Positions 1-64,000 of a stretch of 64,000 nucleotides of DNA are shown here, in pieces (within the stretch, counting starts at the first letter, position 1; every line of letters starts with the position of its first letter). This DNA comes from Halosolutus halophilus (GTDB taxonomy: Archaea; Halobacteriota; Halobacteria; Halobacteriales; Natrialbaceae): assembly GCF_022869805.1 (NCBI RefSeq), contig NZ_CP094974.1, forward strand, positions 1,612,001 to 1,676,000, given 5' to 3'. The notes under the pieces were generated by a model. That model did no database searches. It saw only the letters and a list, made by a program, of their open reading frames with translations, and was not told the origin of the DNA. Made by a program: the position numbers and the translations under genes.

Positions 1-69
1 GTCCTCTGCGAGGCCGGCCTCTGGTCCCGGCTCACCCGCCAGCCGTCTCTCACCCGACGCTCGGTCCAT
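1..69 (-). CDS. Possible N-terminus of a gene leaving the left edge
   Basis: A minus-strand ATG whose first base is at 69 opens a frame of 23 codons that stays open to the window edge. The translation (MDRASGERRLAGE...) is hydrophilic, as haloarchaeal N-termini often are. It would be co-directional with, and 64 bp downstream of, the sulfite-oxidase-like gene. The stretch is too short to identify, and it may be non-coding. Confidence 0.25.
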   Translation of the reverse strand, partial: MDRASGERRLAGEPGPEAGLAED

Positions 70-133
70 CGAACGCAGTTCAGGACTGCCGTGCCTTCAG
101 CCTAACTATTCGTCCCACCGATTCGTGCCACCG

Positions 134-724
134 CTAGCTGTACCGTTCCTCTCGCCACGGATTCGCCGTTTGCGAGTAGCCGCGCTTCTCCCAGTAGCCG
201 CGTTCGGGCTCCGTGAGAAACTCGATCCCGTCGACCCACTTCGCGCCCTTGTAGGCGTACCGGTGCGGCGTCACGGCGCGAAGCGGGCCGCCGTGGTCGG
301 CGGGTAAGGGCTCGCCGTCGTACGCCCACGCGAGGAGGAGTTCCTCGCGGAGACAGTCGTCGAGCGGCAGATCCGTAGTGTACCCGTCCAGCCCGGAGAA
401 CATGACGTGGACGGCGTCCGGGGAAACGCCGGCCCGATCCGCGAGTTCGGGGACGGGAACGCCCGTGAACTCGCAGTCGAACTTGCTCCAGCCGGTCACG
501 CAGTGAAAGTCCTGGCGCTGGGTTTCGCTCGGGAGGTCGCGAAACTCGTCCCACGAGAACGTCAGTTCCGTCTCGACGGCGCCGGTAACGGTGAACTCCC
601 AGGTTTCAGGGTCCCAGTCCGGCGTTCCGCTCTTCGAGAGGACGGGAAACTCGCTCGTCTCGCGTTGCCCCGGCGGGAGGCGTTCCTCGCCGAACTCTCG
701 GTAGAGGTCCGTGACGTCCTTCAT
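134..724 (-). CDS. Sulfite oxidase-like molybdopterin oxidoreductase
   Basis: This 196-residue protein belongs to the oxidoreductase molybdopterin-binding (SUOX/YedY-type) fold. The HCVTGW motif at residues 74-79 holds the cysteine (about C75) that in this family ligates the molybdenum of molybdopterin. The later segments DHGGPLRAVTP (143-153) and AYKGAKWVDGI (157-167) are also typical of the fold. There is no Tat signal and no C-terminal dimerisation domain, so it looks like a stand-alone cytoplasmic catalytic domain; the substrate cannot be told. The start is placed at MKDVTDLYREFG because the 35 codons upstream are basic and unlike haloarchaeal protein. Confidence 0.85.
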   Translation of the reverse strand: MKDVTDLYREFGEERLPPGQRETSEFPVLSKSGTPDWDPETWEFTVTGAVETELTFSWDEFRDLPSETQRQDFHCVTGWSKFDCEFTGVPVPELADRAGVSPDAVHVMFSGLDGYTTDLPLDDCLREELLLAWAYDGEPLPADHGGPLRAVTPHRYAYKGAKWVDGIEFLTEPERGYWEKRGYSQTANPWREERYS

Positions 725-1010
725 GGAGGGCGCTACCGGCCTCGGGGACGTAACGTTGGCGTTTCGTGCGCTGGCATTTCGTCTGCGATCGGCGTTCGAT
801 CGTGACGGTGGACCGACCACCGTCGTCACGAGACCTGATATTGTGATGTGCTAACGTGGCAGGAGTGCGTCGCCGGCTGGAAACGGGAAATTTCCACACC
901 GGAGACGGGGACGAAACGAGCTGTAACGGTCCGTCCGGAGCCACAACTCGGGGGTTTCTCTCGAAACCCTCGTCATCCCTTAGTAGCGTCTCGTCCTCCG
1001 TCTCTTTCGT

Positions 1011-1310
1011 ATGGCTACAAGACAGCAGATGACGGAGCGAGAAATCTCCGGAGACGAAGCGGAAGCGGTCGGGGAACAGGCCATGGGGCCTGCAGCCCTC
1101 GCATCGGCAGCGTCCGTCGGTCTCGCGTGGTATTACTTCTTCCTGCGCGGAGACCGGGAGCGCGGACTTTTCGTCGGCCTCTGGCCGCCGACCATCCTCG
1201 CGTTCGCGAGTTACTTCAACCAGCGAAAGATGCGCCAGCAGCTCAACTCGATCACCCAGCCCGGCACGACGCTACGGAACGCGCTCGACTCGATGATGGG
1301 CAACAAGTAG
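1011..1310 (+). CDS. Small two-helix membrane protein, unknown function
   Basis: The protein has 99 residues. The N-terminal 25 or so are acidic and polar, followed by two hydrophobic segments (about residues 27-46 and 54-68) separated by a charged turn containing RGDRERG. The C-terminal tail is polar and glutamine-rich. The layout suggests a helical hairpin in the membrane with both ends cytoplasmic. I do not recognise the family. The start at ATG 1011 lies about 30 bp after a CTTAGTAG box, compatible with a leaderless transcript. It stands alone between the divergent sulfite-oxidase-like gene and the ribbon-helix-helix gene. Confidence 0.75.
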   Translation: MATRQQMTEREISGDEAEAVGEQAMGPAALASAASVGLAWYYFFLRGDRERGLFVGLWPPTILAFASYFNQRKMRQQLNSITQPGTTLRNALDSMMGNK

Positions 1311-1456
1311 GGCCTACTACCGTTCCGAACCGACCGCGAGACAGTCGCGTCCAGAGCGATCGCGTAGCCCGAACGCGGACAGTTCCCGGATCGGGAACCG
1401 AGACTCCCGAACCGGAAAAATTCTCTCCAACGTCGGTGCAGAATCCCCCGTCAGAG

Positions 1457-1463
1457 CTAAATA
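1457..1463 (+). promoter_or_regulatory. TATA-like box of the RHH gene
   Basis: A CTAAATA-type box ends about 25 bp upstream of the ATG at 1488. That spacing fits a leaderless transcript and supports the chosen start. Confidence 0.4.
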
Positions 1464-1487
1464 CCCCCTCGCCGAAAGCCGAATCAG

Positions 1488-1709
1488 ATGCCGAAAGTAG
1501 AGATCACCATTCCGGAGCACCTCGAGATGCAGATCGCGCAGATGGTTGAGCGCGGTGAGTTCGTCAACCGCGAGGAAGCGATCGAGGACCTCCTCTCGAC
1601 GGGGATCAAAGCCTACAAGACCAGTGGACCGATGGACGAGGAAGAGGGAACGGGAACCGGACTCGAAGACGACGGGATGATGGGCCACGACGACGAGTAC
1701 GTCTTCTAA
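1488..1709 (+). CDS. Ribbon-helix-helix (CopG-like) protein
   Basis: The 73-residue protein starts with a short beta strand (PKVEITIP) followed by two helices (HLEMQIAQMVERGEF and NREEAIEDLLSTGI), the MetJ/Arc/CopG DNA-binding arrangement. The last 25 residues are acidic and probably disordered (EEEGTGTGLEDDGMMGHDDE). Such proteins normally dimerise and insert the strand pair in the DNA major groove. The target is unknown and no toxin gene lies beside it, so I favour a small regulator over an antitoxin. Confidence 0.8.
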   Translation: MPKVEITIPEHLEMQIAQMVERGEFVNREEAIEDLLSTGIKAYKTSGPMDEEEGTGTGLEDDGMMGHDDEYVF

Positions 1710-1715
1710 CCGCCG

Positions 1716-1904
1716 TTATAGTGGTAGCGCCAGGAGCGGAATTCCGAAGGCGATGGCGACGCCGAGGAGCATCACGACGACGCCGACGCCGACGTCACGG
1801 GCGGAGTACTCGCTCATCGGTGCGGTCGTCCGTTCCGCTGCAAGGTCGTGACCCACGTCGGCCGCCGAGTCGTGGTCCTCCGCAGGTGCTGTGTCGTCTG
1901 CCAT
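1716..1904 (-). CDS. Small tail-anchored membrane protein
   Basis: The 62-residue protein has an acidic histidine-containing N-terminal half. It is followed by the conserved-looking block TTAPMSEYSARDVGVG and one hydrophobic helix at the extreme C-terminus (VVVMLLGVAIAFGIPLLALPL), so it should be C-terminally anchored with its N-terminus in the cytoplasm. It converges on the RHH gene with only 6 bp between stops. I believe similar small proteins occur across haloarchaea, but their function is not known to me. Confidence 0.65.
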   Translation of the reverse strand: MADDTAPAEDHDSAADVGHDLAAERTTAPMSEYSARDVGVGVVVMLLGVAIAFGIPLLALPL

Positions 1905-2072
1905 ATCCCCATGTTTCCCACTCGGGACCTTAAATACATCTACAGCGACTCGAACGGGTCCGGGAGCTAGCGGGTCCGAACGCTCACGTCGATCGGCGCC
2001 GCCGCGGTGTCGGTCCGTGACCGATCGTTCATCCAGAGAGTATTTATTGTCGGATTGGAAATTATTTCCCGA

Positions 2073-2744
2073 ATGCCCTCCACCGACCTCTCCCGCAGAC
2101 GGCTGTTAGCCGCCAGTGGCTGTCTCTCGGCCGCCTTCGCCGGCTGTGCCGGCGTCGGCGAGTCGGGGACTACCACCGAACGCACTGTCTCCGAGGACGG
2201 AACGCCGATGCCGTCGGACGAGTACGACTCCCTGACGCTGCGCTCGGACGACGACGATTTTTTCGTCACTTCGGCCGACTCGCCCGACGATCAGGCCGAC
2301 CCCGATCGATCGCTGTCGGACGAACGATCCGTCGACTTCGTCCTGACCGAGGACGAGGCCTCCAACGTTCGGATCGACGGCGACGACGCGGACGCCGCGC
2401 GCTCGTTCCTCGGGGCAACCGACTTCGAGACCGAATCGATCGTGATCGAGCAACGGACGATCGACGACTGCTATCGCCGGCACCTGCTGAGCGTGCAGGC
2501 CAACCCCGACGAGTTCCGGACGCAGTACTGTCGGCGGCTGAAGGCACCGACAACGCCGTGCGAGGCCGACGTGACGGTCATGGAGGCGACGTTCGTCCGC
2601 GTCCAGCGGGCGTACGACGACAGCCCTTCGAGCCGCGGAAGCAGCGAGGGAACGTCGTGTCCGGACTCGGTGTTCGAGTCCGACGAACCCGATGGAGAGA
2701 CAGCCGGAAACGAGACCCGGACCGACGAGGAAGACGACGGATGA
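2073..2744 (+). CDS. Tat-exported lipoprotein, unknown function
   Basis: The 223-residue protein begins with a twin-arginine motif (SRRRLLAASG) and a lipobox ending AFAGC, so it should be exported folded and lipid-anchored outside the membrane. The mature part is very acidic and contains spaced cysteines (DDCYRRH, YCRRL, PCEAD, TSCPD) that could form disulfides. The ATG at 2073 is chosen because it starts immediately before the Tat motif; the in-frame upstream 22 residues would bury it. Its stop overlaps the next start (ATGA), so the two lipoproteins are translationally coupled. Confidence 0.8.
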   Translation: MPSTDLSRRRLLAASGCLSAAFAGCAGVGESGTTTERTVSEDGTPMPSDEYDSLTLRSDDDDFFVTSADSPDDQADPDRSLSDERSVDFVLTEDEASNVRIDGDDADAARSFLGATDFETESIVIEQRTIDDCYRRHLLSVQANPDEFRTQYCRRLKAPTTPCEADVTVMEATFVRVQRAYDDSPSSRGSSEGTSCPDSVFESDEPDGETAGNETRTDEEDDG

Positions 2745-4111
2745 CCGACGAACTCCACGGGTCCCGACGACGATTCCTCGCAGGGTTCGCCACGGCGGCC
2801 GGAATCGCCGTCGCCGGGTGCAACGACTTTCCCTGGGAGGCCGAGACGTCGTCGACGACGTTCGCCCGATCGGAAGTCGAGGCGATCCTGGCCGACCCCG
2901 CTCGGGCCGTGCCGGACGTCGATCGACCGGCTCCGGTCGAGCCAGCAGCGACGGCACTCGAGACGGAACGATCGCGCGTAGACGAACTCCTGGCGGACGT
3001 GCCGGATTCCCTCGGCCCCGGCGACGTGCCAAACGGCGTCGTCCGGGAATCGATCGCCGATCGACGCGATAGCGCGACGGAGTTTCGCACCGAGGCAGCC
3101 GGCGCGTCCAAAGCCGATCGATACAACGCCCTGCGGACGCTCCGAGACGCTCGCGAGGCTGCCCGGGCGTCGGCCACGACGCTGGCCGCGATCGAAACCG
3201 AATCCGAGACGCTCATCGCGGACCTTTCGGACGAGCGCGCTGCCGTCCGGTCGACGCTCGCGGACCGACGCGAGCGAATCGAGTACCGCGGCGAGGACGG
3301 GGACGACGGACGGCTCCGTGCGGCGCTCTTCTTCGCCGAACTCGAGGGGGATCTCGCGCGAGCGAGCCACGGCGTCAGGCGGTGGGACGTCGACGAAACC
3401 GCGACCGTCATCGACGTCGGTGCCGATGCCGGCGAGGTCGAGTTCGCGACGGCGACGACGGCCATCTGGGACCACTGTACCGATCGGTACGCGGCCGAAA
3501 CCGGCGATCGAGTCGACCTCGAACCGGTCTTTGCCGGCGCCCTCGAGATGTCGTCCGACCGCGCCGAGGGGGCCGATCTCCCCGACCGGAGCGGCGACGA
3601 CCTGCTCGCTGACCTCGTCGCCGGCGAGGTCGAAACCGGATTCGACCAGACCGTGCTCTGGGAGGCAGTCAGGCCGGTCTACGACGCGCGGGACGGACTC
3701 CGAGACGCCGTCGAAGACGATCGATCCGGCCCGGGACTGGCGGACGCGCTCCGGTTCGAACAGGAATACCGGGCGTTCGAACTTATCCGCGACCGGTTCG
3801 AAGCGGGGGACCTCTCCACACCCGACTCGATCGAGACCGTCAGTTCGGAACGCACGGCCGCGATTTCGGCCGCGGAATCGGCTTCGGAGGAACTCACGCG
3901 ACCGTCGCTCGGTGTCGATCGCCTCGCGAAGACGGTCCAGTCGCTCGGCTGGACCGACGACAAGATACGGCGCCAGACCGACGGCGATCCCGACGTCGTC
4001 GTCACGCTTTCGAGCGAGTACGGCGAGTACGTCTGCCTGCGGGCGCGATTCGAAGTGCTCCCCGAGGCCGTCGACGCGTTTCGGACGCGACTGCTCGAAC
4101 CCGAACCCTGA
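2741..4111 (+). CDS. Tat lipoprotein with helical, acidic ectodomain
   Basis: This 456-residue protein starts at the ATG overlapping the preceding stop by four bases. The signal is SRRRFLAGFATAAGIAVAGC, giving a twin-arginine export signal and a lipidated cysteine near residue 27. The rest is rich in Asp, Glu, Arg and Ala with long amphipathic stretches and no cysteine-rich motif, suggesting a mostly alpha-helical surface domain. I recognise no enzyme motif. Together with the upstream lipoprotein it forms a two-gene unit of surface proteins. It may be a partner or sensor, but nothing in the sequence fixes the role. Confidence 0.8.
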   Translation: MTDELHGSRRRFLAGFATAAGIAVAGCNDFPWEAETSSTTFARSEVEAILADPARAVPDVDRPAPVEPAATALETERSRVDELLADVPDSLGPGDVPNGVVRESIADRRDSATEFRTEAAGASKADRYNALRTLRDAREAARASATTLAAIETESETLIADLSDERAAVRSTLADRRERIEYRGEDGDDGRLRAALFFAELEGDLARASHGVRRWDVDETATVIDVGADAGEVEFATATTAIWDHCTDRYAAETGDRVDLEPVFAGALEMSSDRAEGADLPDRSGDDLLADLVAGEVETGFDQTVLWEAVRPVYDARDGLRDAVEDDRSGPGLADALRFEQEYRAFELIRDRFEAGDLSTPDSIETVSSERTAAISAAESASEELTRPSLGVDRLAKTVQSLGWTDDKIRRQTDGDPDVVVTLSSEYGEYVCLRARFEVLPEAVDAFRTRLLEPEP

Positions 4112-4164
4112 CGAACCCGCGATCCGACCGTTCCCCTCGCGATCGATCGGCCGATCCAGACTCC

Positions 4165-4199
4165 TTTACTACCCCCGGTGCGAAGGTCCGGGTAGTAAA
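4165..4199. repeat. 10-bp inverted repeat reaching the hisF start codon
   Basis: TTTACTACCC (4165-4174) is perfectly complementary to GGGTAGTAAA (4190-4199), with 15 bp between. The right arm's last base is the A of the hisF ATG. The left arm lies where a TATA element for a leaderless transcript would sit. It may be an operator or a hairpin that controls translation. Confidence 0.7.
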
Positions 4200-5014
4200 T
4201 GGTACTGACCAAGCGAATCATCCCGTGTATCGACGTCGACCTGGACGAGGACGGGAACCCGGCAGTCTACACCGGCGTTCACTTCGAGGACCTCGAGTAC
4301 ACCGGCGACCCGGTCGAGATGGCCAAAGCGTACAACGAATCGGGGGCCGACGAGTTCGTCTTTCTCGACATCACTGCCTCCGCGGAGGGTCGCGAGACCA
4401 TGCTCGACGTCGTCGAGCGCGTCGCCGACGAGGTCTTCATCCCCCTCACGGTCGGCGGCGGCATCCGCACGACCGAGGACGTCAAGGAGACGCTGCGGGC
4501 CGGCGCGGACAAGGTCTCGATCACGACCGGCGCACTCGAACGGCCCGAACTGGTCAACGAGGGTGCCCGCGCGTTCGGGAGCCAGTGTATCGTCATCAGC
4601 GTCGACGCCAAACGGCGCTTCGACGAGCGGGGCGAACACTACGTCGAGATCGACGGCGAGTCCTGCTGGTTCGAGTGCACGAAGAAAGGCGGCCGGGAGG
4701 GAACTGGCATCGACGTCATCGAGTGGGCCCAGGAGGCCGAATCCCGGGGCGCGGGCGAACTGTTCGTCAACTCGATCGACAAGGACGGCACCAAGGACGG
4801 CTACGACCTTCCGCTGACCGAGGCGGTCTGTGACACCGTCGACACGCCGGTGATCGCCTCCTCCGGCTGTGGCGGCCCCGAGGACATGTACGACGTGTTC
4901 ACCGAGGCCGGTGCCGACGCCGGCCTCGCCGCATCGATCTTCCACTTCGGCGACTACTCGATCGAGGAGACGAAGGAGTATCTCGACGAGCGCGGCGTTC
5001 CCGTCCGGCTCTGA
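4199..5014 (+). CDS. hisF: Imidazole glycerol phosphate synthase subunit HisF
   Basis: This 271-residue (beta/alpha)8-barrel cyclase uses ammonia from HisH to convert PRFAR to imidazole glycerol phosphate and AICAR in histidine synthesis. The general acid/base aspartates expected in the family are visible in IIPCIDVD (D12) and VISVDAKR (D136). Phosphate-binding loops VGGGIR and [14 protein letters not shown] are intact. The length is close to the usual 250-260. The gene stands alone here, with no other his genes except a distant HisG-like protein. A perfect inverted repeat overlaps its start, and a 36-bp copy of its 3' end lies downstream. Confidence 0.97.
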
Positions 5015-5147
5015 TCCGCGAGCGAGCGAAGCGAGTGAGCGGCTTTTTGCTCCAGGTTTTTGCGTGAGGGTGTGCTGGTCACACCCGAACGGAAACGGTG
5101 GGAACGCGGTCTCTCGACGGGCGCGGCGTTCCCGTCCGGCTCTGGTC
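4981..5147. repeat. Imperfect duplicate of the hisF 3' end
   Basis: The 36 bp at 4981-5016, covering the last hisF codons and stop, recur at 5112-5147 with 34 identical positions. The copies differ only by A to G at two places. The second copy lies outside any gene, 131 bp downstream in the same orientation. This looks like a short direct duplication or gene-conversion remnant. Confidence 0.75.
5015..5062 (+). terminator. Likely hisF terminator with haloarchaeal GAGCGAAGCGAG repeat
   Basis: Just after the hisF stop comes the purine-rich GCGAGCGAAGCGAGTGAGC motif, followed by CTTTTTGC and then a second TTTTT run near 5057. T-runs downstream of genes are the usual archaeal termination signal. 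The GAGCGAAGCGAG motif is a common dispersed sequence of haloarchaeal intergenic regions. Confidence 0.55.
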
Positions 5148-5161
5148 GGTGTCGACCGACG

Positions 5162-5593
5162 CTACGTCTCGAGGTCACCCCACGATCGGGTTTCCTCAAC
5201 CCCGATCCTGATTATCGGTCGGTCCGAGAGGTCCTGATCCCCGTACTGGTCGTACTTCGATTCGAGAGCGGTGACTGCATCCTCGTGAACGCCCGCCCCG
5301 GGCGACAGCACGCGGGCCTCCCCGCGAACCTGAACCCACGCGAGCCGCGACCAGTCCTCCCGGTATCGATCGGCGAGCACCGTTACCCGCGGTTCGATCC
5401 GAACGTTTCGAATCCGCTGGAGTTCGCGGGTCGATTTCGGCTTCTCGTCGATCGCCGTGACGAGTCGGGTGCCGTCCGATCCGTGGAGAAAAGCGTAGCA
5501 GATCGGGACGACGTGGGGGCGGCCGTCCTCGTCGACCGTGGCGAGTGCGGCGACGCGAGTTCGTTCGAGGAACACTCGTTCCGCGGGCGTCAT
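5162..5593 (-). CDS. PPOX-class (F420- or flavin-dependent) oxidoreductase
   Basis: The 143-residue split-barrel protein is of the pyridoxamine-phosphate-oxidase-like superfamily. The opening FLERTRVAALATVDEDGRPH and VVPICYAF are the typical first strands. The later LAWVQVRGEARVL contributes to the cofactor pocket, and the C-terminal SKYDQY block is typical of the actinobacterial/haloarchaeal F420-binding branch. These small homodimers bind F420, FMN or heme, and the exact ligand cannot be read from the sequence. It is divergently transcribed from the zinc-ribbon membrane protein gene, with a 9-bp-stem hairpin between them. Confidence 0.85.
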   Translation of the reverse strand: MTPAERVFLERTRVAALATVDEDGRPHVVPICYAFLHGSDGTRLVTAIDEKPKSTRELQRIRNVRIEPRVTVLADRYREDWSRLAWVQVRGEARVLSPGAGVHEDAVTALESKYDQYGDQDLSDRPIIRIGVEETRSWGDLET

Positions 5594-5646
5594 ACGGAAT
5601 CGACGGTGTCAAGCACGAAAAACCCGTGACCGGGTGCGCGGCGGAT

Positions 5647-5678
5647 CCCGGTCCCGGAGCGTGGGATCTGGGACCGGG
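5647..5678. repeat. Perfect 9-bp inverted repeat between divergent genes
   Basis: CCCGGTCCC (5647-5655) pairs perfectly with GGGACCGGG (5670-5678) across a 14-nt loop. It lies midway between the divergently transcribed PPOX gene and zinc-ribbon membrane gene, where an operator for both promoters could sit. Confidence 0.6.
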
Positions 5679-5771
5679 GGCGCGGCCGGATCCCGAGCGG
5701 TAACGCGGACGGGAGCGTCACGGTTCGGGTATCCAGTACGCTTATCACCTCGCGGTCGCCCACTTCTACCA

Positions 5772-6629
5772 GTGAAGTGGCGGTGCACGTGGTGTGGCAA
5801 ACCACACGCGGAAAACGATCCACCCTGTGACGCCTGCGGCCACAACGCTTTCGAGAAGGCAGTCGTTCGCGAGGGCGAAGACGTGACCGGGGAGGAGGCG
5901 GCGAGCCGCACGGTAGACACCGGGACGACCTACGTCTGGGCCTGTCCCAGCTGCGGCCGGGAGCACGTCAGGAACAACCCGCCGTGTTCGCGGTGTGGCA
6001 ATCCGGACCTCGAGAAGACCGAACAGACCTACGACGACGTCGATCGGGACCTCGCCACCCCGGGCTGGTTCGAGGTGGCGAAACCGTACGCGCCGCTGTT
6101 CGTCGTCGTCGGACTCGTCGTCCTCTTGTTTGCCACCGGAATCGTCCCCCTGTCGCTGCTCCCGGGGTTCGGCACCCCGACCCCGCCCGACGCCCCCGGC
6201 AATGAAACCGAGGCCGCGGGGCTGGACCTGGAGACGACGGAGCGAGAGATCCACGAGCGACTCGCAGACGAACGGGACGCGGCCGGGGATCCGGCGCGCT
6301 CGTACGACGACGGGCTCGCGGCGTACGCGGAGTATCGGAACCGCCAGCTCGTCATCGCCGAGTACAGCGACGACGACCCCGGTGACCCGCCACGTGCGAG
6401 CGAGTTCGATCCCGCGTGCGGTGAGTCGACCCCCGCTATCGGCCCGCTGACCGTCGACGGACTCACGCTCGAGAACTACGACGACGAGGCCGATCTCGCG
6501 GCCAACCTCGCCGCTGAACTCCTCTCGTCCCGGTTCGGAGACGGGGTCCGAAGCGGGTACGACGCCGAGGGGATCGACGTCCACGTCGCCCCGGACGATC
6601 GCGTCTACCTGCTCTACGCGGTCTGCTGA
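5772..6629 (+). CDS. Zinc-ribbon membrane protein with CAP-like extracytoplasmic domain
   Basis: This 285-residue protein starts at GTG 5772 (KWRCTWCGK...). Two four-cysteine zinc ribbons follow each other: CTWC...CDAC near residues 5-22 and CPSC...CSRC near 58-75. A single transmembrane helix (about residues 103-122, FVVVGLVVLLFATGIVPLSL) leads to an acidic outer domain. That domain contains two cysteines (DPACGE and the C-terminal YAVC), which might be disulfide-bonded. The helical EYRNRQLVIAEYS region is reminiscent of CAP-superfamily secreted domains, but this is weak. The ribbons should face the cytoplasm. An upstream CTTATCACC box (about 5740) fits a leaderless start. Confidence 0.75.
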   Translation: MKWRCTWCGKPHAENDPPCDACGHNAFEKAVVREGEDVTGEEAASRTVDTGTTYVWACPSCGREHVRNNPPCSRCGNPDLEKTEQTYDDVDRDLATPGWFEVAKPYAPLFVVVGLVVLLFATGIVPLSLLPGFGTPTPPDAPGNETEAAGLDLETTEREIHERLADERDAAGDPARSYDDGLAAYAEYRNRQLVIAEYSDDDPGDPPRASEFDPACGESTPAIGPLTVDGLTLENYDDEADLAANLAAELLSSRFGDGVRSGYDAEGIDVHVAPDDRVYLLYAVC

Positions 6630-6755
6630 GCGAGCGACGTACTCCGTCGCACAGGCGATCGGCGGCCCGTGAGGCTACGATCCGTCTTTGAGCTTCGCGA
6701 GACGACGGGAATCGGGACGACGAAAACACGCGTCGATCGCTCGTGATCGATCGGT

Positions 6756-7040
6756 CTATGCGGCAGCTCCGAACGCGTCGCGGAACGACGTCGCCTTCTC
6801 GCGGACGTCGACGGCGGCCTCTTCGAGGGCCTCGAGCGGATCGATGCTGCCGTCGGTCTTGATCGTGAGGATCGGTTCGGTCTGTCCACCCGACTGTTCG
6901 GGGTTGACGTCGTAGGTCGCTGCACTCACCTGCTCGTGTTCGAGGAGTGCTCCCTTGAGGACGTTCATGAACGTGTGATCTTCGCCCGCGATCTCGATCG
7001 AGAGTTCGTCCTCGCTGCTCTCGGTGACCCGCAGTTCCAT
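6756..7040 (-). CDS. rpoL: DNA-directed RNA polymerase subunit L (Rpo11)
   Basis: The 94-residue homologue of eukaryotic Rpb11 and of the bacterial alpha N-terminal domain heterodimerises with Rpo3 to start RNA polymerase assembly. The family core is visible: a beta strand ([19 protein letters not shown]), the signature [15 protein letters not shown] and the C-terminal dimerisation helix ([23 protein letters not shown]). The ATG at 7040 gives the standard length; longer in-frame extensions run into the divergent rhomboid promoter region. Confidence 0.96.
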
Positions 7041-7190
7041 GGCCGATACTCCGTGGGTCGGCCGCTTGTACCTTTCGAAGCCGTTGCTGACTCGCGGGAG
7101 TACTGACGGTGCTCCGTGGTAGGGACGCCCCTTCCACAACGCCGGCTTTGGAATGTAAACCACTATACGGATCGGGTCGAACCACAGGAC

Positions 7191-9014
7191 ATGCTCTCGA
7201 TCGCGACCGCCATCGCGGTCGTCGTCGCGGTCACGCTGCTGGGCTCGCTCGCGATCGTCAGGCGAATCCGACGGCCGGAGCCGCGCTGGGGCGACGTCGC
7301 CCGGGCCCGGCTGGTGATGGGGGTTCCGTGGGGATCGCTCGTCGTGATCGCGGTCGTCTTCTCGCTCTACCTGTTCGTCCAGGACGGGATCACCGACTTC
7401 CAGGATCCCGTGACGATCCCCTTCCGATCGTGGTCGTACTTCTACCCGCTCGGAATGGTGATGGCCCCGCTGTCCCACGCCGGACCGGGGCACCTGCTGG
7501 GAAACCTGTTCGGAACGATCGTCGTCGCGCCGATCGCCGAGTACGCGTGGGGCCACTACCCCGACGAGCGCGGCTCCCAGTCGTTCGCGTCGTGGCGAAC
7601 GAACCCGTGGGTGCGGGCGCTCGTGCTCTTTCCCGCGATCGTCGTCGGAATCGCGCTCCTGACGAGCGTCTTCGCGCTCGGGCCGGTGATCGGCTTCTCA
7701 GGCGTCGTCTTCGCGTTCGCCGGCTTCGCCATCGTCCACTACCCTATCGTGACGATCGTCGCCACCCTGGGTATCCAGGGCGTCCTCGTTACGATCTACC
7801 GCGCGTTGCAGTCGCCGATCGCCGTCTACGTCTCCGAGCCCAGCCCGCCGTCGCCGCCGTCGTGGGCCACGATCGCCATCCAGGGCCACGCGCTCGGCTT
7901 CTTCATCGGGCTCGTACTCGGAGCGCTCGTCTGTAGACGCCGCGGCCTGCGTCCCGACGCGGTTCGCGTCTGGCTCGCCGTCCTGCTGTACGGCTTCTCG
8001 AGTTCGCTGTGGGCGATCTACTGGTTCGGCAGTGAGAACACCTACATCCTCTTTCGCGGCCCCGGCGTCGTCGTGGTCACGGTCCTCGCGCTGATCGTCA
8101 CGCTCGCGGTCGCCGGTCCCGACACGCCGCTCGTCCCGCGGGGGTTCGATCGCTTCGTCGGTCGCGTGACGGGATCGACAGCGAGGACACCGACCGATCG
8201 AGCCCTCGAACTCGGCTGCCAGGCCGGGGTCGGAACCGGCAGGGTCGTCGACAGGCCCGATCGGCTCCGGGCGATCGCCGGCGCCACGGGCACCGGAACT
8301 GTAAGCGGGATCGGCGAGTCGCGCCTGTCTGCCGTGACGAATCGGGAAGCCGCGTTCCTCGCCGTGCTCGTCGTCTTCGCAGTCGTCGCGGGGATGGCGG
8401 TCCCGGTCAATCTCTTCGTGCTCGAGGAGTCGACCGCCGCGTCGAACGCGGCGATCGAGGTCGAGGACTACACCGTCACTTACGCGGAGGACGTCGAGAA
8501 CGAACTCGTCACAGCGATCGGGTTCGGACCGCTCCAGGACGACGTCCGGCTGGAGTCGAGCGGCGTGATCGTCGTCAGCGAAGAGCGCGAGATCTGGCTG
8601 GAGGCAGTTTCCACCCAGCGGCTCGCGTTCACCGGCAACGAGACGGTCCACGTCGGCGGTCCCGGCTGGCGCGAGACCGTCCACGTCGATCGAACGGGGT
8701 GGGAACCGGTCGGGAACGACACCGTCTACCAGGTCTGGCTCTGGGAAGACGGCGGCGACCGCCGGATCGCACACGAGTCGAACGCGTCACGGGCCGACGT
8801 CCGGATCGACGACCGGAACGTGACGATCGCGTCCGACGACGGCGACTTCCAACTCGACGTCGAATCCGACGGCACCACCAGCACCGCGCCGGTTCCCGCG
8901 GACAACGAGACGACTACGGCCGACGGGGTCGCGTTCGAACGCGTCGACGACACGATCTACGCGAGTGCGGACGGCACGGAAGTCGCGGTCGCGCGCGAAG
9001 AGAGCTACAACTAG
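7191..9014 (+). CDS. Rhomboid-family intramembrane serine protease with C-terminal extension
   Basis: The protein has 607 residues. The first roughly 330 form a polytopic rhomboid domain: an [13 protein letters not shown] loop (about residues 96-108), the catalytic serine in GFSGVVFAF (S170) and the catalytic histidine in [13 protein letters not shown] (H233). Such proteases cut transmembrane substrates within the bilayer. Further hydrophobic helices follow near residues 250-290. After another membrane segment (about residues 386-410), a C-terminal domain of about 190 residues is beta-rich and acidic and probably lies outside the cell. This extension is unusual for rhomboids and may select substrates. 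The stop overlaps the converging methyltransferase gene by four bases. Confidence 0.9.
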
Positions 9015-9631
9015 CGCCACTCGATCCGGAAGACCTCCGCGTCGAGGGTCTGCTCGCGTTCCGTGTGGAACTCGAACCGGTTCCCGATCGGCAGCGGGGC
9101 CCGGAACGCGTGTGTCACGGTCGCGCCGTGGTCCGCGGCGAACGACTCCACGAACGACCGACTGTCTTCGTTGTGGATCGTGTAGGAGACGGTGGCGATC
9201 TCGGCCGTCGTCTCGAGAAAGGCGCGGTCGGCGTTTCGATTCCCGTGTTGGGCACCGAACGGCGGGTTCGAAACCACGGTCGCATCGCGCAGCGCGAAGG
9301 GGGGCCGGAGCGCGTCACCGCGAAGCCAGTCGATCGTGCCGGCGCCGACGGTGACCGCGTTCCGCCTGGCGAGTGCGAGCGCGTCCGGATCGACGTCGAC
9401 ACCGACGACTCGCTCCGCGCCGGCGAGCGATGCACCGATCGCCAGCATTCCCGTCCCGGTGCCGAGGTCGAGGACGGGCCGATCGAGGTCGCCCTGGAGG
9501 CCGGCGAGGTGACAGACGTGCGCGGCGAGATCGGCGGGTGTGAGATACTGTTCGAGGGATACGGACGGTTCGGAGAAATCCTCGACGGACTCGAGCCGTC
9601 GGGCGAGCGTTCGACGGGAGGGACCGGGCAT
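9011..9631 (-). CDS. METTL5-like SAM-dependent methyltransferase
   Basis: This 206-residue class I methyltransferase has a SAM-binding glycine motif DLGTGTGMLA (about 55-64), the acidic ribose-binding VGVDVDPDAL and the catalytic NPPFG (122-126). NPPF and the short length are typical of N6-adenine methyltransferases of the METTL5 group. Their eukaryotic member modifies 18S rRNA and archaeal members are presumed to modify rRNA. It is followed, with 7 bp between them, by a conserved small gene upstream on the same strand. Confidence 0.85.
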   Translation of the reverse strand: MPGPSRRTLARRLESVEDFSEPSVSLEQYLTPADLAAHVCHLAGLQGDLDRPVLDLGTGTGMLAIGASLAGAERVVGVDVDPDALALARRNAVTVGAGTIDWLRGDALRPPFALRDATVVSNPPFGAQHGNRNADRAFLETTAEIATVSYTIHNEDSRSFVESFAADHGATVTHAFRAPLPIGNRFEFHTEREQTLDAEVFRIEWR

Positions 9632-9638
9632 GACCGCG

Positions 9639-10046
9639 TCAGTACTCGAGGGTCACGTCGCCGGCGACATCGAGCGTGAGTCCGTCCCGTTCGGCGCGCT
9701 CGGCGGTCGCCGAAAGCGCCGGGCGCACTTTCTCGGGGGCGGCAACGTCGTCGATCGCGACGGTGACGGTTCCGACGCCGAGGAACGAACCGGCGCGCAC
9801 GTAGCGTCGAATCCGATCGATCTCCTCCTGGGTCGCAAGCGAGCAATCGTCGTCGAAACGGGCCTCGACGGTCAGGACGGCCGGTGTCAGTCCCTCGCCG
9901 ATCAGGCCTCGTTTGAACTCGCGGAGGTACTGCGGTGCCGTCGACTCGAGGGCCGCAGCCTCGAGCGTGACGGGCGTGACGTCTGCGGGCCGGCAGCCGT
10001 CGATCGCCGGTTCGCCGTCGGACGTGGAAATCGTACTCATTGCCAT
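9639..10046 (-). CDS. Haloarchaeal protein of unknown function upstream of the methyltransferase
   Basis: The protein has 135 residues from ATG 10046 (133 from the alternative ATG at 10040). It is compact and soluble with alternating strands and helices: a helix around STAPQYLREFKRGL, a strand PAVLTVEARFDDD, and a long helix LATQEEIDRIRRYVRAG. I do not recognise the family. It lies 7 bp upstream of the METTL5-like gene, so the two are probably cotranscribed. A minus-strand TTATGTATTC box near 10088 gives a short leader and excludes the longer frame to 10184. Confidence 0.65.
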   Translation of the reverse strand: MAMSTISTSDGEPAIDGCRPADVTPVTLEAAALESTAPQYLREFKRGLIGEGLTPAVLTVEARFDDDCSLATQEEIDRIRRYVRAGSFLGVGTVTVAIDDVAAPEKVRPALSATAERAERDGLTLDVAGDVTLEY

Positions 10047-10227
10047 GCCATACATGGGCTGCATACAAAAAGTTTGTTGAATACATAATAGTAATACTCG
10101 GCGACGAGCGACGTCACGATCGGACGGTCGCGGTGGAGGAGCACCGGTCACTGGCGACAGCCGGAATTCGTGACACTTTCGCAATAATATCGACTAGAGT
10201 TAAGGCCGTACCGTGTCAGATACACGT

Positions 10228-10398
10228 ATGGAGCAGTGTCCACGGTGCCAGGGGGCCATCGAGGAACTCTCACTGGGCGACGTCTCGACCGTGACGTGTC
10301 CGCACTGTAGCTACGCGGACATTCCGGTCGAGCACGAGCGCCCGCCGGACGAGCGGGAATCCTGGCGAGACGCATTCAATCGGTTCTACGAGGAGTAA
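10228..10398 (+). CDS. Small CPxC zinc-finger protein
   Basis: The 56-residue protein carries paired CPRC (residues 4-7) and CPHC (about 25-28) knuckles, together binding one zinc ion, followed by an acidic tail ending in an amphipathic helix (SWRDAFNRFYEE). Small two-knuckle proteins of this kind are abundant in haloarchaea; their partners are mostly unknown. ATG 10228 is preferred; an in-frame GTG 15 bp upstream is the alternative. Confidence 0.75.
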   Translation: MEQCPRCQGAIEELSLGDVSTVTCPHCSYADIPVEHERPPDERESWRDAFNRFYEE

Positions 10399-10539
10399 CG
10401 AGGTTCGGCGAGACGTGACGCGATTCCAGGCGATATAACAGGTTCGACGTGACGTGACGGTCGGGAAGCGAACCGCCGATCGGATACCCGGACGGAATCA
10501 GCAGTCGCTCGTCGTCGCACTCGAGGGGGAACCTGGGGG

Positions 10540-11562
10540 TTACTCGTTCGCTGCTGCCGGTTCGGCTTCCTCCTCGTGGTCGACGTCCTCGTCGGAACGA
10601 GCGGCGACGAGGCCACCGCGGGCCACGCTGTAGAGCGGTTCGTTCGCGTGCGTGACGCCGCTGATCGAGAACGGGATGTTCGCGTCCTGAAGGTGGTCAC
10701 GGAACAGCGCCTCGAAGCCGTCCGGACTGGAGGTGCCGCCGGTGACGACGACGGGAACGTCCAGTCCTTCCTCGACGTCCTCCTCGTCGACTTCCTTCAC
10801 GATGTTCTCGATCACGTAGTCGAGCAAGTTCTCGTAGTAGATCGAAAGGGCACCCTCGACGCCGCCGACGTCCGTCGTAAAGTCGAGTTCGAAGTCGTCC
10901 TCCTTGATCGAGGTAACCTTGTCGACCGGCGTGCCGGTCGCACGGGCGGCCTGCTCGTCGACCCAGTCGCCACCGCGGGCGACGGAGAACTTCATAACGG
11001 GCACCGCGTAGTAGGCCAGACAGACGTTCGTCATCCCGGCACCGAACGAGATGCCGAGGCCGGTGAAGTTGTTGTCCGCGAGTTCGCTGTAGATGACGGA
11101 CATCCCCTCGTTGATCGGTTCGGAGTCGTACCCCATGTCGTCGAGGAACGACTCGATCGTCTTCTGGTGATACAGCGTCGAAAGATCCGAGTCGATCGGG
11201 TCCGCAGGGGACGAGAAGTAGAGTTTCTCGTCGGGATAGGCAGGTTCGCCCACGACCTGTTCGATGATGAGTTTCATCATCGGGATCGCGCTCTTCTCGT
11301 CGTTCGAGAGGATCCCGTGTTTCATCGGCCGACGGGTCTCCTTGTTGAATATGTTCGCGAAATTCAGGGCGTCGTCACCGACGACGTACACCTTGTCGTC
11401 CTTTCGAATGTGGAGGACTTCACTTCGCGAGAGCATCTGCTCTGCCATATCCGAGTACTCGATCTCTACGAAGGAGTTACGCTGCTGCACGAACACCGTG
11501 TCATTCCCATCCTGCTGTGCCGACAGGATGTTCATCGTTCCAACGTCTAGGCCTTTGGCCAT
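10540..11562 (-). CDS. Salactin-like actin-family protein
   Basis: The 340-residue actin/MreB-fold ATPase carries the phosphate-1 loop [12 protein letters not shown] at the N-terminus. The phosphate-2 loop [15 protein letters not shown] is about halfway along, and the adenosine motif [13 protein letters not shown] is near residue 270. The acidic C-terminal tail (about 20 residues) is disordered. The sequence matches what I know of salactin, the Halobacterium filament-forming actin homologue reported to be dynamic at poles and to help chromosome distribution; the assignment is from memory of the family. A TTTATAATC box on the minus strand 26 bp upstream of the ATG fits a leaderless transcript. 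It lies 96 bp downstream of a CdpA-like membrane protein gene, in the same direction. Confidence 0.85.
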
Positions 11563-11582
11563 GGTTTGTCAAGGCCACTGAC

Positions 11583-11592
11583 GGATTATAAA
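11583..11592 (-). promoter_or_regulatory. TATA box of the salactin gene
   Basis: The minus strand reads GATTTATAAT here, about 26 bp before the ATG at 11562, the canonical spacing for a leaderless haloarchaeal transcript. It implies a promoter separate from the upstream cdpA-like gene. Confidence 0.6.
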
Positions 11593-11658
11593 TCTATGTG
11601 CCGTAATTTCACTTTTTATATTCAGTGCCAAACTAGTATTAACCCGCGTACGGATGGG

Positions 11659-12567
11659 TTAATTCCGATCGAGTATCTCACGCAACCGGCTTCGGACGGT
11701 CGTGAAAAACGAGAACGCCCCGGTGTCGTCGTCCCCAGTCGCTTCTTCCCGCCGTTTCTGTTCGCGGAGTTCCTTCAGTTTCTGCGTCTGGTCGTCGACC
11801 GTCGAACTCGAGGTCGTCGTCGTGGTCTCGCCGCCCTTCAGTCCCTTCAGACCGGCGACCTGCTGATCGACGCCCGACGATCGAGTCGTCTTCGTTCCCG
11901 CGGCAGTGTCGACGTTGACCTCGTCGAACTCGTTCTCGGAGAAGGAGAGACGGTTGTGTTCCGTCTTCTCGACGCCGCCCCAGGAGAGTTCGACGCCCTC
12001 CATCGCGTCGTCGATGTCGCGCTGTACATCGGCGTCGGAGAGTTCCGGGTCGTCGTCTTCGTCGTCGTCCGTCTCGACGTGTTTTGCGGTGCGTGCCATG
12101 TCGAGATAGTGGGCGATCAGCGCCGCGCCGGTCGAGGCGGTGATCCCGGCGAGGCCCACGGCGTAGACCGCGACGACCTGGGCAGTGTAATCGTATCCGT
12201 AGCCGTTCCAGTGGTCCGGATACGCGTACAGGAACCCGCCGATTGCCACGATCGCCACTGCGACGCCGGCGATCGACGTGTACAGCACCCGTCGTTCCGA
12301 CGGGAGCAACACCACGATCCCGAGCATCAGGACCGGCAAGGCCACCATCGCGAGTGCGTATGCAGGTTCCGCCCACGCGAGGTGGGATGCAGTACGGGCC
12401 TCGAACGTGCTACTCCACAGGTAGAGTAGCAGTGCGACGATCGCGAATCCGATTCCACCGAGGAACAATCCGAACCCGAGGTAGACGTCGGTCCGGTCCT
12501 CCGGTTCGCCGATGTATTGGCGATAGAGGTCGAAGAGATAGCCCTCCGAGGGCGATTCCGCTGCCAT
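11659..12567 (-). CDS. cdpA: CdpA-like membrane protein (probable cell-division anchor)
   Basis: This 302-residue protein has five hydrophobic helices in its first 165 residues, then a long, acidic, Ser/Thr-rich cytoplasmic tail of about 135 residues. The tail ends in a charged helix (DDQTQKLKELREQKRREEA) and a short hydrophobic-basic C-terminus. The architecture and N-terminal motif (YLFDLYRQYIGEPEDRTDVY) resemble the haloarchaeal family in which the Haloferax division protein CdpA falls. CdpA anchors PRC-barrel CdpB proteins and the FtsZ ring to the membrane. This identification is from memory and is moderate. ATG 12567 is preferred to the GTG two codons upstream. The neighbour is salactin. 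Confidence 0.65.
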   Translation of the reverse strand: MAAESPSEGYLFDLYRQYIGEPEDRTDVYLGFGLFLGGIGFAIVALLLYLWSSTFEARTASHLAWAEPAYALAMVALPVLMLGIVVLLPSERRVLYTSIAGVAVAIVAIGGFLYAYPDHWNGYGYDYTAQVVAVYAVGLAGITASTGAALIAHYLDMARTAKHVETDDDEDDDPELSDADVQRDIDDAMEGVELSWGGVEKTEHNRLSFSENEFDEVNVDTAAGTKTTRSSGVDQQVAGLKGLKGGETTTTTSSSTVDDQTQKLKELREQKRREEATGDDDTGAFSFFTTVRSRLREILDRN

Positions 12568-12602
12568 AGGCACCCGGTTTACACTCCAGTACTATGACTG
12601 TT

Positions 12603-12637
12603 GGGACGAGTGACTGGTCTCGTTCAGTCACAGTCCC
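12603..12637. repeat. Nested inverted repeat in the cdpA-like/dph2 divergent region
   Basis: GGGAC and GTGACT (12603-12615) face AGTCAC and GTCCC (12626-12637) around a 10-nt loop, giving an 11-bp stem with small bulges. It lies about 40 bp upstream of the cdpA-like start, the right distance for a regulator site or a 5' leader hairpin. Confidence 0.6.
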
Positions 12638-12883
12638 GACTGATTTAGTAAAATGTTTGAACTATAATCGCACGTAGAATACATCGATACGGGATCGATT
12701 GTTACGTTGTATCGACACGTGCGAGACGACAGTAACGTCGTTCTCGTCACGGACGGACCCTCCGGCACTGACGGCCACCACCGCTCCTGAGGCGAATCCC
12801 TCGTCGAGCCAGTCGACCCGTTCGCCGATCGCACCCGTCCACCGATCACACACGTCGAGCGGCCGGTATCGGAAGCGTCGCCG

Positions 12884-12890
12884 TTATACG
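12884..12890 (+). promoter_or_regulatory. TATA-like box of dph2
   Basis: A TTATACG element lies 27 bp before the dph2 ATG at 12913, consistent with a leaderless transcript and with the chosen start. Confidence 0.5.
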
Positions 12891-12912
12891 TCCGTGGCTG
12901 TAACAACGGCCA

Positions 12913-13962
12913 ATGAGTCAGGAGTCGGAGTACAGCGAGGGAGACCTCAGGAAGACCGGAATGCGTCTCAAACACGATCGCGAGTGGGACTACGAACTCG
13001 AGACGATCGTGGAGACGATCGAGGACCGAGACGCGACGAAGGTCGGGCTACAGTTTCCCGAAGGGCTGAAACGGCGCGGCCCGGCCGTCGCCGACGACCT
13101 CCGGGAACTCGCCGACGACGACGTGACGTTCATGCTCTCGGGCCAGCCGTGTTACGGTGCCTGCGACCTCGATACGTACCTGATGAAACGCACCGACGTG
13201 TTCGTCCACTTCGGCCACTCGCCGATGAAGGACACGGACAAGGTGATCTACGTGCCGCTGTTCTCGAACGTCGAGGTCACGCCGATCATGGAGGAGGCCC
13301 TGGACACGCTCGAACCGCCCGAAGAGATCGAGGGCGTCGGCCTCGTCACCACGGCCCAGCACATGAACCGCTACGAGGAGATGACGGAGTTCTTAGAGGA
13401 GCGGGGCTACGAGGTCCACAGCCGACGGGGCGACGATCGGCTCACTCACGAGGGACAGGTGCTCGGCTGTAACTACGCGAGCGCGGACGTCCCCGCCGAC
13501 CAGGTGCTCTACGTCGGCGGCGGCAAGTTCCACCCGCTCGGACTGGCGATGGAACACCCCGACAAACACGTCGTCATCGCCGACCCGGTCAACAACGTCG
13601 TCACCGTGGCGGACACGGAGAAATTCATGAAACAGCGCTACGGGGCCGTCCACCGGGCGATGGACGCCGAGAAGTGGGGCGTCATCTTCTGTACCAAGAT
13701 CGGCCAGGGGCGCTGGGAGGTCGCCCAGGAGATCCTCGACGGCAACGACGACGCCTACCTCATCACCATGGACGAGGTCACCCCCGATCGCCTACGGAAC
13801 TTCGACATGGACGCCTTCGTCAACACCGGCTGTCCGCGAATCACGACCGACGACGGCCCGCAGTTCCACAAACCCATGCTCACGCCCGGCGAGTACGAGA
13901 TCGCCGTCGGGAACAAGCCGCTCGACGAACTCTCCTTCGACACCTTCCACGGTACCTGGTGA
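12913..13962 (+). CDS. dph2: Diphthamide synthase subunit Dph2
   Basis: The 349-residue radical-SAM-like [4Fe-4S] enzyme transfers the 3-amino-3-carboxypropyl group of SAM to the conserved histidine of elongation factor 2, the first step of diphthamide synthesis. Three cysteines, one per domain, bind the cluster in the archaeal family. Here they are in SGQPCYGAC (C80 or C84), LGCNYAS (C186) and NTGCPRI (near residue 298). The family hallmarks VGLQFPEG and VNTGCPRITTD are intact. It stands alone, divergent from the cdpA-like gene with 345 bp between starts. Confidence 0.95.
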   Translation: MSQESEYSEGDLRKTGMRLKHDREWDYELETIVETIEDRDATKVGLQFPEGLKRRGPAVADDLRELADDDVTFMLSGQPCYGACDLDTYLMKRTDVFVHFGHSPMKDTDKVIYVPLFSNVEVTPIMEEALDTLEPPEEIEGVGLVTTAQHMNRYEEMTEFLEERGYEVHSRRGDDRLTHEGQVLGCNYASADVPADQVLYVGGGKFHPLGLAMEHPDKHVVIADPVNNVVTVADTEKFMKQRYGAVHRAMDAEKWGVIFCTKIGQGRWEVAQEILDGNDDAYLITMDEVTPDRLRNFDMDAFVNTGCPRITTDDGPQFHKPMLTPGEYEIAVGNKPLDELSFDTFHGTW

Positions 13963-14022
13963 GTGATCGGTTTCCGTTCCGATCTCAGCAGGGATATCTC
14001 GGATCGCTAACTCGTTCGGTGT

Positions 14023-14475
14023 ATGCCCTCCGCGATCCGTCGCAGTCGCTGGTGCGTTCCGTTCGCCGGCGTCGTCGTAGCCAGCATCACTGCAGCCGCC
14101 GAGCCGACAGTGGAGCCAGTGGTGGCATCGCTCGTCCAGTTCACGATCGTCGCTAACGTCCTCGCGACGGTCGCCTACGGGATGGCCCTCGCTGGACGAC
14201 CGAACAGGTGGGGCGGTCTTCTCGTCGGAGCACTCATCCGAACCGTGTTCGGCGCGATCCCGGTACTTGGTCCCCTCGTCGACCGGCGAGTCGCTAGTCG
14301 ACGTGGAACCTCCGCGGATGATCGGAAACTGACGATGTCCGTTGATCCGTCGAGGCGCGGGATACGCGTCGACACGGTGCGGTACGGGGTACGCATCGAC
14401 CCGTCAGTCGATCGTCCGGACGCGATCGCGGCAGTTGGTATCGGCTGCCGCCGACGTTCCAGCGACGGTCGCTGA
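14023..14475 (+). CDS. Small membrane protein, unknown function
   Basis: The 150-residue frame has three hydrophobic stretches in its first 90 residues (FAGVVVASITAAA, LVQFTIVANVLATVAYGMAL and LLVGALIRTVFGAIPVLGPLV), and then a basic, low-complexity tail. The first part is plausible as a membrane domain. The tail (after about residue 90) is arginine-rich, unlike neighbouring proteins, and may reflect a frame disturbance or a recently lengthened end. I do not recognise it. Confidence 0.5.
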   Translation: MPSAIRRSRWCVPFAGVVVASITAAAEPTVEPVVASLVQFTIVANVLATVAYGMALAGRPNRWGGLLVGALIRTVFGAIPVLGPLVDRRVASRRGTSADDRKLTMSVDPSRRGIRVDTVRYGVRIDPSVDRPDAIAAVGIGCRRRSSDGR

Positions 14476-14653
14476 TCGATCTCGGATCGTCTCTTCGTTG
14501 TGACTTTGTGGTGCAAACTGCGAAATCCATGATTACATTTGAGAAAAAGAGTGTGTATCTCGCCAGATAGTCACGGAATCGTTGGTAATCGACCGCTGAG
14601 TCCAACACAGTTTGGAGGGAATCTTTTGCCCGCAGCGTCCCGACCAGTAGTCG

Positions 14654-15391
14654 ATGACTAACACGACTTCGCAGGACCGATCGACCGCACCGGTGGACAG
14701 CCTGTTTCGGACCCTCGCGAGCGAGCGCCGACGGACGATCGTCCGCCTCCTCGCCGGCCCATCGCCGGACGGGATCGAGAAAGCCGATCTTGCGGCCCGA
14801 CTCGCGGCAGTGACGAACGAGAAACCTCTCGACGCGGTGACCGACGACGAACGCCGGCAATCGAGCGTCGCGCTCACCCACAGCGATCTGCCGGCCCTGA
14901 CCGACGCCGGACTGCTCGCGGAGCGCGAGGACGGGTCCGTGGCCGCGACCGACCACTGGGCGTTCGACGAGTACGGGTTTGACGACGCGCTCGCGGGGCG
15001 CCCACCCGACGAACTCGACGGGGTGTTCGCGGCGCTCGCGGAGTCGCGTCGGCGGACGATCCTGTCGGTCCTCCGGGACCAGCCCAAGGCGCTCTCGACG
15101 CGAACGCTCGCCCGAAACGTCGCGGCGCGCGAAGCCGAGTTGCCCGAACGATCGGTCCCGTCCGAACGCGTCGATCGGGTGCTCACATCGCTCGTCCACG
15201 TCGACCTTCCTCTGCTCGCGGACGCAGGACTCGTCTCCTACGACGACGCGGAGGGCCGCGTCGCCTACGAGGGCCATCCCGTGCTCCGGACCGCGTGGGT
15301 CGACACCGATCGGGATCCGGGTGCGAACGGTGACGAGATAGGGTTCGATATCACCGCGCGCCTCGCGGGAATCGCACCGTCCAGCGATTGA
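14654..15391 (+). CDS. Tandem winged-helix DNA-binding protein
   Basis: The 245-residue protein consists of two copies of one winged-helix module. The first opens SLFRTLASERRRTIVRLLAG (about residue 16) and the second VFAALAESRRRTILSVLRD (about 122). Each ends with a wing-like segment followed by LPALTDAGLLAERED and LPLLADAGLVSYDDA. This is the ArsR-like haloarchaeal module normally found once per polypeptide, or as a dimer, so the fusion could behave as an intramolecular dimer. Probably a transcription regulator; targets unknown. A stand-alone single module occurs at 32412-32681. Confidence 0.8.
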   Translation: MTNTTSQDRSTAPVDSLFRTLASERRRTIVRLLAGPSPDGIEKADLAARLAAVTNEKPLDAVTDDERRQSSVALTHSDLPALTDAGLLAEREDGSVAATDHWAFDEYGFDDALAGRPPDELDGVFAALAESRRRTILSVLRDQPKALSTRTLARNVAAREAELPERSVPSERVDRVLTSLVHVDLPLLADAGLVSYDDAEGRVAYEGHPVLRTAWVDTDRDPGANGDEIGFDITARLAGIAPSSD

Positions 15392-15503
15392 GCAGGAGGC
15401 CGTTCCAGCGTCGGCGTGCCCGCGTCCCGATCCCCGCCGTCGCGGGCACCCCGATCGATCGGAGACGACAACACTTACCCAGTCGGTCCGCACACGCTCC
15501 GGT

Positions 15504-16355
15504 ATGACGCAGATCCAGAGCGACTGGGGAGACTGGCTGGTTCGCGACATCGAGGACGCCGACCCGGACGGGGTGGCGATCTGGTATCTCGGCTGTAACG
15601 GCTTCGTCCTGAAAGGCCGCGAGGGAACGACGCTCTTCATCGACCCCTACGTCGGCCTGGGCGATCCGCCACGAACGGTGCGGATGATACCCGTGCCGTT
15701 CGATCCGGCGGACGTCACCGCGGCCGACGCCGTGCTCGCGACGCACGAACACACGGATCACGTTCACGGCCCGAGCCAGGCACCGATTCTCGCGACTACC
15801 GGCGCATCCCTCTACGCTCCCGACGACAGCCTCGCGGTCGCCCGCGAGGAGGAAACGTGGACCGACGAGTGGGACGTGAGTGCGGATCAATTCGCTGAGG
15901 TCGAGGAGGGCGAGACCGTCGAAATCGGCGAGTTCACGCTCCACGTTGAGGACTCGCACGACCCGGACGCGACCCACCCGGTCAGTTACGTGCTCGAACA
16001 CGACGCGGGCACGTTCTTCCACGGCGGCGACACGAAGCCGACGGACGAGTTCGAACGCATCGGCGAGGAGTACGACATCGACCTCGGCGTCCTCGCGTTC
16101 GGCACGGTAGGACGGATCCCGGACAAAGAGACGCGAGAGCCCAAACGAACTCGCTGGTACAACGACGAGAACCAGATCGTCGAGGCGGCGGCCGACCTGC
16201 AACTCGATCGCCTCCTGCCGAGTCACTGGGACATGTGGCGTGGCCTGACGTCGGATCCGAAGGTGCTCCATCATCACGCGAAGAGTTTTGCGCATCCGCG
16301 TCGGCTGGAACTGGTCGAGATCGGCGATCGCGTCGACCTCGATGGGAGTAACTGA
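15504..16355 (+). CDS. UlaG-like metallo-beta-lactamase-fold hydrolase
   Basis: The 283-residue enzyme has the metal-binding motif HEHTDHVHG (residues 81-89), further ligand regions in VEDSHDPD and FHGGDTKPTD, and a closing SHWDMWRG. This pattern resembles the L-ascorbate-6-phosphate lactonase (UlaG) branch of the superfamily, but no phosphotransferase or ascorbate genes are present, so the substrate is open. A CTTACCC box about 30 bp upstream supports the ATG. It follows the tandem winged-helix gene at 112 bp, in the same direction. Confidence 0.85.
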   Translation: MTQIQSDWGDWLVRDIEDADPDGVAIWYLGCNGFVLKGREGTTLFIDPYVGLGDPPRTVRMIPVPFDPADVTAADAVLATHEHTDHVHGPSQAPILATTGASLYAPDDSLAVAREEETWTDEWDVSADQFAEVEEGETVEIGEFTLHVEDSHDPDATHPVSYVLEHDAGTFFHGGDTKPTDEFERIGEEYDIDLGVLAFGTVGRIPDKETREPKRTRWYNDENQIVEAAADLQLDRLLPSHWDMWRGLTSDPKVLHHHAKSFAHPRRLELVEIGDRVDLDGSN

Positions 16356-16467
16356 ACGTCAGTGCACACCCGATCGCACGGCGACTGTACGTCGGCGTGT
16401 GAGCACTTCCGGCGACTACGATCGTTCCGCGACAGATCAGCGGTCCTGATTCCCACTCTGCCGTACG

Positions 16468-16475
16468 ATTTATAG
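16468..16475 (+). promoter_or_regulatory. TATA box of the acidic coiled-coil gene
   Basis: ATTTATAG lies about 28 bp upstream of the ATG at 16500, a strong match to a haloarchaeal TATA box at leaderless spacing. A GGGTAA pair (near 16484 and 16495) lies between the box and the start. Confidence 0.55.
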
Positions 16476-16499
16476 TAATGGTAGGGTAACGTTCGGGTA

Positions 16500-18065
16500 A
16501 TGAGTAGCACCGCCGACACGGACGACGCGATCAAGATCAGTGGCGACGGGTTGACGGTCCGAAAGACGTTCGCGGCGGACGAATTTCCCGTACCTGCGAT
16601 CCGTTTCGAGATCCACTCCGATCACGACGAGGAGGTCGCGTTTCGACTCTCCGAGGATATCCCCGAGTCGTTCCCGATGGACAAGGTCGGGTTCCACCCC
16701 GAGTATCACAGCGACGACTGGACCGCATTCCAGGACAACCACGTCGAGTTCACCGGGACGGTCGACCCGGACGACGAACTCGTAACGGTCTACGGCATCC
16801 GGATCGACGACGAAAGCGACGCGTCGAAGTTCCTCACGAAACCGGCTATCGTTGCGGTGAACTCCGAGGAGGAGGGCGGCTCGGACGCCGACGAGATCGA
16901 CGACGACGTTATCGGCAGTATCGTCGAGGAGGATCGCAACCAGCCGGTCAAGGACATGATTTCGGGCGAATCCGACTCGGTGCCGGGCCTCGGGGACGAG
17001 GACGACGAGTCGGATGCGGAAGCCGATGAGGCCGACGTGGCCGACGAGTCGGATGCGGAATCCGCCGTCTCGGACGGTCTCGACCCAGAAGACGAGGATG
17101 AACAGGAATTCGACCTCGATCTCGGCGACGTCGATCCCGAACCGGAACCGGTCGACGAGGACGACGAAGACGACGCACCCGACATCGACCTCGGATTCGG
17201 CGACGAGCAACTCCCCGAGCGGGACGACGATCCCGCGACGGCCGACGACGAGACCGACTCCGACGAGAGAAGCGTCGAGATCGATCTCGGAACCGACGAC
17301 GGATCAACTGGGGACGTAGCGGACGATGCGGACGACGACCCCGATGTCGGCCTCGACCTCGAAACGGCTGCCGCGGCTGCCGACGCCGACACCGCTCCGG
17401 GGGCAGCGAAGGAGGAAGACGACGGGCCGACGATCGACGTCGGAACGGATCCGGACGACGCGACCGACGCTGGCGACGCGGCCGCGGACGACATCGACGC
17501 GGCCGAGTCGCAATCGAACGGTGACGCGGCGTCCACGTCGGCCGCCGGCGACGCAACCGAGACGGAACCGACGGCAGCACCCGATGCGTCGGACTCGATC
17601 GCGACGCGTCTCGCGAACGAACTCGAAGACGACGCGGTCGACGACGAGGATCTCGCGGTCCTGCGGGACGCACTCGACGTCGAGCCGACCGGCTCCGACG
17701 TCGCGAAGATCGACCACCTCCAGTCCCGCGTCGAAGAGGTCGCCGCCTACACCGACGCCCTCGAGGCGTTTCTCGACGAGAACGGATCCGGCGAGGAGTT
17801 GATCGAGGAGTTCAAGGACGAACTCGCCACGTTCGAATCCGACCTCTCCGCGATGGACGAACGTCTCACCGGCACCGAAGACCACGTCCTCGACGTCGAG
17901 ACCGACCTCGAGGACGTGACCGACGACGTGGAGGAACTCGAAGACGACGTCGACGAACTGGAAAGCGACGTAGACGACCTCGAGGACGATCTGACGGCGG
18001 TTCGCGAGGACGTGACCACTATCCAGAACTGGCGGGACCAGCTCGGCTCGATGTTCTCTGACTGA
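16500..18065 (+). CDS. Large acidic protein with N-terminal domain, motif-rich linker and coiled coil
   Basis: The protein has 521 residues. Residues 10-120 form a folded domain (ISGDGLTVRKTF...PAIRFEIHSDHDEEVAFRL...VEFTGTV). Residues 125-360 are an extremely acidic, disordered linker that repeats the short motif (D/E)xDLG or close variants five times, near 205, 229, 261, 285 and 312. Residues 375-521 are helical and end in a long heptad-like coiled coil (about 430-510) made of repeating ELEDDV / DLEDDL blocks. The build suggests a scaffold that oligomerises through its C-terminus and displays repeated docking motifs. I recognise no named family. It precedes the HisG-like gene by 60 bp and could be cotranscribed. 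Confidence 0.8.
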   Translation: MSSTADTDDAIKISGDGLTVRKTFAADEFPVPAIRFEIHSDHDEEVAFRLSEDIPESFPMDKVGFHPEYHSDDWTAFQDNHVEFTGTVDPDDELVTVYGIRIDDESDASKFLTKPAIVAVNSEEEGGSDADEIDDDVIGSIVEEDRNQPVKDMISGESDSVPGLGDEDDESDAEADEADVADESDAESAVSDGLDPEDEDEQEFDLDLGDVDPEPEPVDEDDEDDAPDIDLGFGDEQLPERDDDPATADDETDSDERSVEIDLGTDDGSTGDVADDADDDPDVGLDLETAAAAADADTAPGAAKEEDDGPTIDVGTDPDDATDAGDAAADDIDAAESQSNGDAASTSAAGDATETEPTAAPDASDSIATRLANELEDDAVDDEDLAVLRDALDVEPTGSDVAKIDHLQSRVEEVAAYTDALEAFLDENGSGEELIEEFKDELATFESDLSAMDERLTGTEDHVLDVETDLEDVTDDVEELEDDVDELESDVDDLEDDLTAVREDVTTIQNWRDQLGSMFSD

Positions 18066-18125
18066 CAAAGTCACCGAATTCGCGAAACGCAACGCGTTTA
18101 GCCGTCGCCTGTCGAGAACGCACCG

Positions 18126-19052
18126 ATGGGCGAGACGATTCCGATCGCGATTCCACGGAAAGGGCGACCACTCGAGTCGGTATTCGATCGACTCGCACGT
18201 CGCCTCGACGTTTCTGACCTCGCGGACGACGTCATCTCGACGCTTCGCCACGAGAAAGCACTCACGAAGGGCACGGTCACCCCCGACGACGAGGACGTCT
18301 ACCATCGTCTCGCCACCTACAGCACCGTCGACGATCCCGCGGCACCGGAGTACACGCTCTTGCGCGACGATCGGGCGGGCAAACCCCGACGAATCGTCTT
18401 CGACAGCGTGACGATTCCGATCGACGACGTCGACGGTATCCCCGACGGCACCGAAATCCAGTTGATCGGCCGCGAGGAACCGTTTCGAGCGCTCCGGACC
18501 CACGAGTTCGCGCTCGGGTTCGACAGCGCCGACCTCGTCCTCGAGGAGGTCGTCGAACTCCGTCCGGAACCGCTCGGTCGGATCGCCGACATCAACGCGC
18601 GAATCAATCCCGCCGATACCGACGTCCGCGTGGTCACGGGGCTGGGAGACACCGTGTACCACACGCTGCTGGCCACTCCCGGGGTCACACCCGCGTCCGG
18701 GTCGCTCGATCGGACGTTTCTCGAAGAGTACGACGGCCCGCTGTGCATCGAACCGCGCTACGAACGCCTCGTACAGGCCGTTCTCGGCACGCGGACGCTG
18801 GACGACGTCTCGTTCGAGTATCCCCCGGAGGGTCGGGAAGAAGAGGCGGCCATCGCCGACACCGGGGTAGGCGTCTACCTGACGATGACCGGATCGACCG
18901 CCCGCGACCACGGACTGGTGCTGGGTGAGCAGTTGTTCCCGAGCGAAACCGTCCTGCTGGAGAGCACCCCCGAAGTCTCCGATTCGATCGCAGCCGTTCG
19001 ATCGATGCTGGCGAACGGGCCCGAAGAGACGGAACTCGCAGTCGGCCGGTAG
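18126..19052 (+). CDS. HisG-like periplasmic-binding-fold protein
   Basis: The 308-residue protein starts IPIAIPRKGRPLESVFDRL, resembling the opening of ATP phosphoribosyltransferase HisG. It later has REEPFRALRTHEFALGFDSADLVLEE, which matches the HisG pattern in which a loop enters the second lobe of a type-2 periplasmic-binding fold. It does not carry the clear PRPP-binding motif expected in a true HisG, and a C-terminal third (from about residue 190) is different. I infer a HisG relative with changed or lost activity. It ends at a hairpin shared with the converging beta-propeller gene. Confidence 0.65.
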   Translation: MGETIPIAIPRKGRPLESVFDRLARRLDVSDLADDVISTLRHEKALTKGTVTPDDEDVYHRLATYSTVDDPAAPEYTLLRDDRAGKPRRIVFDSVTIPIDDVDGIPDGTEIQLIGREEPFRALRTHEFALGFDSADLVLEEVVELRPEPLGRIADINARINPADTDVRVVTGLGDTVYHTLLATPGVTPASGSLDRTFLEEYDGPLCIEPRYERLVQAVLGTRTLDDVSFEYPPEGREEEAAIADTGVGVYLTMTGSTARDHGLVLGEQLFPSETVLLESTPEVSDSIAAVRSMLANGPEETELAVGR

Positions 19053-19064
19053 CTACAGTTGCTA

Positions 19065-19122
19065 CTGAAACGATTTCCACACTGATCGCAACGCTGTCGT
19101 GCGATCAGGTGTGCAATGTCTT
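19065..19122. repeat. Long interrupted palindrome between convergent genes
   Basis: CACACTGATCGCA (19078-19090) faces TGCGATCAGGTGTG (19100-19113) over a 9-nt loop, with one bulged base. Outside it, CTGAAA (19065-19070) faces TTTCAG (19120-19125 region). The element fills the gap between two converging genes and may be a bidirectional terminator or a copy of a dispersed intergenic repeat family. Confidence 0.65.
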
Positions 19123-19195
19123 TCAGGGGCTACTATCTCTGGACCCCGATCGCGACGGCTAGCGCCGGAAACTCGCGCCGCCAGCCGCAAAAGGG

Positions 19196-20377
19196 CTACT
19201 CGTCCCCGAGTGCGACCACGCGCCCGCCGTCACGAGTCGTGAAGACGGCCCCCGGAGTGACGATCGCATCGCCGGCCCCGCTCAGGTCGACCGTCCACCG
19301 TTCCGTCCCGTCCGCTCGTGAAACTGCCGTGAGTCGGTCGGCTTCCGGGATCACCACGTCGTCGCCCACCACCGTCGGCGGCCCGATACGCGAATCCGAC
19401 GAGTCGTAGCTCCAGGCTTTGGCTCCACTCCGATCGATCGCGTAGAGAGAACCTCGAGCGGGGACGTAGACGTGCCGATTGCCCAGTGCGAGTCGGTGGT
19501 AGGCCGACTCGGGAACGGTGAACGACCAGCGGCGCGTTCCGGCGGCATCGAACGCGACGACGACACGATGCGTCCGTATCACGACGAAATCGTCGGCGAC
19601 GACCGGCCCCGTGGTGACGGCCTCGGTAGATCGGCTCCAGCGCTGCTCTCCGGTCTCGGCGTCGAGTGCGATCACGCCCGTCGCTCCTGACTGCGATCCC
19701 AGGTAGAGTACCCCGTTGTTGACGGCGATCGGTTCTGCGAACGTCCGGGTGCTCCCGTCGCTCGCGATTCGTCGAGACCAGCGGATCGAACCGTCGCCGA
19801 CCGACAGCGCGTGGATACGACCGTTCCAGTCGGGGACGTAGACGGTCGCGTCGGCGACGGTCGGTGGAGCGGTGAGACGCGCATCGACGTCGTAGAGCCA
19901 CGCTTCGTCTCCGTGCCGACGCTGGAAGGCGACGATCCGACCCCGTTCGATCGACGGTTGTGCACTGACGACGATCCGGTCCCCGTATATCGCCGGCGGC
20001 GAGATCACGTCCGATCGAAGGGGTACGCGCCAGCGCTCCTCGCCGGTCGTAGCCGATAGCGAGTGAAGCCGGTGGCGGTGGCGAGCTTCGTCAGACACGG
20101 CGTCGACCGGAACGTACAGGTGTCCGTCGACGACGGACGGTGTTCCGGCACCTCGTGCTCCGTCGAGGTCAGTTTCCCACACCGCCGTCGGTTCGGCGGG
20201 GCCTTCGTCCACTCGGCGCGTGTGACCGGGGTTGGAGCCGTCCATCGGCCAGTCGCCACCGACGTTACCGAGGTCGCCGGAGGGAGACCCGCTGGAGAGA
20301 CAGCCAGCAAGCGTCCCGCTCGCGGAACCGATCGTCGCGAGGACCTGGCGGCGCGTGAGGGAGGGCACGGACGTCAT
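19196..20377 (-). CDS. PQQ-like beta-propeller Tat lipoprotein
   Basis: The 393-residue protein starts with a twin-arginine-like TRRQVLATIGSASG and lipobox LAGC, so it is exported and lipid-anchored. The mature part has repeated blades with the pattern ...VYVPD..G.IHALS...G..RWS (for example YVPDWNGRIHALSVGDGSIRWS and LYLGSQSGATGVIALDAETGEQRWS), the PQQ/BamB-type eight-bladed propeller. Such haloarchaeal lipoproteins usually lack the cofactor-binding residues and act in protein or ligand binding at the cell surface. It stands alone, co-directional with the recombinase gene 212 bp upstream. Confidence 0.88.
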   Translation of the reverse strand: MTSVPSLTRRQVLATIGSASGTLAGCLSSGSPSGDLGNVGGDWPMDGSNPGHTRRVDEGPAEPTAVWETDLDGARGAGTPSVVDGHLYVPVDAVSDEARHRHRLHSLSATTGEERWRVPLRSDVISPPAIYGDRIVVSAQPSIERGRIVAFQRRHGDEAWLYDVDARLTAPPTVADATVYVPDWNGRIHALSVGDGSIRWSRRIASDGSTRTFAEPIAVNNGVLYLGSQSGATGVIALDAETGEQRWSRSTEAVTTGPVVADDFVVIRTHRVVVAFDAAGTRRWSFTVPESAYHRLALGNRHVYVPARGSLYAIDRSGAKAWSYDSSDSRIGPPTVVGDDVVIPEADRLTAVSRADGTERWTVDLSGAGDAIVTPGAVFTTRDGGRVVALGDE

Positions 20378-20589
20378 TCGGATAACCGGTCAAATATATC
20401 CTCTGACATTCGGCTCACCCCGCCCCTTCGGTATAGCGATATAGAGTTTATCAGTTCGATTTCGGCCGTTCATTTCGAGCGAATCGAACGACGATCGGAC
20501 GACAGGCCCCAGTTACACGGGATCGGTGGCCGCTTTTGATGCGAACCACGATCGACTCCGGCGATTCGGGACCGCTGGCGGCGCAGTCC

Positions 20590-21624
20590 TCATTCGCCCG
20601 TAATCGCGTAGATGTGTTCGAGATACGTCTCACGGACCCGATCGCCCCAGTTGTGGGTGTACGTGTCGATCACGTCGCTCGCGACGTCGCCGCGAAGGTA
20701 CTGGACGATCCCCCGATCGCCGGTTCGATCGCGGAGGTGGGTGGTGAAGAAGTGGCGGAAGTAGTGTGGGGTCACGTTCTCGGACGCTCCGCCGCCGGTC
20801 CTGTACCAGCCGGCTTCCCTCGCATGCTGCTCGACAACGTGGTGGACGACGTTTGGCGTCAGTCGTCGTCCCCACCGATCTGCCGTGCCGAGAAACAGCG
20901 GCGCTGCCACATCAGGGCCCGTCCGTGGCGTATCGGGTCGGACGGCGAGCCAGCGGACGAGCACGTCCTTCAGTTCGCCGTCGATCGGGATGACGGTCTC
21001 TCGTTTCCGCTTGTTCGATGCCTGACGGCGTTCACCGCCCGATTCTCGGCCGTACGTGTGTTCGGCCGAGATGAACACCGAGTCCGGCCGCCCGGCGATG
21101 TGGGCCCGCGGTTGCCACGTGGCGGCCTCGTGATCGAGGTTGACGTCGATCAGGTCGAGATTACAGAGTTCCCCGGCCCTGATACCGGTCTTCAGCAACG
21201 TTACGACGAGCGCCCGGTGGAGCGGATGACGAATTCCGTCGACGAACGTTCGCATCTCCCCCAGTGTGACATCACGTCGCGTCGGGTTCGACTCGATCGA
21301 TTCGTTCATCTCCTCGAGCACGACCGTCATGGGGTTCTCGTCGGCGTGCCCGACCCGCTCGAGATAGCTGTAGAACCGGTTGAGATAGGATGCGTAGGTT
21401 GCGACGGTACTCTCGGAGTGGGTGGTCCGGAGTTCGTGCACCCACGCCATGCAGTCCCTGTAGCTCGCTTCGGGCGGCTGCTTGTCGAACCGATCGGCGA
21501 GAAACGCCTCGAAATCCGTCAGGACACGCTCGTAGGCCGCTGCGGTCCGTTCGTTGCGTCCGTGGTGTTCGATGTCCTGGAGGAAGTACTGGACCGTGTT
21601 CTGCCGCTGTGTGCCCTCACTCAT
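20590..21624 (-). CDS. XerC/D-type tyrosine recombinase
   Basis: The protein has 344 residues from ATG 21624. The N-terminal SAM-like core-binding domain (about 10-110, NERTAAAYERVLTDFEAFL) precedes a catalytic domain. Its expected residues are visible: Arg in KTGIRAGELCNL, the HxxR pair in TPHYFRHFFTTHL, and the nucleophilic Tyr near the end in VIDTYTHNWGDRVRETYLEHI. The upstream partner gene overlaps its start by 8 bp. No dif-like site or prophage genes surround it, so a chromosomal or relic-element recombinase are both possible. Confidence 0.9.
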   Translation of the reverse strand: MSEGTQRQNTVQYFLQDIEHHGRNERTAAAYERVLTDFEAFLADRFDKQPPEASYRDCMAWVHELRTTHSESTVATYASYLNRFYSYLERVGHADENPMTVVLEEMNESIESNPTRRDVTLGEMRTFVDGIRHPLHRALVVTLLKTGIRAGELCNLDLIDVNLDHEAATWQPRAHIAGRPDSVFISAEHTYGRESGGERRQASNKRKRETVIPIDGELKDVLVRWLAVRPDTPRTGPDVAAPLFLGTADRWGRRLTPNVVHHVVEQHAREAGWYRTGGGASENVTPHYFRHFFTTHLRDRTGDRGIVQYLRGDVASDVIDTYTHNWGDRVRETYLEHIYAITGE

Positions 21625-22012
21625 CGTTCGTGAGTACGTAACCGCCCGTTCGTCCACTGTACCGGATCAGGTTCTCATCCTGGAGCCGCTGGATCGTCGC
21701 GTCGAGTTCGGCCTCGACGTCGTCGATCAGGGCGTCGACGAGGTCGTCCCAGCCGAGCGGCCCCTGGCGATCGAGCACGGCGAGGATCCGGTCTGCGAAC
21801 TCCTCGTCGGACCCGGCGTCTGTCGGCGCCGCGGACTCGCCGGTCTCGCCCCCGGAGGTCGCGGGAATCTCGAATTCGCTTCGACCCGCCTGAACCATCG
21901 TCCGGACGAACTCGCTCTGGCTCATCTCGAGTTCGTCGGCGTGCTCGCGCCAGCGCTCCTTCTGGTACCGTGGCACGTACGTCTTCACGGCGACGCGATC
22001 GTCCTCGGGCAT
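21617..22012 (-). CDS. RHH-like plus winged-helix partner of the recombinase
   Basis: The 131-residue protein begins DDRVAVKTYVPRYQKERWREHADELEMSQSEFVRTMVQAG, a strand and two-helix pattern like a ribbon-helix-helix DNA-binding domain. A 20-residue linker follows, and then a helical block resembling a winged helix (ILAVLDRQGPLGWDDLVDALIDDVEAELDATIQRLQDENLI). I believe the family is widespread in haloarchaea (DUF5805 in my memory) next to this recombinase type. Its stop overlaps the recombinase start, so the two are coupled. It may regulate or guide recombination. Confidence 0.75.
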   Translation of the reverse strand: MPEDDRVAVKTYVPRYQKERWREHADELEMSQSEFVRTMVQAGRSEFEIPATSGGETGESAAPTDAGSDEEFADRILAVLDRQGPLGWDDLVDALIDDVEAELDATIQRLQDENLIRYSGRTGGYVLTNDE

Positions 22013-23253
22013 ACGACCTACCTCACACCCGAGACACTTCAGTCTACCCCACATTCACAAATAAGGGCATTTATTTTGCTCTGAGGGCCCACAATTACCG
22101 GGCCGGAAATACATTATCTGTGGTAGTGGTACCTTAATACGCAGGAGTGTAGCACTAGATTGGAAAATAAATAATCCTTGGCGCATTAGTAGATCGAGTG
22201 GGTGAGGATCCCCGGGGTCCGAGCCGATCGGGGTCGGTGCGATACGAGCGACACCGCCACAGTAGTCACTCAGGATACAATTAATCGAGGGTGGTTTTCC
22301 CCGTTCGCACCCCTGGGGTAACGTCCCGAAAACACGGTTTCTCGATCGGCTGTGATCGGGGGTGAATCGTTACCAGAACCCTCCTCGTGCGTCCCGATCG
22401 AGTACCGGTCTTGGCAGTGAGCCATCGACCGGGTGACGACCGACGTGGCCCGGCGGGACCGTTTCCGCGAGCGTTACGAACCGGATCGTCGCACCCTCGA
22501 CGTCGCCTCGACGATTCCGGTGGTCGGCTTCCTCACCCGTTCGAATCCGATCGGTCCGGAGGGCCGCTCATGTGGAGAGTGCCCTGCCACAGTCCGGATC
22601 TGATCGTTCTACCGTGACGGTAAGCGTCGGTTCGGCCGCTCGTCGTCGATCGAGGACTGTCCGGCATTGATCCATGGCTCGCGGTGGGCGCAGTCCGACC
22701 GACGGGGAACGCGACGTCGTTTGGCTCCCGGCCAGTGATGACCTGGACCCGATTTCGATCGCCGCCTGCAAGGACCCGCGAAGTTCCGATCGCATCGGAT
22801 TGCCGACCCCCGATCGGTGGGTCGGTCGCGAGCGTCGATGCAGCGGGTCCGGGGGACTTCCGGTGATAGACCTCAGACGACCCGAATTCACCCGTTTTGG
22901 GAATCGATACGCTTACGTGGGGTGCGTCTAGAGGAGACATTCGCTGTTCGAAGCGCGGACTCATAAACCACATAGTGCTATACTGAACGGAGGGGCAGAA
23001 CTGCTCCCGAGGGCTCTCCGGCCGGACCAACGGGACGGAACTGTCGAGCAGTCTCCGCTCCAGTCCCACGTCGGCCGCCTGATTTGCCAGACCTCACCCG
23101 AGCGGATCACACGAATCTCACGTTCTCGCCGGTCTGTAGACCCCGTTCGAATCTGATGGGAGACTGGCGTCCTCTCTCGGCGAAGACGCTGGCAGTCATC
23201 GGCCGGTGGCGCTGCAAAAAGAAATTCCGTCTCGTCCGGCGACGCCGTGATCG
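22013..23253. other. 1.24-kb stretch with no convincing gene
   Basis: Between the recombinase pair and the next gene lies a gap exceptional for this dense window. 22050-22200 is AT-rich (AAATAAGGGC, GAAAATAAATAATCC), perhaps promoter DNA. 22430-22600 contains one short coding-like frame. 22620-23250 has open frames only with basic, uneven composition. No tRNA, IS end or direct-repeat pair is visible. It may be the remnant of an integrated element beside its recombinase. Confidence 0.5.
22433..22603 (+). CDS. Possible short protein (56 residues)
   Basis: A GTG-started frame of 56 codons shows strong G/C third-position preference. Its sequence has a short helix (RRDRFRERYEPDRR), a hydrophobic block (LDVASTIPVVGFLT) and a CGEC pair near the end. 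It might be a real small gene or the surviving C-terminus of a lost one. No promoter element stands out. Confidence 0.2.
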   Translation: MTTDVARRDRFRERYEPDRRTLDVASTIPVVGFLTRSNPIGPEGRSCGECPATVRI

Positions 23254-24630
23254 TTACGTAGCCAGGCTCGATCGACCGCTGATCACCATCGCCACACCGC
23301 CTCCGATAGCGCTGATGGCACCGACGAGACCGGCGATCGCGATCACGTTTCGCGTGGCGACGGTGGAATCCGACGAGAGACCGATCAGGGTCATCGCGAG
23401 CAAGACCAGGACGACCCCGCCGACGAGTGAACTGACGGTCGTTGCGGCGAGTCGCAGTCGACTGAACCGTCGGCTCCCCTCGCTCAACCCGAGGACGATC
23501 GCCAACACGGGAGCGACGAGGACGACGACTACCAGGCCGATCAGTGGGGCGAGTTGGCCGGCGATAGCCTGATCGAAGGTGACCTCGACCCACCCGACCG
23601 ACAGGTAGCCCGCGGCCCCGATCGCGACGCCGACCATCGTCATGAACCCGATCGTCCCGCCCGTCTTCCGGAGGACGTCGACGAACGCTTCGTCGGAGCG
23701 CTTCGCCACCCCGAGCCCAGCGAGCGCGATTCCGCTACCGAGTGCGACGACGGCAAAGAGCACACCGACGTCGAGGACCGTCGATCCGAGGACGCCGCCG
23801 GCATCGTCTCCGTCGGCACCGCCGTCGCCGTCACCGCCTGCACCGTCTTCCTCTGTGGCCATCGAGACGTCGAGTGCGGCCGTCTCGTTCGCCCGAACCT
23901 CGACGGTTTCTTCGACGGTCTCGTATCCGCTCGCGGAGAACCTGAGCGGTTGTTCGCCGACACCGATTTCGACCTCGTAGGCGCCGTTTTCGTCGGTCGT
24001 CGCCGAACCGGTGAATTCGGTGGCGGCGATCTCGACGCCCTCGATCGGCTCACCGTTCTCGTCGGTCACCGTTCCCTCCACGGTCCCCGTCTCGATCCCG
24101 GCGAGCGTGTTCGCCGCCGCGTTCAGGTCTTCGTCGATGGCCTCGACGCGGTTGGCAGTACGTCGAAGCGAGTCCGCGGCTTCATCGGCACCGTCACTGA
24201 TGTGTCCGTACTCTTCTTCGATCCGATCGGCTTCCGCGCGTGCTTCCGCCGCCGTGTCGACGTGGTTGGCGATCTCCACGCCCGCACGTTCTTTCGCCTG
24301 TTCGTTGATCTCCTCGACGACCCGATCGAGCATCGTATCGTGCACGCGGGTCGCCTCTTCGCGCAATCGTCGGGCCTCCGTTTCGGCTTCGGTTGCGGTT
24401 TCGGCCTCGACTGCTGCGACGAGTTCGATGTCTTCGACGTTCTCGAGTCCGGCGTTCGTCTCCTCGATACGATCGTTCGTGTCCGCGATCGCGTTCGCGT
24501 TTACCTCCTCGACGTCGCTCTCGTCGAACTCCTGGGCAGCGACGGTGCCGGGACCGAACCCGACCGCGATACTCGTCGACAGTACGAGGAGCATCGAAAG
24601 CAGGAACACTCCCACCTGTTGTCTGTTCAT
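23254..24630 (-). CDS. Membrane protein with coiled coil and carboxypeptidase-regulatory-like domain
   Basis: The protein has 458 residues. A Sec signal peptide (VGVFLLSMLLVLSTSIAVGFG...TVAAQ) leads to an alanine/glutamate-rich coiled-coil region (about 40-175) with repeated ETEAEARR-type heptads. A beta-sandwich of the carboxypeptidase-regulatory/transthyretin-like type follows (about 180-260, GTVTDENGEPIEGVEIAA). After an acidic glycine-rich linker, four transmembrane helices (about 285-455) close the protein. The folded N-terminal parts should face outward. The role is unknown; similar architecture suggests an envelope or surface protein. Confidence 0.8.
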   Translation of the reverse strand: MNRQQVGVFLLSMLLVLSTSIAVGFGPGTVAAQEFDESDVEEVNANAIADTNDRIEETNAGLENVEDIELVAAVEAETATEAETEARRLREEATRVHDTMLDRVVEEINEQAKERAGVEIANHVDTAAEARAEADRIEEEYGHISDGADEAADSLRRTANRVEAIDEDLNAAANTLAGIETGTVEGTVTDENGEPIEGVEIAATEFTGSATTDENGAYEVEIGVGEQPLRFSASGYETVEETVEVRANETAALDVSMATEEDGAGGDGDGGADGDDAGGVLGSTVLDVGVLFAVVALGSGIALAGLGVAKRSDEAFVDVLRKTGGTIGFMTMVGVAIGAAGYLSVGWVEVTFDQAIAGQLAPLIGLVVVVLVAPVLAIVLGLSEGSRRFSRLRLAATTVSSLVGGVVLVLLAMTLIGLSSDSTVATRNVIAIAGLVGAISAIGGGVAMVISGRSSLAT

Positions 24631-24842
24631 TATGACTAATCATGCAGTATTTCTAAACAATATATGTTGTGGTTCGTGTGGCGTGTATTATCTCCCGTGA
24701 CGGAATGTTACGTGACGTATTGACTGGAATTTGGTACTATTTGGTTGTTTTGTCACTATTAGCTCGTCTGTTCTCGAGTTTATCAACGAATTCGCTTGCC
24801 GGAACGGGAGGCAGGACGACGTTTTTGGAGGCAGCGGGTCGG

Positions 24843-26405
24843 CTACGAGGATTCCGTTGACGACGTGTCCTCGTCGTCTCCACTCACCGTCCGGAACCAG
24901 TTGCCACTCGATCGGTCCCGGTCGCGCGCACGAAGTCGTTCCTGCAGTCGGGTCTCGATGTGTGCCTGCATCTCGAGTCCGTGGTCGGCGTCGACGTCGT
25001 AGGCAGTGCCCGCCCGGCCGAAGAACGACGCGGAACTCGCGGTATCGGCCGTCACGTTCGCGAGTCGGCGGCGGCGCTGGAACACGGTCTGGGTGTGGAC
25101 GACTGCCTGCACGCGGTAGTACGGGACCACCTTGGTCGTCCGCCGCCAGAAGCCGGTTCGGGTGAGGAGTAACCTGTCGTCGAACCGGTAGCCCCGACTC
25201 GACCACTTCAGATGCGCCGCGATCGGAACGACGACGGTCAGGAGGGCGAGGGCGTACCAGTACCCGCCCAGAGACGTGACCGTCGACACCAGATACCCGG
25301 CGGCGACGACGATGGCGACGACGACGAGGTACCGCACGGCGTAGCGCTCTCTCGCACGACGGGGCGGTCGCTCGAAGTCGAGGTCGCCGAACGGTTCGAT
25401 CGAGCGGGCGAGTGCGAGCACGCGATCGCGACCGGCGAGCGGGATCGCGGATTCCGTCCCGCGAGCGCCCGCCTGCCCGGGTGCGTACCCCGCCGTCTCG
25501 ACGGCCAGCGAACCGTACCCGAACCACCGGAACGGGACGGATTCGGCGATCGTCAGGGTCTGGACCTTGTCCAGCGGGATCGTGCCGCTGTAGCGCTGGA
25601 GCAGGCCGCGCTCGTAGTAGAGTTCGTCGTCGACGCGAGTGAGACGAAACCCGTAGTACCGGTTGAACGTCAGGGCTGCGCTCACGATCCAGGCCGCCAG
25701 CAGGAACAGAAGGACGGCCCACGCGAGCGCGAACAGTCCGGTTCCGGGGAGGTCCTCGAGCAGTCCGAACGGGATCAGCGTTCCGGGATCGAACCCGCTC
25801 GCGAACGAGAGGGCGATCCCCCCGAGGAGACTGGCCCCCGGGTCGATCGTGAAGCTACTCAGGACGGCGAGTTCCCGTGGCTGCATCGCGAAGAGCAGTT
25901 CTTCCTCGTCCCCGATATCCACGCGATCGGCCGCGCTGTCAGCATCGGAGTCGAGTTCGTCAGCGTCCACGCTGCCGTTCAGCAGTCGTCGTCGAAGTCG
26001 GCGAGCTTCACCCTCGCCGACGTACTGGAGCGTGACCTCCGTCTGCCCCCCGCCGGCGGTCTCGACGTGGACCGCGGCGAGTCCGAGCGCCCGGACGAGG
26101 ACGTTCTGTCGCACGTCGACGTTCTGGATCCGTCGGAGCGGCACCTCGCGATCGCGGCGGGCGAGCACGCCGGACGTGACGTCGAACGTGTCCGCGGTGA
26201 GTTCGTAGCGAAAGCGCTCGTAGTAGGCGAACTCGTAGACGATCCCCACCAGGATTCCGACGAGGACCATCCCACCGACGCCCAGGAGGTTCGCGCCGGC
26301 ACTGCCCGGCGAGGCGACGATCCCGACGACGAAAAACAGCAGCCCGGTGTTGACGCTCCGCGAGACCGATCGGACGGCGACGGAAGCGGGATGGAGTTTT
26401 CTCAT
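24843..26405 (-). CDS. YdbT-like bacterial-PH domain membrane protein (copy 1)
   Basis: This 520-residue protein is of the bPH2 (DUF304-like) type, with paired membrane helices alternating with PH-like beta domains. Three modules can be seen: VPLRRIQNVDVRQNVLVRALG (about 65), YYERGLLQRYSGTIPLDKVQTL (about 230) and FWRRTTKVVPYYRVQAVVHTQ (about 420). It is preceded by a small bPH2 gene overlapping by four bases. A paralogous pair lies at 29081-31290. The function of these pairs is not established; a role at the membrane is likely because the domains sit beside the bilayer. Confidence 0.85.
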   Translation of the reverse strand: MRKLHPASVAVRSVSRSVNTGLLFFVVGIVASPGSAGANLLGVGGMVLVGILVGIVYEFAYYERFRYELTADTFDVTSGVLARRDREVPLRRIQNVDVRQNVLVRALGLAAVHVETAGGGQTEVTLQYVGEGEARRLRRRLLNGSVDADELDSDADSAADRVDIGDEEELLFAMQPRELAVLSSFTIDPGASLLGGIALSFASGFDPGTLIPFGLLEDLPGTGLFALAWAVLLFLLAAWIVSAALTFNRYYGFRLTRVDDELYYERGLLQRYSGTIPLDKVQTLTIAESVPFRWFGYGSLAVETAGYAPGQAGARGTESAIPLAGRDRVLALARSIEPFGDLDFERPPRRARERYAVRYLVVVAIVVAAGYLVSTVTSLGGYWYALALLTVVVPIAAHLKWSSRGYRFDDRLLLTRTGFWRRTTKVVPYYRVQAVVHTQTVFQRRRRLANVTADTASSASFFGRAGTAYDVDADHGLEMQAHIETRLQERLRARDRDRSSGNWFRTVSGDDEDTSSTESS

Positions 26406-26890
26406 ACGGCGTCTTCGCCCTCGCTCTCGATCGCGAGTCGACGCAGCTCTTCGCGGAGCCCGTCCGCGCGCTCCGGCGTCAGTCCGGGAATCGCCACGTC
26501 GGCGCTTCGAGAGCCAGCCGTGTAAACGACCATCGTCGCGAGTCCGGTCGTCCGCTCGATCGGCGAGCGCCGAGAGTCGACGTGTTGGACGCGGACGTAC
26601 GGGACGACGGTCTTGATTCGCGTGAAGACGCCCCGTTCGATGTAGAGTCCGTCGTCCCGGACCTCGAACCGCCAGACGCTGTACCGGAGCCACGCGACGA
26701 GAATCCGCACGCCGGCGAGCACCACGGCGAGCCCGACCGCAGCCGGGACGAACCAGTCGGGTTCGGACGCCCAGACACCGGTGGACGAAACCGCGAGCGC
26801 GCCACCCACGATCACGCCGCCGACGATCGCCGCCCGGATCCCGGCAACGACGAGCCAGACGACGCGGACCCGCGGGGTGAGTCGTTCCAT
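26402..26890 (-). CDS. YdbS-like bacterial-PH domain membrane protein (copy 1)
   Basis: The 162-residue protein has two N-terminal transmembrane helices (about 9-33 and 46-68) and a single bPH2 domain (WRFEVRDDGLYIERGVFTRIKTVVPYVRVQHVD... TVVYTAGS). The stop overlaps the start of the YdbT-like gene by four bases (ATGA-type coupling), so the two are made together. The paralogue at 30829-31290 shares the VPFVRVQHVDT and VYTAGSRNADVKIPGLTP blocks. Confidence 0.85.
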   Translation of the reverse strand: MERLTPRVRVVWLVVAGIRAAIVGGVIVGGALAVSSTGVWASEPDWFVPAAVGLAVVLAGVRILVAWLRYSVWRFEVRDDGLYIERGVFTRIKTVVPYVRVQHVDSRRSPIERTTGLATMVVYTAGSRSADVAIPGLTPERADGLREELRRLAIESEGEDAV

Positions 26891-27011
26891 AATACCCGTG
26901 ACGAACAGGGTGCGAATAAAGGATGGGAAAGCAGTACTCCGGTCGGCGACGGGTCGGGCGACGATACCCCGTTCTGCGCTCGTTCAGACGATCGCACGGG
27001 ATCGCAGAGTT

Positions 27012-27052
27012 GACGGGCCGCTACAGACGAGCGAGGCGAGAGAGCGCAGCGA
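27012..27052. repeat. GAGCGAGGCGAG-type dispersed motif
   Basis: The segment has repeated GAGCGA / GCGAGA words (ACGAGCGAGGCGAGAGAGCG), akin to the motif after hisF. It lies in the gap between the first bPH2 operon and the zinc-finger gene. Probably a haloarchaeal intergenic repeat. Confidence 0.35.
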
Positions 27053-27091
27053 GAACAACCGGGCAAGAAGGGCCGTACCGAGCGGCGCCGG

Positions 27092-27325
27092 TCAGTGTGT
27101 CGCCGTCCGGACGTCTTCGACGTGAAAGAGATCTTCCTGCAGTCCGTCGCCGTCGCAGTCCTCGTTCGGACAGGTATAGTGCCACCCGTCTTTCGTGGCG
27201 TCTCCTTCTCGGAACCGATCGCCGCATACCTGACAGAACAGTTGGCCTTTCTTGCAGGTATCCCGATGTAACTCGAGGGCGAGCTCCGTCTGGAACGACT
27301 GGTTGCAGTTGCGACAGGTGTGCAT
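27092..27325 (-). CDS. Small zinc-finger protein
   Basis: The 77-residue protein has a first finger with CRNC...HRDTC spacing at the N-terminus, like a C2H2/C2HC finger, and then a CQVCG...CPNEDC four-cysteine knuckle pair. The C-terminal tail is acidic. It may bind nucleic acid or a protein; haloarchaea contain many such tiny zinc proteins with unclear roles. The gene sits between the first bPH2 operon and fumC. Confidence 0.75.
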   Translation of the reverse strand: MHTCRNCNQSFQTELALELHRDTCKKGQLFCQVCGDRFREGDATKDGWHYTCPNEDCDGDGLQEDLFHVEDVRTATH

Positions 27326-27576
27326 GTTTCATCTGACGATACCCTCCGTAAAAACTGCTTGGGTTCTTTTATTACGCTGTATTCGACCGTGATTCGGCGT
27401 TACTGAGCCGATTTGGGATCTACCCGTTGGGAAAAAAGACCGACAGGATTCCCCGTTTACTCGGATCCGTGTTTGGGGTTTCCTGTCACGAGACCGTGCC
27501 GGCGCTCTCGGTCGAACCGGGCTCGGGAAAATGTATCGACATCTGGTACGTCGAACGATCGGGGACGGCGTCGGTC

Positions 27577-28992
27577 TCAGTCGTCCTGGCCGAGGATCCC
27601 GCGCTCGGTCATCTTCCGGGGGTCGAGCACCTCGTCGGCCTCGTCCTCGCTGAGGTAGCCTTTCTCGAGGACGACCTCGCGGACCGTCTTGTCCTCCTTG
27701 AGCGCGGTCTTCGCGACCTCGCTGGCCTTGTCGTAACCGATGTGGACGTTGAGCGACGTCGCGAGTGCCATCGACTGTTCGACCTGTTGCTCACAGTAGT
27801 CGCGGTTGGCTTCCAGCGGATCGACGAAGCGATCGGCGAAGACCTGGCTGGCGTTCGAGAGCAGTTCCGCGGACTGGAGGAAGTTGTGCGCGAGAACGGG
27901 CTTGTAGAGGTTGAGGTCGATCTGGCCCTCGGCGGCGCCGGCGGAGACGGCGGCGTCGTTGCCGACGACCTGCTTGTGGACCTGGTTGACGGCCTCGGCC
28001 ACGACCGGGTTGATCTTCCCGGGCATGATCGAGGATCCGGGCTGGTTCTCGGGTTGTTCGATCTCGCCGAGGCCGTTTCGCGGACCGGAGGCGAGCAGGC
28101 GCAGGTCGTTCGCGATCTTGTTGAGCGAACCGGCGACGACGCGCAGCGCGCCGTGGGCCTCGGACATCGCGTCGTGGGCGGCCTGGGCCTCGAAGTGATC
28201 GTCCGCCTCGCGGAACTGGACGCCGGTCTCCTTGGTGATGTACTCGGCAGCGCGGCCGGGGAACTCCTCGTGGGTGTTCAGTCCCGTCCCGGTCGCGGTC
28301 CCGCCGAGGGCGAGTTCCGCGAGGTGTTCGCGGACCTTGTCGACGCGGGAGAGACCCTTCTCGACCTGCGTGCGGTAGCCGCCGAACTCCTGGCCGAGGG
28401 TGACCGGCGTCGCGTCCTGCAGGTGGGTGCGACCGGTCTTGACGACGTCGTCGAACTCCTCTTCTTTCGCCTCGAGTGCCTCTCGGAGGGTGTCGAGCGC
28501 CGGAATGACGTCCTTTTCGACAGCCTCGAGGGAGGCGACGTGCATCGCCGTCGGGATGACGTCGTTGCTCGACTGGCCGTAGTTGACGTGGTCGTTCGGG
28601 TGGACGACCCGATCGCCGATCTCCGCGCCCATGATCTCGGCGGCGCGGTTGGCGATGACCTCGTTGGCGTTCATATTCGACGAGGTTCCCGAACCGGTCT
28701 GGAAGACGTCGACGGGGAACTGGTCGTCGTGTTCGCCGGCGATGACCTCGTCGGCGGCCTCGATGATCGCCGCCGCGACGTCGTCCTCGACCAGGCCCAG
28801 GTCGCGGTTGGCCTGTGCGGCGGCCTTCTTGACCACGCCGAGCGCCCGGACGAACCGCCGCCCGAAGGTGATCCCCGAGATCGGGAAGTTCCCGATCGCA
28901 CGCTGGGTCTGTGCGCCCCAGTAGGCGTCGGCCGGGACCTGCATTTCGCCGAGGCTGTCCTCCTCGATACGGAACTCGTCGTCGGCTCCCAT
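27577..28992 (-). CDS. fumC: Fumarate hydratase, class II
   Basis: This 471-residue tetrameric lyase interconverts fumarate and malate in the citric acid cycle. The motifs of the fumarase/aspartase superfamily are intact: GSGTSSNMNANEV (100-112), YGQSSNDVIPT (138-148), the catalytic-His region KTGRTHLQDATPVTLG (185-200) and the signature GSSIMPGKINPV (319-330) with the mobile catalytic Ser. The length is standard for the iron-independent class. It sits alone between two paralogous bPH2 operons. Confidence 0.97.
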   Translation of the reverse strand: MGADDEFRIEEDSLGEMQVPADAYWGAQTQRAIGNFPISGITFGRRFVRALGVVKKAAAQANRDLGLVEDDVAAAIIEAADEVIAGEHDDQFPVDVFQTGSGTSSNMNANEVIANRAAEIMGAEIGDRVVHPNDHVNYGQSSNDVIPTAMHVASLEAVEKDVIPALDTLREALEAKEEEFDDVVKTGRTHLQDATPVTLGQEFGGYRTQVEKGLSRVDKVREHLAELALGGTATGTGLNTHEEFPGRAAEYITKETGVQFREADDHFEAQAAHDAMSEAHGALRVVAGSLNKIANDLRLLASGPRNGLGEIEQPENQPGSSIMPGKINPVVAEAVNQVHKQVVGNDAAVSAGAAEGQIDLNLYKPVLAHNFLQSAELLSNASQVFADRFVDPLEANRDYCEQQVEQSMALATSLNVHIGYDKASEVAKTALKEDKTVREVVLEKGYLSEDEADEVLDPRKMTERGILGQDD

Positions 28993-29080
28993 ACGCGAGG
29001 CGTCGCGGGCAGTCGGGTAAAACCCACCGAAAGGGCTCGCGATCGCGCGTCCAGTCGACCGCCATACGACGGGAACCCGA

Positions 29081-30832
29081 TCAGGTGAAGTCGACTTCCA
29101 GGCCGATCTCGTCTTCGCGGGCGCGTTCGCGCAAGGCGGTCTGGAGTCGCTTCCGACCGGTGTCCTGGACGTCCCGCGCGTCCGCGAGGTCGACGTCGTA
29201 GATCGTCGGCGTCGACCAGAAGAAAGTCCGGGAACTGGCGGTGTCGACGACCAGCGACGCCAGCCCCAGTCGGCGCTGGAAGATCGATCGGCGGGTCGAC
29301 ACGGTCTGGATGCGGTAGTAGGGGATCACGGTCGTTCGTCGACGCCAGAAGCCCCGTCGGATCACGAGGTGGTCCTCGCCGACGTAGTAGCCGAGGTGGA
29401 CGTACCGGAGGTGCGCCGCGGGGGGCACCGCGGCGAAGACGATCGCTGCGAGATACCACCGATCGAGCGGGGTCGCCTGCGCAACGGCGAACGCGATCGC
29501 GACGACGACCAGCGCGACCAGCGAGAACCGGACGAGGTACCGTCGCCGGGCGAGCGTCGGCGGCCTCCGGAAGACGGGCGTCTCGACGCCGGTGAGGTTC
29601 TCGGTGAACCGGTGGACGCGACCCCGTTCCGCGAGCGGGACGGCGGACTGGCTTCCGCTGTCGCTATCGGGGCCGTACCCGGCGGTCTCGACCCAGAGTC
29701 CGGCGTAGTCGATCAGCCGCTGGACGGGATTGTCCGTGATCGTGACCGACTGGACCTTCTCGACGGGGATCGACCCGCTGTAGCGCTGGAGCAGCCCGCG
29801 CTCGTAGACGAAGTCATCGCCGGCGCGGCCGAGCTGGAAGTCGTAGTAGGTCGCGAACGTGTAGGCGACGCTCACGAGGTAGGTGGCGAGGATCCCGTTG
29901 ATCGCCGACACGACCGTGAAGATCCCGTAGCTCCCCGGGTCGCCGGTCGCGAGATCCCGTGGCCCGCCGAACGGCTGTGCTGCGGCCACGAGCAGGTCGA
30001 TGATCGTGTCCGTCGCGAGGAAGAAGACGAACGTCACGGCCGCGACGGCAGCCGGCCGGAACGAGGTGAACGAGTAGAGCAGCAGTTCGCGCGACTCGAG
30101 GTCGAACAGCCGCTTCCGGCGGTGCTCGATCCGATCGACTGGCTCGGTTCGGTCCGTCCCGGCTGCGGCTGCGCCCCCGGTCCCGGACACCGGGCGATCG
30201 GAATCCCGACGTTCCTGTTCCTCGGCAGCCGATTCCGGCCGATCGGATTCGGCGTCGAACGCCGCATCCCGGTCGGAGTCGGTATCGGGATCGTCGACTG
30301 CGTCCGGATCGGCGGGACGATCGGCCGCCGTCGCAGAGGCGTCGCGTTGGTCGCGCTCGTCCGATTCGCGCCGTCGTCGTCGGTCTTTCACCGCGGCGGT
30401 GCGTCGCCTGATCTCGCGCTGGAGTCGCTCCGCCTCGGCCTCGCTGACGAAGTTGAGGGTCGCCTCGCTGTCGCCACCGCCGGCGGTCTCGATCGAGACG
30501 ATCGCGAGGCCGAGCAGGCGCTGGACGACCCCCTGCCGGACGTCGACGTTCTGGATCCGGCGGTAGGGTATCTCCCGGGACCGGCGGGCGACAACGCCGG
30601 AGGCCACGTCGACGGTCGTCTCCGTGACTTCGTACTCGAACCGGTAGTAGTACGCGACCCCGTACGCGACGCCGGCCAGGAAACCGATCGGCGCGGCGAA
30701 CGGTGCCCGGGACGGGCTGACGACGTCGGTGAGACTCGCCAGCCCGATGACCAGCACGATCGGGATCCAGAGCCAGAGGAACCCGTACTGGAGGGCGAAC
30801 GAGGCCGCGCTGAGCGGATGGAGGCGGTTCAT
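29081..30832 (-). CDS. YdbT-like bacterial-PH domain membrane protein (copy 2)
   Basis: The 583-residue paralogue of the protein at 24843-26405 has the same order of membrane pairs and bPH2 modules (RRIQNVDVRQGVVQRLLG; YERGLLQRYSGSIPVEKVQS; FWRRRTTVIPYYRIQTVST). It differs by a long acidic, arginine-containing insert (about residues 148-235, RRRRESDERDQRDASAT...) between the first module and the next membrane pair, probably disordered and cytoplasmic. It is coupled by a four-base overlap to the small bPH2 gene upstream. Confidence 0.85.
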   Translation of the reverse strand: MNRLHPLSAASFALQYGFLWLWIPIVLVIGLASLTDVVSPSRAPFAAPIGFLAGVAYGVAYYYRFEYEVTETTVDVASGVVARRSREIPYRRIQNVDVRQGVVQRLLGLAIVSIETAGGGDSEATLNFVSEAEAERLQREIRRRTAAVKDRRRRRESDERDQRDASATAADRPADPDAVDDPDTDSDRDAAFDAESDRPESAAEEQERRDSDRPVSGTGGAAAAGTDRTEPVDRIEHRRKRLFDLESRELLLYSFTSFRPAAVAAVTFVFFLATDTIIDLLVAAAQPFGGPRDLATGDPGSYGIFTVVSAINGILATYLVSVAYTFATYYDFQLGRAGDDFVYERGLLQRYSGSIPVEKVQSVTITDNPVQRLIDYAGLWVETAGYGPDSDSGSQSAVPLAERGRVHRFTENLTGVETPVFRRPPTLARRRYLVRFSLVALVVVAIAFAVAQATPLDRWYLAAIVFAAVPPAAHLRYVHLGYYVGEDHLVIRRGFWRRRTTVIPYYRIQTVSTRRSIFQRRLGLASLVVDTASSRTFFWSTPTIYDVDLADARDVQDTGRKRLQTALRERAREDEIGLEVDFT

Positions 30833-31290
30833 ACGGCGTCGTCGACCTCGCTCTCGACGGCGAGTTCACGGAGGGTGTCCTGCAGGTCCCGTGCGCGATC
30901 CGGCGTCAATCCCGGAATCTTGACGTCCGCGTTCCGCGAGCCGGCAGTGTAGACGACGACGCTCGAGAGCCCGAGCACCCGTTCGATCGGCCCGAACTGG
31001 GTGTCGACGTGCTGGACGCGGACGAACGGCACTGCGGTCTCGACGAACGTCACCACCCCGCGCTCGAGGTAGAGGGCGTCCGACTGGAGTTCGAACTGCC
31101 AGACCTGGTAGAGCCGAACCGCGTACCCCACGCCGAGCGCGATCCCGATCGCGACGACGGTCGCCAGCGCGACGGTCGGGACGGACCTGAGCCACCGATC
31201 GACGGCCACGAGAACGACGCCGACGACGATCGCACCGATCGCCGCCTGCGCGATCCAGAACAACCTGATGCGGGGGTGAAGGGACTCCAT
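30829..31290 (-). CDS. YdbS-like bacterial-PH domain membrane protein (copy 2)
   Basis: The 153-residue protein has two transmembrane helices followed by one bPH2 domain (VWQFELQSDALYLERGV...VPFVRVQHVDTQFGPIERVLG). It is the first gene of the second bPH2 operon and a close paralogue of 26402-26890. The overlap with the following gene matches that of the other operon, so the whole two-gene unit was duplicated rather than single genes. Confidence 0.85.
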   Translation of the reverse strand: MESLHPRIRLFWIAQAAIGAIVVGVVLVAVDRWLRSVPTVALATVVAIGIALGVGYAVRLYQVWQFELQSDALYLERGVVTFVETAVPFVRVQHVDTQFGPIERVLGLSSVVVYTAGSRNADVKIPGLTPDRARDLQDTLRELAVESEVDDAV

Positions 31291-31402
31291 AGGCGTATCC
31301 TATCAACATCGAAGGATAAAGGTGGGGTTCCGACTCGGCACGCGCCGGCGCCGTCGCCACCGTCGCGATCGGTCGTGACTGGCAGCCGACCCCGTCGTGG
31401 CC

Positions 31403-31660
31403 TCAGCGGGCGTCCGCTTCGTCGTACTCCGCCGGGGTGTACGTCGAGAGTTCGAGCGCATGGATGTCGGTGGTCATGTGATCGTCGAGGGCGTCGTAGA
31501 CCTGCTGGTGTTGCTGGACGAGCGGCAGTCCCTCGAAGGACGGCGAGACGACCGTCGCCGCGAGGTGGTCGTCGTCGTGCTCGTCGCGTGCGTACGTGAC
31601 TGTCGCGTCGGCACCTTCGAGTTCCGATTCGATGACGTTTTCGACGTCGGCTGGCTTCAT
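31403..31660 (-). CDS. BolA-family protein
   Basis: The 85-residue protein has the compact BolA fold (alpha-beta-beta-alpha-alpha-beta). Visible parts are the N-terminal helix ADVENVIESELEGA, strands ATVTYARDE and HLAATVVSPSFEG with the V-SP-F core, and the VQQHQQVYDALDDHM helix that carries the invariant-type histidine. BolA proteins partner with monothiol glutaredoxins in iron-sulfur cluster handling. The start at 31660 is preferred to the in-frame upstream one for family length. Confidence 0.88.
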   Translation of the reverse strand: MKPADVENVIESELEGADATVTYARDEHDDDHLAATVVSPSFEGLPLVQQHQQVYDALDDHMTTDIHALELSTYTPAEYDEADAR

Positions 31661-31795
31661 ACTGTGACGTCCGTCCGCTCGCGGCAAAAACACGGCGGTC
31701 CCGGGGAACGTCGCGTCGATCGAGCGTCCGATCGGCGGATCGTCGGGGTCGGACCCCTGGCGTTCGGACCGACGGACGGAGCGGCGATCGTCGAC

Positions 31796-31803
31796 TTTAT
31801 ACA
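31796..31803 (+). promoter_or_regulatory. TATA box of the 31826 gene
   Basis: CTTTATAC lies about 26 bp upstream of the ATG at 31826, at leaderless spacing, and supports that start over the long open frame before it. Confidence 0.5.
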
Positions 31804-31825
31804 GGCGCCCGCCGCTGTCGGTCGT

Positions 31826-32371
31826 ATGTCACTGGCAGCCGAGACGCGCCGAGCAGTCGATCGCCGCCCCTTCCTCGTGGCTGCCCTGCGGGCTGGCGTC
31901 GTCAACTACACCGCCGCCGCACGTTACCTGAACGTCGACGGGGATCCGGAGGCGATCGCGACCGCACTGCGCCGGTACGCCGAGGAGTTACCGGCCTACG
32001 AGTCGACCGGGCGTGACGTCAGGGTCCGGATGCGAAGCGGGATCGGCGTGATCGGCGGCGAGAACGACGGTGAGGGCGGCAACGAGGCCGATGACGGAGA
32101 GGGCAGCGAGATGGCTGGCGATCCCGGTCTGCTAACGGTCGGCGGGGTCACCTTCGACGCGTGTGACGGCGGGGGAACGGCGATCGTCGCGAGCGGCGGC
32201 GTCGATCCGGCCGCGCTCGCCCACGCCCTGCAGGCGCTCTCGATCGCGGACGTCGATCCCGACGCGGCCGCGGTCGGCGACGGGACGATGGTGATCGTCG
32301 TCGACCGCCGCGACGGCGCGACCGCCCTCCGGACGGTCGAGGCGGCCCTCGATCGGGTCCCGGATCGGTAG
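31826..32371 (+). CDS. Haloarchaeal protein with N-terminal helical and C-terminal ACT-like parts
   Basis: The 181-residue protein has a conserved-looking N-terminus (SLAAETRRAVDRRPFLVAAL / RAGVVNYTAAARYL) forming a helix-turn-helix-like bundle. An acidic glycine-rich linker (residues 73-105) follows, and then an alternating beta-alpha domain (TAIVASGGVDPAALAHALQA; GTMVIVVDRRDGATALRTVE) that resembles a ferredoxin-like or ACT domain. It may be a ligand-responsive regulator. I know this family only as an uncharacterised haloarchaeal one. Divergent from bolA. Confidence 0.75.
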   Translation: MSLAAETRRAVDRRPFLVAALRAGVVNYTAAARYLNVDGDPEAIATALRRYAEELPAYESTGRDVRVRMRSGIGVIGGENDGEGGNEADDGEGSEMAGDPGLLTVGGVTFDACDGGGTAIVASGGVDPAALAHALQALSIADVDPDAAAVGDGTMVIVVDRRDGATALRTVEAALDRVPDR

Positions 32372-32411
32372 TCGATCGGTCGTGCGGCCGCCGAGCGGGA
32401 CTCGGGCGCCG

Positions 32412-32681
32412 CTAGTCGGTGCGGACGACGTACTGGCTCGTCGATTCGTAAAAGAGGTAGCCGTTCTCCTCTAGCCGCGGTACGACCTCGTGATGCAGGT
32501 GAATCCGACGGCGGCGATCGGTGGTTCCGGTCGGCAGCGCGTCGACTAACTCCTCGAGCGTTGCGATGCCCGATCCCGAGTCGAGGTACTCGAGGACGCG
32601 GCGTCGACGCGCCGTTTCGTCGATCGACACGTCGTCGTCGTCCCGTCGTCCGGCCGAGTGTGGTGCGTGGTCGCGTCCCAT
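32412..32681 (-). CDS. Single winged-helix domain protein
   Basis: The 89-residue protein starts at ATG 32681, because the upstream in-frame extension is basic and low-complexity. It has an acidic N-terminus and then one haloarchaeal winged helix (RRRRVLEYLDSGSGIATLEELVDAL... RIHLHHEVVPRLEENGYLFYES). The sequence resembles the modules of the tandem protein at 14654-15391. Likely a small transcription regulator. Divergent from cysS with 197 bp between starts. Confidence 0.75.
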   Translation of the reverse strand: MGRDHAPHSAGRRDDDDVSIDETARRRRVLEYLDSGSGIATLEELVDALPTGTTDRRRRIHLHHEVVPRLEENGYLFYESTSQYVVRTD

Positions 32682-32878
32682 TCTCGACTGGAGCCAGGGA
32701 CAGTCCGGAAAAAGAGTTTCTGACGAACGCGTCCAAGAGTCCGGCGCGTCGTTCGATCGGCCCGGGGAGAGGAGCGCCCGATCGGCCGGGATCGATCCGT
32801 CCGGCACCCGATCGAGGTCGTCGACCACGGTCGGATGCCATCACACGGTTTAACTTTCGTCCGCGGGAAGTCAGCGTA

Positions 32879-34399
32879 ATGACCCTGCACGTGACGAACA
32901 CGTTGACGGGCGCAAAAGAGCCGTTCGAGCCACAGGATTCCGAGAACGTTCTGCTCTACTACTGTGGCCTGACGGTCTCGGATCCGCCCCACCTGGGCCA
33001 TGCGCGATCGTGGGTCCACGTCGACGTCATGCACCGGTGGCTCGAGTACCTCGGCTACGACGTGCGTCACGTCGAGAACTTCACCGACGTCAATGAGAAA
33101 ATCGTCGCCCGCGTGGGCGAAGACGACCTCGGGGACGACGAGGCCGACGTCGCGGAGACCTACATCGAGCGCTCCCTCGCCGACATGCGCTCCCTGAACC
33201 TCCTGCGGGCGGAGGTCTACCCGCGGGTCTCCGAGCACGTTCCCGAGATCATCGACCTCGTCGAGACGCTCGTCGAGAAGGGCTACGCCTACGAATCCAG
33301 CGGTTCGGTCTACTTCGACGTGACCCGCTTCGAGGAGTACGGCAAACTCTCGAACCAGGACCTCGAGGAGATCGAGTCCCAGGGCGACCCGGACGAGCGA
33401 TCGGAGAAACGGCATCCGGCGGACTTCGCGCTCTGGAAGGCCGACGGCGTCGACGAGGAAGCCGTCCACGAGCACAGCCACGAGGGCGTCGACCACGGAG
33501 ACGAGCCACCTACGGGGCAGACCTGGGAGTCGCCGTGGGGCGAGGGCCGCCCCGGCTGGCACATCGAGTGCTCGGCGATGAGCATGACCCACCTCGGCGA
33601 GACGCTGGATCTCCACGTCGGCGGGCGGGACCTCGTCTTCCCTCACCACGAGAACGAGATCGCCCAGTCCGAGGCCGCCACGGACCGGCAGTTCGCGAAC
33701 TACTGGCTCCACTGCGAACTGTTCCAGATGGACGACGAGAAGATGTCCTCGAGCCTGGGGAACTTCGTCACCGTCGAAGACGCGGTCGATCGCTGGGGGA
33801 CGAACGTACTTCGAACGTTCCTCACCGCCGGCTCCTACAACAGCAAACAGCTCTACGGCGACGAACCGATCGCCGAAGCCCAGGAGCGTTGGGACCGACT
33901 GGAGCGGGCCCACGAAGCCGCCGTCGACGCCATCGACTCGCCGGACGCGTTTTCCACGGTCGCGGACGATCGGCTGAGGGCCAAAATCGACGACGCGCGC
34001 GAGACGTTCACGGCCGCGATGAACGACGACTTCAACACCCGCGAGGCCCAGTCGGCGCTGCTGTCGATCGCCTCGGCGGTCAACCGACATTTCGAGGAGA
34101 CGACCGGGAACGGGGACGGCGAGGACAGCGGATACGACTACCGTGGCCTTCGCCGCGCCGTCGAGGCGCTCGAGGAACTCGGCGGCGTCCTCGGCCTCTC
34201 GTTCACCGGAGAGACGACGGGCAAGGCGGCCCTCGCCGGTGACGTGGTCGAACTCGTGCTCGACGTCCGGGAACGGGAACGGGCCGACGGCAACTACGAC
34301 CGCGCCGACGAGTTGCGCGACGAACTCGAAGCCCTCGGAATCGAGGTCCAGGACACCGACGACGGGCCGACGTACCGACTGCCGTCGGACGCCGAGTGA
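32879..34399 (+). CDS. cysS: Cysteinyl-tRNA synthetase
   Basis: The 506-residue class I synthetase charges tRNA-Cys. The HIGH-type motif reads HLGH (38-41), preceded by the zinc-binding C29 in LLYYCGLTV. The other zinc ligands appear in WHIECSAM and FPHHENEIAQSE, and KMSSS is intact (DEKMSSSLGNF). The DALR-type C-terminal helical domain and a final charged helix close it. The acidic insert around residues 160-215 is a typical haloarchaeal expansion. ATG 32879 is about 30 bp after a GGTTTAAC box. Confidence 0.96.
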   Translation: MTLHVTNTLTGAKEPFEPQDSENVLLYYCGLTVSDPPHLGHARSWVHVDVMHRWLEYLGYDVRHVENFTDVNEKIVARVGEDDLGDDEADVAETYIERSLADMRSLNLLRAEVYPRVSEHVPEIIDLVETLVEKGYAYESSGSVYFDVTRFEEYGKLSNQDLEEIESQGDPDERSEKRHPADFALWKADGVDEEAVHEHSHEGVDHGDEPPTGQTWESPWGEGRPGWHIECSAMSMTHLGETLDLHVGGRDLVFPHHENEIAQSEAATDRQFANYWLHCELFQMDDEKMSSSLGNFVTVEDAVDRWGTNVLRTFLTAGSYNSKQLYGDEPIAEAQERWDRLERAHEAAVDAIDSPDAFSTVADDRLRAKIDDARETFTAAMNDDFNTREAQSALLSIASAVNRHFEETTGNGDGEDSGYDYRGLRRAVEALEELGGVLGLSFTGETTGKAALAGDVVELVLDVRERERADGNYDRADELRDELEALGIEVQDTDDGPTYRLPSDAE

Positions 34400-34464
34400 T
34401 CGCGGTCGCGATCCCCCCGATCCGGCCGGGACCCGAACGGTCGAGGCCCTTGCCGCCGTTCGAC

Positions 34465-34539
34465 ACCTGTCGCTAATCTGCCACGTGTGGGGTAGCCTGT
34501 AACCCGTTGCTAGTCTGCTACCTGTCAGCAATCTGCTGT
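34465..34539 (+). repeat. Three imperfect 20-bp direct repeats
   Basis: Units ACCTGTCGCTAATCTGCCAC (34465-34484), ACCCGTTGCTAGTCTGCTAC (34502-34521) and a third at 34520-34539 share the core GCTAATCTGC with few changes. They end just before the TATA box of the lipoprotein gene and could be regulator sites. Confidence 0.6.
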
Positions 34540-34563
34540 TCCCTGCGAGTCCCACCCACGAAA

Positions 34564-34570
34564 CTTATAG
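34564..34570 (+). promoter_or_regulatory. TATA box of the lipoprotein gene
   Basis: CTTATAG lies about 30 bp upstream of the ATG at 34597, a typical haloarchaeal spacing for a leaderless or near-leaderless transcript. Confidence 0.55.
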
Positions 34571-34596
34571 TGGCGAACACAGTTCCCTCGGATAGG

Positions 34597-35289
34597 ATGA
34601 ATCGACGACTGTTCGTCGCCACGTTCGCGTCCGGAATCGTCGGCACCTCGGCCGGCTGTCTCGGCTTTCTCGACGATATCACCTCGTTTTCGGCGTCACC
34701 GGCGATCGTCAACGCCGATCAGGCCGACGAGGCCGGCTACGAGTACCAGGGTACCGTCGAGCAGGTCGAGACGAAATCGGTACCCCGGACGGACGAGTCC
34801 GTCGAGGTGACGAACTACGTCAGCCAGTACACCCGGACGATCACGACGCCGCTCGACGTCCTCGACGGCAGCGACACCGAGGCGGGCGTCTTCGCGATTA
34901 TCACAACTCCACAGGTGCGCGTCGCCGGGAAGGATTACAACCCCGTCGGCGACATGTCGAACGCCGAGATCGCGGAACGCATTCAGAACCAGTACGACGC
35001 GCTCTCGGTCGACGGGTCGGTCGGCGAGCGATCCGTCGAGGGACTGGAAACGTCGATCGACGTCGAGACGTTCGAAGGGGAGGCGGCGTTCCAGGGCCAG
35101 CAGGGCGTCGACGTCTTCGTGGACGTCGCACAACCCGATCACGACGACGACCATCTCGTGATCGTCGGCGTCTATCCCGACGACTACAACCTCCCGGTCA
35201 CGGACGAGAAAGCGCGAATCGACACGATGATCCGCGGACTGGAACACGGCGACGACGTCGACGCCGACATCAAAACCGAAGGCGAATAG
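34597..35289 (+). CDS. Secreted lipoprotein, unknown function (DUF6517-like)
   Basis: The 230-residue protein has a short signal (MNRRLFVATFASGIVGTSAGC) with lipobox SAGC near residue 21. The mature domain is mixed alpha/beta: TVEQVETKSVPRTDESVEVTNYV, an internal AIITTPQVRVAGK strand pair, and a C-terminal block ending VIVGVYPDDY. I believe it belongs to the haloarchaeal DUF6517 lipoprotein family, but without a known role. The start is chosen for the signal; the frame to 34507 would precede the promoter. Three direct repeats lie upstream. Confidence 0.75.
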   Translation: MNRRLFVATFASGIVGTSAGCLGFLDDITSFSASPAIVNADQADEAGYEYQGTVEQVETKSVPRTDESVEVTNYVSQYTRTITTPLDVLDGSDTEAGVFAIITTPQVRVAGKDYNPVGDMSNAEIAERIQNQYDALSVDGSVGERSVEGLETSIDVETFEGEAAFQGQQGVDVFVDVAQPDHDDDHLVIVGVYPDDYNLPVTDEKARIDTMIRGLEHGDDVDADIKTEGE

Positions 35290-35356
35290 TCACGGCGGCC
35301 GCTCGTCGTCGATCGCCAGTACCGAATGCCGCGACATGTAGTCGCTCGTCGTCGAG

Positions 35357-36418
35357 CTAGAAACCGAGCGCCGTGACGATCGAGAGTCCGCTTGCGAGCG
35401 CCCCGAGCAGGTAGCCGCCGATCGCGCCGCCGTTGAGCAGCGGCAGGCCCGCGTGGGGGCGGCCCTTGAGGACCATGTACATGAGTACGAGCAGTCCGGC
35501 GATCGTCCCGAGGATCGCCCCCAGTGCCGCGACGTTCAGCGTGATCACGGGAACGGCGATCGTCCCGACCTCGACGAAGTACGCGGCGCTCACGACGAGG
35601 ATGGTCGGAATGACGGCGTCGCCGAGGCCGATGAAGAGGGCGTCGCGGTCCAGTTCGTCGGCCGGTGGGCCCTCGTCGCCGCTGTCGTCGCCGTCGATCG
35701 CAGCCGCCGCGTCACCGTCGGTGTCGGCCCCTGTTTCTTCCGCGGAACGGGGCGCCTCGATCGTCCCGTCAGATCCGGCACCGCCGTCTTCGAGCACGTC
35801 GTCGGTACTCCCGGCCGCGAGATACGAGTACGAGAGCGTCGTCGGGACGACGAGGACGACCGGGATCTTCAGGTCCATCACCCCCTCGGCGAGGTCGAGC
35901 ATGTGTTCGGTCCCGTAGACGCTGATCGCGTCGTAAACGGCGAGCACGGCGAGCAGCAGGATCGCGGGCAGGAGCCCGAAACTGATCCCGAAGAGGGCGG
36001 CCGCGCCGGCACCCATCAGGACCCCGGCCGTGTCGATGACGTACCACTCCGGGTAGAACAGCAGGCCCGCACCGACGCCGATCGCCGCGAGGGCGGCGAG
36101 GACGTTGGTGTCGCCGACGGTCACGGCCGACGGAACGAACTCGAGGAAGACGAACCAGGCGAGCATCACGCTGACGCCGATGATCATCGCCCTGATGAGC
36201 CACTGGAGGTCGTACCTGAACGCCGCGAGCATGAACCCGGTCGCGCCGAGAATAATCGCGAAGTAGACAATACTGTTCGTCGGGTTGTCGGGGTCCTCGA
36301 CGGCCTGCCGATCGGACTCCTGGAAGGGGTCGGTCAGTGCCAGCGCACCCAACTGGACACCGAGAAACAGCAGGACCGTCAGCCCGACGGCGGCGAGCAC
36401 CCGCGTCCGGTCGTTCAT
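35357..36418 (-). CDS. Presenilin-type (A22) aspartyl intramembrane protease
   Basis: The 353-residue polytopic protein carries the two catalytic aspartates of presenilin/signal-peptide-peptidase homologues: YD in [15 protein letters not shown] and GLGD in [11 protein letters not shown]. The third conserved feature (PAL-like) is AGLPLLNGG near the C-terminus. Between the two aspartate-bearing helices is a long acidic loop (about 200-250) that is variable in this family. Substrates are membrane-spanning peptides or proteins. It lies downstream of the srp19-gar1 pair and is transcribed in the same direction. Confidence 0.92.
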
Positions 36419-36524
36419 GATCCAGCGTTCGAACCCCTGTCCTATGGGTGTTTTGTGTTATCGGTGACGATCGGTCGCGAACTCGTAACGACCGACTGCG
36501 ACGGAGCCAGCGGGTGGCCCCGGG

Positions 36525-36761
36525 CTAGCGCGCGTACAGCGTCGACCCGACTAGCGACGGCAGATGAACGTCTTCGTCCGGCGTCACCGCCAGATAGGGC
36601 CGATCGACGGGACCGAAGACGTCGACGACGCGACCGACCTCGTCGAGCGACTCGTCGAGGACCGTCGTCCCGATGGCGTCGCGATCGGTTTCGTCGCCGT
36701 CGTCCGCCCGCAGGATCGCGAGTCCCTGCGCGGTGCGGACGACCTGTCCGATCCGGCGCAT
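36525..36761 (-). CDS. gar1: H/ACA ribonucleoprotein subunit Gar1
   Basis: This 78-residue Gar1/Naf1-type RNA-binding beta-barrel is part of H/ACA guide complexes that make pseudouridine with Cbf5, Nop10 and L7Ae. Family features are visible: an N-terminal strand [17 protein letters not shown], the central [25 protein letters not shown] and the closing YLAVTPDE. The length is typical for the archaeal form. It is separated by 2 bp from srp19, suggesting a shared transcript. Confidence 0.93.
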
Positions 36762-36763
36762 CG

Positions 36764-37045
36764 CTACTCCCGCATCGCGACGACGTACGCCGCGACGGCC
36801 TGGACGAGATCGTTCTTCGTCGAGTCGTCCGCGCCACGGACCACGACGCGGCCCCGATCGGCCCAGTGTTCCCGCGAGTAGGCCTTGTCCCGCTCGATCG
36901 TGGCGTCGTACCCGATCTGCTGGACGGCTTTCGCGATCTCGTCGACCGTCGGCTCAGCGACTGCCAGATCCCGGGACACGCGGCGTCCCTCGGCCCGCGA
37001 GAGGTCCGCATCGAGATAGGCGGGCCAGATGACGTTCTCGACCAT
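36764..37045 (-). CDS. srp19: Signal recognition particle subunit SRP19
   Basis: The 93-residue SRP19 binds the SRP RNA helices 6 and 8 and prepares the particle for SRP54 loading. The characteristic [19 protein letters not shown] (starting near residue 5) is at the N-terminus, and [16 protein letters not shown] is the central RNA-binding loop. Start at ATG 37045. Cotranscription with gar1 is likely, so the pair joins two ribonucleoprotein subunits. Confidence 0.95.
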
Positions 37046-37105
37046 AGGATCACCTCGGCAGGCCGACGAGTAAACACTTTTCAAAACGAGACGGCTATCT
37101 GGAGG

Positions 37106-38215
37106 TTACCGACGACGCAACAGGAGCGTGCCACCGAGGAGTGCAGCGACGGCGGCCGGTGCGCCGAAGCCGGGGATCGACTCGGACGCGTCGTCGCTGT
37201 CGTCGCCATCGGTTTCACTGCTACCGCCGGTCTCACCGTCTCCGTCGTTCTCACCGTCTTCGCCGGATTCCTCGAGGCCTTCGCTCGCCGCTTCGTAGGC
37301 GTCGGGGTGGATCGCCTCGACGATATCCACGACGGCGTAGACGACCTGCGGTGCGGGCTGGCTGATCTGGTTGGCGTCGACGGCGACGACGTTGTCGTTC
37401 TGGTAGGCCGTCGTCGCTTCGGCCCCCTCGGGGATCGGCGGTTCCTCCCTGTCGTCGGGGTAAATGATCCACTCGGGATCCTCGTCGACGATCGTTTCGC
37501 TACTGAGTTGCTGGTAGAACGTGATTCCGGCCCGTTCGGCGAGGTTCTCGACGTCGGCAGTCGCCAGCACTTCGTGGATGAAGGTATCGGTGCCGGCCGT
37601 CGTCCCGTCCTCGCCCATCGCGTAGTACGCGAGCGGTCGATCCGCGTCCTCGACGGCGGTCTCGACGACCTCGAGTTGTTCGTTCATCCAGTCGACGGTC
37701 TCGGTCGCGCCCGCACACTCGCCGGTGAGTTCGCCGGTCCGGACGACGTTGTCGCGCACGTCGTCGATCGTATTCGCCGCCTCGAAGTGATAGACGGTCA
37801 GCCCGGCGTCTCGGAGCGTTTCGATGTCGTCCTCGGACGTGATGTTCGCCGCCAGCACGACGTCCGGGTCGAGGTCGATCACCCGCTCGGTGTTGACCTG
37901 CCAGCCGTCGCTGACGTCCGCGCGGTCGCCGCGGTCGAGTCCGCTCGTCGCAGGACTGTACGGCAAGCCGTCGAGACGATCTTCCGCCCCGATTTCGTAG
38001 ACTGTCTGTGCGTCACTCGGCTGCAACGCGACCACGGATTCGGGTGGTTCCTCGAGCGTAATCGTTTCGCCCGTCGCGTCGGTCAGTTCGATCGGATACT
38101 CACACGCCGCCTGATTCGCGTCGGCAGCGCCTCCCGCACTGCTCGCGGCCGCGGCGGGTGCGAGCAGCGAGAGGGCGAGTACTGCGGTGATGAGGATAAC
38201 GGGTTTCTGTCGCAT
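37106..38215 (-). CDS. btuF: BtuF-like substrate-binding protein with PGF-CTERM anchor
   Basis: The 369-residue exported protein has an N-terminal signal (residues 1-25), then a class III periplasmic-binding fold ([21 protein letters not shown], then a second lobe with [17 protein letters not shown]). After a low-complexity acidic linker (about 318-345), the end is [24 protein letters not shown]-like. That is the PGF-CTERM motif cut by archaeosortase and attached to lipid. Substrate by context: cobalamin, heme or iron chelate; the divergent btuC-btuD operon supplies permease and ATPase. A palindrome lies in the shared promoter. Confidence 0.9.
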
Positions 38216-38240
38216 CGTCCGATAGATGGGTGGTCTTCAA

Positions 38241-38250
38241 CAAATATTTG
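38241..38250. promoter_or_regulatory. CAAATATTTG palindrome in the divergent btuF / btuC promoter
   Basis: A perfect 10-bp palindrome occupies the 60-bp gap between the two divergent starts, within the likely TATA positions of both. It could be a bidirectional TATA element, an operator for a metal or cofactor regulator, or both. Confidence 0.45.
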
Positions 38251-38275
38251 TCTAACCCAAACGAGGTTGCAGTAT

Positions 38276-39373
38276 ATGCCGCGATCGGTCCGAACCGCGT
38301 CGTGGTCGGCGGCCCTCACCGCGCTGCTCGTCGCCGTCGTCGTCAGCAGCGCCGCTCTCGGACCGGTCAGGATCGATCCGCTGACGGTCGCGATGGCCGT
38401 CCTGAACGCCGTCGTCGTTCCCTCGGGTGTGGCGTCCGGAAGCGTGACGATCCCCGGACTCGGCGTCGGCGTTCCAACTCCGCATTTCCAGTACGCGCCC
38501 GTCTTCTCGTTCGACGTCCCCCAGACGCACCAGATCATCGTCGCGGACGTCCGTTTGCCACGGATCGCACTCGCGGCGACGGTCGGCTTCGCCCTCGCCG
38601 CCGCCGGGACGGTGATGCAGGGGTTCTTCCGGAATCCGCTCGCCGATCCGTCGATCATCGGCGTCTCGTCGGGTGCCGCCGCCGGTGCCGTCGCCGCGAT
38701 CGCGTTCCCGGTTCTCGTTCCGTTCGGGAGCCTTCACCTCTCCGCGTTCGCCGGCGCGCTCGTGACCGCGTTTCTCGTCTACGCGATCGCCACCGAGGGT
38801 GGCAGAACGCCAGTCGCGACGCTGTTGCTCGCCGGCGTCGCCGTTCAGGCCTTCCTCGGGGCGCTCATCTCGTACATGCTCGTCCACAGCGGGGAGAACC
38901 TCAGACGGGCCGTGATCTGGATGATGGGGCACCTCAACAACAGTTCCTGGAGCGACGTCGGCTTCGCACTGCCGGTGACGATCGTCGGCGTCGTTGTCCT
39001 CGGTGCGTTCACCCGAGAATTGAACGTCCTCTTGCTCGGCGAAGAAGACGCCTATCACCTCGGCGTCGACGTCGAGCGAACGAAACTCCTCCTGCTCGCG
39101 ATCGCGAGTCTCGTGACGGCAGCGGGCGTCGCCGTCGCAGGCGTCATCGGCTTCGTCGGCCTCGTCGTCCCGCACATGATGCGGCTGATCGTCGGCCCGG
39201 ATCACCGGATCCTGTTGCCGACCAGTGCCCTCGCCGGCGCGTCCTTTCTCGTCGCGACCGATACCCTCGCCCGCGCGGGCCCGGCAGAAGTGCCCGTCGG
39301 GATCGTCACGGCGGCGCTCGGTGCCCCGTTCTTCCTGTTTCTGCTGACCCGTCGGGAGGTGCACTCGCTGTGA
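38276..39373 (+). CDS. btuC: BtuC-like ABC importer permease
   Basis: The 365-residue FecCD/BtuC permease has about ten transmembrane helices. Visible family motifs are [36 protein letters not shown] (around residues 95-130) and [20 protein letters not shown], the coupling-helix region that touches the ATPase. It imports cobalamin, siderophore or heme captured by BtuF. The ATG at 38276 directly follows the divergent promoter. The ATPase gene starts within its last codon. Confidence 0.93.
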
Positions 39374-40764
39374 CGGGCGCGTCCGATCGCGACGAAGCGA
39401 CTGGCCAATCGAACCGCGACGAGAGACCGATCGGCGGCGCGAATACGAGTATCGACGTCCGCGACGTCGCGGTCTCGTTCGGCGAGATCGACGTCCTCGA
39501 GGACCTCTCGCTCTCCGCCGAACCGGGGGAGGTCGTCGGACTCGTCGGCCCGAACGGAGCCGGAAAGACGACGCTGCTCCGGACGATCAGCGGTGCGATC
39601 TCGCCCGATCGGGGTCGTGTCACGATCGGCGGGGACGACGTTCACGGCCTCTCCTCGCGGGAATCGAGTCGCCGGGTTGCGGTCGTCCCGCAGGAGACGA
39701 CGCTGTCGTTCTCCTTTTCCGTCCGAGACGTCGTCGAGATGGGTCGTCACCCCTACCGATCGCGCTTTGCACCCCCCGATCCGGAGGACCGCGCCGTCGT
39801 GGACGACGCGCTCGAACGGACGCGAACGGCACAGTTCGCCGATCGTGGGATCGAGGCGGTCAGCGGCGGTGAACGAAAGCGGGTCGTCCTCGCGCGTGCG
39901 GTCGCCCAGGAGACGCCGGTCATGCTCCTCGACGAACCGACGGCGAGTCTCGACGTCAACCACGCGATCGAGACGCTCGAACTGGTCCGGGACCTCGTCG
40001 CGGAGGGACGGACCGTCATCGCGGCGATCCACGACCTGAACCTGGCCGCGCGGTACTGCGACCGGCTCGTGATGCTGGCCGACGGGACGGTCCACCGGTC
40101 CGGATCCCCGACCGAGGTTCTCTCGTCGGACGCGTTGCGGGCGGCCTTCGACGCGAACGCGGCGGTGACGTCGAATCCGGTGACCGGAACGGCGTCGGTG
40201 ACGGCGCTCCCCGACGACGATCCCGGACCGCTCCCGGACGGCGTCCACGTGCTCGGCTCCGGGGCGACCGCAGCAGAGGTCCTCGCGCGCCTCGACGCTG
40301 CCGGTGTGGACGCGCGTCTCGGCCCCGTTTCGAGCGGATCGTCGGCCGCCGAGACGGCCGCCCAACTCGGGATCGATTCCATCGAGGTAGAACCGTTCGC
40401 CCCGCTGTCGCGGGCGGATCGGGACGCGCTCGATCGATCCCTGGTCGATCGGGACGCTACCGTCCTCGCGGACCTCGAAGTCGGCGCGGGGAATCAGATC
40501 CTCCTCGACCGCGCGCTCGAGTGCGACTCGCTCGTCCTCGTCGAAACCCGCCCGTTCGCCGAGCGGAACTTCGCGGGATCGGGTGCTCGAGACCGGTACG
40601 AGGAGATTCGACGGCGGGCCGTCGAGACGTCGCCCGATCGGATTCTCGAGGCGCTGGCCTCGGCCCTCGATCCGGACGGTGAGACGGTCTCGGAGCGATC
40701 GGAGACGGTCGCCGATCGCACCGAGTCGACGGAGTCCCCATCGGCGGAGTCGACCGACGACTGA
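39370..40764 (+). CDS. btuD: BtuD-like ABC ATPase with C-terminal extension
   Basis: The 464-residue protein starts at GTG 39370, overlapping the btuC stop by four bases. The first about 250 residues are a standard ATPase: Walker [10 protein letters not shown] (60-68), signature VSGGERKRV (164-172), Walker B VMLLDEPT (184-191) and a switch histidine in AAIHDLN. Residues 260-440 form a second alpha/beta domain ([45 protein letters not shown]), often seen on haloarchaeal cobalamin ATPases. It may be regulatory. The disordered acidic C-tail follows. Confidence 0.93.
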
Positions 40765-41009
40765 CGAGGGTTCTCGAAGACGCCAGTCATCGCCATCGGA
40801 GCCGCCACGACGGGAATCGGCCTCGACGGCGGGCGGAACTACGTCTCGGATCGCTCCGATCGGAGTCGACGACTGCATCCGGAGCGACCGAACGGTACCG
40901 CGCGGTGCTTCGACGGTACGACCCGTCGGTTCCCTCCTACGACGGTATCGTCTGCAAGGAGGTGTTGGACGTCCGCTCAGCGGAAATCCAGGAGACGGTC
41001 GGAACCGAT

Positions 41010-41720
41010 ATGACCGGCGATCGGCGGGGAGAAACGTCCCTCTCGGTGGTGGGCGAGACGCGAGGAGCGATTGATTTCTGTCACACCGTCGCCGGGGTCG
41101 TCTTCGAGGCCATCGCCGCGTCGTCGCACGTCGGCCTCGAGAACGCCGTCATGGAGACGTACCTCGACGTCGCCGAATCGATCGACCGTCCCGGCGAACG
41201 CTGCCTGCGACTGCTCGATAGCATCGCGACGGAACTCGACGCGCGACTCGAACCCGACGAACAGGCGTCGCTACTCGCCACGGCAGCGTCGTCCCTCCCG
41301 ACCGATCCGGACGGGCGTGACGACCCCACTCCACTCGTCACCACTCTCGCAGTCCTCCAGTCCGTGGGCCTGCTCGAGTCCGCCCGAGTGACGCAATCGC
41401 CGGCCGATTTCGGTCCCGATCGGCACTCCTGGACGGTTCGACTCGACGGATGCACGTTTGCAGCGGCCGCCGAACGGCTGGTGACGCTCCCGATCGTCGT
41501 CGGGCTCTTCGCCCGTGTGTCGACGCGATCACTGGCGATCACCGAAGCCGAGCGGATCGATCGGCAGTCGCCCGCCACGTGGCGTCCGCGGATCACTGCG
41601 ACGGAGGCGGATCCCCCCGCGGGCTCGTCTGCGTCCGAGAGCACGATCACACGTGACTACCCCGACGGGGACAGGGGAGGTCGACGTGGACACTATCGTG
41701 GGTGGAACGGGCACTCCTGA
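41010..41720 (+). CDS. Unrecognised haloarchaeal protein
   Basis: The 236-residue frame starts at ATG 41010. The region 60-170 is helical (VAGVVFEAIAASSHVGLENAVMETYLDVAESI; RCLRLLDSIATELDARLEPDEQ) and the following segment carries a few beta strands (SWTVRLDGCTFAAAAERLVTLPIVVGLFA). The C-terminal 40 residues are basic and low-complexity. I find no catalytic motif. It sits between btuD and the amphi-Trp gene, with 245 bp upstream. Confidence 0.6.
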   Translation: MTGDRRGETSLSVVGETRGAIDFCHTVAGVVFEAIAASSHVGLENAVMETYLDVAESIDRPGERCLRLLDSIATELDARLEPDEQASLLATAASSLPTDPDGRDDPTPLVTTLAVLQSVGLLESARVTQSPADFGPDRHSWTVRLDGCTFAAAAERLVTLPIVVGLFARVSTRSLAITEAERIDRQSPATWRPRITATEADPPAGSSASESTITRDYPDGDRGGRRGHYRGWNGHS

Positions 41721-41768
41721 CGGTCGGACCGCGATCGACGACCCCGTTGACGTCGTACTAGACGGACG

Positions 41769-42068
41769 ATGACTGATCCAGAACGATCTTCGGCAGACGA
41801 CGAGCGAACGACGATCCGGTCCGGCCGCAAGTTCGAACAGGAGTACCGGCTCGACGCGGACGAAGCCGGCGCGTTCCTGATCGAACTGGGTGAACGACTC
41901 CGTGACGGCGACGAGCTAACGATCGCCACCGACGAGTGGGAACTCCCGTTCGCCTTCGGGACCCCAGTCGAACTGGAAATCGAGTTCGACGGCGTTGGCG
42001 AACCGCAACTGGAGATCGAACTGGAACTCCCGGGACGAACCGACGAGACGGCCCCCGACGTTCGGTAG
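41769..42068 (+). CDS. Amphi-Trp domain protein
   Basis: The 99-residue protein consists of one amphi-Trp domain: KFEQEYRLDADEAGAFLIEL, a helix with strand, the tryptophan strand in LTIATDEWELPFAFGTPVELEIEF and a final acidic strand. These small domains occur in many haloarchaeal proteins, often alone, with unknown function. It overlaps neither neighbour. Confidence 0.85.
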   Translation: MTDPERSSADDERTTIRSGRKFEQEYRLDADEAGAFLIELGERLRDGDELTIATDEWELPFAFGTPVELEIEFDGVGEPQLEIELELPGRTDETAPDVR

Positions 42069-42361
42069 CCGATCGGACAGTCGAGTTGGTCCCGCCCGAG
42101 TGCGTTCTCGGCGGTCGTGAGCGCGACGGATCGTCAGGTCCCACGTCAGGTGGGTTCATCGGGGCACACGACAGACGGTCGTGTTACGCGAGTGTTTTCG
42201 AGGAGGATGGTCGGCGGCTACGGTGGTGGTGCAGTCGCCGACGGAGTTCGCCCCAGGCCGACGATCGGTGTCCGCGAATCGATCCCGAATCGCCGGCCAA
42301 TCGACCCGATGTATCAGCTGTAGTGAATTATGAATCCGAACGACCGTGTCCAGCGTCGACC
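42069..42361. other. Gap before the candidate RNA: nothing recognisable
   Basis: This 293-bp stretch has no coding-like frame and no clear terminator. The only open frames are basic and low in acidic residues. It leads into the AT-rich promoter element at 42362. Confidence 0.4.
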
Positions 42362-42368
42362 TTATAAA
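42362..42368 (+). promoter_or_regulatory. TATA box of the candidate RNA / cupredoxin leader
   Basis: TTATAAA within CTTATAAACC is a close match to the haloarchaeal TATA consensus and is about 26 bp before the hairpin at 42388. Confidence 0.6.
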
Positions 42369-42387
42369 CCAATAATTGCTATATCAA

Positions 42388-42546
42388 ATCGACGGTGGAA
42401 CGGGGATATTCCGCGTCGATCGATGAGGTGTAATCCCTCGTTGGAACAAACGCGGCGGACGACCGATCGTCGTCGGGGCGATCCGAGGCTTCGTTTCACC
42501 GGCAAACCGCGCTCTGCCCGGAGAAACGGGAACGTGTCTTTTTCTC
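42388..42546 (+). ncRNA. Candidate structured small RNA or long leader
   Basis: From 42388 the sequence folds as ATCGACG (42388-42394) with CGTCGAT (42414-42420), enclosing GGAA (42397-42400) with TTCC (42409-42412). GAGG then faces CCTC (near 42425-42439), and CCCG faces CGGG near the 3' end (about 42517-42530). A CTTTTT run follows at 42538-42543. The TATA box is at leaderless distance from the first stem. No coding frame of suitable composition exists here, and the cupredoxin ATG is only 25 bp after the T-run. Confidence 0.4.
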
Positions 42547-42570
42547 CGTCCTAGACGTTCCGCGGGTTGT

Positions 42571-43125
42571 ATGAGCGAGACACACTGGTCACGGCGGACG
42601 GCGCTCAGGTTCATCGGAGCAACGACCGCAGCCACGGGGCTGACGACCGCGGTGACGGCACAGGAGGACGACGCCGAGGACGACGCGGACGGGGAAGAGA
42701 CCGACCGGTTGCCGATCATCCTCGCCGGCCGAACCGAGTACTGGTACGGTATCGCTCCCGAGGCGATCGAAGGCGAGGAGAATCCGGCGCTCGACCTGGA
42801 GGAGGGGCAGGAGTACGAACTCGTCTGGATCAACGTCGACGGCGTGAATCACGAACTGGTCGTCGAATCCGCGGACGGCGAGGAACTCGAGGCGTCCGAC
42901 ACGTCGGAGACGGCGGGCGAAGCCGTTTCGATGACGTTCGAAGCGAGCGAGGACGCCGCCGAGTACTACTGCGAGTTCCATCCGGAATCGATGCGCGGCG
43001 ATGTCGAACTGGGGGACGGCTTCGACCTTTCCTCGAACGGAGGCGAAGACGGCGACGGGAACGAATCCGAGAGCGACGACACCGCGGACGACGAAGAGTC
43101 GGGCGGGAGCGATTCCGGGTACTGA
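42571..43125 (+). CDS. Tat-exported cupredoxin (halocyanin-like)
   Basis: The 184-residue protein has a twin-arginine signal (SRRTALRFIGATTAATGLTTAVTAQ) and then a single type-1 copper domain. The ligand pattern is the standard one: His in VNHELVV (about residue 92) and Cys, His, Met in YYCEFHPESMRG (about 131-140). The acidic C-terminal tail (about 30 residues) is disordered. It probably carries electrons at the outer face of the membrane. No own TATA box stands out near -27, so it may use the promoter at 42362. Confidence 0.85.
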   Translation: MSETHWSRRTALRFIGATTAATGLTTAVTAQEDDAEDDADGEETDRLPIILAGRTEYWYGIAPEAIEGEENPALDLEEGQEYELVWINVDGVNHELVVESADGEELEASDTSETAGEAVSMTFEASEDAAEYYCEFHPESMRGDVELGDGFDLSSNGGEDGDGNESESDDTADDEESGGSDSGY

Positions 43126-43326
43126 CACCCGGCGATCGTCCACGATAGCGCCGCCATTCCGCCGATTGCGTCGATGGGGGACGTCGCCGTCGGGGACCGC
43201 GATCGCTGGACCGATCGTCGACAGCGTCGCAGAGAAAACGGCTGGAGGTATAGCGGGGGTCGATGGCTTTCGCTCGCCAGCCCGGACTGGACGGTTTTTT
43301 ACCCTTCGACCTCCGAGTCCCCGGCA

Positions 43327-45201
43327 ATGACCGACACCGAGTACGACTACGAGGAACTCGGACTCGTCGCCGGGCTGGAGATCCACCAGCAACTGGATAC
43401 GGCGACGAAGCTGTTCTGTAACTGTCCGACCGACCTTCGCGAGCCCGACGAGTCGACGCGTACCTTTTCACGCTACCTCCATCCCACCCGGAGCGAACTG
43501 GGCGAACTCGACGCCGCCGCCGTCGAGGAGAGCACGGTCGATCGGAAGTTCGAGTACCTCGCGTACGACACCACCTGTCTCGTCGAGGAGGACGACGAAC
43601 CGCCACACCGGCTGGACGACGAGGCCCTCGAGACGGTTCTCGAGATCGCCCAGCTGATGGACATGGCCCCGGTCGATCAGGCCCACGTCATGCGCAAGAT
43701 CGTCGTCGACGGCTCGAACACGTCCGGATTCCAGCGATCGACGCTGATCGCCACGGACGGCGCGATCGAGACGAGCGAGGGCTCCGTCGGGATCGAGGAT
43801 CTCATGCTCGAGGAGGAGAGCGCCCAGCGGGTGACCGAAACCGAGGACGGTGTGCGCTACAGTCTCGATCGGCTCGGCATTCCGCTGGTCGAGATCGGCA
43901 CCAGCCCGGACGTCTCCACGCCCGAGCAGGCGCTCGAAGCGGCCGAACGGATCGGAATGCTGCTGCGCTCGACCGGAAAGGTCAAGCGCGGACTCGGAAC
44001 GATCCGCCAGGACGTCAACGTCTCGATCGAGGAGGGTGCCCGGGTCGAGATCAAGGGCGTCCAGAGTCTCGACGACATCGACGATATCGTTCGCAACGAG
44101 GTCGCCCGGCAGGTGGAACTCGTCGCGATCACCGACGAACTGGCCGATCGCGAGGCGTCTGTCGACGAGCCACAGGACGTGAGCAGCGTCTTCGAAGACA
44201 CCGAGAGCGGTGTGATCAACGGCGCATTGAACTCGGGTGGCTCGGTGATGGCGGTCCCCCTGTACGAGTTCGACGGCCTCGTGGGGCGCGAAATCGCGCC
44301 CGATCGTCGCCTCGGCACCGAGTTCTCCGACCACGCGAAGCGCCACGGCGCGGGCGGGATCTTCCACACGGACGAACTGCCCGCCTACGGCGTCACGGAA
44401 GGCGAGGTCGAGGCGCTTCGCGAGGCCGTCGGTGCCGGCCCCGAGGACGCCGTCGCTATCGTCGCCGACGACACCGACACGGCCGAGACGGCGATCGACG
44501 CCGTGGCCGATCGGGCCGGGATGGCGCTCGAAGGGGTCCCCGAGGAGACCCGCGGCGCGAACGACGACGGGACGACACGCTACCTGCGTCCGCTGCCCGG
44601 TGCGGCGCGGATGTACCCCGAGACGGACGTCCCGCCGGTCGAACCGGACCCGAGCGACGTCCCGGAACCCGAGCTCCTGACCGAGAAAGTCGATCGCTAC
44701 CAGCGGGAGTACGGTCTCGACGCGGGACTGGCCGAACAGGTCGCCTACGGGCAGTACATGCCGCTGTTCGAGGACGTCGTGGCCGACGGCGTCGACCCGA
44801 CGCTGGCCGCGACGACGCTCGAGTCGACGCTGACCGAACTTCGCCGGGACGACGTCCCGGTGGAGAACGTGACGCGAGAGCACCTGGAGGACGTGTTTGC
44901 GATGGCCGAGGGCGGCGACCTCGCCCGAGAGGGGATCCCGGACCTGCTGCGGGCACTCGCGTCGGACCCCGACCGATCGGCCGAGAAGGCCGCGGACGCT
45001 GCGGGGCTCGGTTCGGCCGCCGAGGACGAGGTTCGCGAGGCCGTCGTCGAGGTCGTCGAACGAAACGCGGACCAGGTCGAGGACGAGGGCATGCAGGCGT
45101 TCTCGGCCCTCATGGGCGAGTGTATGGGTGCGCTCCGCGGCAAAGCCGACGGCGACCTGGTGAGCCAACTCCTGCGCGAGGAGATACAGAACCGGGCCTG
45201 A
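43327..45201 (+). CDS. gatE: Glu-tRNA(Gln) amidotransferase subunit E
   Basis: The 624-residue GatE pairs with GatD to convert Glu-tRNA(Gln) to Gln-tRNA(Gln), the archaeal route that replaces a glutaminyl-tRNA synthetase. It opens LGLVAGLEIHQQLDTATKLFCNCPTDL, the kinase-like catalytic start of the GatB/GatE family. It carries the GNTSGF/QRSTLIATDG block, the insert domain near 300-420 (AspRS-like), and a C-terminal YqeY-like helical domain (DLAREGIPDLLRALASD). The length is standard. The gene is followed by a short tandem repeat. Confidence 0.96.
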   Translation: MTDTEYDYEELGLVAGLEIHQQLDTATKLFCNCPTDLREPDESTRTFSRYLHPTRSELGELDAAAVEESTVDRKFEYLAYDTTCLVEEDDEPPHRLDDEALETVLEIAQLMDMAPVDQAHVMRKIVVDGSNTSGFQRSTLIATDGAIETSEGSVGIEDLMLEEESAQRVTETEDGVRYSLDRLGIPLVEIGTSPDVSTPEQALEAAERIGMLLRSTGKVKRGLGTIRQDVNVSIEEGARVEIKGVQSLDDIDDIVRNEVARQVELVAITDELADREASVDEPQDVSSVFEDTESGVINGALNSGGSVMAVPLYEFDGLVGREIAPDRRLGTEFSDHAKRHGAGGIFHTDELPAYGVTEGEVEALREAVGAGPEDAVAIVADDTDTAETAIDAVADRAGMALEGVPEETRGANDDGTTRYLRPLPGAARMYPETDVPPVEPDPSDVPEPELLTEKVDRYQREYGLDAGLAEQVAYGQYMPLFEDVVADGVDPTLAATTLESTLTELRRDDVPVENVTREHLEDVFAMAEGGDLAREGIPDLLRALASDPDRSAEKAADAAGLGSAAEDEVREAVVEVVERNADQVEDEGMQAFSALMGECMGALRGKADGDLVSQLLREEIQNRA

Positions 45202-45225
45202 TTCGACGGGACCGTCGAGTTCTAC

Positions 45226-45278
45226 GTTTCGGTGCGGATTCAGTTTTCGGTGTGAATCCCGTTTTCGGTGCGAATCCC
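45226..45278 (+). repeat. 18-bp tandem repeat behind gatE
   Basis: GTTTTCGGTGTGAATCCC (45243-45260) and GTTTTCGGTGCGAATCCC (45261-45278) are adjacent copies differing at one base. A diverged copy precedes them at 45226-45242 and a degenerate one follows. The array ends about 100 bp before the next gene. Confidence 0.7.
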
Positions 45279-45382
45279 GTTTCTGGCGGTAGTTTTCTCG
45301 ACTGTCGAGGATGGTATGACATCACGTGTCGCAAACATTTATCAGTACCAACGTTGCCGGATTACACAACCAGGTGGTCCCG

Positions 45383-46003
45383 ATGAACCAAGAATCCGTT
45401 ACAGCCGTGTGTCACGTGCGCGCACCGTTGCTCCTCGAACCGATCGATAGACAGGTCGAGACGCTGCAGGCGTGTGAGTCCGAAGGCGCGGTCGACGATC
45501 TGCTGCTTCGCAGTTGGCCCAAGGAAGTCGCGCTGAAGGAATCGAACCCCCACCAGGAGGTCCTCGAAACGTACGATCGGCTCACCGACTGGGCCGATCG
45601 ACAGGGCGTGAGCGTCGAACCGCCGTTCAGACAGCGGACGACGACCTCGCAGGTGACCGGCGAGACGACGGAGTTGCTCGTCACGCCCCTGCTGTGTCTC
45701 GAGGTGTACGCCGACGACGAACTGATCGGAGTGTTCCCCCACTCGGCGGACGACGAGACGTACACCACCGACGAGGCGATCGCGACGCTCCGGACCGGGG
45801 ACCTGCCGACACCACTCGAGGGCGAAACGTACATCGAGGGGACGACGCCGGGTGACTGTCCAGCCTGTGGCGGCTCGCTGGTCGACGGACAGGGGCTGTT
45901 CGCGTGTTCCGACTGTGGCTGGGTCGGGACCGTCACCGGGACAGGAGAGTACGTTTCCCACTCGGTGCCGGACGAAACCCCGGAACGCCAGATCAAGAAC
46001 TGA
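45383..46003 (+). CDS. Zinc-ribbon protein with helical N-terminal domain
   Basis: The 206-residue protein from ATG 45383 begins with a strand and helix (VTAVCHVRAPLLLEPIDRQVETLQA). A conserved-looking core follows (DDLLLRSWPKEVALKES...LETYDRLTDWADRQGV) and the C-terminus is a Cys4 ribbon (CPACGG...CSDCGW). The fold resembles small haloarchaeal regulators that sense through a helix bundle, but I cannot name it. A TTTATC box about 30 bp before the in-frame ATG supports this start over the upstream one at 45326. Confidence 0.7.
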   Translation: MNQESVTAVCHVRAPLLLEPIDRQVETLQACESEGAVDDLLLRSWPKEVALKESNPHQEVLETYDRLTDWADRQGVSVEPPFRQRTTTSQVTGETTELLVTPLLCLEVYADDELIGVFPHSADDETYTTDEAIATLRTGDLPTPLEGETYIEGTTPGDCPACGGSLVDGQGLFACSDCGWVGTVTGTGEYVSHSVPDETPERQIKN

Positions 46004-46120
46004 GAAGTGACGCTCCGGTAGCAGGGTCTATCGAGCGAACAGGCGACGATCGGTGACGCGGCCCACCGGACGGCCCGTTTCTTGCATCGGACGACGCGGT
46101 TCTCACACCGGACAGATCGC

Positions 46121-47161
46121 TCACTCGTCGGCGACGTCGTCCGCGTACTCGGCATCGACGGTCACAGTGGTGCCGACGCGATCGACGGTGACGGTGTCGG
46201 CGTCCGATCCGAGTTCCGACTCGAGGCGATCCTCGTCGACGAGGTCGTCGGAACTGTAGTCGACGACGGACGTCGCACGGGCGCCGACGTCGTCTTCGAC
46301 GATCGACAGTCGCTGGTGGATACCGGTGGAGCCGGTGAAGGCGGCGAACTCGAACGTGGGCCCGTCGGCGTCGTCCGATCGATCGTTCGAGAGCGTCTCC
46401 GCGTCGAATTCGTCGTCCGTCGTGTACAGACAGAGGGTAATCCCGTCGTCCTCGCCGGTCCGGATGAGTGACGCGAACTCGTCGTCCGTTTCGTGTTTCG
46501 GCTCGCGGTCTCCGGCCGCCGTCGCGACCGTTCGTTCGACCGCCGTGACCGGATCGAAGTCGGGATCGGTCGCGTTCGGATAGCTGAACGCGAACACCTC
46601 GTCGCTGACGCCGACGACTTCGCCGCTGTCGGGATCGGTGTACACTGCGTACGTCTCCGCGTCGGTTTCGACGTCGTAGCCGGCGTCCTCGAGATCGGTC
46701 CTGAGGTCGTCGAACGCGTAGGAACCCGCGAGCGCGTACACGCCATCGACGAAGACGAACGCTCCGGTTCCATCGTCAGTCTCGTCGTTTTCCCGATACG
46801 GATCGAAACTGGACGAATCGGCCAGTTGGCCGAGGCCGAACAGATAGTAGTTGAACGTGAAGGCAATCGGATTGCCGAGCAACGGATCGCTCGGTTCCGC
46901 GCCGTCTTCGGGACTCTCGTCGTCGCGAAGCGCGGCGATCGTTTCCTGATCGATCGCACCGTAGAAGTATCTCGACTCGTCGTTTTCGGGGAGGAGAGAC
47001 GCGTACCGCGGCAGTTCGCCGTCCGATTCACCATCGTCGTCCGACGACTCGCCCCCCGGATCGGTTCCGTCGTCGCTCGACTCCGAACAGCCAGCGAGAA
47101 GTGTCGTTCCGGTCCCCACACCAAGGAGGTGCAGGACTCTCCGTCGGTGTACCTCAGTCAT
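46121..47161 (-). CDS. Acidic lipoprotein, unknown function
   Basis: The 346-residue protein has a short signal with a twin-arginine-like RRRVLHLLG and lipobox LAGC near residue 25. An acidic low-complexity segment leads to two similar modules (about 50-205 and 205-340). Each carries a YFYGAI / IHQRLS-type beta pattern, and the C-terminal one has the VDYSSDDL block. The duplicated build hints at an extracellular binding protein. A 15-bp tandem repeat lies 28 bp upstream. Confidence 0.75.
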   Translation of the reverse strand: MTEVHRRRVLHLLGVGTGTTLLAGCSESSDDGTDPGGESSDDDGESDGELPRYASLLPENDESRYFYGAIDQETIAALRDDESPEDGAEPSDPLLGNPIAFTFNYYLFGLGQLADSSSFDPYRENDETDDGTGAFVFVDGVYALAGSYAFDDLRTDLEDAGYDVETDAETYAVYTDPDSGEVVGVSDEVFAFSYPNATDPDFDPVTAVERTVATAAGDREPKHETDDEFASLIRTGEDDGITLCLYTTDDEFDAETLSNDRSDDADGPTFEFAAFTGSTGIHQRLSIVEDDVGARATSVVDYSSDDLVDEDRLESELGSDADTVTVDRVGTTVTVDAEYADDVADE

Positions 47162-47188
47162 CCAGTAGCAGTGGAGGCTGACATCACA

Positions 47189-47218
47189 TTACTGTGGTGG
47201 TCGTTACTGTGGTGGTCG
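47189..47218. repeat. Perfect 15-bp tandem repeat upstream of the lipoprotein gene
   Basis: TTACTGTGGTGGTCG occurs twice in direct succession (47189-47203 and 47204-47218). It begins 28 bp upstream of the minus-strand lipoprotein start, the position of TATA and upstream elements. Confidence 0.7.
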
Positions 47219-47271
47219 TCACGACGTGCCGCAGTTCGTCACCACCAGCCGTGGATCCTCGTGAGAGTGAA

Positions 47272-48036
47272 CTACCGATCGGCCGGTCGTTCGGTCGCGC
47301 GCCGCAGGAGACCGAGCAGCGTGTTCGCCTCCCGTTCGGTCAGGTCGGCACGGCCGTAGACTCGACGGAGCATGCGCATCGTCTTCTCGCGTTTCTCTTC
47401 GGGGTGGTTGATCTCGACGAGCAGGTCCGCCCACTGGTCGTAGAGTCGATCGACGGCCGGTTCGGGGGCCCGAACGCGCTCGACGTCCGGAAGCTGAGTG
47501 TCGCCGCCCAGCGTGAGCGATCGGAGTTCGTACAGCGTCACGGTCGCGGCCTGACCGAGATTGAGGACGGGATACTCGGCGCTGGCCGGGATCGAACAGA
47601 TCTCGTCGATCCGGGCGAGTTCTTCGTTGGTGAGTCCGACCCGTTCGCGCCCGAAGACGAGCGCGGTCTGTGCCTCGACCCGCAGCAATCGCTCCGCGAG
47701 ATCCGCAGGCGTCGAGTATGGAAAGCGGACGTGACGCCGATCGTCCTCGTTCGTCACGGCTGTACAGCCGATCGTGTGATACTCCTCGACGAGTCGATCG
47801 AAACTGATCTCGGTGGCGTTCGGAAGGACGTCGTCGCGGGCGTGCCCGGCGTACCCGTACGCATCACCCTCGGGATCGAGTTCGGGTGGATCGACGAGCA
47901 ACAACTCCTCGAACCCGAAGTTCTTCATCGCTCGCGCGATCGTGCCCACGTTTCCGGGGGTCGTTGCGTCAACCACGGCGACTGCCGGAGGTGTTCGCCC
48001 GTCCGGCAACTCGCGGGTGGACTGCTCGTCAGTCAT
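47272..48036 (-). CDS. trmJ: tRNA 2'-O-methyltransferase TrmJ (SPOUT family)
   Basis: The 254-residue SPOUT knotted methyltransferase modifies the ribose of nucleotide 32 in tRNA in its family. The knot motifs are visible: PGNVGTIARAMKNFGF (about 27-42), ALVFGRERVGLTNEEL (near 130) and the SAM loop YPVLNLGQAATVTLYEL (near 155). The C-terminal 70 residues form the family helical extension. It is the last gene before the replication origin, transcribed away from it. Confidence 0.9.
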   Translation of the reverse strand: MTDEQSTRELPDGRTPPAVAVVDATTPGNVGTIARAMKNFGFEELLLVDPPELDPEGDAYGYAGHARDDVLPNATEISFDRLVEEYHTIGCTAVTNEDDRRHVRFPYSTPADLAERLLRVEAQTALVFGRERVGLTNEELARIDEICSIPASAEYPVLNLGQAATVTLYELRSLTLGGDTQLPDVERVRAPEPAVDRLYDQWADLLVEINHPEEKREKTMRMLRRVYGRADLTEREANTLLGLLRRATERPADR

Positions 48037-48243
48037 TGGTTCGTCTGTCGCGACGTCGGTCGATCTCGTTGGCTGACGACCGCACGGACTCCCTCGAACC
48101 GCTCATACGGATGCTATCGACCGTGGCGTCAAAAGTGACGTGTTCGGAGAGAGCCGTCTTCCCGCTCCGACCTACTGAGAGTCGATCGCGCTGACAGTAT
48201 CTTCGCATCGGTTTTCGGAGCGTGGTCCAGCATCGGTTCCTCG

Positions 48244-48364
48244 GAGGATAAGAGGATCCCTAGAGGATAAGGGATAGGTTCGGGTAGTTAGAATAGGTTA
48301 GAATAGATCTAGAACTAGTATGAAAAGAACTAGTATGAAGTCATCTAGAGACGATTGAGACTAG
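48244..48364. repeat. AT-rich block with stacked direct repeats and CTAG cluster
   Basis: GAGGATAAG recurs at 48244 and 48263, GTTAGAATAG is a perfect tandem (48287-48306), and AGAACTAGTATGAA recurs at 48311 and 48326. Six CTAG tetranucleotides fall at 48260, 48309, 48315, 48330, 48345 and 48361. It is much richer in A+T than the surroundings and lies beside the ORB-like elements, so it is the best candidate for the duplex-unwinding element. Confidence 0.65.
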
Positions 48365-48510
48365 AACTTGATCCCACTGCTTGACCGAGACGTCCTGCAT
48401 TTGGAATCCCGCGTTTTGAATATCGGGATCGAGTTCGTCCCTCGTGCCAACGATCTGCCAGCGTCCGTTTGACCCGCTCGTGGGACAGCAGCCACTGGAG
48501 TGACACGGGG
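48365..48510. other. Spacer between unwinding block and origin boxes
   Basis: The stretch has partial peptide-like frames on the minus strand that switch frame (for example DELDPDIQNAG then KQWDQVLVS), maybe a lost gene. No feature can be supported. Confidence 0.3.
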
Positions 48511-48534
48511 ACACACCCCCCTCGCGTTTGTAAG
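48511..48534 (-). promoter_or_regulatory. Origin-recognition-box-like element 1
   Basis: The minus strand reads CTTACAAACGCGAGGGGGGTGTGT, matching the consensus TTACATCCGCGASGGGGGTG of the set at most positions. The G-string is a hallmark of haloarchaeal ORBs. Confidence 0.6.
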
Positions 48535-48535
48535 T

Positions 48536-48549
48536 CCACATTCGTGTGG
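48536..48549. repeat. Short perfect hairpin CCACA-TTCG-TGTGG
   Basis: A 5-bp stem with a TTCG tetraloop sits between ORB-like elements 1 and 2. It may contribute to origin structure. Confidence 0.4.
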
Positions 48550-48564
48550 GGGTCTTCGTTGGCT

Positions 48565-48588
48565 ACACACCTTCGTCGCGGATGTAAT
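48565..48588 (-). promoter_or_regulatory. Origin-recognition-box-like element 2
   Basis: The minus strand reads ATTACATCCGCGACGAAGGTGTGT, the consensus with a shortened G-string. Orientation matches element 1 and is opposite to elements 3 and 4. Confidence 0.6.
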
Positions 48589-48656
48589 ATCGGTCGTTCC
48601 GACGACAGATACGGCCGAAATCGACGGTTCGATCGATCACCCCCCACCCATTTGCC
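48589..48656. other. Inter-ORB spacer
   Basis: The region between the oppositely oriented boxes 2 and 3, about 70 bp, includes a CACCCCCCACCC C-run near its right end. The strand of the G-run is the opposite of boxes 3 and 4. No gene. Confidence 0.35.
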
Positions 48657-48680
48657 GTTACATCCGCGACGGGGGTGTGC
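48657..48680 (+). promoter_or_regulatory. Origin-recognition-box-like element 3
   Basis: The plus strand reads GTTACATCCGCGACGGGGGTGTGC, the best match to the consensus. It faces away from elements 1 and 2. Confidence 0.65.
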
Positions 48681-48849
48681 GTGGGGTTCCGGTAATTCAA
48701 TCGCTCGAACCCCGGTAAAGCCGGTGCTCGGATCGGACTCTCGAGACGGAGTTTCGACAGTCCGCCGCGGATTCCGTCCCGCCCGTCGGAGCCGTCGACT
48801 CCCTCGGAACGAGGCGGCACGATCGACCACTCCGGTCGACACGCCAACA

Positions 48850-48873
48850 GTTACATCCGCGAGGGGGGTGTCG
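48850..48873 (+). promoter_or_regulatory. Origin-recognition-box-like element 4
   Basis: The plus strand reads GTTACATCCGCGAGGGGGGTGTCG, 20 of 24 bases as in element 3, with one more G in the string. It lies about 240 bp upstream of orc1. Confidence 0.65.
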
Positions 48874-49076
48874 GGGGCACGCTTCGGACGATGGGAACGA
48901 TGGAGTCGCTACAGGTCCCAGTGGCCGATCCGGACGATCGGGACGAAGCGGTGATCCGGGCCGCCTTAGAAACGCGAGGTAGGCGGCCGTCCGATATACT
49001 CGTTTTACGGCACTCTTCCCGACTATCAGGGACTCTATTAGGAGATTTACACCCGCGATCGATCTCCATAGCTTTA

Positions 49077-49093
49077 TTTCAATCCAGTTGAAA
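49077..49093. promoter_or_regulatory. Dyad TTTCAA-N5-TTGAAA before orc1
   Basis: A perfect 6-bp inverted repeat with 5-bp spacer lies immediately after the TTTATTT box and about 17 bp before the orc1 ATG. It may be an autoregulatory operator, or part of a degenerate ORB (it is followed by CGG-TCCGGG). Confidence 0.5.
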
Positions 49094-49109
49094 CGGTCCG
49101 GGTACTGCA

Positions 49110-50348
49110 ATGTCCGCGAACGACGATCGTGATCCACTCTTTCGGTACGACGATCCGGTCTTTGCCGACGAGCGATTGCTCGAGATCACGCATCTCCCCG
49201 GTCCGGACCGGATCGTCGGGCGCGACGACCAGATGCAACGGGTAGCGGACGCCCTGAATCCTGCGATCTTCGGGAGCGAACCCAATCACCTGTTCATCTT
49301 CGGGAAAACCGGCACCGGCAAGTCGCTCATCTCCCGGTCGGTTACCCAGCGAGTGATCACGGAAGCCCAACACGACGACGTCACGGTGAAGTACGCCTTC
49401 ATCGACTGCGGGGAACAGAATACGGAAGCATCGATCGTCAAGACGATCGCCCAGATCGTCAACGAACCCGAACGGAGCGGCGTCACCGTCCCCGATCGTG
49501 GTCTCGGCACCGGCGACTACTACAAACGGCTCTGGGAGGCCGTCGACGACTGTACCGACGTCACGATCGTCATCCTGGACGAGATCGACATGCTCGAGGA
49601 CGACGAAGTGCTCCGGAAACTCTCTCGTGCTGGCGAGAACCGTCGGATCTCGGACTCGAGTATCGGGATCATCGGCATTTCGAACAAGATCGACTTCCCG
49701 GATCACCTCTCCGAACGGGTCAAGTCGAGCCTCTCGCGCGACGAACTCGTCTTCTCCCCGTACGACGCGAACCAACTCGTCGAAATCCTCGAGAAACGAC
49801 GGGACGCGTTCCACGACGGCGTGCTCTCCGACGACGTGATCCCGCTGACCGCCGCGCTCGCGGCCCAGGAACACGGCGACGCACGCAAGGCGATCGACAT
49901 CCTCCGGAACGCCGGCCGGATCGCGAAGAAACAAACCGACACCCGGGTCACCGCCGACCACGTCCGTGACGCGAAAGAGAAGACCGAAGCCGATCGGTTC
50001 AACGAACTGATCGAGGGCTCGCCCCAGCAGGCCAAGGCGATCCTCTACTCGTTGACCTTGCTGACCGAGAACAGCAGCGAGAAGGAGTTCCCGACGAAGA
50101 TCATCTACAACCAGTACAAGGAGATCGCCCGCCAACTCGACTTCGACGTGCTCTCGGAACGGCGCGTCCAGGAGATCCTCCAGGAACAGAACTTCCTCAA
50201 CGTGATCCAGTCGGAACGCGAGGGTCGCGGGCGCGGGCGCGGCGCTCACGCGAAACACCGCTTGCTCGAGAATCCCTCGATCGTCAAGAAGGTGCTGTTG
50301 CGAGATTCGCGACTCGCCCCTCTCGAGGACGCGAACCCGGACGCCTGA
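49110..50348 (+). CDS. orc1: Orc1/Cdc6 replication initiator
   Basis: The 412-residue AAA+ initiator binds origin boxes and loads the MCM helicase. Seen directly: Walker A GKTGTGKS (65-72), Walker B ILDEID (155-160), sensor-1 region IGISNKIDF, sensor-2 region EHGDARKAIDILRNAGR and a C-terminal winged helix (RRVQEILQEQNFLNVIQ). The final basic-glycine RGRGRGAHAK stretch is the wing of that domain. It stands beside its predicted origin. The ATG gives the common length and an acidic N-terminal tail; a TTTATTT box lies 35 bp before it. Confidence 0.96.
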   Translation: MSANDDRDPLFRYDDPVFADERLLEITHLPGPDRIVGRDDQMQRVADALNPAIFGSEPNHLFIFGKTGTGKSLISRSVTQRVITEAQHDDVTVKYAFIDCGEQNTEASIVKTIAQIVNEPERSGVTVPDRGLGTGDYYKRLWEAVDDCTDVTIVILDEIDMLEDDEVLRKLSRAGENRRISDSSIGIIGISNKIDFPDHLSERVKSSLSRDELVFSPYDANQLVEILEKRRDAFHDGVLSDDVIPLTAALAAQEHGDARKAIDILRNAGRIAKKQTDTRVTADHVRDAKEKTEADRFNELIEGSPQQAKAILYSLTLLTENSSEKEFPTKIIYNQYKEIARQLDFDVLSERRVQEILQEQNFLNVIQSEREGRGRGRGAHAKHRLLENPSIVKKVLLRDSRLAPLEDANPDA

Positions 50349-50874
50349 CGGTCGATCGGTAACTGCGGGCCGTGAGACGGTCCCTGTATCGCGACTCCCG
50401 GGCTCTGACCCGTATTTTCGCAGTTCGACCTGGATCCTTCTATGGCACGCTCAGGAACGGCTCGGTCCCGGGTGTGCAGCGGTGTCCACGTCGCCCAGCG
50501 TTCCGACGACGATCGTGGACAGATCGCGCACGTCGACAAGGACAGGACCCGCTCGCCGTCAGAGACACGCATTCGCCCCTGGCCGCGGCTGCCGCCCTCG
50601 ACTCGTCGATTCCGGATGGCGACGGCGGAAGTGACCACCTGGGTGTACTATCACACACGTCGGAGCGACCGACGCCGGCGGAAACTCGATCGGAGAATCG
50701 TTCCCGGCGGTCCGAACGACGGACCTCGAGAGGCCGGGCGGTCCTGTCGAACTCGCGGTTAGCGGGCCGCAAACGCTGGCTGGCTACGTCGGACGGCCGG
50801 GGCTGACCGACGACCACCGCAGTCCCGTTCGCCGCAATCGCGTCTCCTTTCCGTCTCCCCTCCCCAGCGAAAGT
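50349..50874. other. 526-bp gap without a convincing gene
   Basis: Frames here are basic and arginine-rich, unlike real haloarchaeal proteins (for example one at 50442 starting ARSGTARSR). No promoter or terminator stands out. It separates orc1 from the folP-mptE pair. Confidence 0.4.
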
Positions 50875-52068
50875 ATGAACAGCGTCGACGCGGCCGGACT
50901 GGGGATCGGTGACGAGTACCCGCCCCGGATCATGGGCGTGTTGAACGTCAGCGACGAGTCGCCCTACGATCCCAGCGTCTACGACGACCCCGGCGAGGCC
51001 GCCCAGTACGTCGACGAGGAACTGATCGGCGAGGGAGCGGACATCGTGGACGTCGGACTCGAATCCGCGAACAAGCGGTTCGACGTCCGCTCCGCCGAGG
51101 CGGAACTCGATCGCCTCTCCGTTGCCTGTGAGACGATCGAGAGCGTCTCGGGTGACGCGATCTTCTCGATCGAGACCCGGTACGCCGAGGTCGCCGAGGC
51201 GGCGCTGAATCGGGGGTTCGACATGGTCAACGACGTCGCGGGCTTCGCCGATCCGGAGATGCCGTCGGTCTGTGAGGACCACGACGCCGCCGTCGCGAAG
51301 ATGGCGAGTCCGCCGGATATCGAGCGCCCGGGTGCGGTCGAGGAGACGCCGTGGGCCGACCGGAAGTCTCCAGAATGGGCCCGACAGGCCGACTACGTCG
51401 ATCGGGTCTACGAGGCGCTGAAACAGAACGGACTCACCGACAAGACCATCGTCGACCCGGCGTTCGGCGGCTGGAGCGAGGCCCAGACCCTCGCGGACGA
51501 TCGCGAGACGTTCAGCAGGCTCCGGGAGTTTCGCGCGCTCGGCCGGCCGATACTGGTCTCGATCAACCGGAAGAATTTCCTCGGCGAGATCGCCGATCGC
51601 GAGACCGAAGAGCGCCTGCCGGTCAGTCTGGCGGCGACTTCGATGGCGGTCGAGCGGGGCGCAGACGTGATCCGGACCCACGACGTGTCGGAGACGCGCG
51701 ACGCCGCACTGATCGGCGACGCGTTCACCGAACGGGCGAGCGCGACGGCCGGCGACGTCTCGGCGACCCGACTCGACGTCCGGTCGAGGCGTGATCTCCG
51801 GCGACAGCTGGCCGAATTCGGGATCGACCCGTCGGCCGCGGACGACTGGCAGACGGAGGTCGTCGAGATCGAGGGACTCGACCCCGGGGCTCGCGATCGG
51901 CTGGCCTCGATCGCGGTCGATCGTGGCGCGGTGGTCCACGCGGGAGACCAGGATCGCGTACTGCTGCTCGGGTCGACGACGGCCGTATCGGACGTTGAAG
52001 CCCAGCTACGCGGCGAAACCGACAGTCTCGTTCGCCTACACATCACGTTGCGTGAAATGCTGCGCTAA
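50875..52068 (+). CDS. folP: Dihydropteroate synthase-like protein
   Basis: The 397-residue protein resembles the DHPS TIM barrel that joins pterin pyrophosphate and aminobenzoate. It starts RIMGVLNVSDESPYDPSVY, where the classical family has an NVTPDSF loop. The DVGLESANKRFDV motif stands for the usual GGESTRPG, and the later VSINRKNFLGEI is the substrate loop. The changes imply a distinct haloarchaeal branch. The last 110 residues add an extra domain (ETEVVEIEGLDPGARDRLASIAVDRGA). mptE follows 132 bp later, so folate or H4-pterin synthesis is plausible. Confidence 0.82.
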   Translation: MNSVDAAGLGIGDEYPPRIMGVLNVSDESPYDPSVYDDPGEAAQYVDEELIGEGADIVDVGLESANKRFDVRSAEAELDRLSVACETIESVSGDAIFSIETRYAEVAEAALNRGFDMVNDVAGFADPEMPSVCEDHDAAVAKMASPPDIERPGAVEETPWADRKSPEWARQADYVDRVYEALKQNGLTDKTIVDPAFGGWSEAQTLADDRETFSRLREFRALGRPILVSINRKNFLGEIADRETEERLPVSLAATSMAVERGADVIRTHDVSETRDAALIGDAFTERASATAGDVSATRLDVRSRRDLRRQLAEFGIDPSAADDWQTEVVEIEGLDPGARDRLASIAVDRGAVVHAGDQDRVLLLGSTTAVSDVEAQLRGETDSLVRLHITLREMLR

Positions 52069-52075
52069 GAGAAAG

Positions 52076-52151
52076 CTTATACCGGAGGCATCGAAAATAG
52101 GGAGTGGACGCCGGGCGGCCTCCCGGGTAGGGGTACTTTGGAGGCGACCCC
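52076..52151 (+). promoter_or_regulatory. Candidate structured leader upstream of mptE
   Basis: CTTATAC (52076-52082) is a TATA-like box. Then GCCTCC (52118-52123) pairs with GGAGGC (52140-52145), while GGGGT (52130-52134), which lies inside that loop, pairs with ACCCC (52147-52151). The two helices interleave as in a pseudoknot or alternative folds. A separate AATTATTG box (52168-52175) could serve mptE directly. Confidence 0.4.
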
Positions 52152-52200
52152 CGGCCCACAACACGGAATTATTGTGGTGTTACACCGTTCAGTGACGACT

Positions 52201-52899
52201 ATGGAGTACGACGAGTGGGAACCCGTCTACGAGGCGATCCGTCGCGACTTCGGCTACGATCGGGCCGGTGACGAACGCGCACGCGACGTACTCGCCGAGT
52301 TGACGGTGCCGTTCGACTTCGACTACCTCGACGCGATCCGAGACGCCACCGTCGCGATCGCGGGTGCCGGGCCGTCGATCGGGACCGATCGGGCCCGCGA
52401 ACGGGCGTCGAACGCGGACGTCGTCGTGGCCGCCTCGACGGCGGTCGACGACCTCGAATCGTCGGGCGTAGCGGTCGATTACATGGTCACCGATCTCGAC
52501 AAGAACCCGGAGACGGTGCGACGACTCACTCACAGCGCAACGCCGGTAGCCGTCCACGCCCACGGCGACAACGTCGCGGCCGTCAGGGCGGTCGTCCCCG
52601 ACTGTGCTGAGGAGTACGTCTTGCCGACCACGCAGGTCGCACCCGCGGGACCGGTTTGCAATTTCGGGGGCTTCACTGACGGTGATCGGGCCGCCTTCCT
52701 CGCGGATCACTTCGGGGCCGATCGGCTCGTCTTCGTCGGCTGGGACCTCGACGATCCCGCGGTCGGACCGATCAAGGAGAAGAAACTCGCCTGGGCCGAA
52801 CGACTCCTCTACTGGCTCGAGCAGCGACGTGGCGATCGGTTCGACGTGCTCGACGGCCGCCGCACCGCCGTCGATACGACGACGCTCCCGATCGACTGA
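52201..52899 (+). CDS. mptE: 6-hydroxymethyl-7,8-dihydropterin pyrophosphokinase (MptE-type)
   Basis: The 232-residue protein is of the archaeal pyrophosphokinase family that replaces bacterial FolK and activates the pterin for condensation with aminobenzoate. Visible elements are the glycine motif VAIAGAGPSIG (about 52-62), VVAASTAVDDLESSGV, the aspartate-rich VTDLDKNPETV and PVCNFGGFTDGDRAAFLADHFGA. The gene lies downstream of folP, consistent with the next step. Start at ATG 52201, supported by an ATTATTG box at -30. Confidence 0.9.
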   Translation: MEYDEWEPVYEAIRRDFGYDRAGDERARDVLAELTVPFDFDYLDAIRDATVAIAGAGPSIGTDRARERASNADVVVAASTAVDDLESSGVAVDYMVTDLDKNPETVRRLTHSATPVAVHAHGDNVAAVRAVVPDCAEEYVLPTTQVAPAGPVCNFGGFTDGDRAAFLADHFGADRLVFVGWDLDDPAVGPIKEKKLAWAERLLYWLEQRRGDRFDVLDGRRTAVDTTTLPID

Positions 52900-53002
52900 C
52901 TGCGATCCGGCGAACGACTGACTCGCGATCCGATGGATCGAGACTGGAGGGGAACGGAAGACGTGATCGACGGGGGAAGACGTGATCGACGGTGATCGGT
53001 TC

Positions 53003-53968
53003 TCAGCGGCGTTCGTATCGCTCCGGGTCGGTCGTCACCCGCTCGACTCGCCCGTCGCGTTCGAGCGTCCGGAGGTGGGCGGCGGCTTCACCGACCCCGA
53101 ACTTGGCGTGAATCCCCGCGAGGTCGCCGAACAGGTCGCGGGCGAGTTCCCACGGTGTCATCGTCCCCGATCCGGCTGCCTCGAGCGACGACCGGGCTCG
53201 CGCCGATCGTTCCCGATGGTGGGCACGGATCTCGTCGATCCGATCGGTCTCGAGGCTCGTTCCGTGGCCGGGAAGCAGCGTTTCGGGGCGGCCCGCCAGT
53301 CGATCGATCGTCTCGCAAAACGTCGCCAGCGGATCGTACTCGGCGGACGCCCCCTCCCGCTGCGCCGAGAGCGTTCGCGTGTCGCTCCCACCCACGTTCG
53401 GCGTGTACGTCGGGAGGACCGCGTCGCCGACCAGCAGAACGTCGTCGATCGCGTACGCGGTGTGGCCGAGGGTGTGTCCGGGCGTAGACAGCGCCTCGAT
53501 TCCGGCGACAGTGTCCCCGTCCGCGAGCCGTTCGACGGGGACGGCGTCCGGCATCGATGACGGGGTATCCTCCTCGATGACGTCGTCGACGATGGTGTCC
53601 GGAACGCCCAGTCGGCGCATCGTCTCGGCGTCGCGTTCGAGTCGGCGCTCGCGTTCGACCGCGTAGTCGGCGACCAGCGGCGCGTCGCTCGCCCCCATCG
53701 CGATCGTCGCGTCGGCCGTCCGCGCGAGTCGCGGTCCGAGACCGGCGTGATCGACGTGCCAGTGCGTGACGAGGACGTATTCGAGATCGGTAGGATCGAC
53801 GCCGACCCGATCGAACCCCTCGCGGAGGTCCGCCCAGGCGTCGTCGGTCGGCGGTCCGGGATCGACGATCGCTCGGTCGGCGACGACGTAGGCGCTGTTG
53901 GTTCCCTCGGGCGAACCGTCCCCGATCGCGATCCGATCGACGCTCGCGGCGGTCTCGACGCCGGTCAT
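53003..53968 (-). CDS. Metallo-beta-lactamase-fold hydrolase
   Basis: The 321-residue enzyme has metal motif THWHVDHAG (68-76), and the later ligands in TPGHTLGHTAYAIDDVLLVGDAV and LPGHGTSLETDRI. The glyoxalase II-like order of these motifs points to a thioester or related hydrolase, and the C-terminal 60 residues resemble a small winged helix (FGVGEAAAHLRTLERDGRVERV). The substrate is unknown. It is transcribed toward mptE, convergent with it. Confidence 0.85.
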   Translation of the reverse strand: MTGVETAASVDRIAIGDGSPEGTNSAYVVADRAIVDPGPPTDDAWADLREGFDRVGVDPTDLEYVLVTHWHVDHAGLGPRLARTADATIAMGASDAPLVADYAVERERRLERDAETMRRLGVPDTIVDDVIEEDTPSSMPDAVPVERLADGDTVAGIEALSTPGHTLGHTAYAIDDVLLVGDAVLPTYTPNVGGSDTRTLSAQREGASAEYDPLATFCETIDRLAGRPETLLPGHGTSLETDRIDEIRAHHRERSARARSSLEAAGSGTMTPWELARDLFGDLAGIHAKFGVGEAAAHLRTLERDGRVERVTTDPERYERR

Positions 53969-54097
53969 TACTCGTCGGTGTGCCGTCGAGAACCGTCAGT
54001 CCGCCGGTTCGGTGCCCACACTCGGTTGGCAGTCGATCTGGGGCCGATCGAATCGGCAGCGGAACGAGAACGACAGTACCGACGAACGGATCGTCGA

Positions 54098-55108
54098 CTA
54101 CCGCTGGGCTTCGGGCGCGAACGCCTCGATCGTCGATTCGATCTCCTCGCGCGAGGCGCCGCGCGGGAAGCCGATCGCCACGTCGTCGACGCCCTCGATC
54201 GACTCGAACTTGCGGAGTTCTTCGCGGGCGCGCTCGGGCGTACCTGCGGCACCGAGGTCGTCGAGGAGGTCGTCGGAGATGGCCGCGAGAGCGTCCTCCT
54301 GATCGCCGCTGGCCCACGCGGCGGCGATCTCGTGGGCCTCGTCCTCGTAGCCCTGTCGCGAGAGCGATTCGCGGTAGTAGGTGCCCATCGCACCGACGTA
54401 GAAGGCGAGGTGCTGGCGAGCGAGTTCGCGCGCGCGGTCGCCGTCCTCGAGGGCACAACCGGTCATCGAGAGCGTCACCCGAACGTCGTCGGGGTCGCGA
54501 TCGCCGAGTTCCATCCCGCGGCGCAGGTCCTCCAGCCGTTCCTCGAGTCCCTCGGGCGTGAAGACGGTTGCGTGCCAGCCGTCGGCGAATCGACCGGCGA
54601 GTTCGACGGACTTCGGCCCCATCCCCGCGGCGTCGATCGGGACGGACGCTTCGGGTGGGTCACAGCGAAGGCGGAAGCCGGCCAGCGAGAAGATGTCGCC
54701 GTCGTAGTTCAGCGTCTCTCCGGACATGACTTTGCGAACGATCTCTATGTACTCGCGGGTCCGCCGGAGCGGCCGATCGAAGTCGACGCCGTGCCAGCCC
54801 TCGATGACGGCCGGGCCGCTGGGGGCGATCCCCATCCGTAGGCGGCCGTCTGCGACCTCCTGGAGCGTGGTGGCGGTCTGGCCGAGGAGAGCGGGCGATC
54901 GCGAGTAGACGTTGACGATGCTCGGTCCGAGACCGATCTCGTCGGTTTCCCGGGCGATGTCCGTGAGGACGGTGACGGCATCCCGGCCCCACGTCTCGGG
55001 GAGCCAGGCGTACTCGTAGCCGTGGTCCTCGCCGCGCTGTGCGAGGGCGGTGAGTGATTCGACGCGAGGCTGTGCTGCGACTGGCAGGTGTAGGCTTCGA
55101 TCTGGCAT
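54098..55108 (-). CDS. F420-dependent luciferase-like oxidoreductase
   Basis: The 336-residue TIM barrel of the bacterial-luciferase (LLM) family typically uses coenzyme F420. It starts SLHLPVAAQPRVESLTALAQRGEDHGYEYAWLPETWGRDA, then LGPSIVNVYSRSPALLGQTATTLQEVADGRLRMG, a typical flavin-binding pair. The family is close to the methylene-H4-pterin reductase type, so it may work with the folate/pterin genes nearby, but that is inference. It is a single gene with no operon partner. Confidence 0.85.
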   Translation of the reverse strand: MPDRSLHLPVAAQPRVESLTALAQRGEDHGYEYAWLPETWGRDAVTVLTDIARETDEIGLGPSIVNVYSRSPALLGQTATTLQEVADGRLRMGIAPSGPAVIEGWHGVDFDRPLRRTREYIEIVRKVMSGETLNYDGDIFSLAGFRLRCDPPEASVPIDAAGMGPKSVELAGRFADGWHATVFTPEGLEERLEDLRRGMELGDRDPDDVRVTLSMTGCALEDGDRARELARQHLAFYVGAMGTYYRESLSRQGYEDEAHEIAAAWASGDQEDALAAISDDLLDDLGAAGTPERAREELRKFESIEGVDDVAIGFPRGASREEIESTIEAFAPEAQR

Positions 55109-55344
55109 GGACGATCACACTGTGTCGAACCGCGACGGTCGGTCTCACACGAGCGCCGATGAACGGTATCGCGGGCTGTTCGACGATCGATCGGACGTTG
55201 CGAACACCCGGCGGGCCCGGTGGAGCAGTCGCGTCACCGGACCCTCCCCGCCCGAACCGTGCGAGAGGTTCCCGCTCGAAGACACTCAACCAACGCTCTT
55301 AAAGTTGTCTGATACGTCGCCGCGACGGCGAGAGCCGCGCAGGG

Positions 55345-56499
55345 CTAAAAGAGCGCGTCGAGTTCGCCATCGGTGTCCATCAGCGTCTCGAAGTCCTCCT
55401 GGGCGCTGGCACGGACCTGTTCGGTCGTCTCCTGGGCCTCGATCGCGACCTGCTGAAGCTGGTCGACTCGCGGAACGTCCGTAACGCCCGAGAGGAGCAC
55501 GATCGCGCCGACTTCGTTCCGATCGGGGATCGGGAAGTCGCCGCCGCGGATCTCCATGCTCCCGGTCTCGTCCTCGAGCCACTGGCGACCGCGCTCGACG
55601 CCCTTGCGGTTCAGGTACTCGGGCGGTCCGGTGGCCACGACGAGTCCACGATCGGCACTCGCGACGTCGCACGGCAGGGTGAGTCGGCCGAGCGTCGCCT
55701 TCCGAATGAGACTGGTCATCCGGTTGACCGACTCGCCCTCGTCGAAGCCACTGCTGCCGGTGAACGAGGAGAGGAGTCCGTCGTCCGCGACGGTTTCGCT
55801 GGCGTACCCGATCGTCGAGACCCCGTTCGAGAGGGTGTTGATGATCTCGGAGGAGTCGACGACGCTCTCTGCCACGTGATCGCCCTGCTCGATCTCGCCG
55901 GCAGCGAACAGCAGTCCGAACCGTTCGACGATCTCCTCGTTGATCCGATCGTAGCCGCTCTCGACCGATTCGCCGGCACTTCGCCAGACGTCGTTGTCGA
56001 AGACCAGCAGGTTGTCGGCTTCGTGGACGAACGTCTGGAACGATCGGGCCGCGTTGAGGGTGTAGATGCCGCCCTCGTCAGTGCCGGGCAGGATGCCGAG
56101 ACCGTAGACGGGCTGGGTGTAGATCCGTTTGAGGTGTTTCGCAAGCACGGGCGCGCCGCCCGATCCCGTCCCGCCGCCCATGCCGGCGACGATCAGGAAC
56201 GCGTCGATTTCGTGGACGGGGATCCGATCGATCGCGTGCTGGATCTCGTCGATGTCTTCCTCGGCGACCTGCGAGCCGAGTTCGTTGTCGGCACCGACGC
56301 CGTGGCCCTTCACGCGGGCCTGGCCGATGAGTACGCGATTCCGCCGTGACACGTGCTCGAGGCCCTGTAGATCGGTCGTCGCGGAGTTGATTGCGATCGC
56401 CGATTCGACGAAACCGCCGTCGATGCTGCTGTCGAACGCCAGGAACTCGTCGACGACCTTCCCGCCTGCTTGACCGAACCCGATGAGTGCGAGTTTCAT
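55345..56499 (-). CDS. cetZ: CetZ tubulin-family cytoskeletal GTPase
   Basis: The 384-residue protein opens KLALIGFGQAGGKVVDEFL, has the tubulin signature GGGTGSGG (108-115), and the VYGLGILPGTDEGGIYTLNA block shared with CetZ1/CetZ2. CetZ proteins control cell shape and motility rather than division. An aspartate/glutamate-rich C-tail (ETLMDTDGELDALF) closes it. It has a separate, AT-rich upstream region of about 470 bp with a 31-bp tandem repeat. Class 1 versus 2 cannot be told from sequence alone. Confidence 0.92.
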   Translation of the reverse strand: MKLALIGFGQAGGKVVDEFLAFDSSIDGGFVESAIAINSATTDLQGLEHVSRRNRVLIGQARVKGHGVGADNELGSQVAEEDIDEIQHAIDRIPVHEIDAFLIVAGMGGGTGSGGAPVLAKHLKRIYTQPVYGLGILPGTDEGGIYTLNAARSFQTFVHEADNLLVFDNDVWRSAGESVESGYDRINEEIVERFGLLFAAGEIEQGDHVAESVVDSSEIINTLSNGVSTIGYASETVADDGLLSSFTGSSGFDEGESVNRMTSLIRKATLGRLTLPCDVASADRGLVVATGPPEYLNRKGVERGRQWLEDETGSMEIRGGDFPIPDRNEVGAIVLLSGVTDVPRVDQLQQVAIEAQETTEQVRASAQEDFETLMDTDGELDALF

Positions 56500-56687
56500 A
56501 GCTGTCTTCCGTGGCCGTCCACTCAGCCGGTCGATCGGCGGGGGCCGATCTCGGTTGCCGGCCTGTGAACGGGTACCACACCTGTGTCGTCGCCAGTGAG
56601 AGGTATTGTTAATGCGATCATATACTGTTAGAAAAGACTGTCTTCTACTCTATAGATTCTTCAAAAACCGAAATTCATGCGATAGTT

Positions 56688-56749
56688 ATTGTAGCCGGCT
56701 CTCGATGGTCCGGTTTCTATTGTAGCCGGTCCTCGAGGGTCTGGTTTCG
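56688..56749. repeat. 31-bp tandem repeat in the cetZ / solute-binding-protein intergenic region
   Basis: Two adjacent copies (56688-56718 and 56719-56749) of a unit starting ATTGTAGCCGG share 26 of 31 bases. They sit about 190-250 bp upstream of cetZ and about 220-280 bp upstream of the solute-binding-protein start. Confidence 0.7.
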
Positions 56750-56935
56750 ATTCCAGCGCAGGATCGGTGCCGAAGACGGCCCTTCCGTGTCACCCGTTCG
56801 ACGGTCAGGTTTCGGGACGCGACGGAGGCACGACCGTGACGTCGAAGCCCGTGAGTCCCCGCGGTTCCACGCGTCGATTCCTGCTCGAGACGTCGGTTCG
56901 GACACCTCCTCGAACTGTCGTCTCGAGAGTAAGTC

Positions 56936-56941
56936 CTATAC
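56936..56941 (+). promoter_or_regulatory. TATA-like box of the solute-binding protein gene
   Basis: CTATAC lies about 29 bp before the ATG at 56967, leaderless spacing, and supports this start. Confidence 0.45.
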
Positions 56942-56966
56942 TCCGTGGTGGCCTACCGACAGCTAC

Positions 56967-58712
56967 ATGGACGACGGAGGGCCGCCGTTGACGCGACGAG
57001 AGCTGGTCGCAGGTGCGGGTATCACAGGAGCCAGTTCCCTCGCCGGGTGTACGGAACGCCTCTGGTCCCAGGCGGAAAACAACGGCCCAAAACAGGTGTC
57101 GCTCTCGATCAAGACGGTCCCGGCCGACGACGACGTCGTCGCAGCCAAAATCCTGAGCCAGCTCCGGGAGAACTTCCGCGCGGCTGGAATCGACGCGACG
57201 CACGAACCGGTCGCGGAGGCGGATCTCTACCGCGACGTGCTCTTGCAGGAGAACTACGACGTGTTCGTCCTCAGACACTCCGGGCTCGACGAGTACGACG
57301 CCGTTCGTGGCCTGTTGCACTCCCGGTTCGTCAGCGAACGAGGGTGGCAGAACCCGTTCAACTACTCCGACGTGACGGCCGACGAACACCTGGAGACCCA
57401 GCGACGGACCGACGAATCGAAGCGGACCGAGACGCTCCGGGAGCTATTCGAGTACCTCGAAACTACGGCACCGTACACCGTCGTGGCGTACCCGTATCAG
57501 TTCGGGGGCAGCCGACGGTCGCTCGACGTGTCGCGTCCTCCCCGGCGTCTCGTCGATTACGTCGACATCATGAGCCGCGAGGGCAACGACTGGGTCGACG
57601 ATCGACCGCTCGAGGTGGGCGTCTACGGCGAGGGACTCACCCAGCGGTTGAATCCGATCGTCGTCGATCGAAACCGGATCGAGGGCCTGCTGGAACTGTT
57701 GTACGACCCCCTCGTGCGTCGGCTAGACGACGAGATCGTTCCGTGGCTGGCAGATTCGATCGACTGGGATGAAACGGAACGACTGGAAGCGGAGGTCAGG
57801 CTCCGTGACGGCCTGCTGTGGCACGACGGGACCGACCTCGATGCGGAGGACGTGGCGTTTACGATCGAGTTTCTCACGGATACGTCACAGGGCGAGGTCG
57901 ACAGCGGCGTGCCAGCACCCCGATATCGGGGCCGAGTGACGCTCGTCGACGACGTCACGGTCGTCGACACGCGGACTGTCCGCTTCTCGTTCGGTGATAC
58001 CGTCCGTCCAGTCGCCACCCGCGTCTTTACCGTTCCCGTGTTGCCGGAACACGTCTGGGACGACCGATCGACGGTCGTCGCGGATCGACGGACGGAGGCC
58101 CTCGTGACGGACAATGAGGGCCCGATCGGATCCGGACTGTTTAGCTTCGAGGAGTCGACAGCCGACACCGAAATCGTCCTCGACTCGTTCGACGACCACG
58201 TCTTCCGGCGGACGACGGCCGATCGACCGGACCTGTTCGAGAACTTCTCCCAGTTCGACGGGATCCGGTTCCAGATCGCCCCGAACCCGGGTGCGATGAT
58301 CGAGACGCTCGTCGACGGCGAAATCGACGTTACTGTTGGCGACGTCCCGACAGATCAAGCCGACACCATCAGGGCCGCATCAGACGTCTCGGCGATAACC
58401 GGGCGTACCGACGCGTTCTACATGATCGGATACAACGTCCAACACCCCCAGCTCAGCAATCCACACTTCCGGCGGATCCTGTCGCGACTGATCGATCGGG
58501 AGCACACTGTCACGGAATTTTTCGACGGAATGGCCGAACCTGCGACTACGTACAGTTCGCTGTTCGGCTTCCCCGACGAGGATCTTGAGTACGAGGAGTC
58601 GCCCAGTACGGTTGTCTTTCCCGGCACCGACGGCGAACTCTCGATCCCTCGCGTTCGATCGCTGTTCGCGGACGTGGGATACCGCTACGAGAACGACCAA
58701 CTGCTCGAGTGA
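56967..58712 (+). CDS. Tat lipoprotein, peptide/nickel-type ABC solute-binding protein
   Basis: The 581-residue protein starts with TRRELVAGAGITGASSLAGC, a twin-arginine and lipobox signal. The mature part is a DppA/OppA-type binding protein: LTQRLNPIVVDRNRIEGLLELLYDPLVRRLDD (middle), EVRLRDGLLWHDGTDLDAEDVAFTIEFLTD (a strong family motif), and AFYMIGYNVQHPQLSNPHFRRILSRLID near the end. No permease or ATPase of that class is near, so it is an orphan receptor or its transporter lies elsewhere. Start at ATG 56967 for the signal peptide. Confidence 0.85.
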   Translation: MDDGGPPLTRRELVAGAGITGASSLAGCTERLWSQAENNGPKQVSLSIKTVPADDDVVAAKILSQLRENFRAAGIDATHEPVAEADLYRDVLLQENYDVFVLRHSGLDEYDAVRGLLHSRFVSERGWQNPFNYSDVTADEHLETQRRTDESKRTETLRELFEYLETTAPYTVVAYPYQFGGSRRSLDVSRPPRRLVDYVDIMSREGNDWVDDRPLEVGVYGEGLTQRLNPIVVDRNRIEGLLELLYDPLVRRLDDEIVPWLADSIDWDETERLEAEVRLRDGLLWHDGTDLDAEDVAFTIEFLTDTSQGEVDSGVPAPRYRGRVTLVDDVTVVDTRTVRFSFGDTVRPVATRVFTVPVLPEHVWDDRSTVVADRRTEALVTDNEGPIGSGLFSFEESTADTEIVLDSFDDHVFRRTTADRPDLFENFSQFDGIRFQIAPNPGAMIETLVDGEIDVTVGDVPTDQADTIRAASDVSAITGRTDAFYMIGYNVQHPQLSNPHFRRILSRLIDREHTVTEFFDGMAEPATTYSSLFGFPDEDLEYEESPSTVVFPGTDGELSIPRVRSLFADVGYRYENDQLLE

Positions 58713-58737
58713 CGGGGAGCGGCTGTCCACGGCTTCG

Positions 58738-58780
58738 CCCGTTGCCAGAGGCTACGCCGGGTGCCCCCGTTGCCAGAGGC
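58738..58780 (+). repeat. Two 15-bp direct repeats
   Basis: CCCGTTGCCAGAGGC occurs at 58738-58752 and 58766-58780, 28 bp apart, in the gap after the solute-binding-protein gene. Probably a small local duplication. Confidence 0.5.
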
Positions 58781-58856
58781 CGTAGATGCCGGCCGTCGTG
58801 GCCGCGGTGAGTCGATCGCGACGACAGCCGTCGAAGCGGCGGGCGGACAACCGGTC

Positions 58857-58864
58857 GCTATTAA
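58857..58864 (+). promoter_or_regulatory. TATA-like box of the PAP2 gene
   Basis: GCTATTAA lies 35-42 bp before the ATG at 58899, allowing a leader of about 10 nt. Confidence 0.4.
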
Positions 58865-58898
58865 TGGCGTCCGGCGTGTAGTGAAGCCCGAATCCCCG

Positions 58899-59771
58899 AT
58901 GGCGCTGATCGGAGTCGTCCTCGAACTCGCCCTCGTCGTTACGACGATGCTCGTAACCGCGACGCTGGTCATCGTCGGTCCACGTCGGCTCGTGGCAGCA
59001 CTGCGTGAGTTCCGGTGGCGGATGGAGGCGTGTGCGCTCCCGCTCGTCGCGCTCGCCGTCGTATTGTTCGTCCGGTGGTCGACACGCGACGTCTTCCAGC
59101 GACTCGAGCGGCGAGTCCTCGGGACCAACATCACGCCGTACCTGTTCGACCTCGAGCGAACGGTGTTCGGGACGAATCCGGTGGCGGTCCTCCAGTCGTT
59201 CCAGGCCGAACCGCTCACGTCCTTTTTCGTCTTCAGCTACATCTACGGCTACGCGTTCTTGCTCCTGTTCCCGTTGATCGCGTACTTCGCGCTCGACGAG
59301 ATGAACTCCCTGTCGACGCTAGTGCTCGCCTTTACCGCCAACTACGCGATCGGGCTGGTGTGTTACGTCCTGTTCATCGCCTACGGGCCACGGAACCTCG
59401 ATCCGCTGTTGTTCGACGGACTGCTCTACGAGTCGTTTCCGCAGGCCAGACTCCTCACGAATCAGGTCAACCAGAGCACCAACGTCTTCCCCTCGCTGCA
59501 TACCTCGCTCTCGATGACGGTGTTTTTCGTCGCGTGGCTCACCCGCGAGAAGTACCCGCTCTGGGTCCCGATCGCCGGATTCTTCGCGATCAGCGTCGCC
59601 CTGTCGACGATGTATCTCGGGATCCACTGGTTCTCGGACGTGGTTGCGGGGACGGCCCTCGCGCTCATCAGCGTCTACATCGGCCACAACTACACCGTCG
59701 AGGAAATCCTCGCGTCGGTACGGGCGTTCCTCGTGACGCCGTTCGAAACGGGTGGCAAACTCGACAGGTGA
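58899..59771 (+). CDS. PAP2-superfamily membrane phosphatase/transferase
   Basis: The 290-residue protein has about seven transmembrane helices and the PAP2 motifs: PSLHTSLS (acid-phosphatase motif 2, near residue 200) and GIHWFSDVVAG (motif 3, near 245). An FLFSYIYGYAFLLL-type hydrophobic segment precedes them. Motif 1 with a KX6RP pattern is weak. The order resembles the inositol-phosphorylceramide synthase branch more than simple phosphatases. Likely function is lipid head-group transfer at the membrane; substrate unknown. Confidence 0.82.
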   Translation: MALIGVVLELALVVTTMLVTATLVIVGPRRLVAALREFRWRMEACALPLVALAVVLFVRWSTRDVFQRLERRVLGTNITPYLFDLERTVFGTNPVAVLQSFQAEPLTSFFVFSYIYGYAFLLLFPLIAYFALDEMNSLSTLVLAFTANYAIGLVCYVLFIAYGPRNLDPLLFDGLLYESFPQARLLTNQVNQSTNVFPSLHTSLSMTVFFVAWLTREKYPLWVPIAGFFAISVALSTMYLGIHWFSDVVAGTALALISVYIGHNYTVEEILASVRAFLVTPFETGGKLDR

Positions 59772-59894
59772 GCCGCCACACCCGCCAGTCGGACGTCCAA
59801 CGGGCACTCGCGGATGGACGGTTCGGCGTCCAGCGTGTTCTCGCGGATCGCCGGTACCCGGACGTTTTCACCGCCCATCCCGTCTTCGACGAAT

Positions 59895-61304
59895 GTGATC
59901 CTGCACTGGCACCGCCGTGATCTCCGGGGAAGAGACAACCGTGGGCTCGCTCGCGCCGCCGACGGCGATCCGATCGTTCCGTGTTTCGTCCTCGATCCCA
60001 CCGTCCTCGAGCACGCCTCGCCGATCCGGGTGCACTGCTTGCTCGAGGCGCTCGCGGGGCTCAGATCGTGGTATCGTGACCGCGGAAGCGATCTGCTCGT
60101 CGGCCGCGGCGAGGCCAGCGCGGTGATTCGCGACTTCGCGGCGACGTACGACGCGTCGACCGTCGTCTGGAACGCGGACTACAGCGGCCTCGCCCGCGAT
60201 CGGGATCGAGCGGTCACAGCCGCCCTCGAGGACGACGGCATCGAGGTCGAGACGGCTCACGACGCCGTCCACCACGAACCGGGATCGATCACGCCCGCCC
60301 AGGGCGACCACTACTCGGTGTTCTCGTACTTCTGGACGAAGTGGCAGGACCGCGAGAAGGCCGCCCCGATCGATCCGCCGGCCGAGGCCGATCTCGCGGC
60401 CGTCTCCGGAGAGGGGCTGCCGTCGGTCGACGACCTTGGATTCGACGATCCCGAGGCGTCGCCGCCGACCGTCACGCAAGAGCGGGGCCGCGAGCGCCTC
60501 ACCGAGTTCTGTTCGGGGCCGATCTATCGGTACGCCGACGAACGCGACTATCCGGCCGCCGACGCGACCTCGCGGCTCTCGCCACACCTCAAGTGGGGGA
60601 CGATCGGGCCACGGACGGTCTACGCGGCCACCGAGCGGGCGGCCGATCGGGCCGACGCACCCTCCGAGCGAGCGAGCGTCGAGGCGTTTCGGCGACAGCT
60701 CGCGTGGCGAGAGTTTTACGCGCACGTGCTCGCGTACAACCCCGAGATCGTCGTCGAGAACTTCAGCGGGTACGAGTTCGAGATCCCGTGGCGAAACGAC
60801 CCCGACGAACTCGCCGCGTGGAAGGCCGGCGAGACGGGGTATCCGATCGTCGACGCGGGAATGCGCCAGCTTTGCAAGGAGGGCTGGGTGCACAACCGCG
60901 TCCGGATGATCGTCGCGTCGTTCCTGACGAAAGACCTGCTGATCGACTGGCGAACGGGGTACGACTGGTACCGTCGGAAGCTGGCGGATCACGAGACTGC
61001 GAACGACGTCGGCGGCTGGCAGTGGGCCGCCTCGACCGGGATGGACGCCCAGCCGTACTTCCGCGTGTTCAACCCGATGAAACAGGGACGGGACTACGAT
61101 CCCGACGCCGAGTACGTCAAAACGTACGTGCCCGAACTCGCCGACGCGTCCCCGGCGGAGATTCACGACTGGGACGAGCACGGTCCCGCGGATCGCGAGC
61201 GGATCGCACCCGCCTACCCGGCACCGATCGTCGACCACGCCGATCGCAGGGAACGGGCGATCGAGGCGTTCGAGCGGGCGCGTGGAGGCGATCAGGAACA
61301 GTGA
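59895..61304 (+). CDS. phr: DNA photolyase / cryptochrome family
   Basis: This 469-residue FAD-binding protein starts at GTG 59895 (ILHWHRRDLRGRDNRGLA, the antenna-domain start). Conserved features include FWRRQL-like FRRQLAWREFYAHVL, the FAD-binding loop TGYPIVDAGMRQL, and VRMIVASFLTKDLLIDWRTG. The TGMDAQPYFRVFNPMKQ end is a photolyase hallmark. It probably repairs cyclobutane pyrimidine dimers using light, which suits a sun-exposed halophile; the cryptochrome alternative cannot be ruled out. The gene stands alone. Confidence 0.93.
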   Translation: MILHWHRRDLRGRDNRGLARAADGDPIVPCFVLDPTVLEHASPIRVHCLLEALAGLRSWYRDRGSDLLVGRGEASAVIRDFAATYDASTVVWNADYSGLARDRDRAVTAALEDDGIEVETAHDAVHHEPGSITPAQGDHYSVFSYFWTKWQDREKAAPIDPPAEADLAAVSGEGLPSVDDLGFDDPEASPPTVTQERGRERLTEFCSGPIYRYADERDYPAADATSRLSPHLKWGTIGPRTVYAATERAADRADAPSERASVEAFRRQLAWREFYAHVLAYNPEIVVENFSGYEFEIPWRNDPDELAAWKAGETGYPIVDAGMRQLCKEGWVHNRVRMIVASFLTKDLLIDWRTGYDWYRRKLADHETANDVGGWQWAASTGMDAQPYFRVFNPMKQGRDYDPDAEYVKTYVPELADASPAEIHDWDEHGPADRERIAPAYPAPIVDHADRRERAIEAFERARGGDQEQ

Positions 61305-61372
61305 TCTCTGACCGCTCGGTGCGGCCGAACGGGAGCCGCAGCGCTTGAGACGTGTTCCCGTCCGGCAGCATG

Positions 61373-61379
61373 CTTATGA
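61373..61379 (+). promoter_or_regulatory. TATA-like box of the HalOD1 gene
   Basis: CTTATGA lies about 27 bp before the ATG at 61403 and supports that start. Confidence 0.45.
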
Positions 61380-61402
61380 GCGTGAACCGTCTAGCAAACA
61401 GT

Positions 61403-61774
61403 ATGTCCCCGTCGCCCGACCCGTCGTCGTCCTCTGGATCGGTGCCACCGAGCCAGGCCATCGTCGAGGCGATCGCCGCACGCGATGGCGTCGACGTGAC
61501 CGACGTCGAGCCACCGGCGTACGATCCGCTGTACACGGTGATCAATCCCGAGGCGCTCGACGCCCTGTTTCGATCGATCGAGACCCGGGCCGGCGAGACG
61601 CCGACGGGATCAAACGACGCCCCCGACGCACGCGTCGTCGTCGAGTATGAGGGGTACGAGATCACCGTCTACAGCGACGGCCACGTCGAACTGTCGGAAC
61701 TGTCCGCGGGGGACGAATCCGCGGAGGACGAACCCACTGGGGACGACTCCACCGGGGACCCGATCGAGGAGTGA
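61403..61774 (+). CDS. HalOD1-domain protein
   Basis: The 123-residue protein has a serine/proline-rich N-terminal 15 residues, the HalOD1 core (SQAIVEAIAARDGVDVTDVEPPAYDPLYTVINPEALDALF then VVVEYEGYEITVYSDGHVEL) and a long acidic tail. HalOD1 is a haloarchaeal output domain often attached to sensor or regulator proteins; here it stands alone. Start ATG 61403 avoids a basic extension. Confidence 0.85.
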   Translation: MSPSPDPSSSSGSVPPSQAIVEAIAARDGVDVTDVEPPAYDPLYTVINPEALDALFRSIETRAGETPTGSNDAPDARVVVEYEGYEITVYSDGHVELSELSAGDESAEDEPTGDDSTGDPIEE

Positions 61775-61789
61775 CGGTCTTCGCCCTCA

Positions 61790-61978
61790 CTAGATCGTGT
61801 ACGTGACGATGTCGTCACAGCTACAGGTAGGACACGTCCGTGCGCCCTGCTCCACTGACGTCCCACATCGCCGACACTCGACGACGACCGTCCGGTTCCG
61901 TCGCCCGAGTAGCCCTGCGATCGCGCCACGGACGGACCGGTCGGACGATCGGCCGGTGGATCGAGATCTATCTGTCAT
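61790..61978 (-). CDS. Small zinc-ribbon protein
   Basis: The 62-residue protein has a basic N-terminal half (RSTGRSSDRSVRGAIAGLLGRRNR) and a Cys4 ribbon at the C-terminus (CRRCGTSVEQGARTCPTCSCDD). It could contact nucleic acid through the basic half. It converges on the HalOD1 gene with 15 bp between. Confidence 0.65.
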   Translation of the reverse strand: MTDRSRSTGRSSDRSVRGAIAGLLGRRNRTVVVECRRCGTSVEQGARTCPTCSCDDIVTYTI

Positions 61979-62091
61979 GGTACGATGATTTCGGATATCA
62001 CAATTTGTTACCGTGTCCATACTGGGGCTGTCACGATCGAGTCTCAGTCGCGCTGTCGGTCGGGTCGCGATCGCGGCCGGGTAGGCAGCCG

Positions 62092-63171
62092 CTACTCACC
62101 GATCGAGACCGTCGCTCCCTCCTCGCTCGACTGGTAGATCGCGTCGATGATCTGCTGGACCTTCAGTGCTCGTTCGATGCTGTCGCTGATGGCCTCGTTT
62201 TCGTAGTCTCCGTCGCTGATCGCGTCGAAAAAGGCCTTCTGCTCTTCCGTGTGAGTGTCGTTCTGCCGGGTTTCGATGGACGTGTTCTCGAGGTGGTCGG
62301 GGCCGACCTTGCTCGCGGAGTGGAACGAGAGATCGCCGTCGAGCAGGTCGAACCGGGCGGCCGCCTCGGTTCCCCGAACGAAAAACTCGTGGTTCGCTGG
62401 CCGGTTCGTCGCCCACGCCACCTCGAGCGAGATCGTCCGGTTCCGGTCACAGCGAACGAACGCGCTCGCCGAGTCGTCGACGTCGAAACCAGCAGCCCCT
62501 TCGTCCTCTGCCCACATGTCGAGATACGCGTATTCTTCGCGACCGCCGAACTCGCCCCTCGTCACGCCGTTTACCTCCGTCGCGTCGGGGTACCCGAACA
62601 GGTACAGCGCGAGGTCGATCGCGTGAACGCCGAGATCGATGAGCGAGCCCCCGCCGGCGATCTCGCGGCGGGTGAACCACGACCCGCGACCGGGGATCCC
62701 CCGTCGACGGATGTAGTTCGCCTCGATGTGGCCCACTTCACCGAGATCACCCCGATCGATCCGGTTCTTGACGATCTGGACCGTGTTCGCGAACCGGTTA
62801 TTGAACCCGACCATACAGTAACCACTGGAGTCCACCGCCGCGTCGGCGATCCGTTCGGCACTCTCGATCGAGTGTGCGAGGGGTTTCTCGAGCAGGACGT
62901 GCAGGTTTCGCCCGAAGGCGTCGATGGCGTACTCCTCGTGGTACTTGTTCGGCGTCGTGATGATAACGGCGTCGACGACGTCGTACAGGTCGTTATGATC
63001 TTCGTAGACGTCGACGTCGTACCGACGGGCAAAGCGCGTCCGCGCCTCGGCGGCGACGTCCATCCCACCGACGAGCGGAACGTCGAGATCGCGGAGTCGT
63101 TCGGCGTGGTACTGGCCGATATTGCCGAGGCCGACGATACCGGTCCTGCAGTCTGATCGATCGGGTGTCAT
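62092..63171 (-). CDS. Gfo/Idh/MocA-family NAD(P)-dependent dehydrogenase
   Basis: The 359-residue protein has a Rossmann glycine motif GIVGLGNIGQYHAERL (11-26), the substrate motif EKPLAHS (95-101) and the C-terminal GGGSLIDLGVHAIDLALYLFG block characteristic of sugar dehydrogenases of this group. The partner is unknown, but the ABC ATPase gene upstream (same strand) is of the sugar-import type, so a role in sugar or sugar-acid use is plausible. An independent promoter is possible in the 135-bp gap. Confidence 0.9.
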   Translation of the reverse strand: MTPDRSDCRTGIVGLGNIGQYHAERLRDLDVPLVGGMDVAAEARTRFARRYDVDVYEDHNDLYDVVDAVIITTPNKYHEEYAIDAFGRNLHVLLEKPLAHSIESAERIADAAVDSSGYCMVGFNNRFANTVQIVKNRIDRGDLGEVGHIEANYIRRRGIPGRGSWFTRREIAGGGSLIDLGVHAIDLALYLFGYPDATEVNGVTRGEFGGREEYAYLDMWAEDEGAAGFDVDDSASAFVRCDRNRTISLEVAWATNRPANHEFFVRGTEAAARFDLLDGDLSFHSASKVGPDHLENTSIETRQNDTHTEEQKAFFDAISDGDYENEAISDSIERALKVQQIIDAIYQSSEEGATVSIGE

Positions 63172-63306
63172 CGGAGGTCTCTATGGGCAGTGGTGGCTCG
63201 TTTCGGGTCGATACACCTGGGATCCCTTTCCGAAGTGTTGGTGCTCGATCGTCTTTGATCCGTCGCCAACTGAGAGCGGATTCGGGACGGCAAGGACGAC
63301 GATCCG

Positions 63307-64000
63307 TCAGCTATCCGCCTCGGTCGGGGTCGTGCCGGGCTCTCGTTCCGGGAGGTCGGTAATCCCGTGGACCAGCGCCTCGCCGGTGGCCGAATCGAAG
63401 AGGTGAATCTTCGATCGGTCGAGGACGACCTCGATCTCCTGGTCCGCCTCGATATCCGTGTCGGGGGTGACGCTCATCAGCAACTGGTTGGGCGACGTCG
63501 CGGGATCTTCCTCCATCGATCCCACCGTGGCCTCGGAGAGTAACAGGTAGACGAAGACCTCGTCGCCCATCGGTTCGAGGACGTCGGTCCGGGCGTCGAT
63601 CGGATCCGTCGACGACTCGAGCGAGTTCGCGTACTGGACCATGTGAACGTCTTCCGGCCTGATTCCGAGGGTGATGGCGTCGCCCACCGTCGCTCCCGGA
63701 ACCTGAGTCGGTTCGAACTCCACGGTGAAGTTCTTCGTCTCGAGGCCGTTCTCGATGAGTTCGCCCTCGGCGAAGTTCATCGACGGTGAACCGATGAAGC
63801 CGGCCACGAACAGGTTCGCGGGTTCGTTGTAGCAGACCAGCGGCGCCGCGAGTTGCTGGAGTCTACCCTCGTTCAGGACGGCGATCCGATTGGACATCGT
63901 CATCGCCTCGGCCTGGTCGTGGGTGACGTAGATGATCGTCGTCCCGAGTTCGCGGTGGAGCCGCTGGAGTTCGGTGCGCATGTGGACGCGCAGCTTCGCG
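63307..64000 (-). CDS. ABC transporter ATPase (MalK/UgpC type), C-terminal part
   Basis: Only the C-terminal 230 or so residues lie in the window; the gene continues past the right edge. The visible start is ...AKLRVHMRTELQRLHRELGTTIIYVTHDQAEAMTMS, the post-Walker-B and switch-histidine region, with YVTHDQAEA as the switch motif. Then comes the OB-fold regulatory domain (RIAVLNEGRLQQLAAPLVCYNEPANLFVAGFIGSPSMNF, then LGIRPEDVHM) typical of MalK-type ATPases. It ends in an acidic tail. It belongs to a sugar or polyol importer. Confidence 0.9.
   Translation of the reverse strand, partial: AKLRVHMRTELQRLHRELGTTIIYVTHDQAEAMTMSNRIAVLNEGRLQQLAAPLVCYNEPANLFVAGFIGSPSMNFAEGELIENGLETKNFTVEFEPTQVPGATVGDAITLGIRPEDVHMVQYANSLESSTDPIDARTDVLEPMGDEVFVYLLLSEATVGSMEEDPATSPNQLLMSVTPDTDIEADQEIEVVLDRSKIHLFDSATGEALVHGITDLPEREPGTTPTEADS

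Follow-up and report, generated by a model that had tools for sequence, protein, structure and literature searches.

In E. coli, methylation of GATC at oriC influences how the origin unwinds as well as its sequestration. The CTAG island analyzed here resembles this Dam/SeqA/GATC system in that palindromic sites, predicted targets of an orphan methylase, are clustered at a replication origin, while it differs from it in that the predicted modification is m4C and not m6A, the motif is CTAG and not GATC and is scarce in the rest of the genome; we know of no SeqA-like reader of hemimethylated CTAG. A further difference is that the CTAG methylase is dispensable in H. volcanii, where deletion of CTAG methylation caused no growth defect and where only oriC2 is CTAG-dense (Ouellette et al. 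2018, PMC5867850). The methylase family makes m4C at CTAG, as described for HVO_0794 (PMC5867850), and m4CTAG was 97–98.7% modified in two Natrinema (PMC6696651). Blow et al. (2016, PMC4752239, Fig 6D; the motif is given as CTAG in the figure legend but as CATG in the main text) reported that haloarchaeal genomes have several CTAG clusters located upstream of orc1/cdc6 genes and that these correlate with an orphan m4C methylase. What the conserved CTAG methylase of haloarchaea does, and why CTAG is scarce, are stated open questions (Fullmer et al. 2019, PMC6471742).

The present locus shares with the clusters of Blow et al. the CTAG density peak upstream of orc1/cdc6, its occurrence at several orc genes of a genome and its tracking of the methylase gene. 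Such clusters are thus already known; new, compared with the density seen in 50-kb plots (PMC4752239), are the base-level placement of the cluster on the least stable duplex, that is, on the predicted unwinding element, the lateral layout at this origin (the cluster is outside the boxes here and inside them at oriC1), the evidence for turnover under constraint and a methylase-lacking control of matched AT content. Similar to the archaeal duplex-unwinding elements covered by a haloarchaeal survey (PMC3528665), the island is AT-rich and unstable, lies upstream of orc1 and has ORB boxes with halophile G-strings next to it, but unlike them it is lateral to the boxes instead of lying between inverted ORBs.

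Position, composition, and stability of the island

The window, that is, the whole 64-kb stretch of DNA analyzed, belongs to a Natrialbaceae-type genome of 5.06 Mb, which consists of a single contig and carries many Orc1/Cdc6 genes. The elements follow each other in the order TrmJ gene (−), CTAG/AT island, ORB-like boxes (−, −, +, +) and orc1 (+), the island being the outermost element of this Orc1/Cdc6 origin, between the TrmJ gene and box 1 (Table 1). All four ORB-like boxes, two per strand, carry halophile G-strings, and the interval between boxes 2 and 3 has 58% GC. Inverted ORB boxes do not flank the island, which lies outside all four of them.

Table 1. Features of the CTAG island and its origin (positions in the window)
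Feature	Position	Strand	Remarks
TrmJ-family RNA methyltransferase gene	47272..48036	-	flanking neighbour; TIGR00050, above cut-off
CTAG island	48244..48364	.	121 bp; AT-rich (39% GC), repeat-rich; putative duplex-unwinding element
9-bp direct repeat GAGGATAAG	48244-48252 and 48263-48271
CTAG site 1	48260..48263	.
10-bp repeat GTTAGAATAG	48287..48306	.	two copies, tandem
CTAG site 2	48309..48312	.
14-bp direct repeat AGAACTAGTATGAA	48311-48324 and 48326-48339	.	as 14/15-bp AGAACTAGTATGAA(A/G), two copies: 48311..48340
CTAG site 3	48315..48318	.	within copy 1 of the 14-bp repeat
CTAG site 4	48330..48333	.	within copy 2 of the 14-bp repeat
CTAG site 5	48345..48348	.
CTAG site 6	48361..48364	.
ORB-like box 1	48513..48533	-	G-string toward island; inverted relative to box 4, 90% over 21 nt; kept in orthologous loci
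ORB-like box 2	48566..48587	-	91% complementary to box 3
ORB-like box 3	48657..48678	+	95% identity with box 4 over 22 nt; conserved
ORB-like box 4	48850..48871	+	conserved about 190-260 bp ahead of orc1
orc1/cdc6 gene	49110..50348	+	initiator gene of the island's origin, 412 aa; TIGR02928, E 3e-123, 411 bits

The first-pass annotation had described six CTAG sites and direct repeats of 9, 10, and 14 bp within about 120 bp, and all of them are present where it had placed them. It had also taken CTAG to be generally depleted, with which the counts agree: the window contains 28 CTAG compared with approximately 73 in dinucleotide shuffles, hence the motif is depleted in the window elsewhere, and at the rate found outside the island (0.34/kb) 0.04 would be expected per 121 bp, while six were observed (Poisson P = 6e-12). 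Shuffling the island's own dinucleotides yielded a mean of 1.6 CTAG (P = 4e-4 for six). A repeated 14-mer appeared in 0.08% of these shuffles (8e-4), whereas the 10-bp repeat is unremarkable by itself, because any repeated 10-mer was found in 6% of them. Since the 14-bp repeat holds two of the six CTAG, the repeat and CTAG observations are partly dependent. As to other AT-rich DNA, the stretches 56604–56724 and 24622–24742 (36–37% GC), with an AT content like that of the island, have zero CTAG.

By nearest-neighbour energies, the stability minimum of the 64 kb falls inside the island whether windows of 50, 100, or 120 bp are used; close to the boxes, the orc1 promoter region (approximately 48,993–49,113) comes next in weakness. 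The island, AT-rich and with a predicted duplex stability below that of any other DNA around the initiator boxes or in the 64-kb window, therefore looks like a duplex-unwinding element, as the annotation had suggested, and CTAG clusters lie on the thermodynamic minimum at two origins of this genome and at most orthologous origins.

CTAG clusters at orthologous and other origins

The comparison set comprised 71 loci encoding Orc1/Cdc6 relatives, the closest of which were Natrialbaceae such as Natrinema, Halopiger, and Haloterrigena. In almost all Natrialbaceae orthologs the 1.5 kb preceding orc1 contain 3–12 CTAG, mostly as one tight group at about −600 to −1200 from the gene, while the remainder of each locus has 0–0.6 per kb. 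The cluster is situated in non-coding DNA upstream of orc1/cdc6 and recurs at orthologous places. When the island of each of 50 loci (the window and 49 relatives) was chosen blind to CTAG, by taking the 150 bp of highest AT content upstream of orc1, 267 CTAG were found where 24.3 were expected, which placed the motif first among the 256 tetramers; these loci share ancestry and the counts are consequently not independent. The least stable 100 bp of the examined locus (up to 13 kb) coincided with the densest CTAG group in 35 of the 50, the boxes lying between the group and orc1. These numbers bear on the possibility that the island is a plain AT-rich unwinding element, in which CTAG is a by-product of AT-richness or of relaxed CTAG avoidance in non-coding DNA. 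The islands are the AT maximum, and any relaxation would resemble enrichment as CTAG is avoided elsewhere. However, CTAG exceeded composition 11-fold while the next-best palindrome reached 1.85-fold, and CTAG proved not to be as common elsewhere: AT-rich control windows of the same 50 loci contained 32 against 69.5 expected (0.46-fold). The equal-AT unwinding regions of oriC1 in methylase-lacking genomes (see below) were depleted to the same extent, and the by-product explanation, already contradicted by these data, is very unlikely. Two genomes, L060 and L047, have an orthologous Orc1 and the methylase and no CTAG island, their G+C minimum being just 0.48–0.55 per 100 bp, and would make natural negative controls.

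The cluster might be a protein-binding array through which a nucleoid protein or a CTAG-kinking repressor controls origin architecture independently of methylation; CTAG kinking in repressor complexes has been noted (cited in PMC6471742), and a CTAG–CTAG spacing of 5 bp is over-represented (47 vs. 30 expected). Yet the spacing is loose overall, and clusters are missing where the methylase is absent, a loss that was reported before (PMC4752239), thus we consider such an array unlikely. Strict helical phasing of CTAG was rejected, there being just the mild 5-bp excess, and so was the idea that strand asymmetry is conserved: the island of the window is purine- and TAG-rich, but the mean purine fraction over the 50 islands was 0.50. 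A search for decayed CTAG among one-mismatch words gave no consistent excess (ATAG and CTAC about 2-fold, TTAG and CTAA below 1).

Among relatives the sequence of the island changes fast, while the CTAG number and the position relative to the boxes persist. In the pair L029/L031 the island is about 50% identical, the surrounding 1050 bp are 93% identical, and the number of CTAG stays similar. Among close relatives CTAG was retained in place in 63/128 cases compared with 324/1237 for other 4-mers, that is, about twice as often, although these counts depend on alignments which CTAG itself may anchor, inflating the figure. Short direct repeats occurred in 34 of the 50 islands against approximately 11 expected; being general in islands, the repeats seen in the window are in line with fast turnover, for which slippage or small duplications are a plausible route. 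The neighbouring gene had to be considered as well, since the island is upstream of TrmJ and some IS elements target CTAG (cited in PMC6471742); the island could serve the TrmJ gene as regulatory or terminator DNA, or be a site prone to insertions, and have no role in the origin. The loci L061–L063 contradict this, as they have no TrmJ in the examined locus, and so do L043 and L075, where TrmJ is displaced by 1–2 kb; in all of them the cluster keeps its place relative to the boxes and orc1, hence the island is not part of TrmJ. An Rfam search of 44000–53000 gave no match either, and this explanation is largely refuted and barely credible.

Rarity was measured over the 5.06 Mb by counting places where three CTAG follow each other at short gaps. 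Such triplets exist at four places, two of which are about 0.8–1 kb upstream of orc1 genes, namely the island and a region that precedes the Orc1 gene C1:4332979-4334430; the other two are intergenic places with no nearby origin gene. The latter (L099:3480-3672 and L100:3154-3187, at C1:2951479 and C1:3441653) lie between ordinary metabolic or transport genes. The region upstream of C1:4332979-4334430 is the canonical oriC1 (L098:4869-5265, C1:4335368-4335764), where an interval of about 300 bp, with CTAG in its AT-rich core, lies between ORB boxes of opposite strand; six of the nine CTAG upstream of this Orc1 gene are between the opposed boxes. The cluster, being between the boxes at oriC1 and outside them at the island, thus follows the unwinding region. 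In ten further genomes of the family, 10/15 CTAG-triplet loci preceded an orc gene by no more than about 2 kb, a tally that includes two loci running across the record start. In another genome (G182) two further orc genes, C1:948301-950268 and C1:3453964-3455372, also have upstream CTAG triplets, hence the association is wider than oriC1 and the TrmJ-linked origin. Another triplet, CTAGCAGGTTATTGCTAGCCTGC at G187:C1:3155934-3155979, is not at an origin; it is GC-richer, palindrome-like and about 19 kb from the nearest orc gene.

Co-occurrence with the CTAG methylase

Among the products of the genome is one strong N4/N6 methylase of the type expected (352 aa, encoded at C1:1909939-1910994, the best PF01555 match), which is a predicted orphan CTAG methylase, its specificity being assigned by orthology (PMC5867850, PMC6471742). 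An ortholog is present in 169/194 sampled class members and in 50/50 genomes with the orc1 ortholog. As presence or absence is uninformative in the latter, a class-wide comparison over Halobacteria was used, in which composition-corrected CTAG counts were taken from the ORB-flanked interval of oriC1. The AT content of this interval is alike with or without the methylase (0.51–0.53; mean of methylase-lacking genomes 0.52, Natrialbaceae 0.51). The 19 methylase-lacking genomes had 7 CTAG vs. 15.3 expected (0.46-fold), while enrichment was 2.2-fold in 14 genomes of that family which carry the methylase and are not Halorubrum, 2.4-fold in four genomes of other families and 5.5-fold in four methylase-bearing Natrialbaceae (26 vs. 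4.7 expected). The methylase contrast had P 3e-4 with the ORB-flanked interval and composition correction, and was weak (P 0.05) in a simple Mann-Whitney comparison of the densest 150 bp in one family. It may rest on few evolutionary events, because among the listed genomes without the methylase all 20 belong to one family.

The methylase-bearing genomes of genus g23 (L134–L138) had 0 CTAG at oriC1 vs. 3.3 expected (n = 4). This genus is probably Halorubrum, following PMC6471742, and the absence of CTAG fits the patchy, transferred methylase of Halorubrum (PMC6471742). Carrying the methylase with no clusters suggests a recent gain of the gene or a different role in this genus, and warns that the methylase gene alone does not bring CTAG clusters.

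A putative methylation-sensitive unwinding element

Considering these results, we propose, with a probability of roughly 0.68, that the island is the duplex-unwinding element of an Orc1/Cdc6 origin and that its selected CTAG cluster provides putative m4C marks, set by the conserved orphan methylase, which tune initiation. The data show the position and low stability of the island, the origin-specific enrichment of CTAG, its persistence despite turnover and its co-occurrence with the methylase gene; from these we infer unwinding at the island, methylation of its CTAG and an effect on timing. The unwinding-element and methylation readings are compatible, because CTAG clusters on thermodynamic minima and the genome encodes an ortholog of the CTAG-targeting methylase.

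N4-methylcytosine weakens C–G pairing, therefore methylation could act directly on opening; our search of the literature on m4C duplex stability yielded nothing usable. In the proposed mechanism, Orc1 would bind the four ORB-like boxes, and the resulting strain would open the weakest adjoining duplex, the island, on the outer (TrmJ) side; Orc1 of A. pernix binds T-rich single strands (PMC8287685). The CTAG sites would make the opening step methylation-sensitive, since they would be fully methylated before fork passage and hemimethylated just after it. The m4C state might alter the ease of island opening directly, or a protein reading hemimethylated CTAG might act indirectly, and in either case re-initiation would be delayed until remethylation, the period after fork passage being unfavourable for it. 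Methylation of the island's CTAG could instead mainly regulate orc1 transcription rather than unwinding, given that the clusters are upstream of orc1/cdc6 genes. The separation from the start of orc1, about 0.7–0.8 kb that include the box array, the coincidence of the cluster with the thermodynamic minimum and the oriC1 cluster inside an ORB pair all speak against this, making it highly improbable.

Several observations stand against the methylation-tuned unwinding element. The AT minimum is outside the box array, unlike in canonical archaeal origins, where it is between inverted boxes, and H. volcanii tolerates the loss of CTAG methylation, while Halorubrum, L060, and L047 possess the methylase with no clusters. 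A more specific form of the proposal, which is rather doubtful and is offered tentatively, is that m4C-CTAG on the unwinding element of Natrialbaceae acts as a once-per-cycle switch convergent with Dam/SeqA, where full methylation would lower the melting barrier and hemimethylation would restore it or recruit a reader. With the CTAG cluster located on the weakest duplex of the origin, the neighbourhood of CTAG and orc1 becomes a mechanism that is specific and testable. Clusters of CTAG may also help to locate unwinding elements in those haloarchaeal origins where the boxes do not flank AT-rich DNA.
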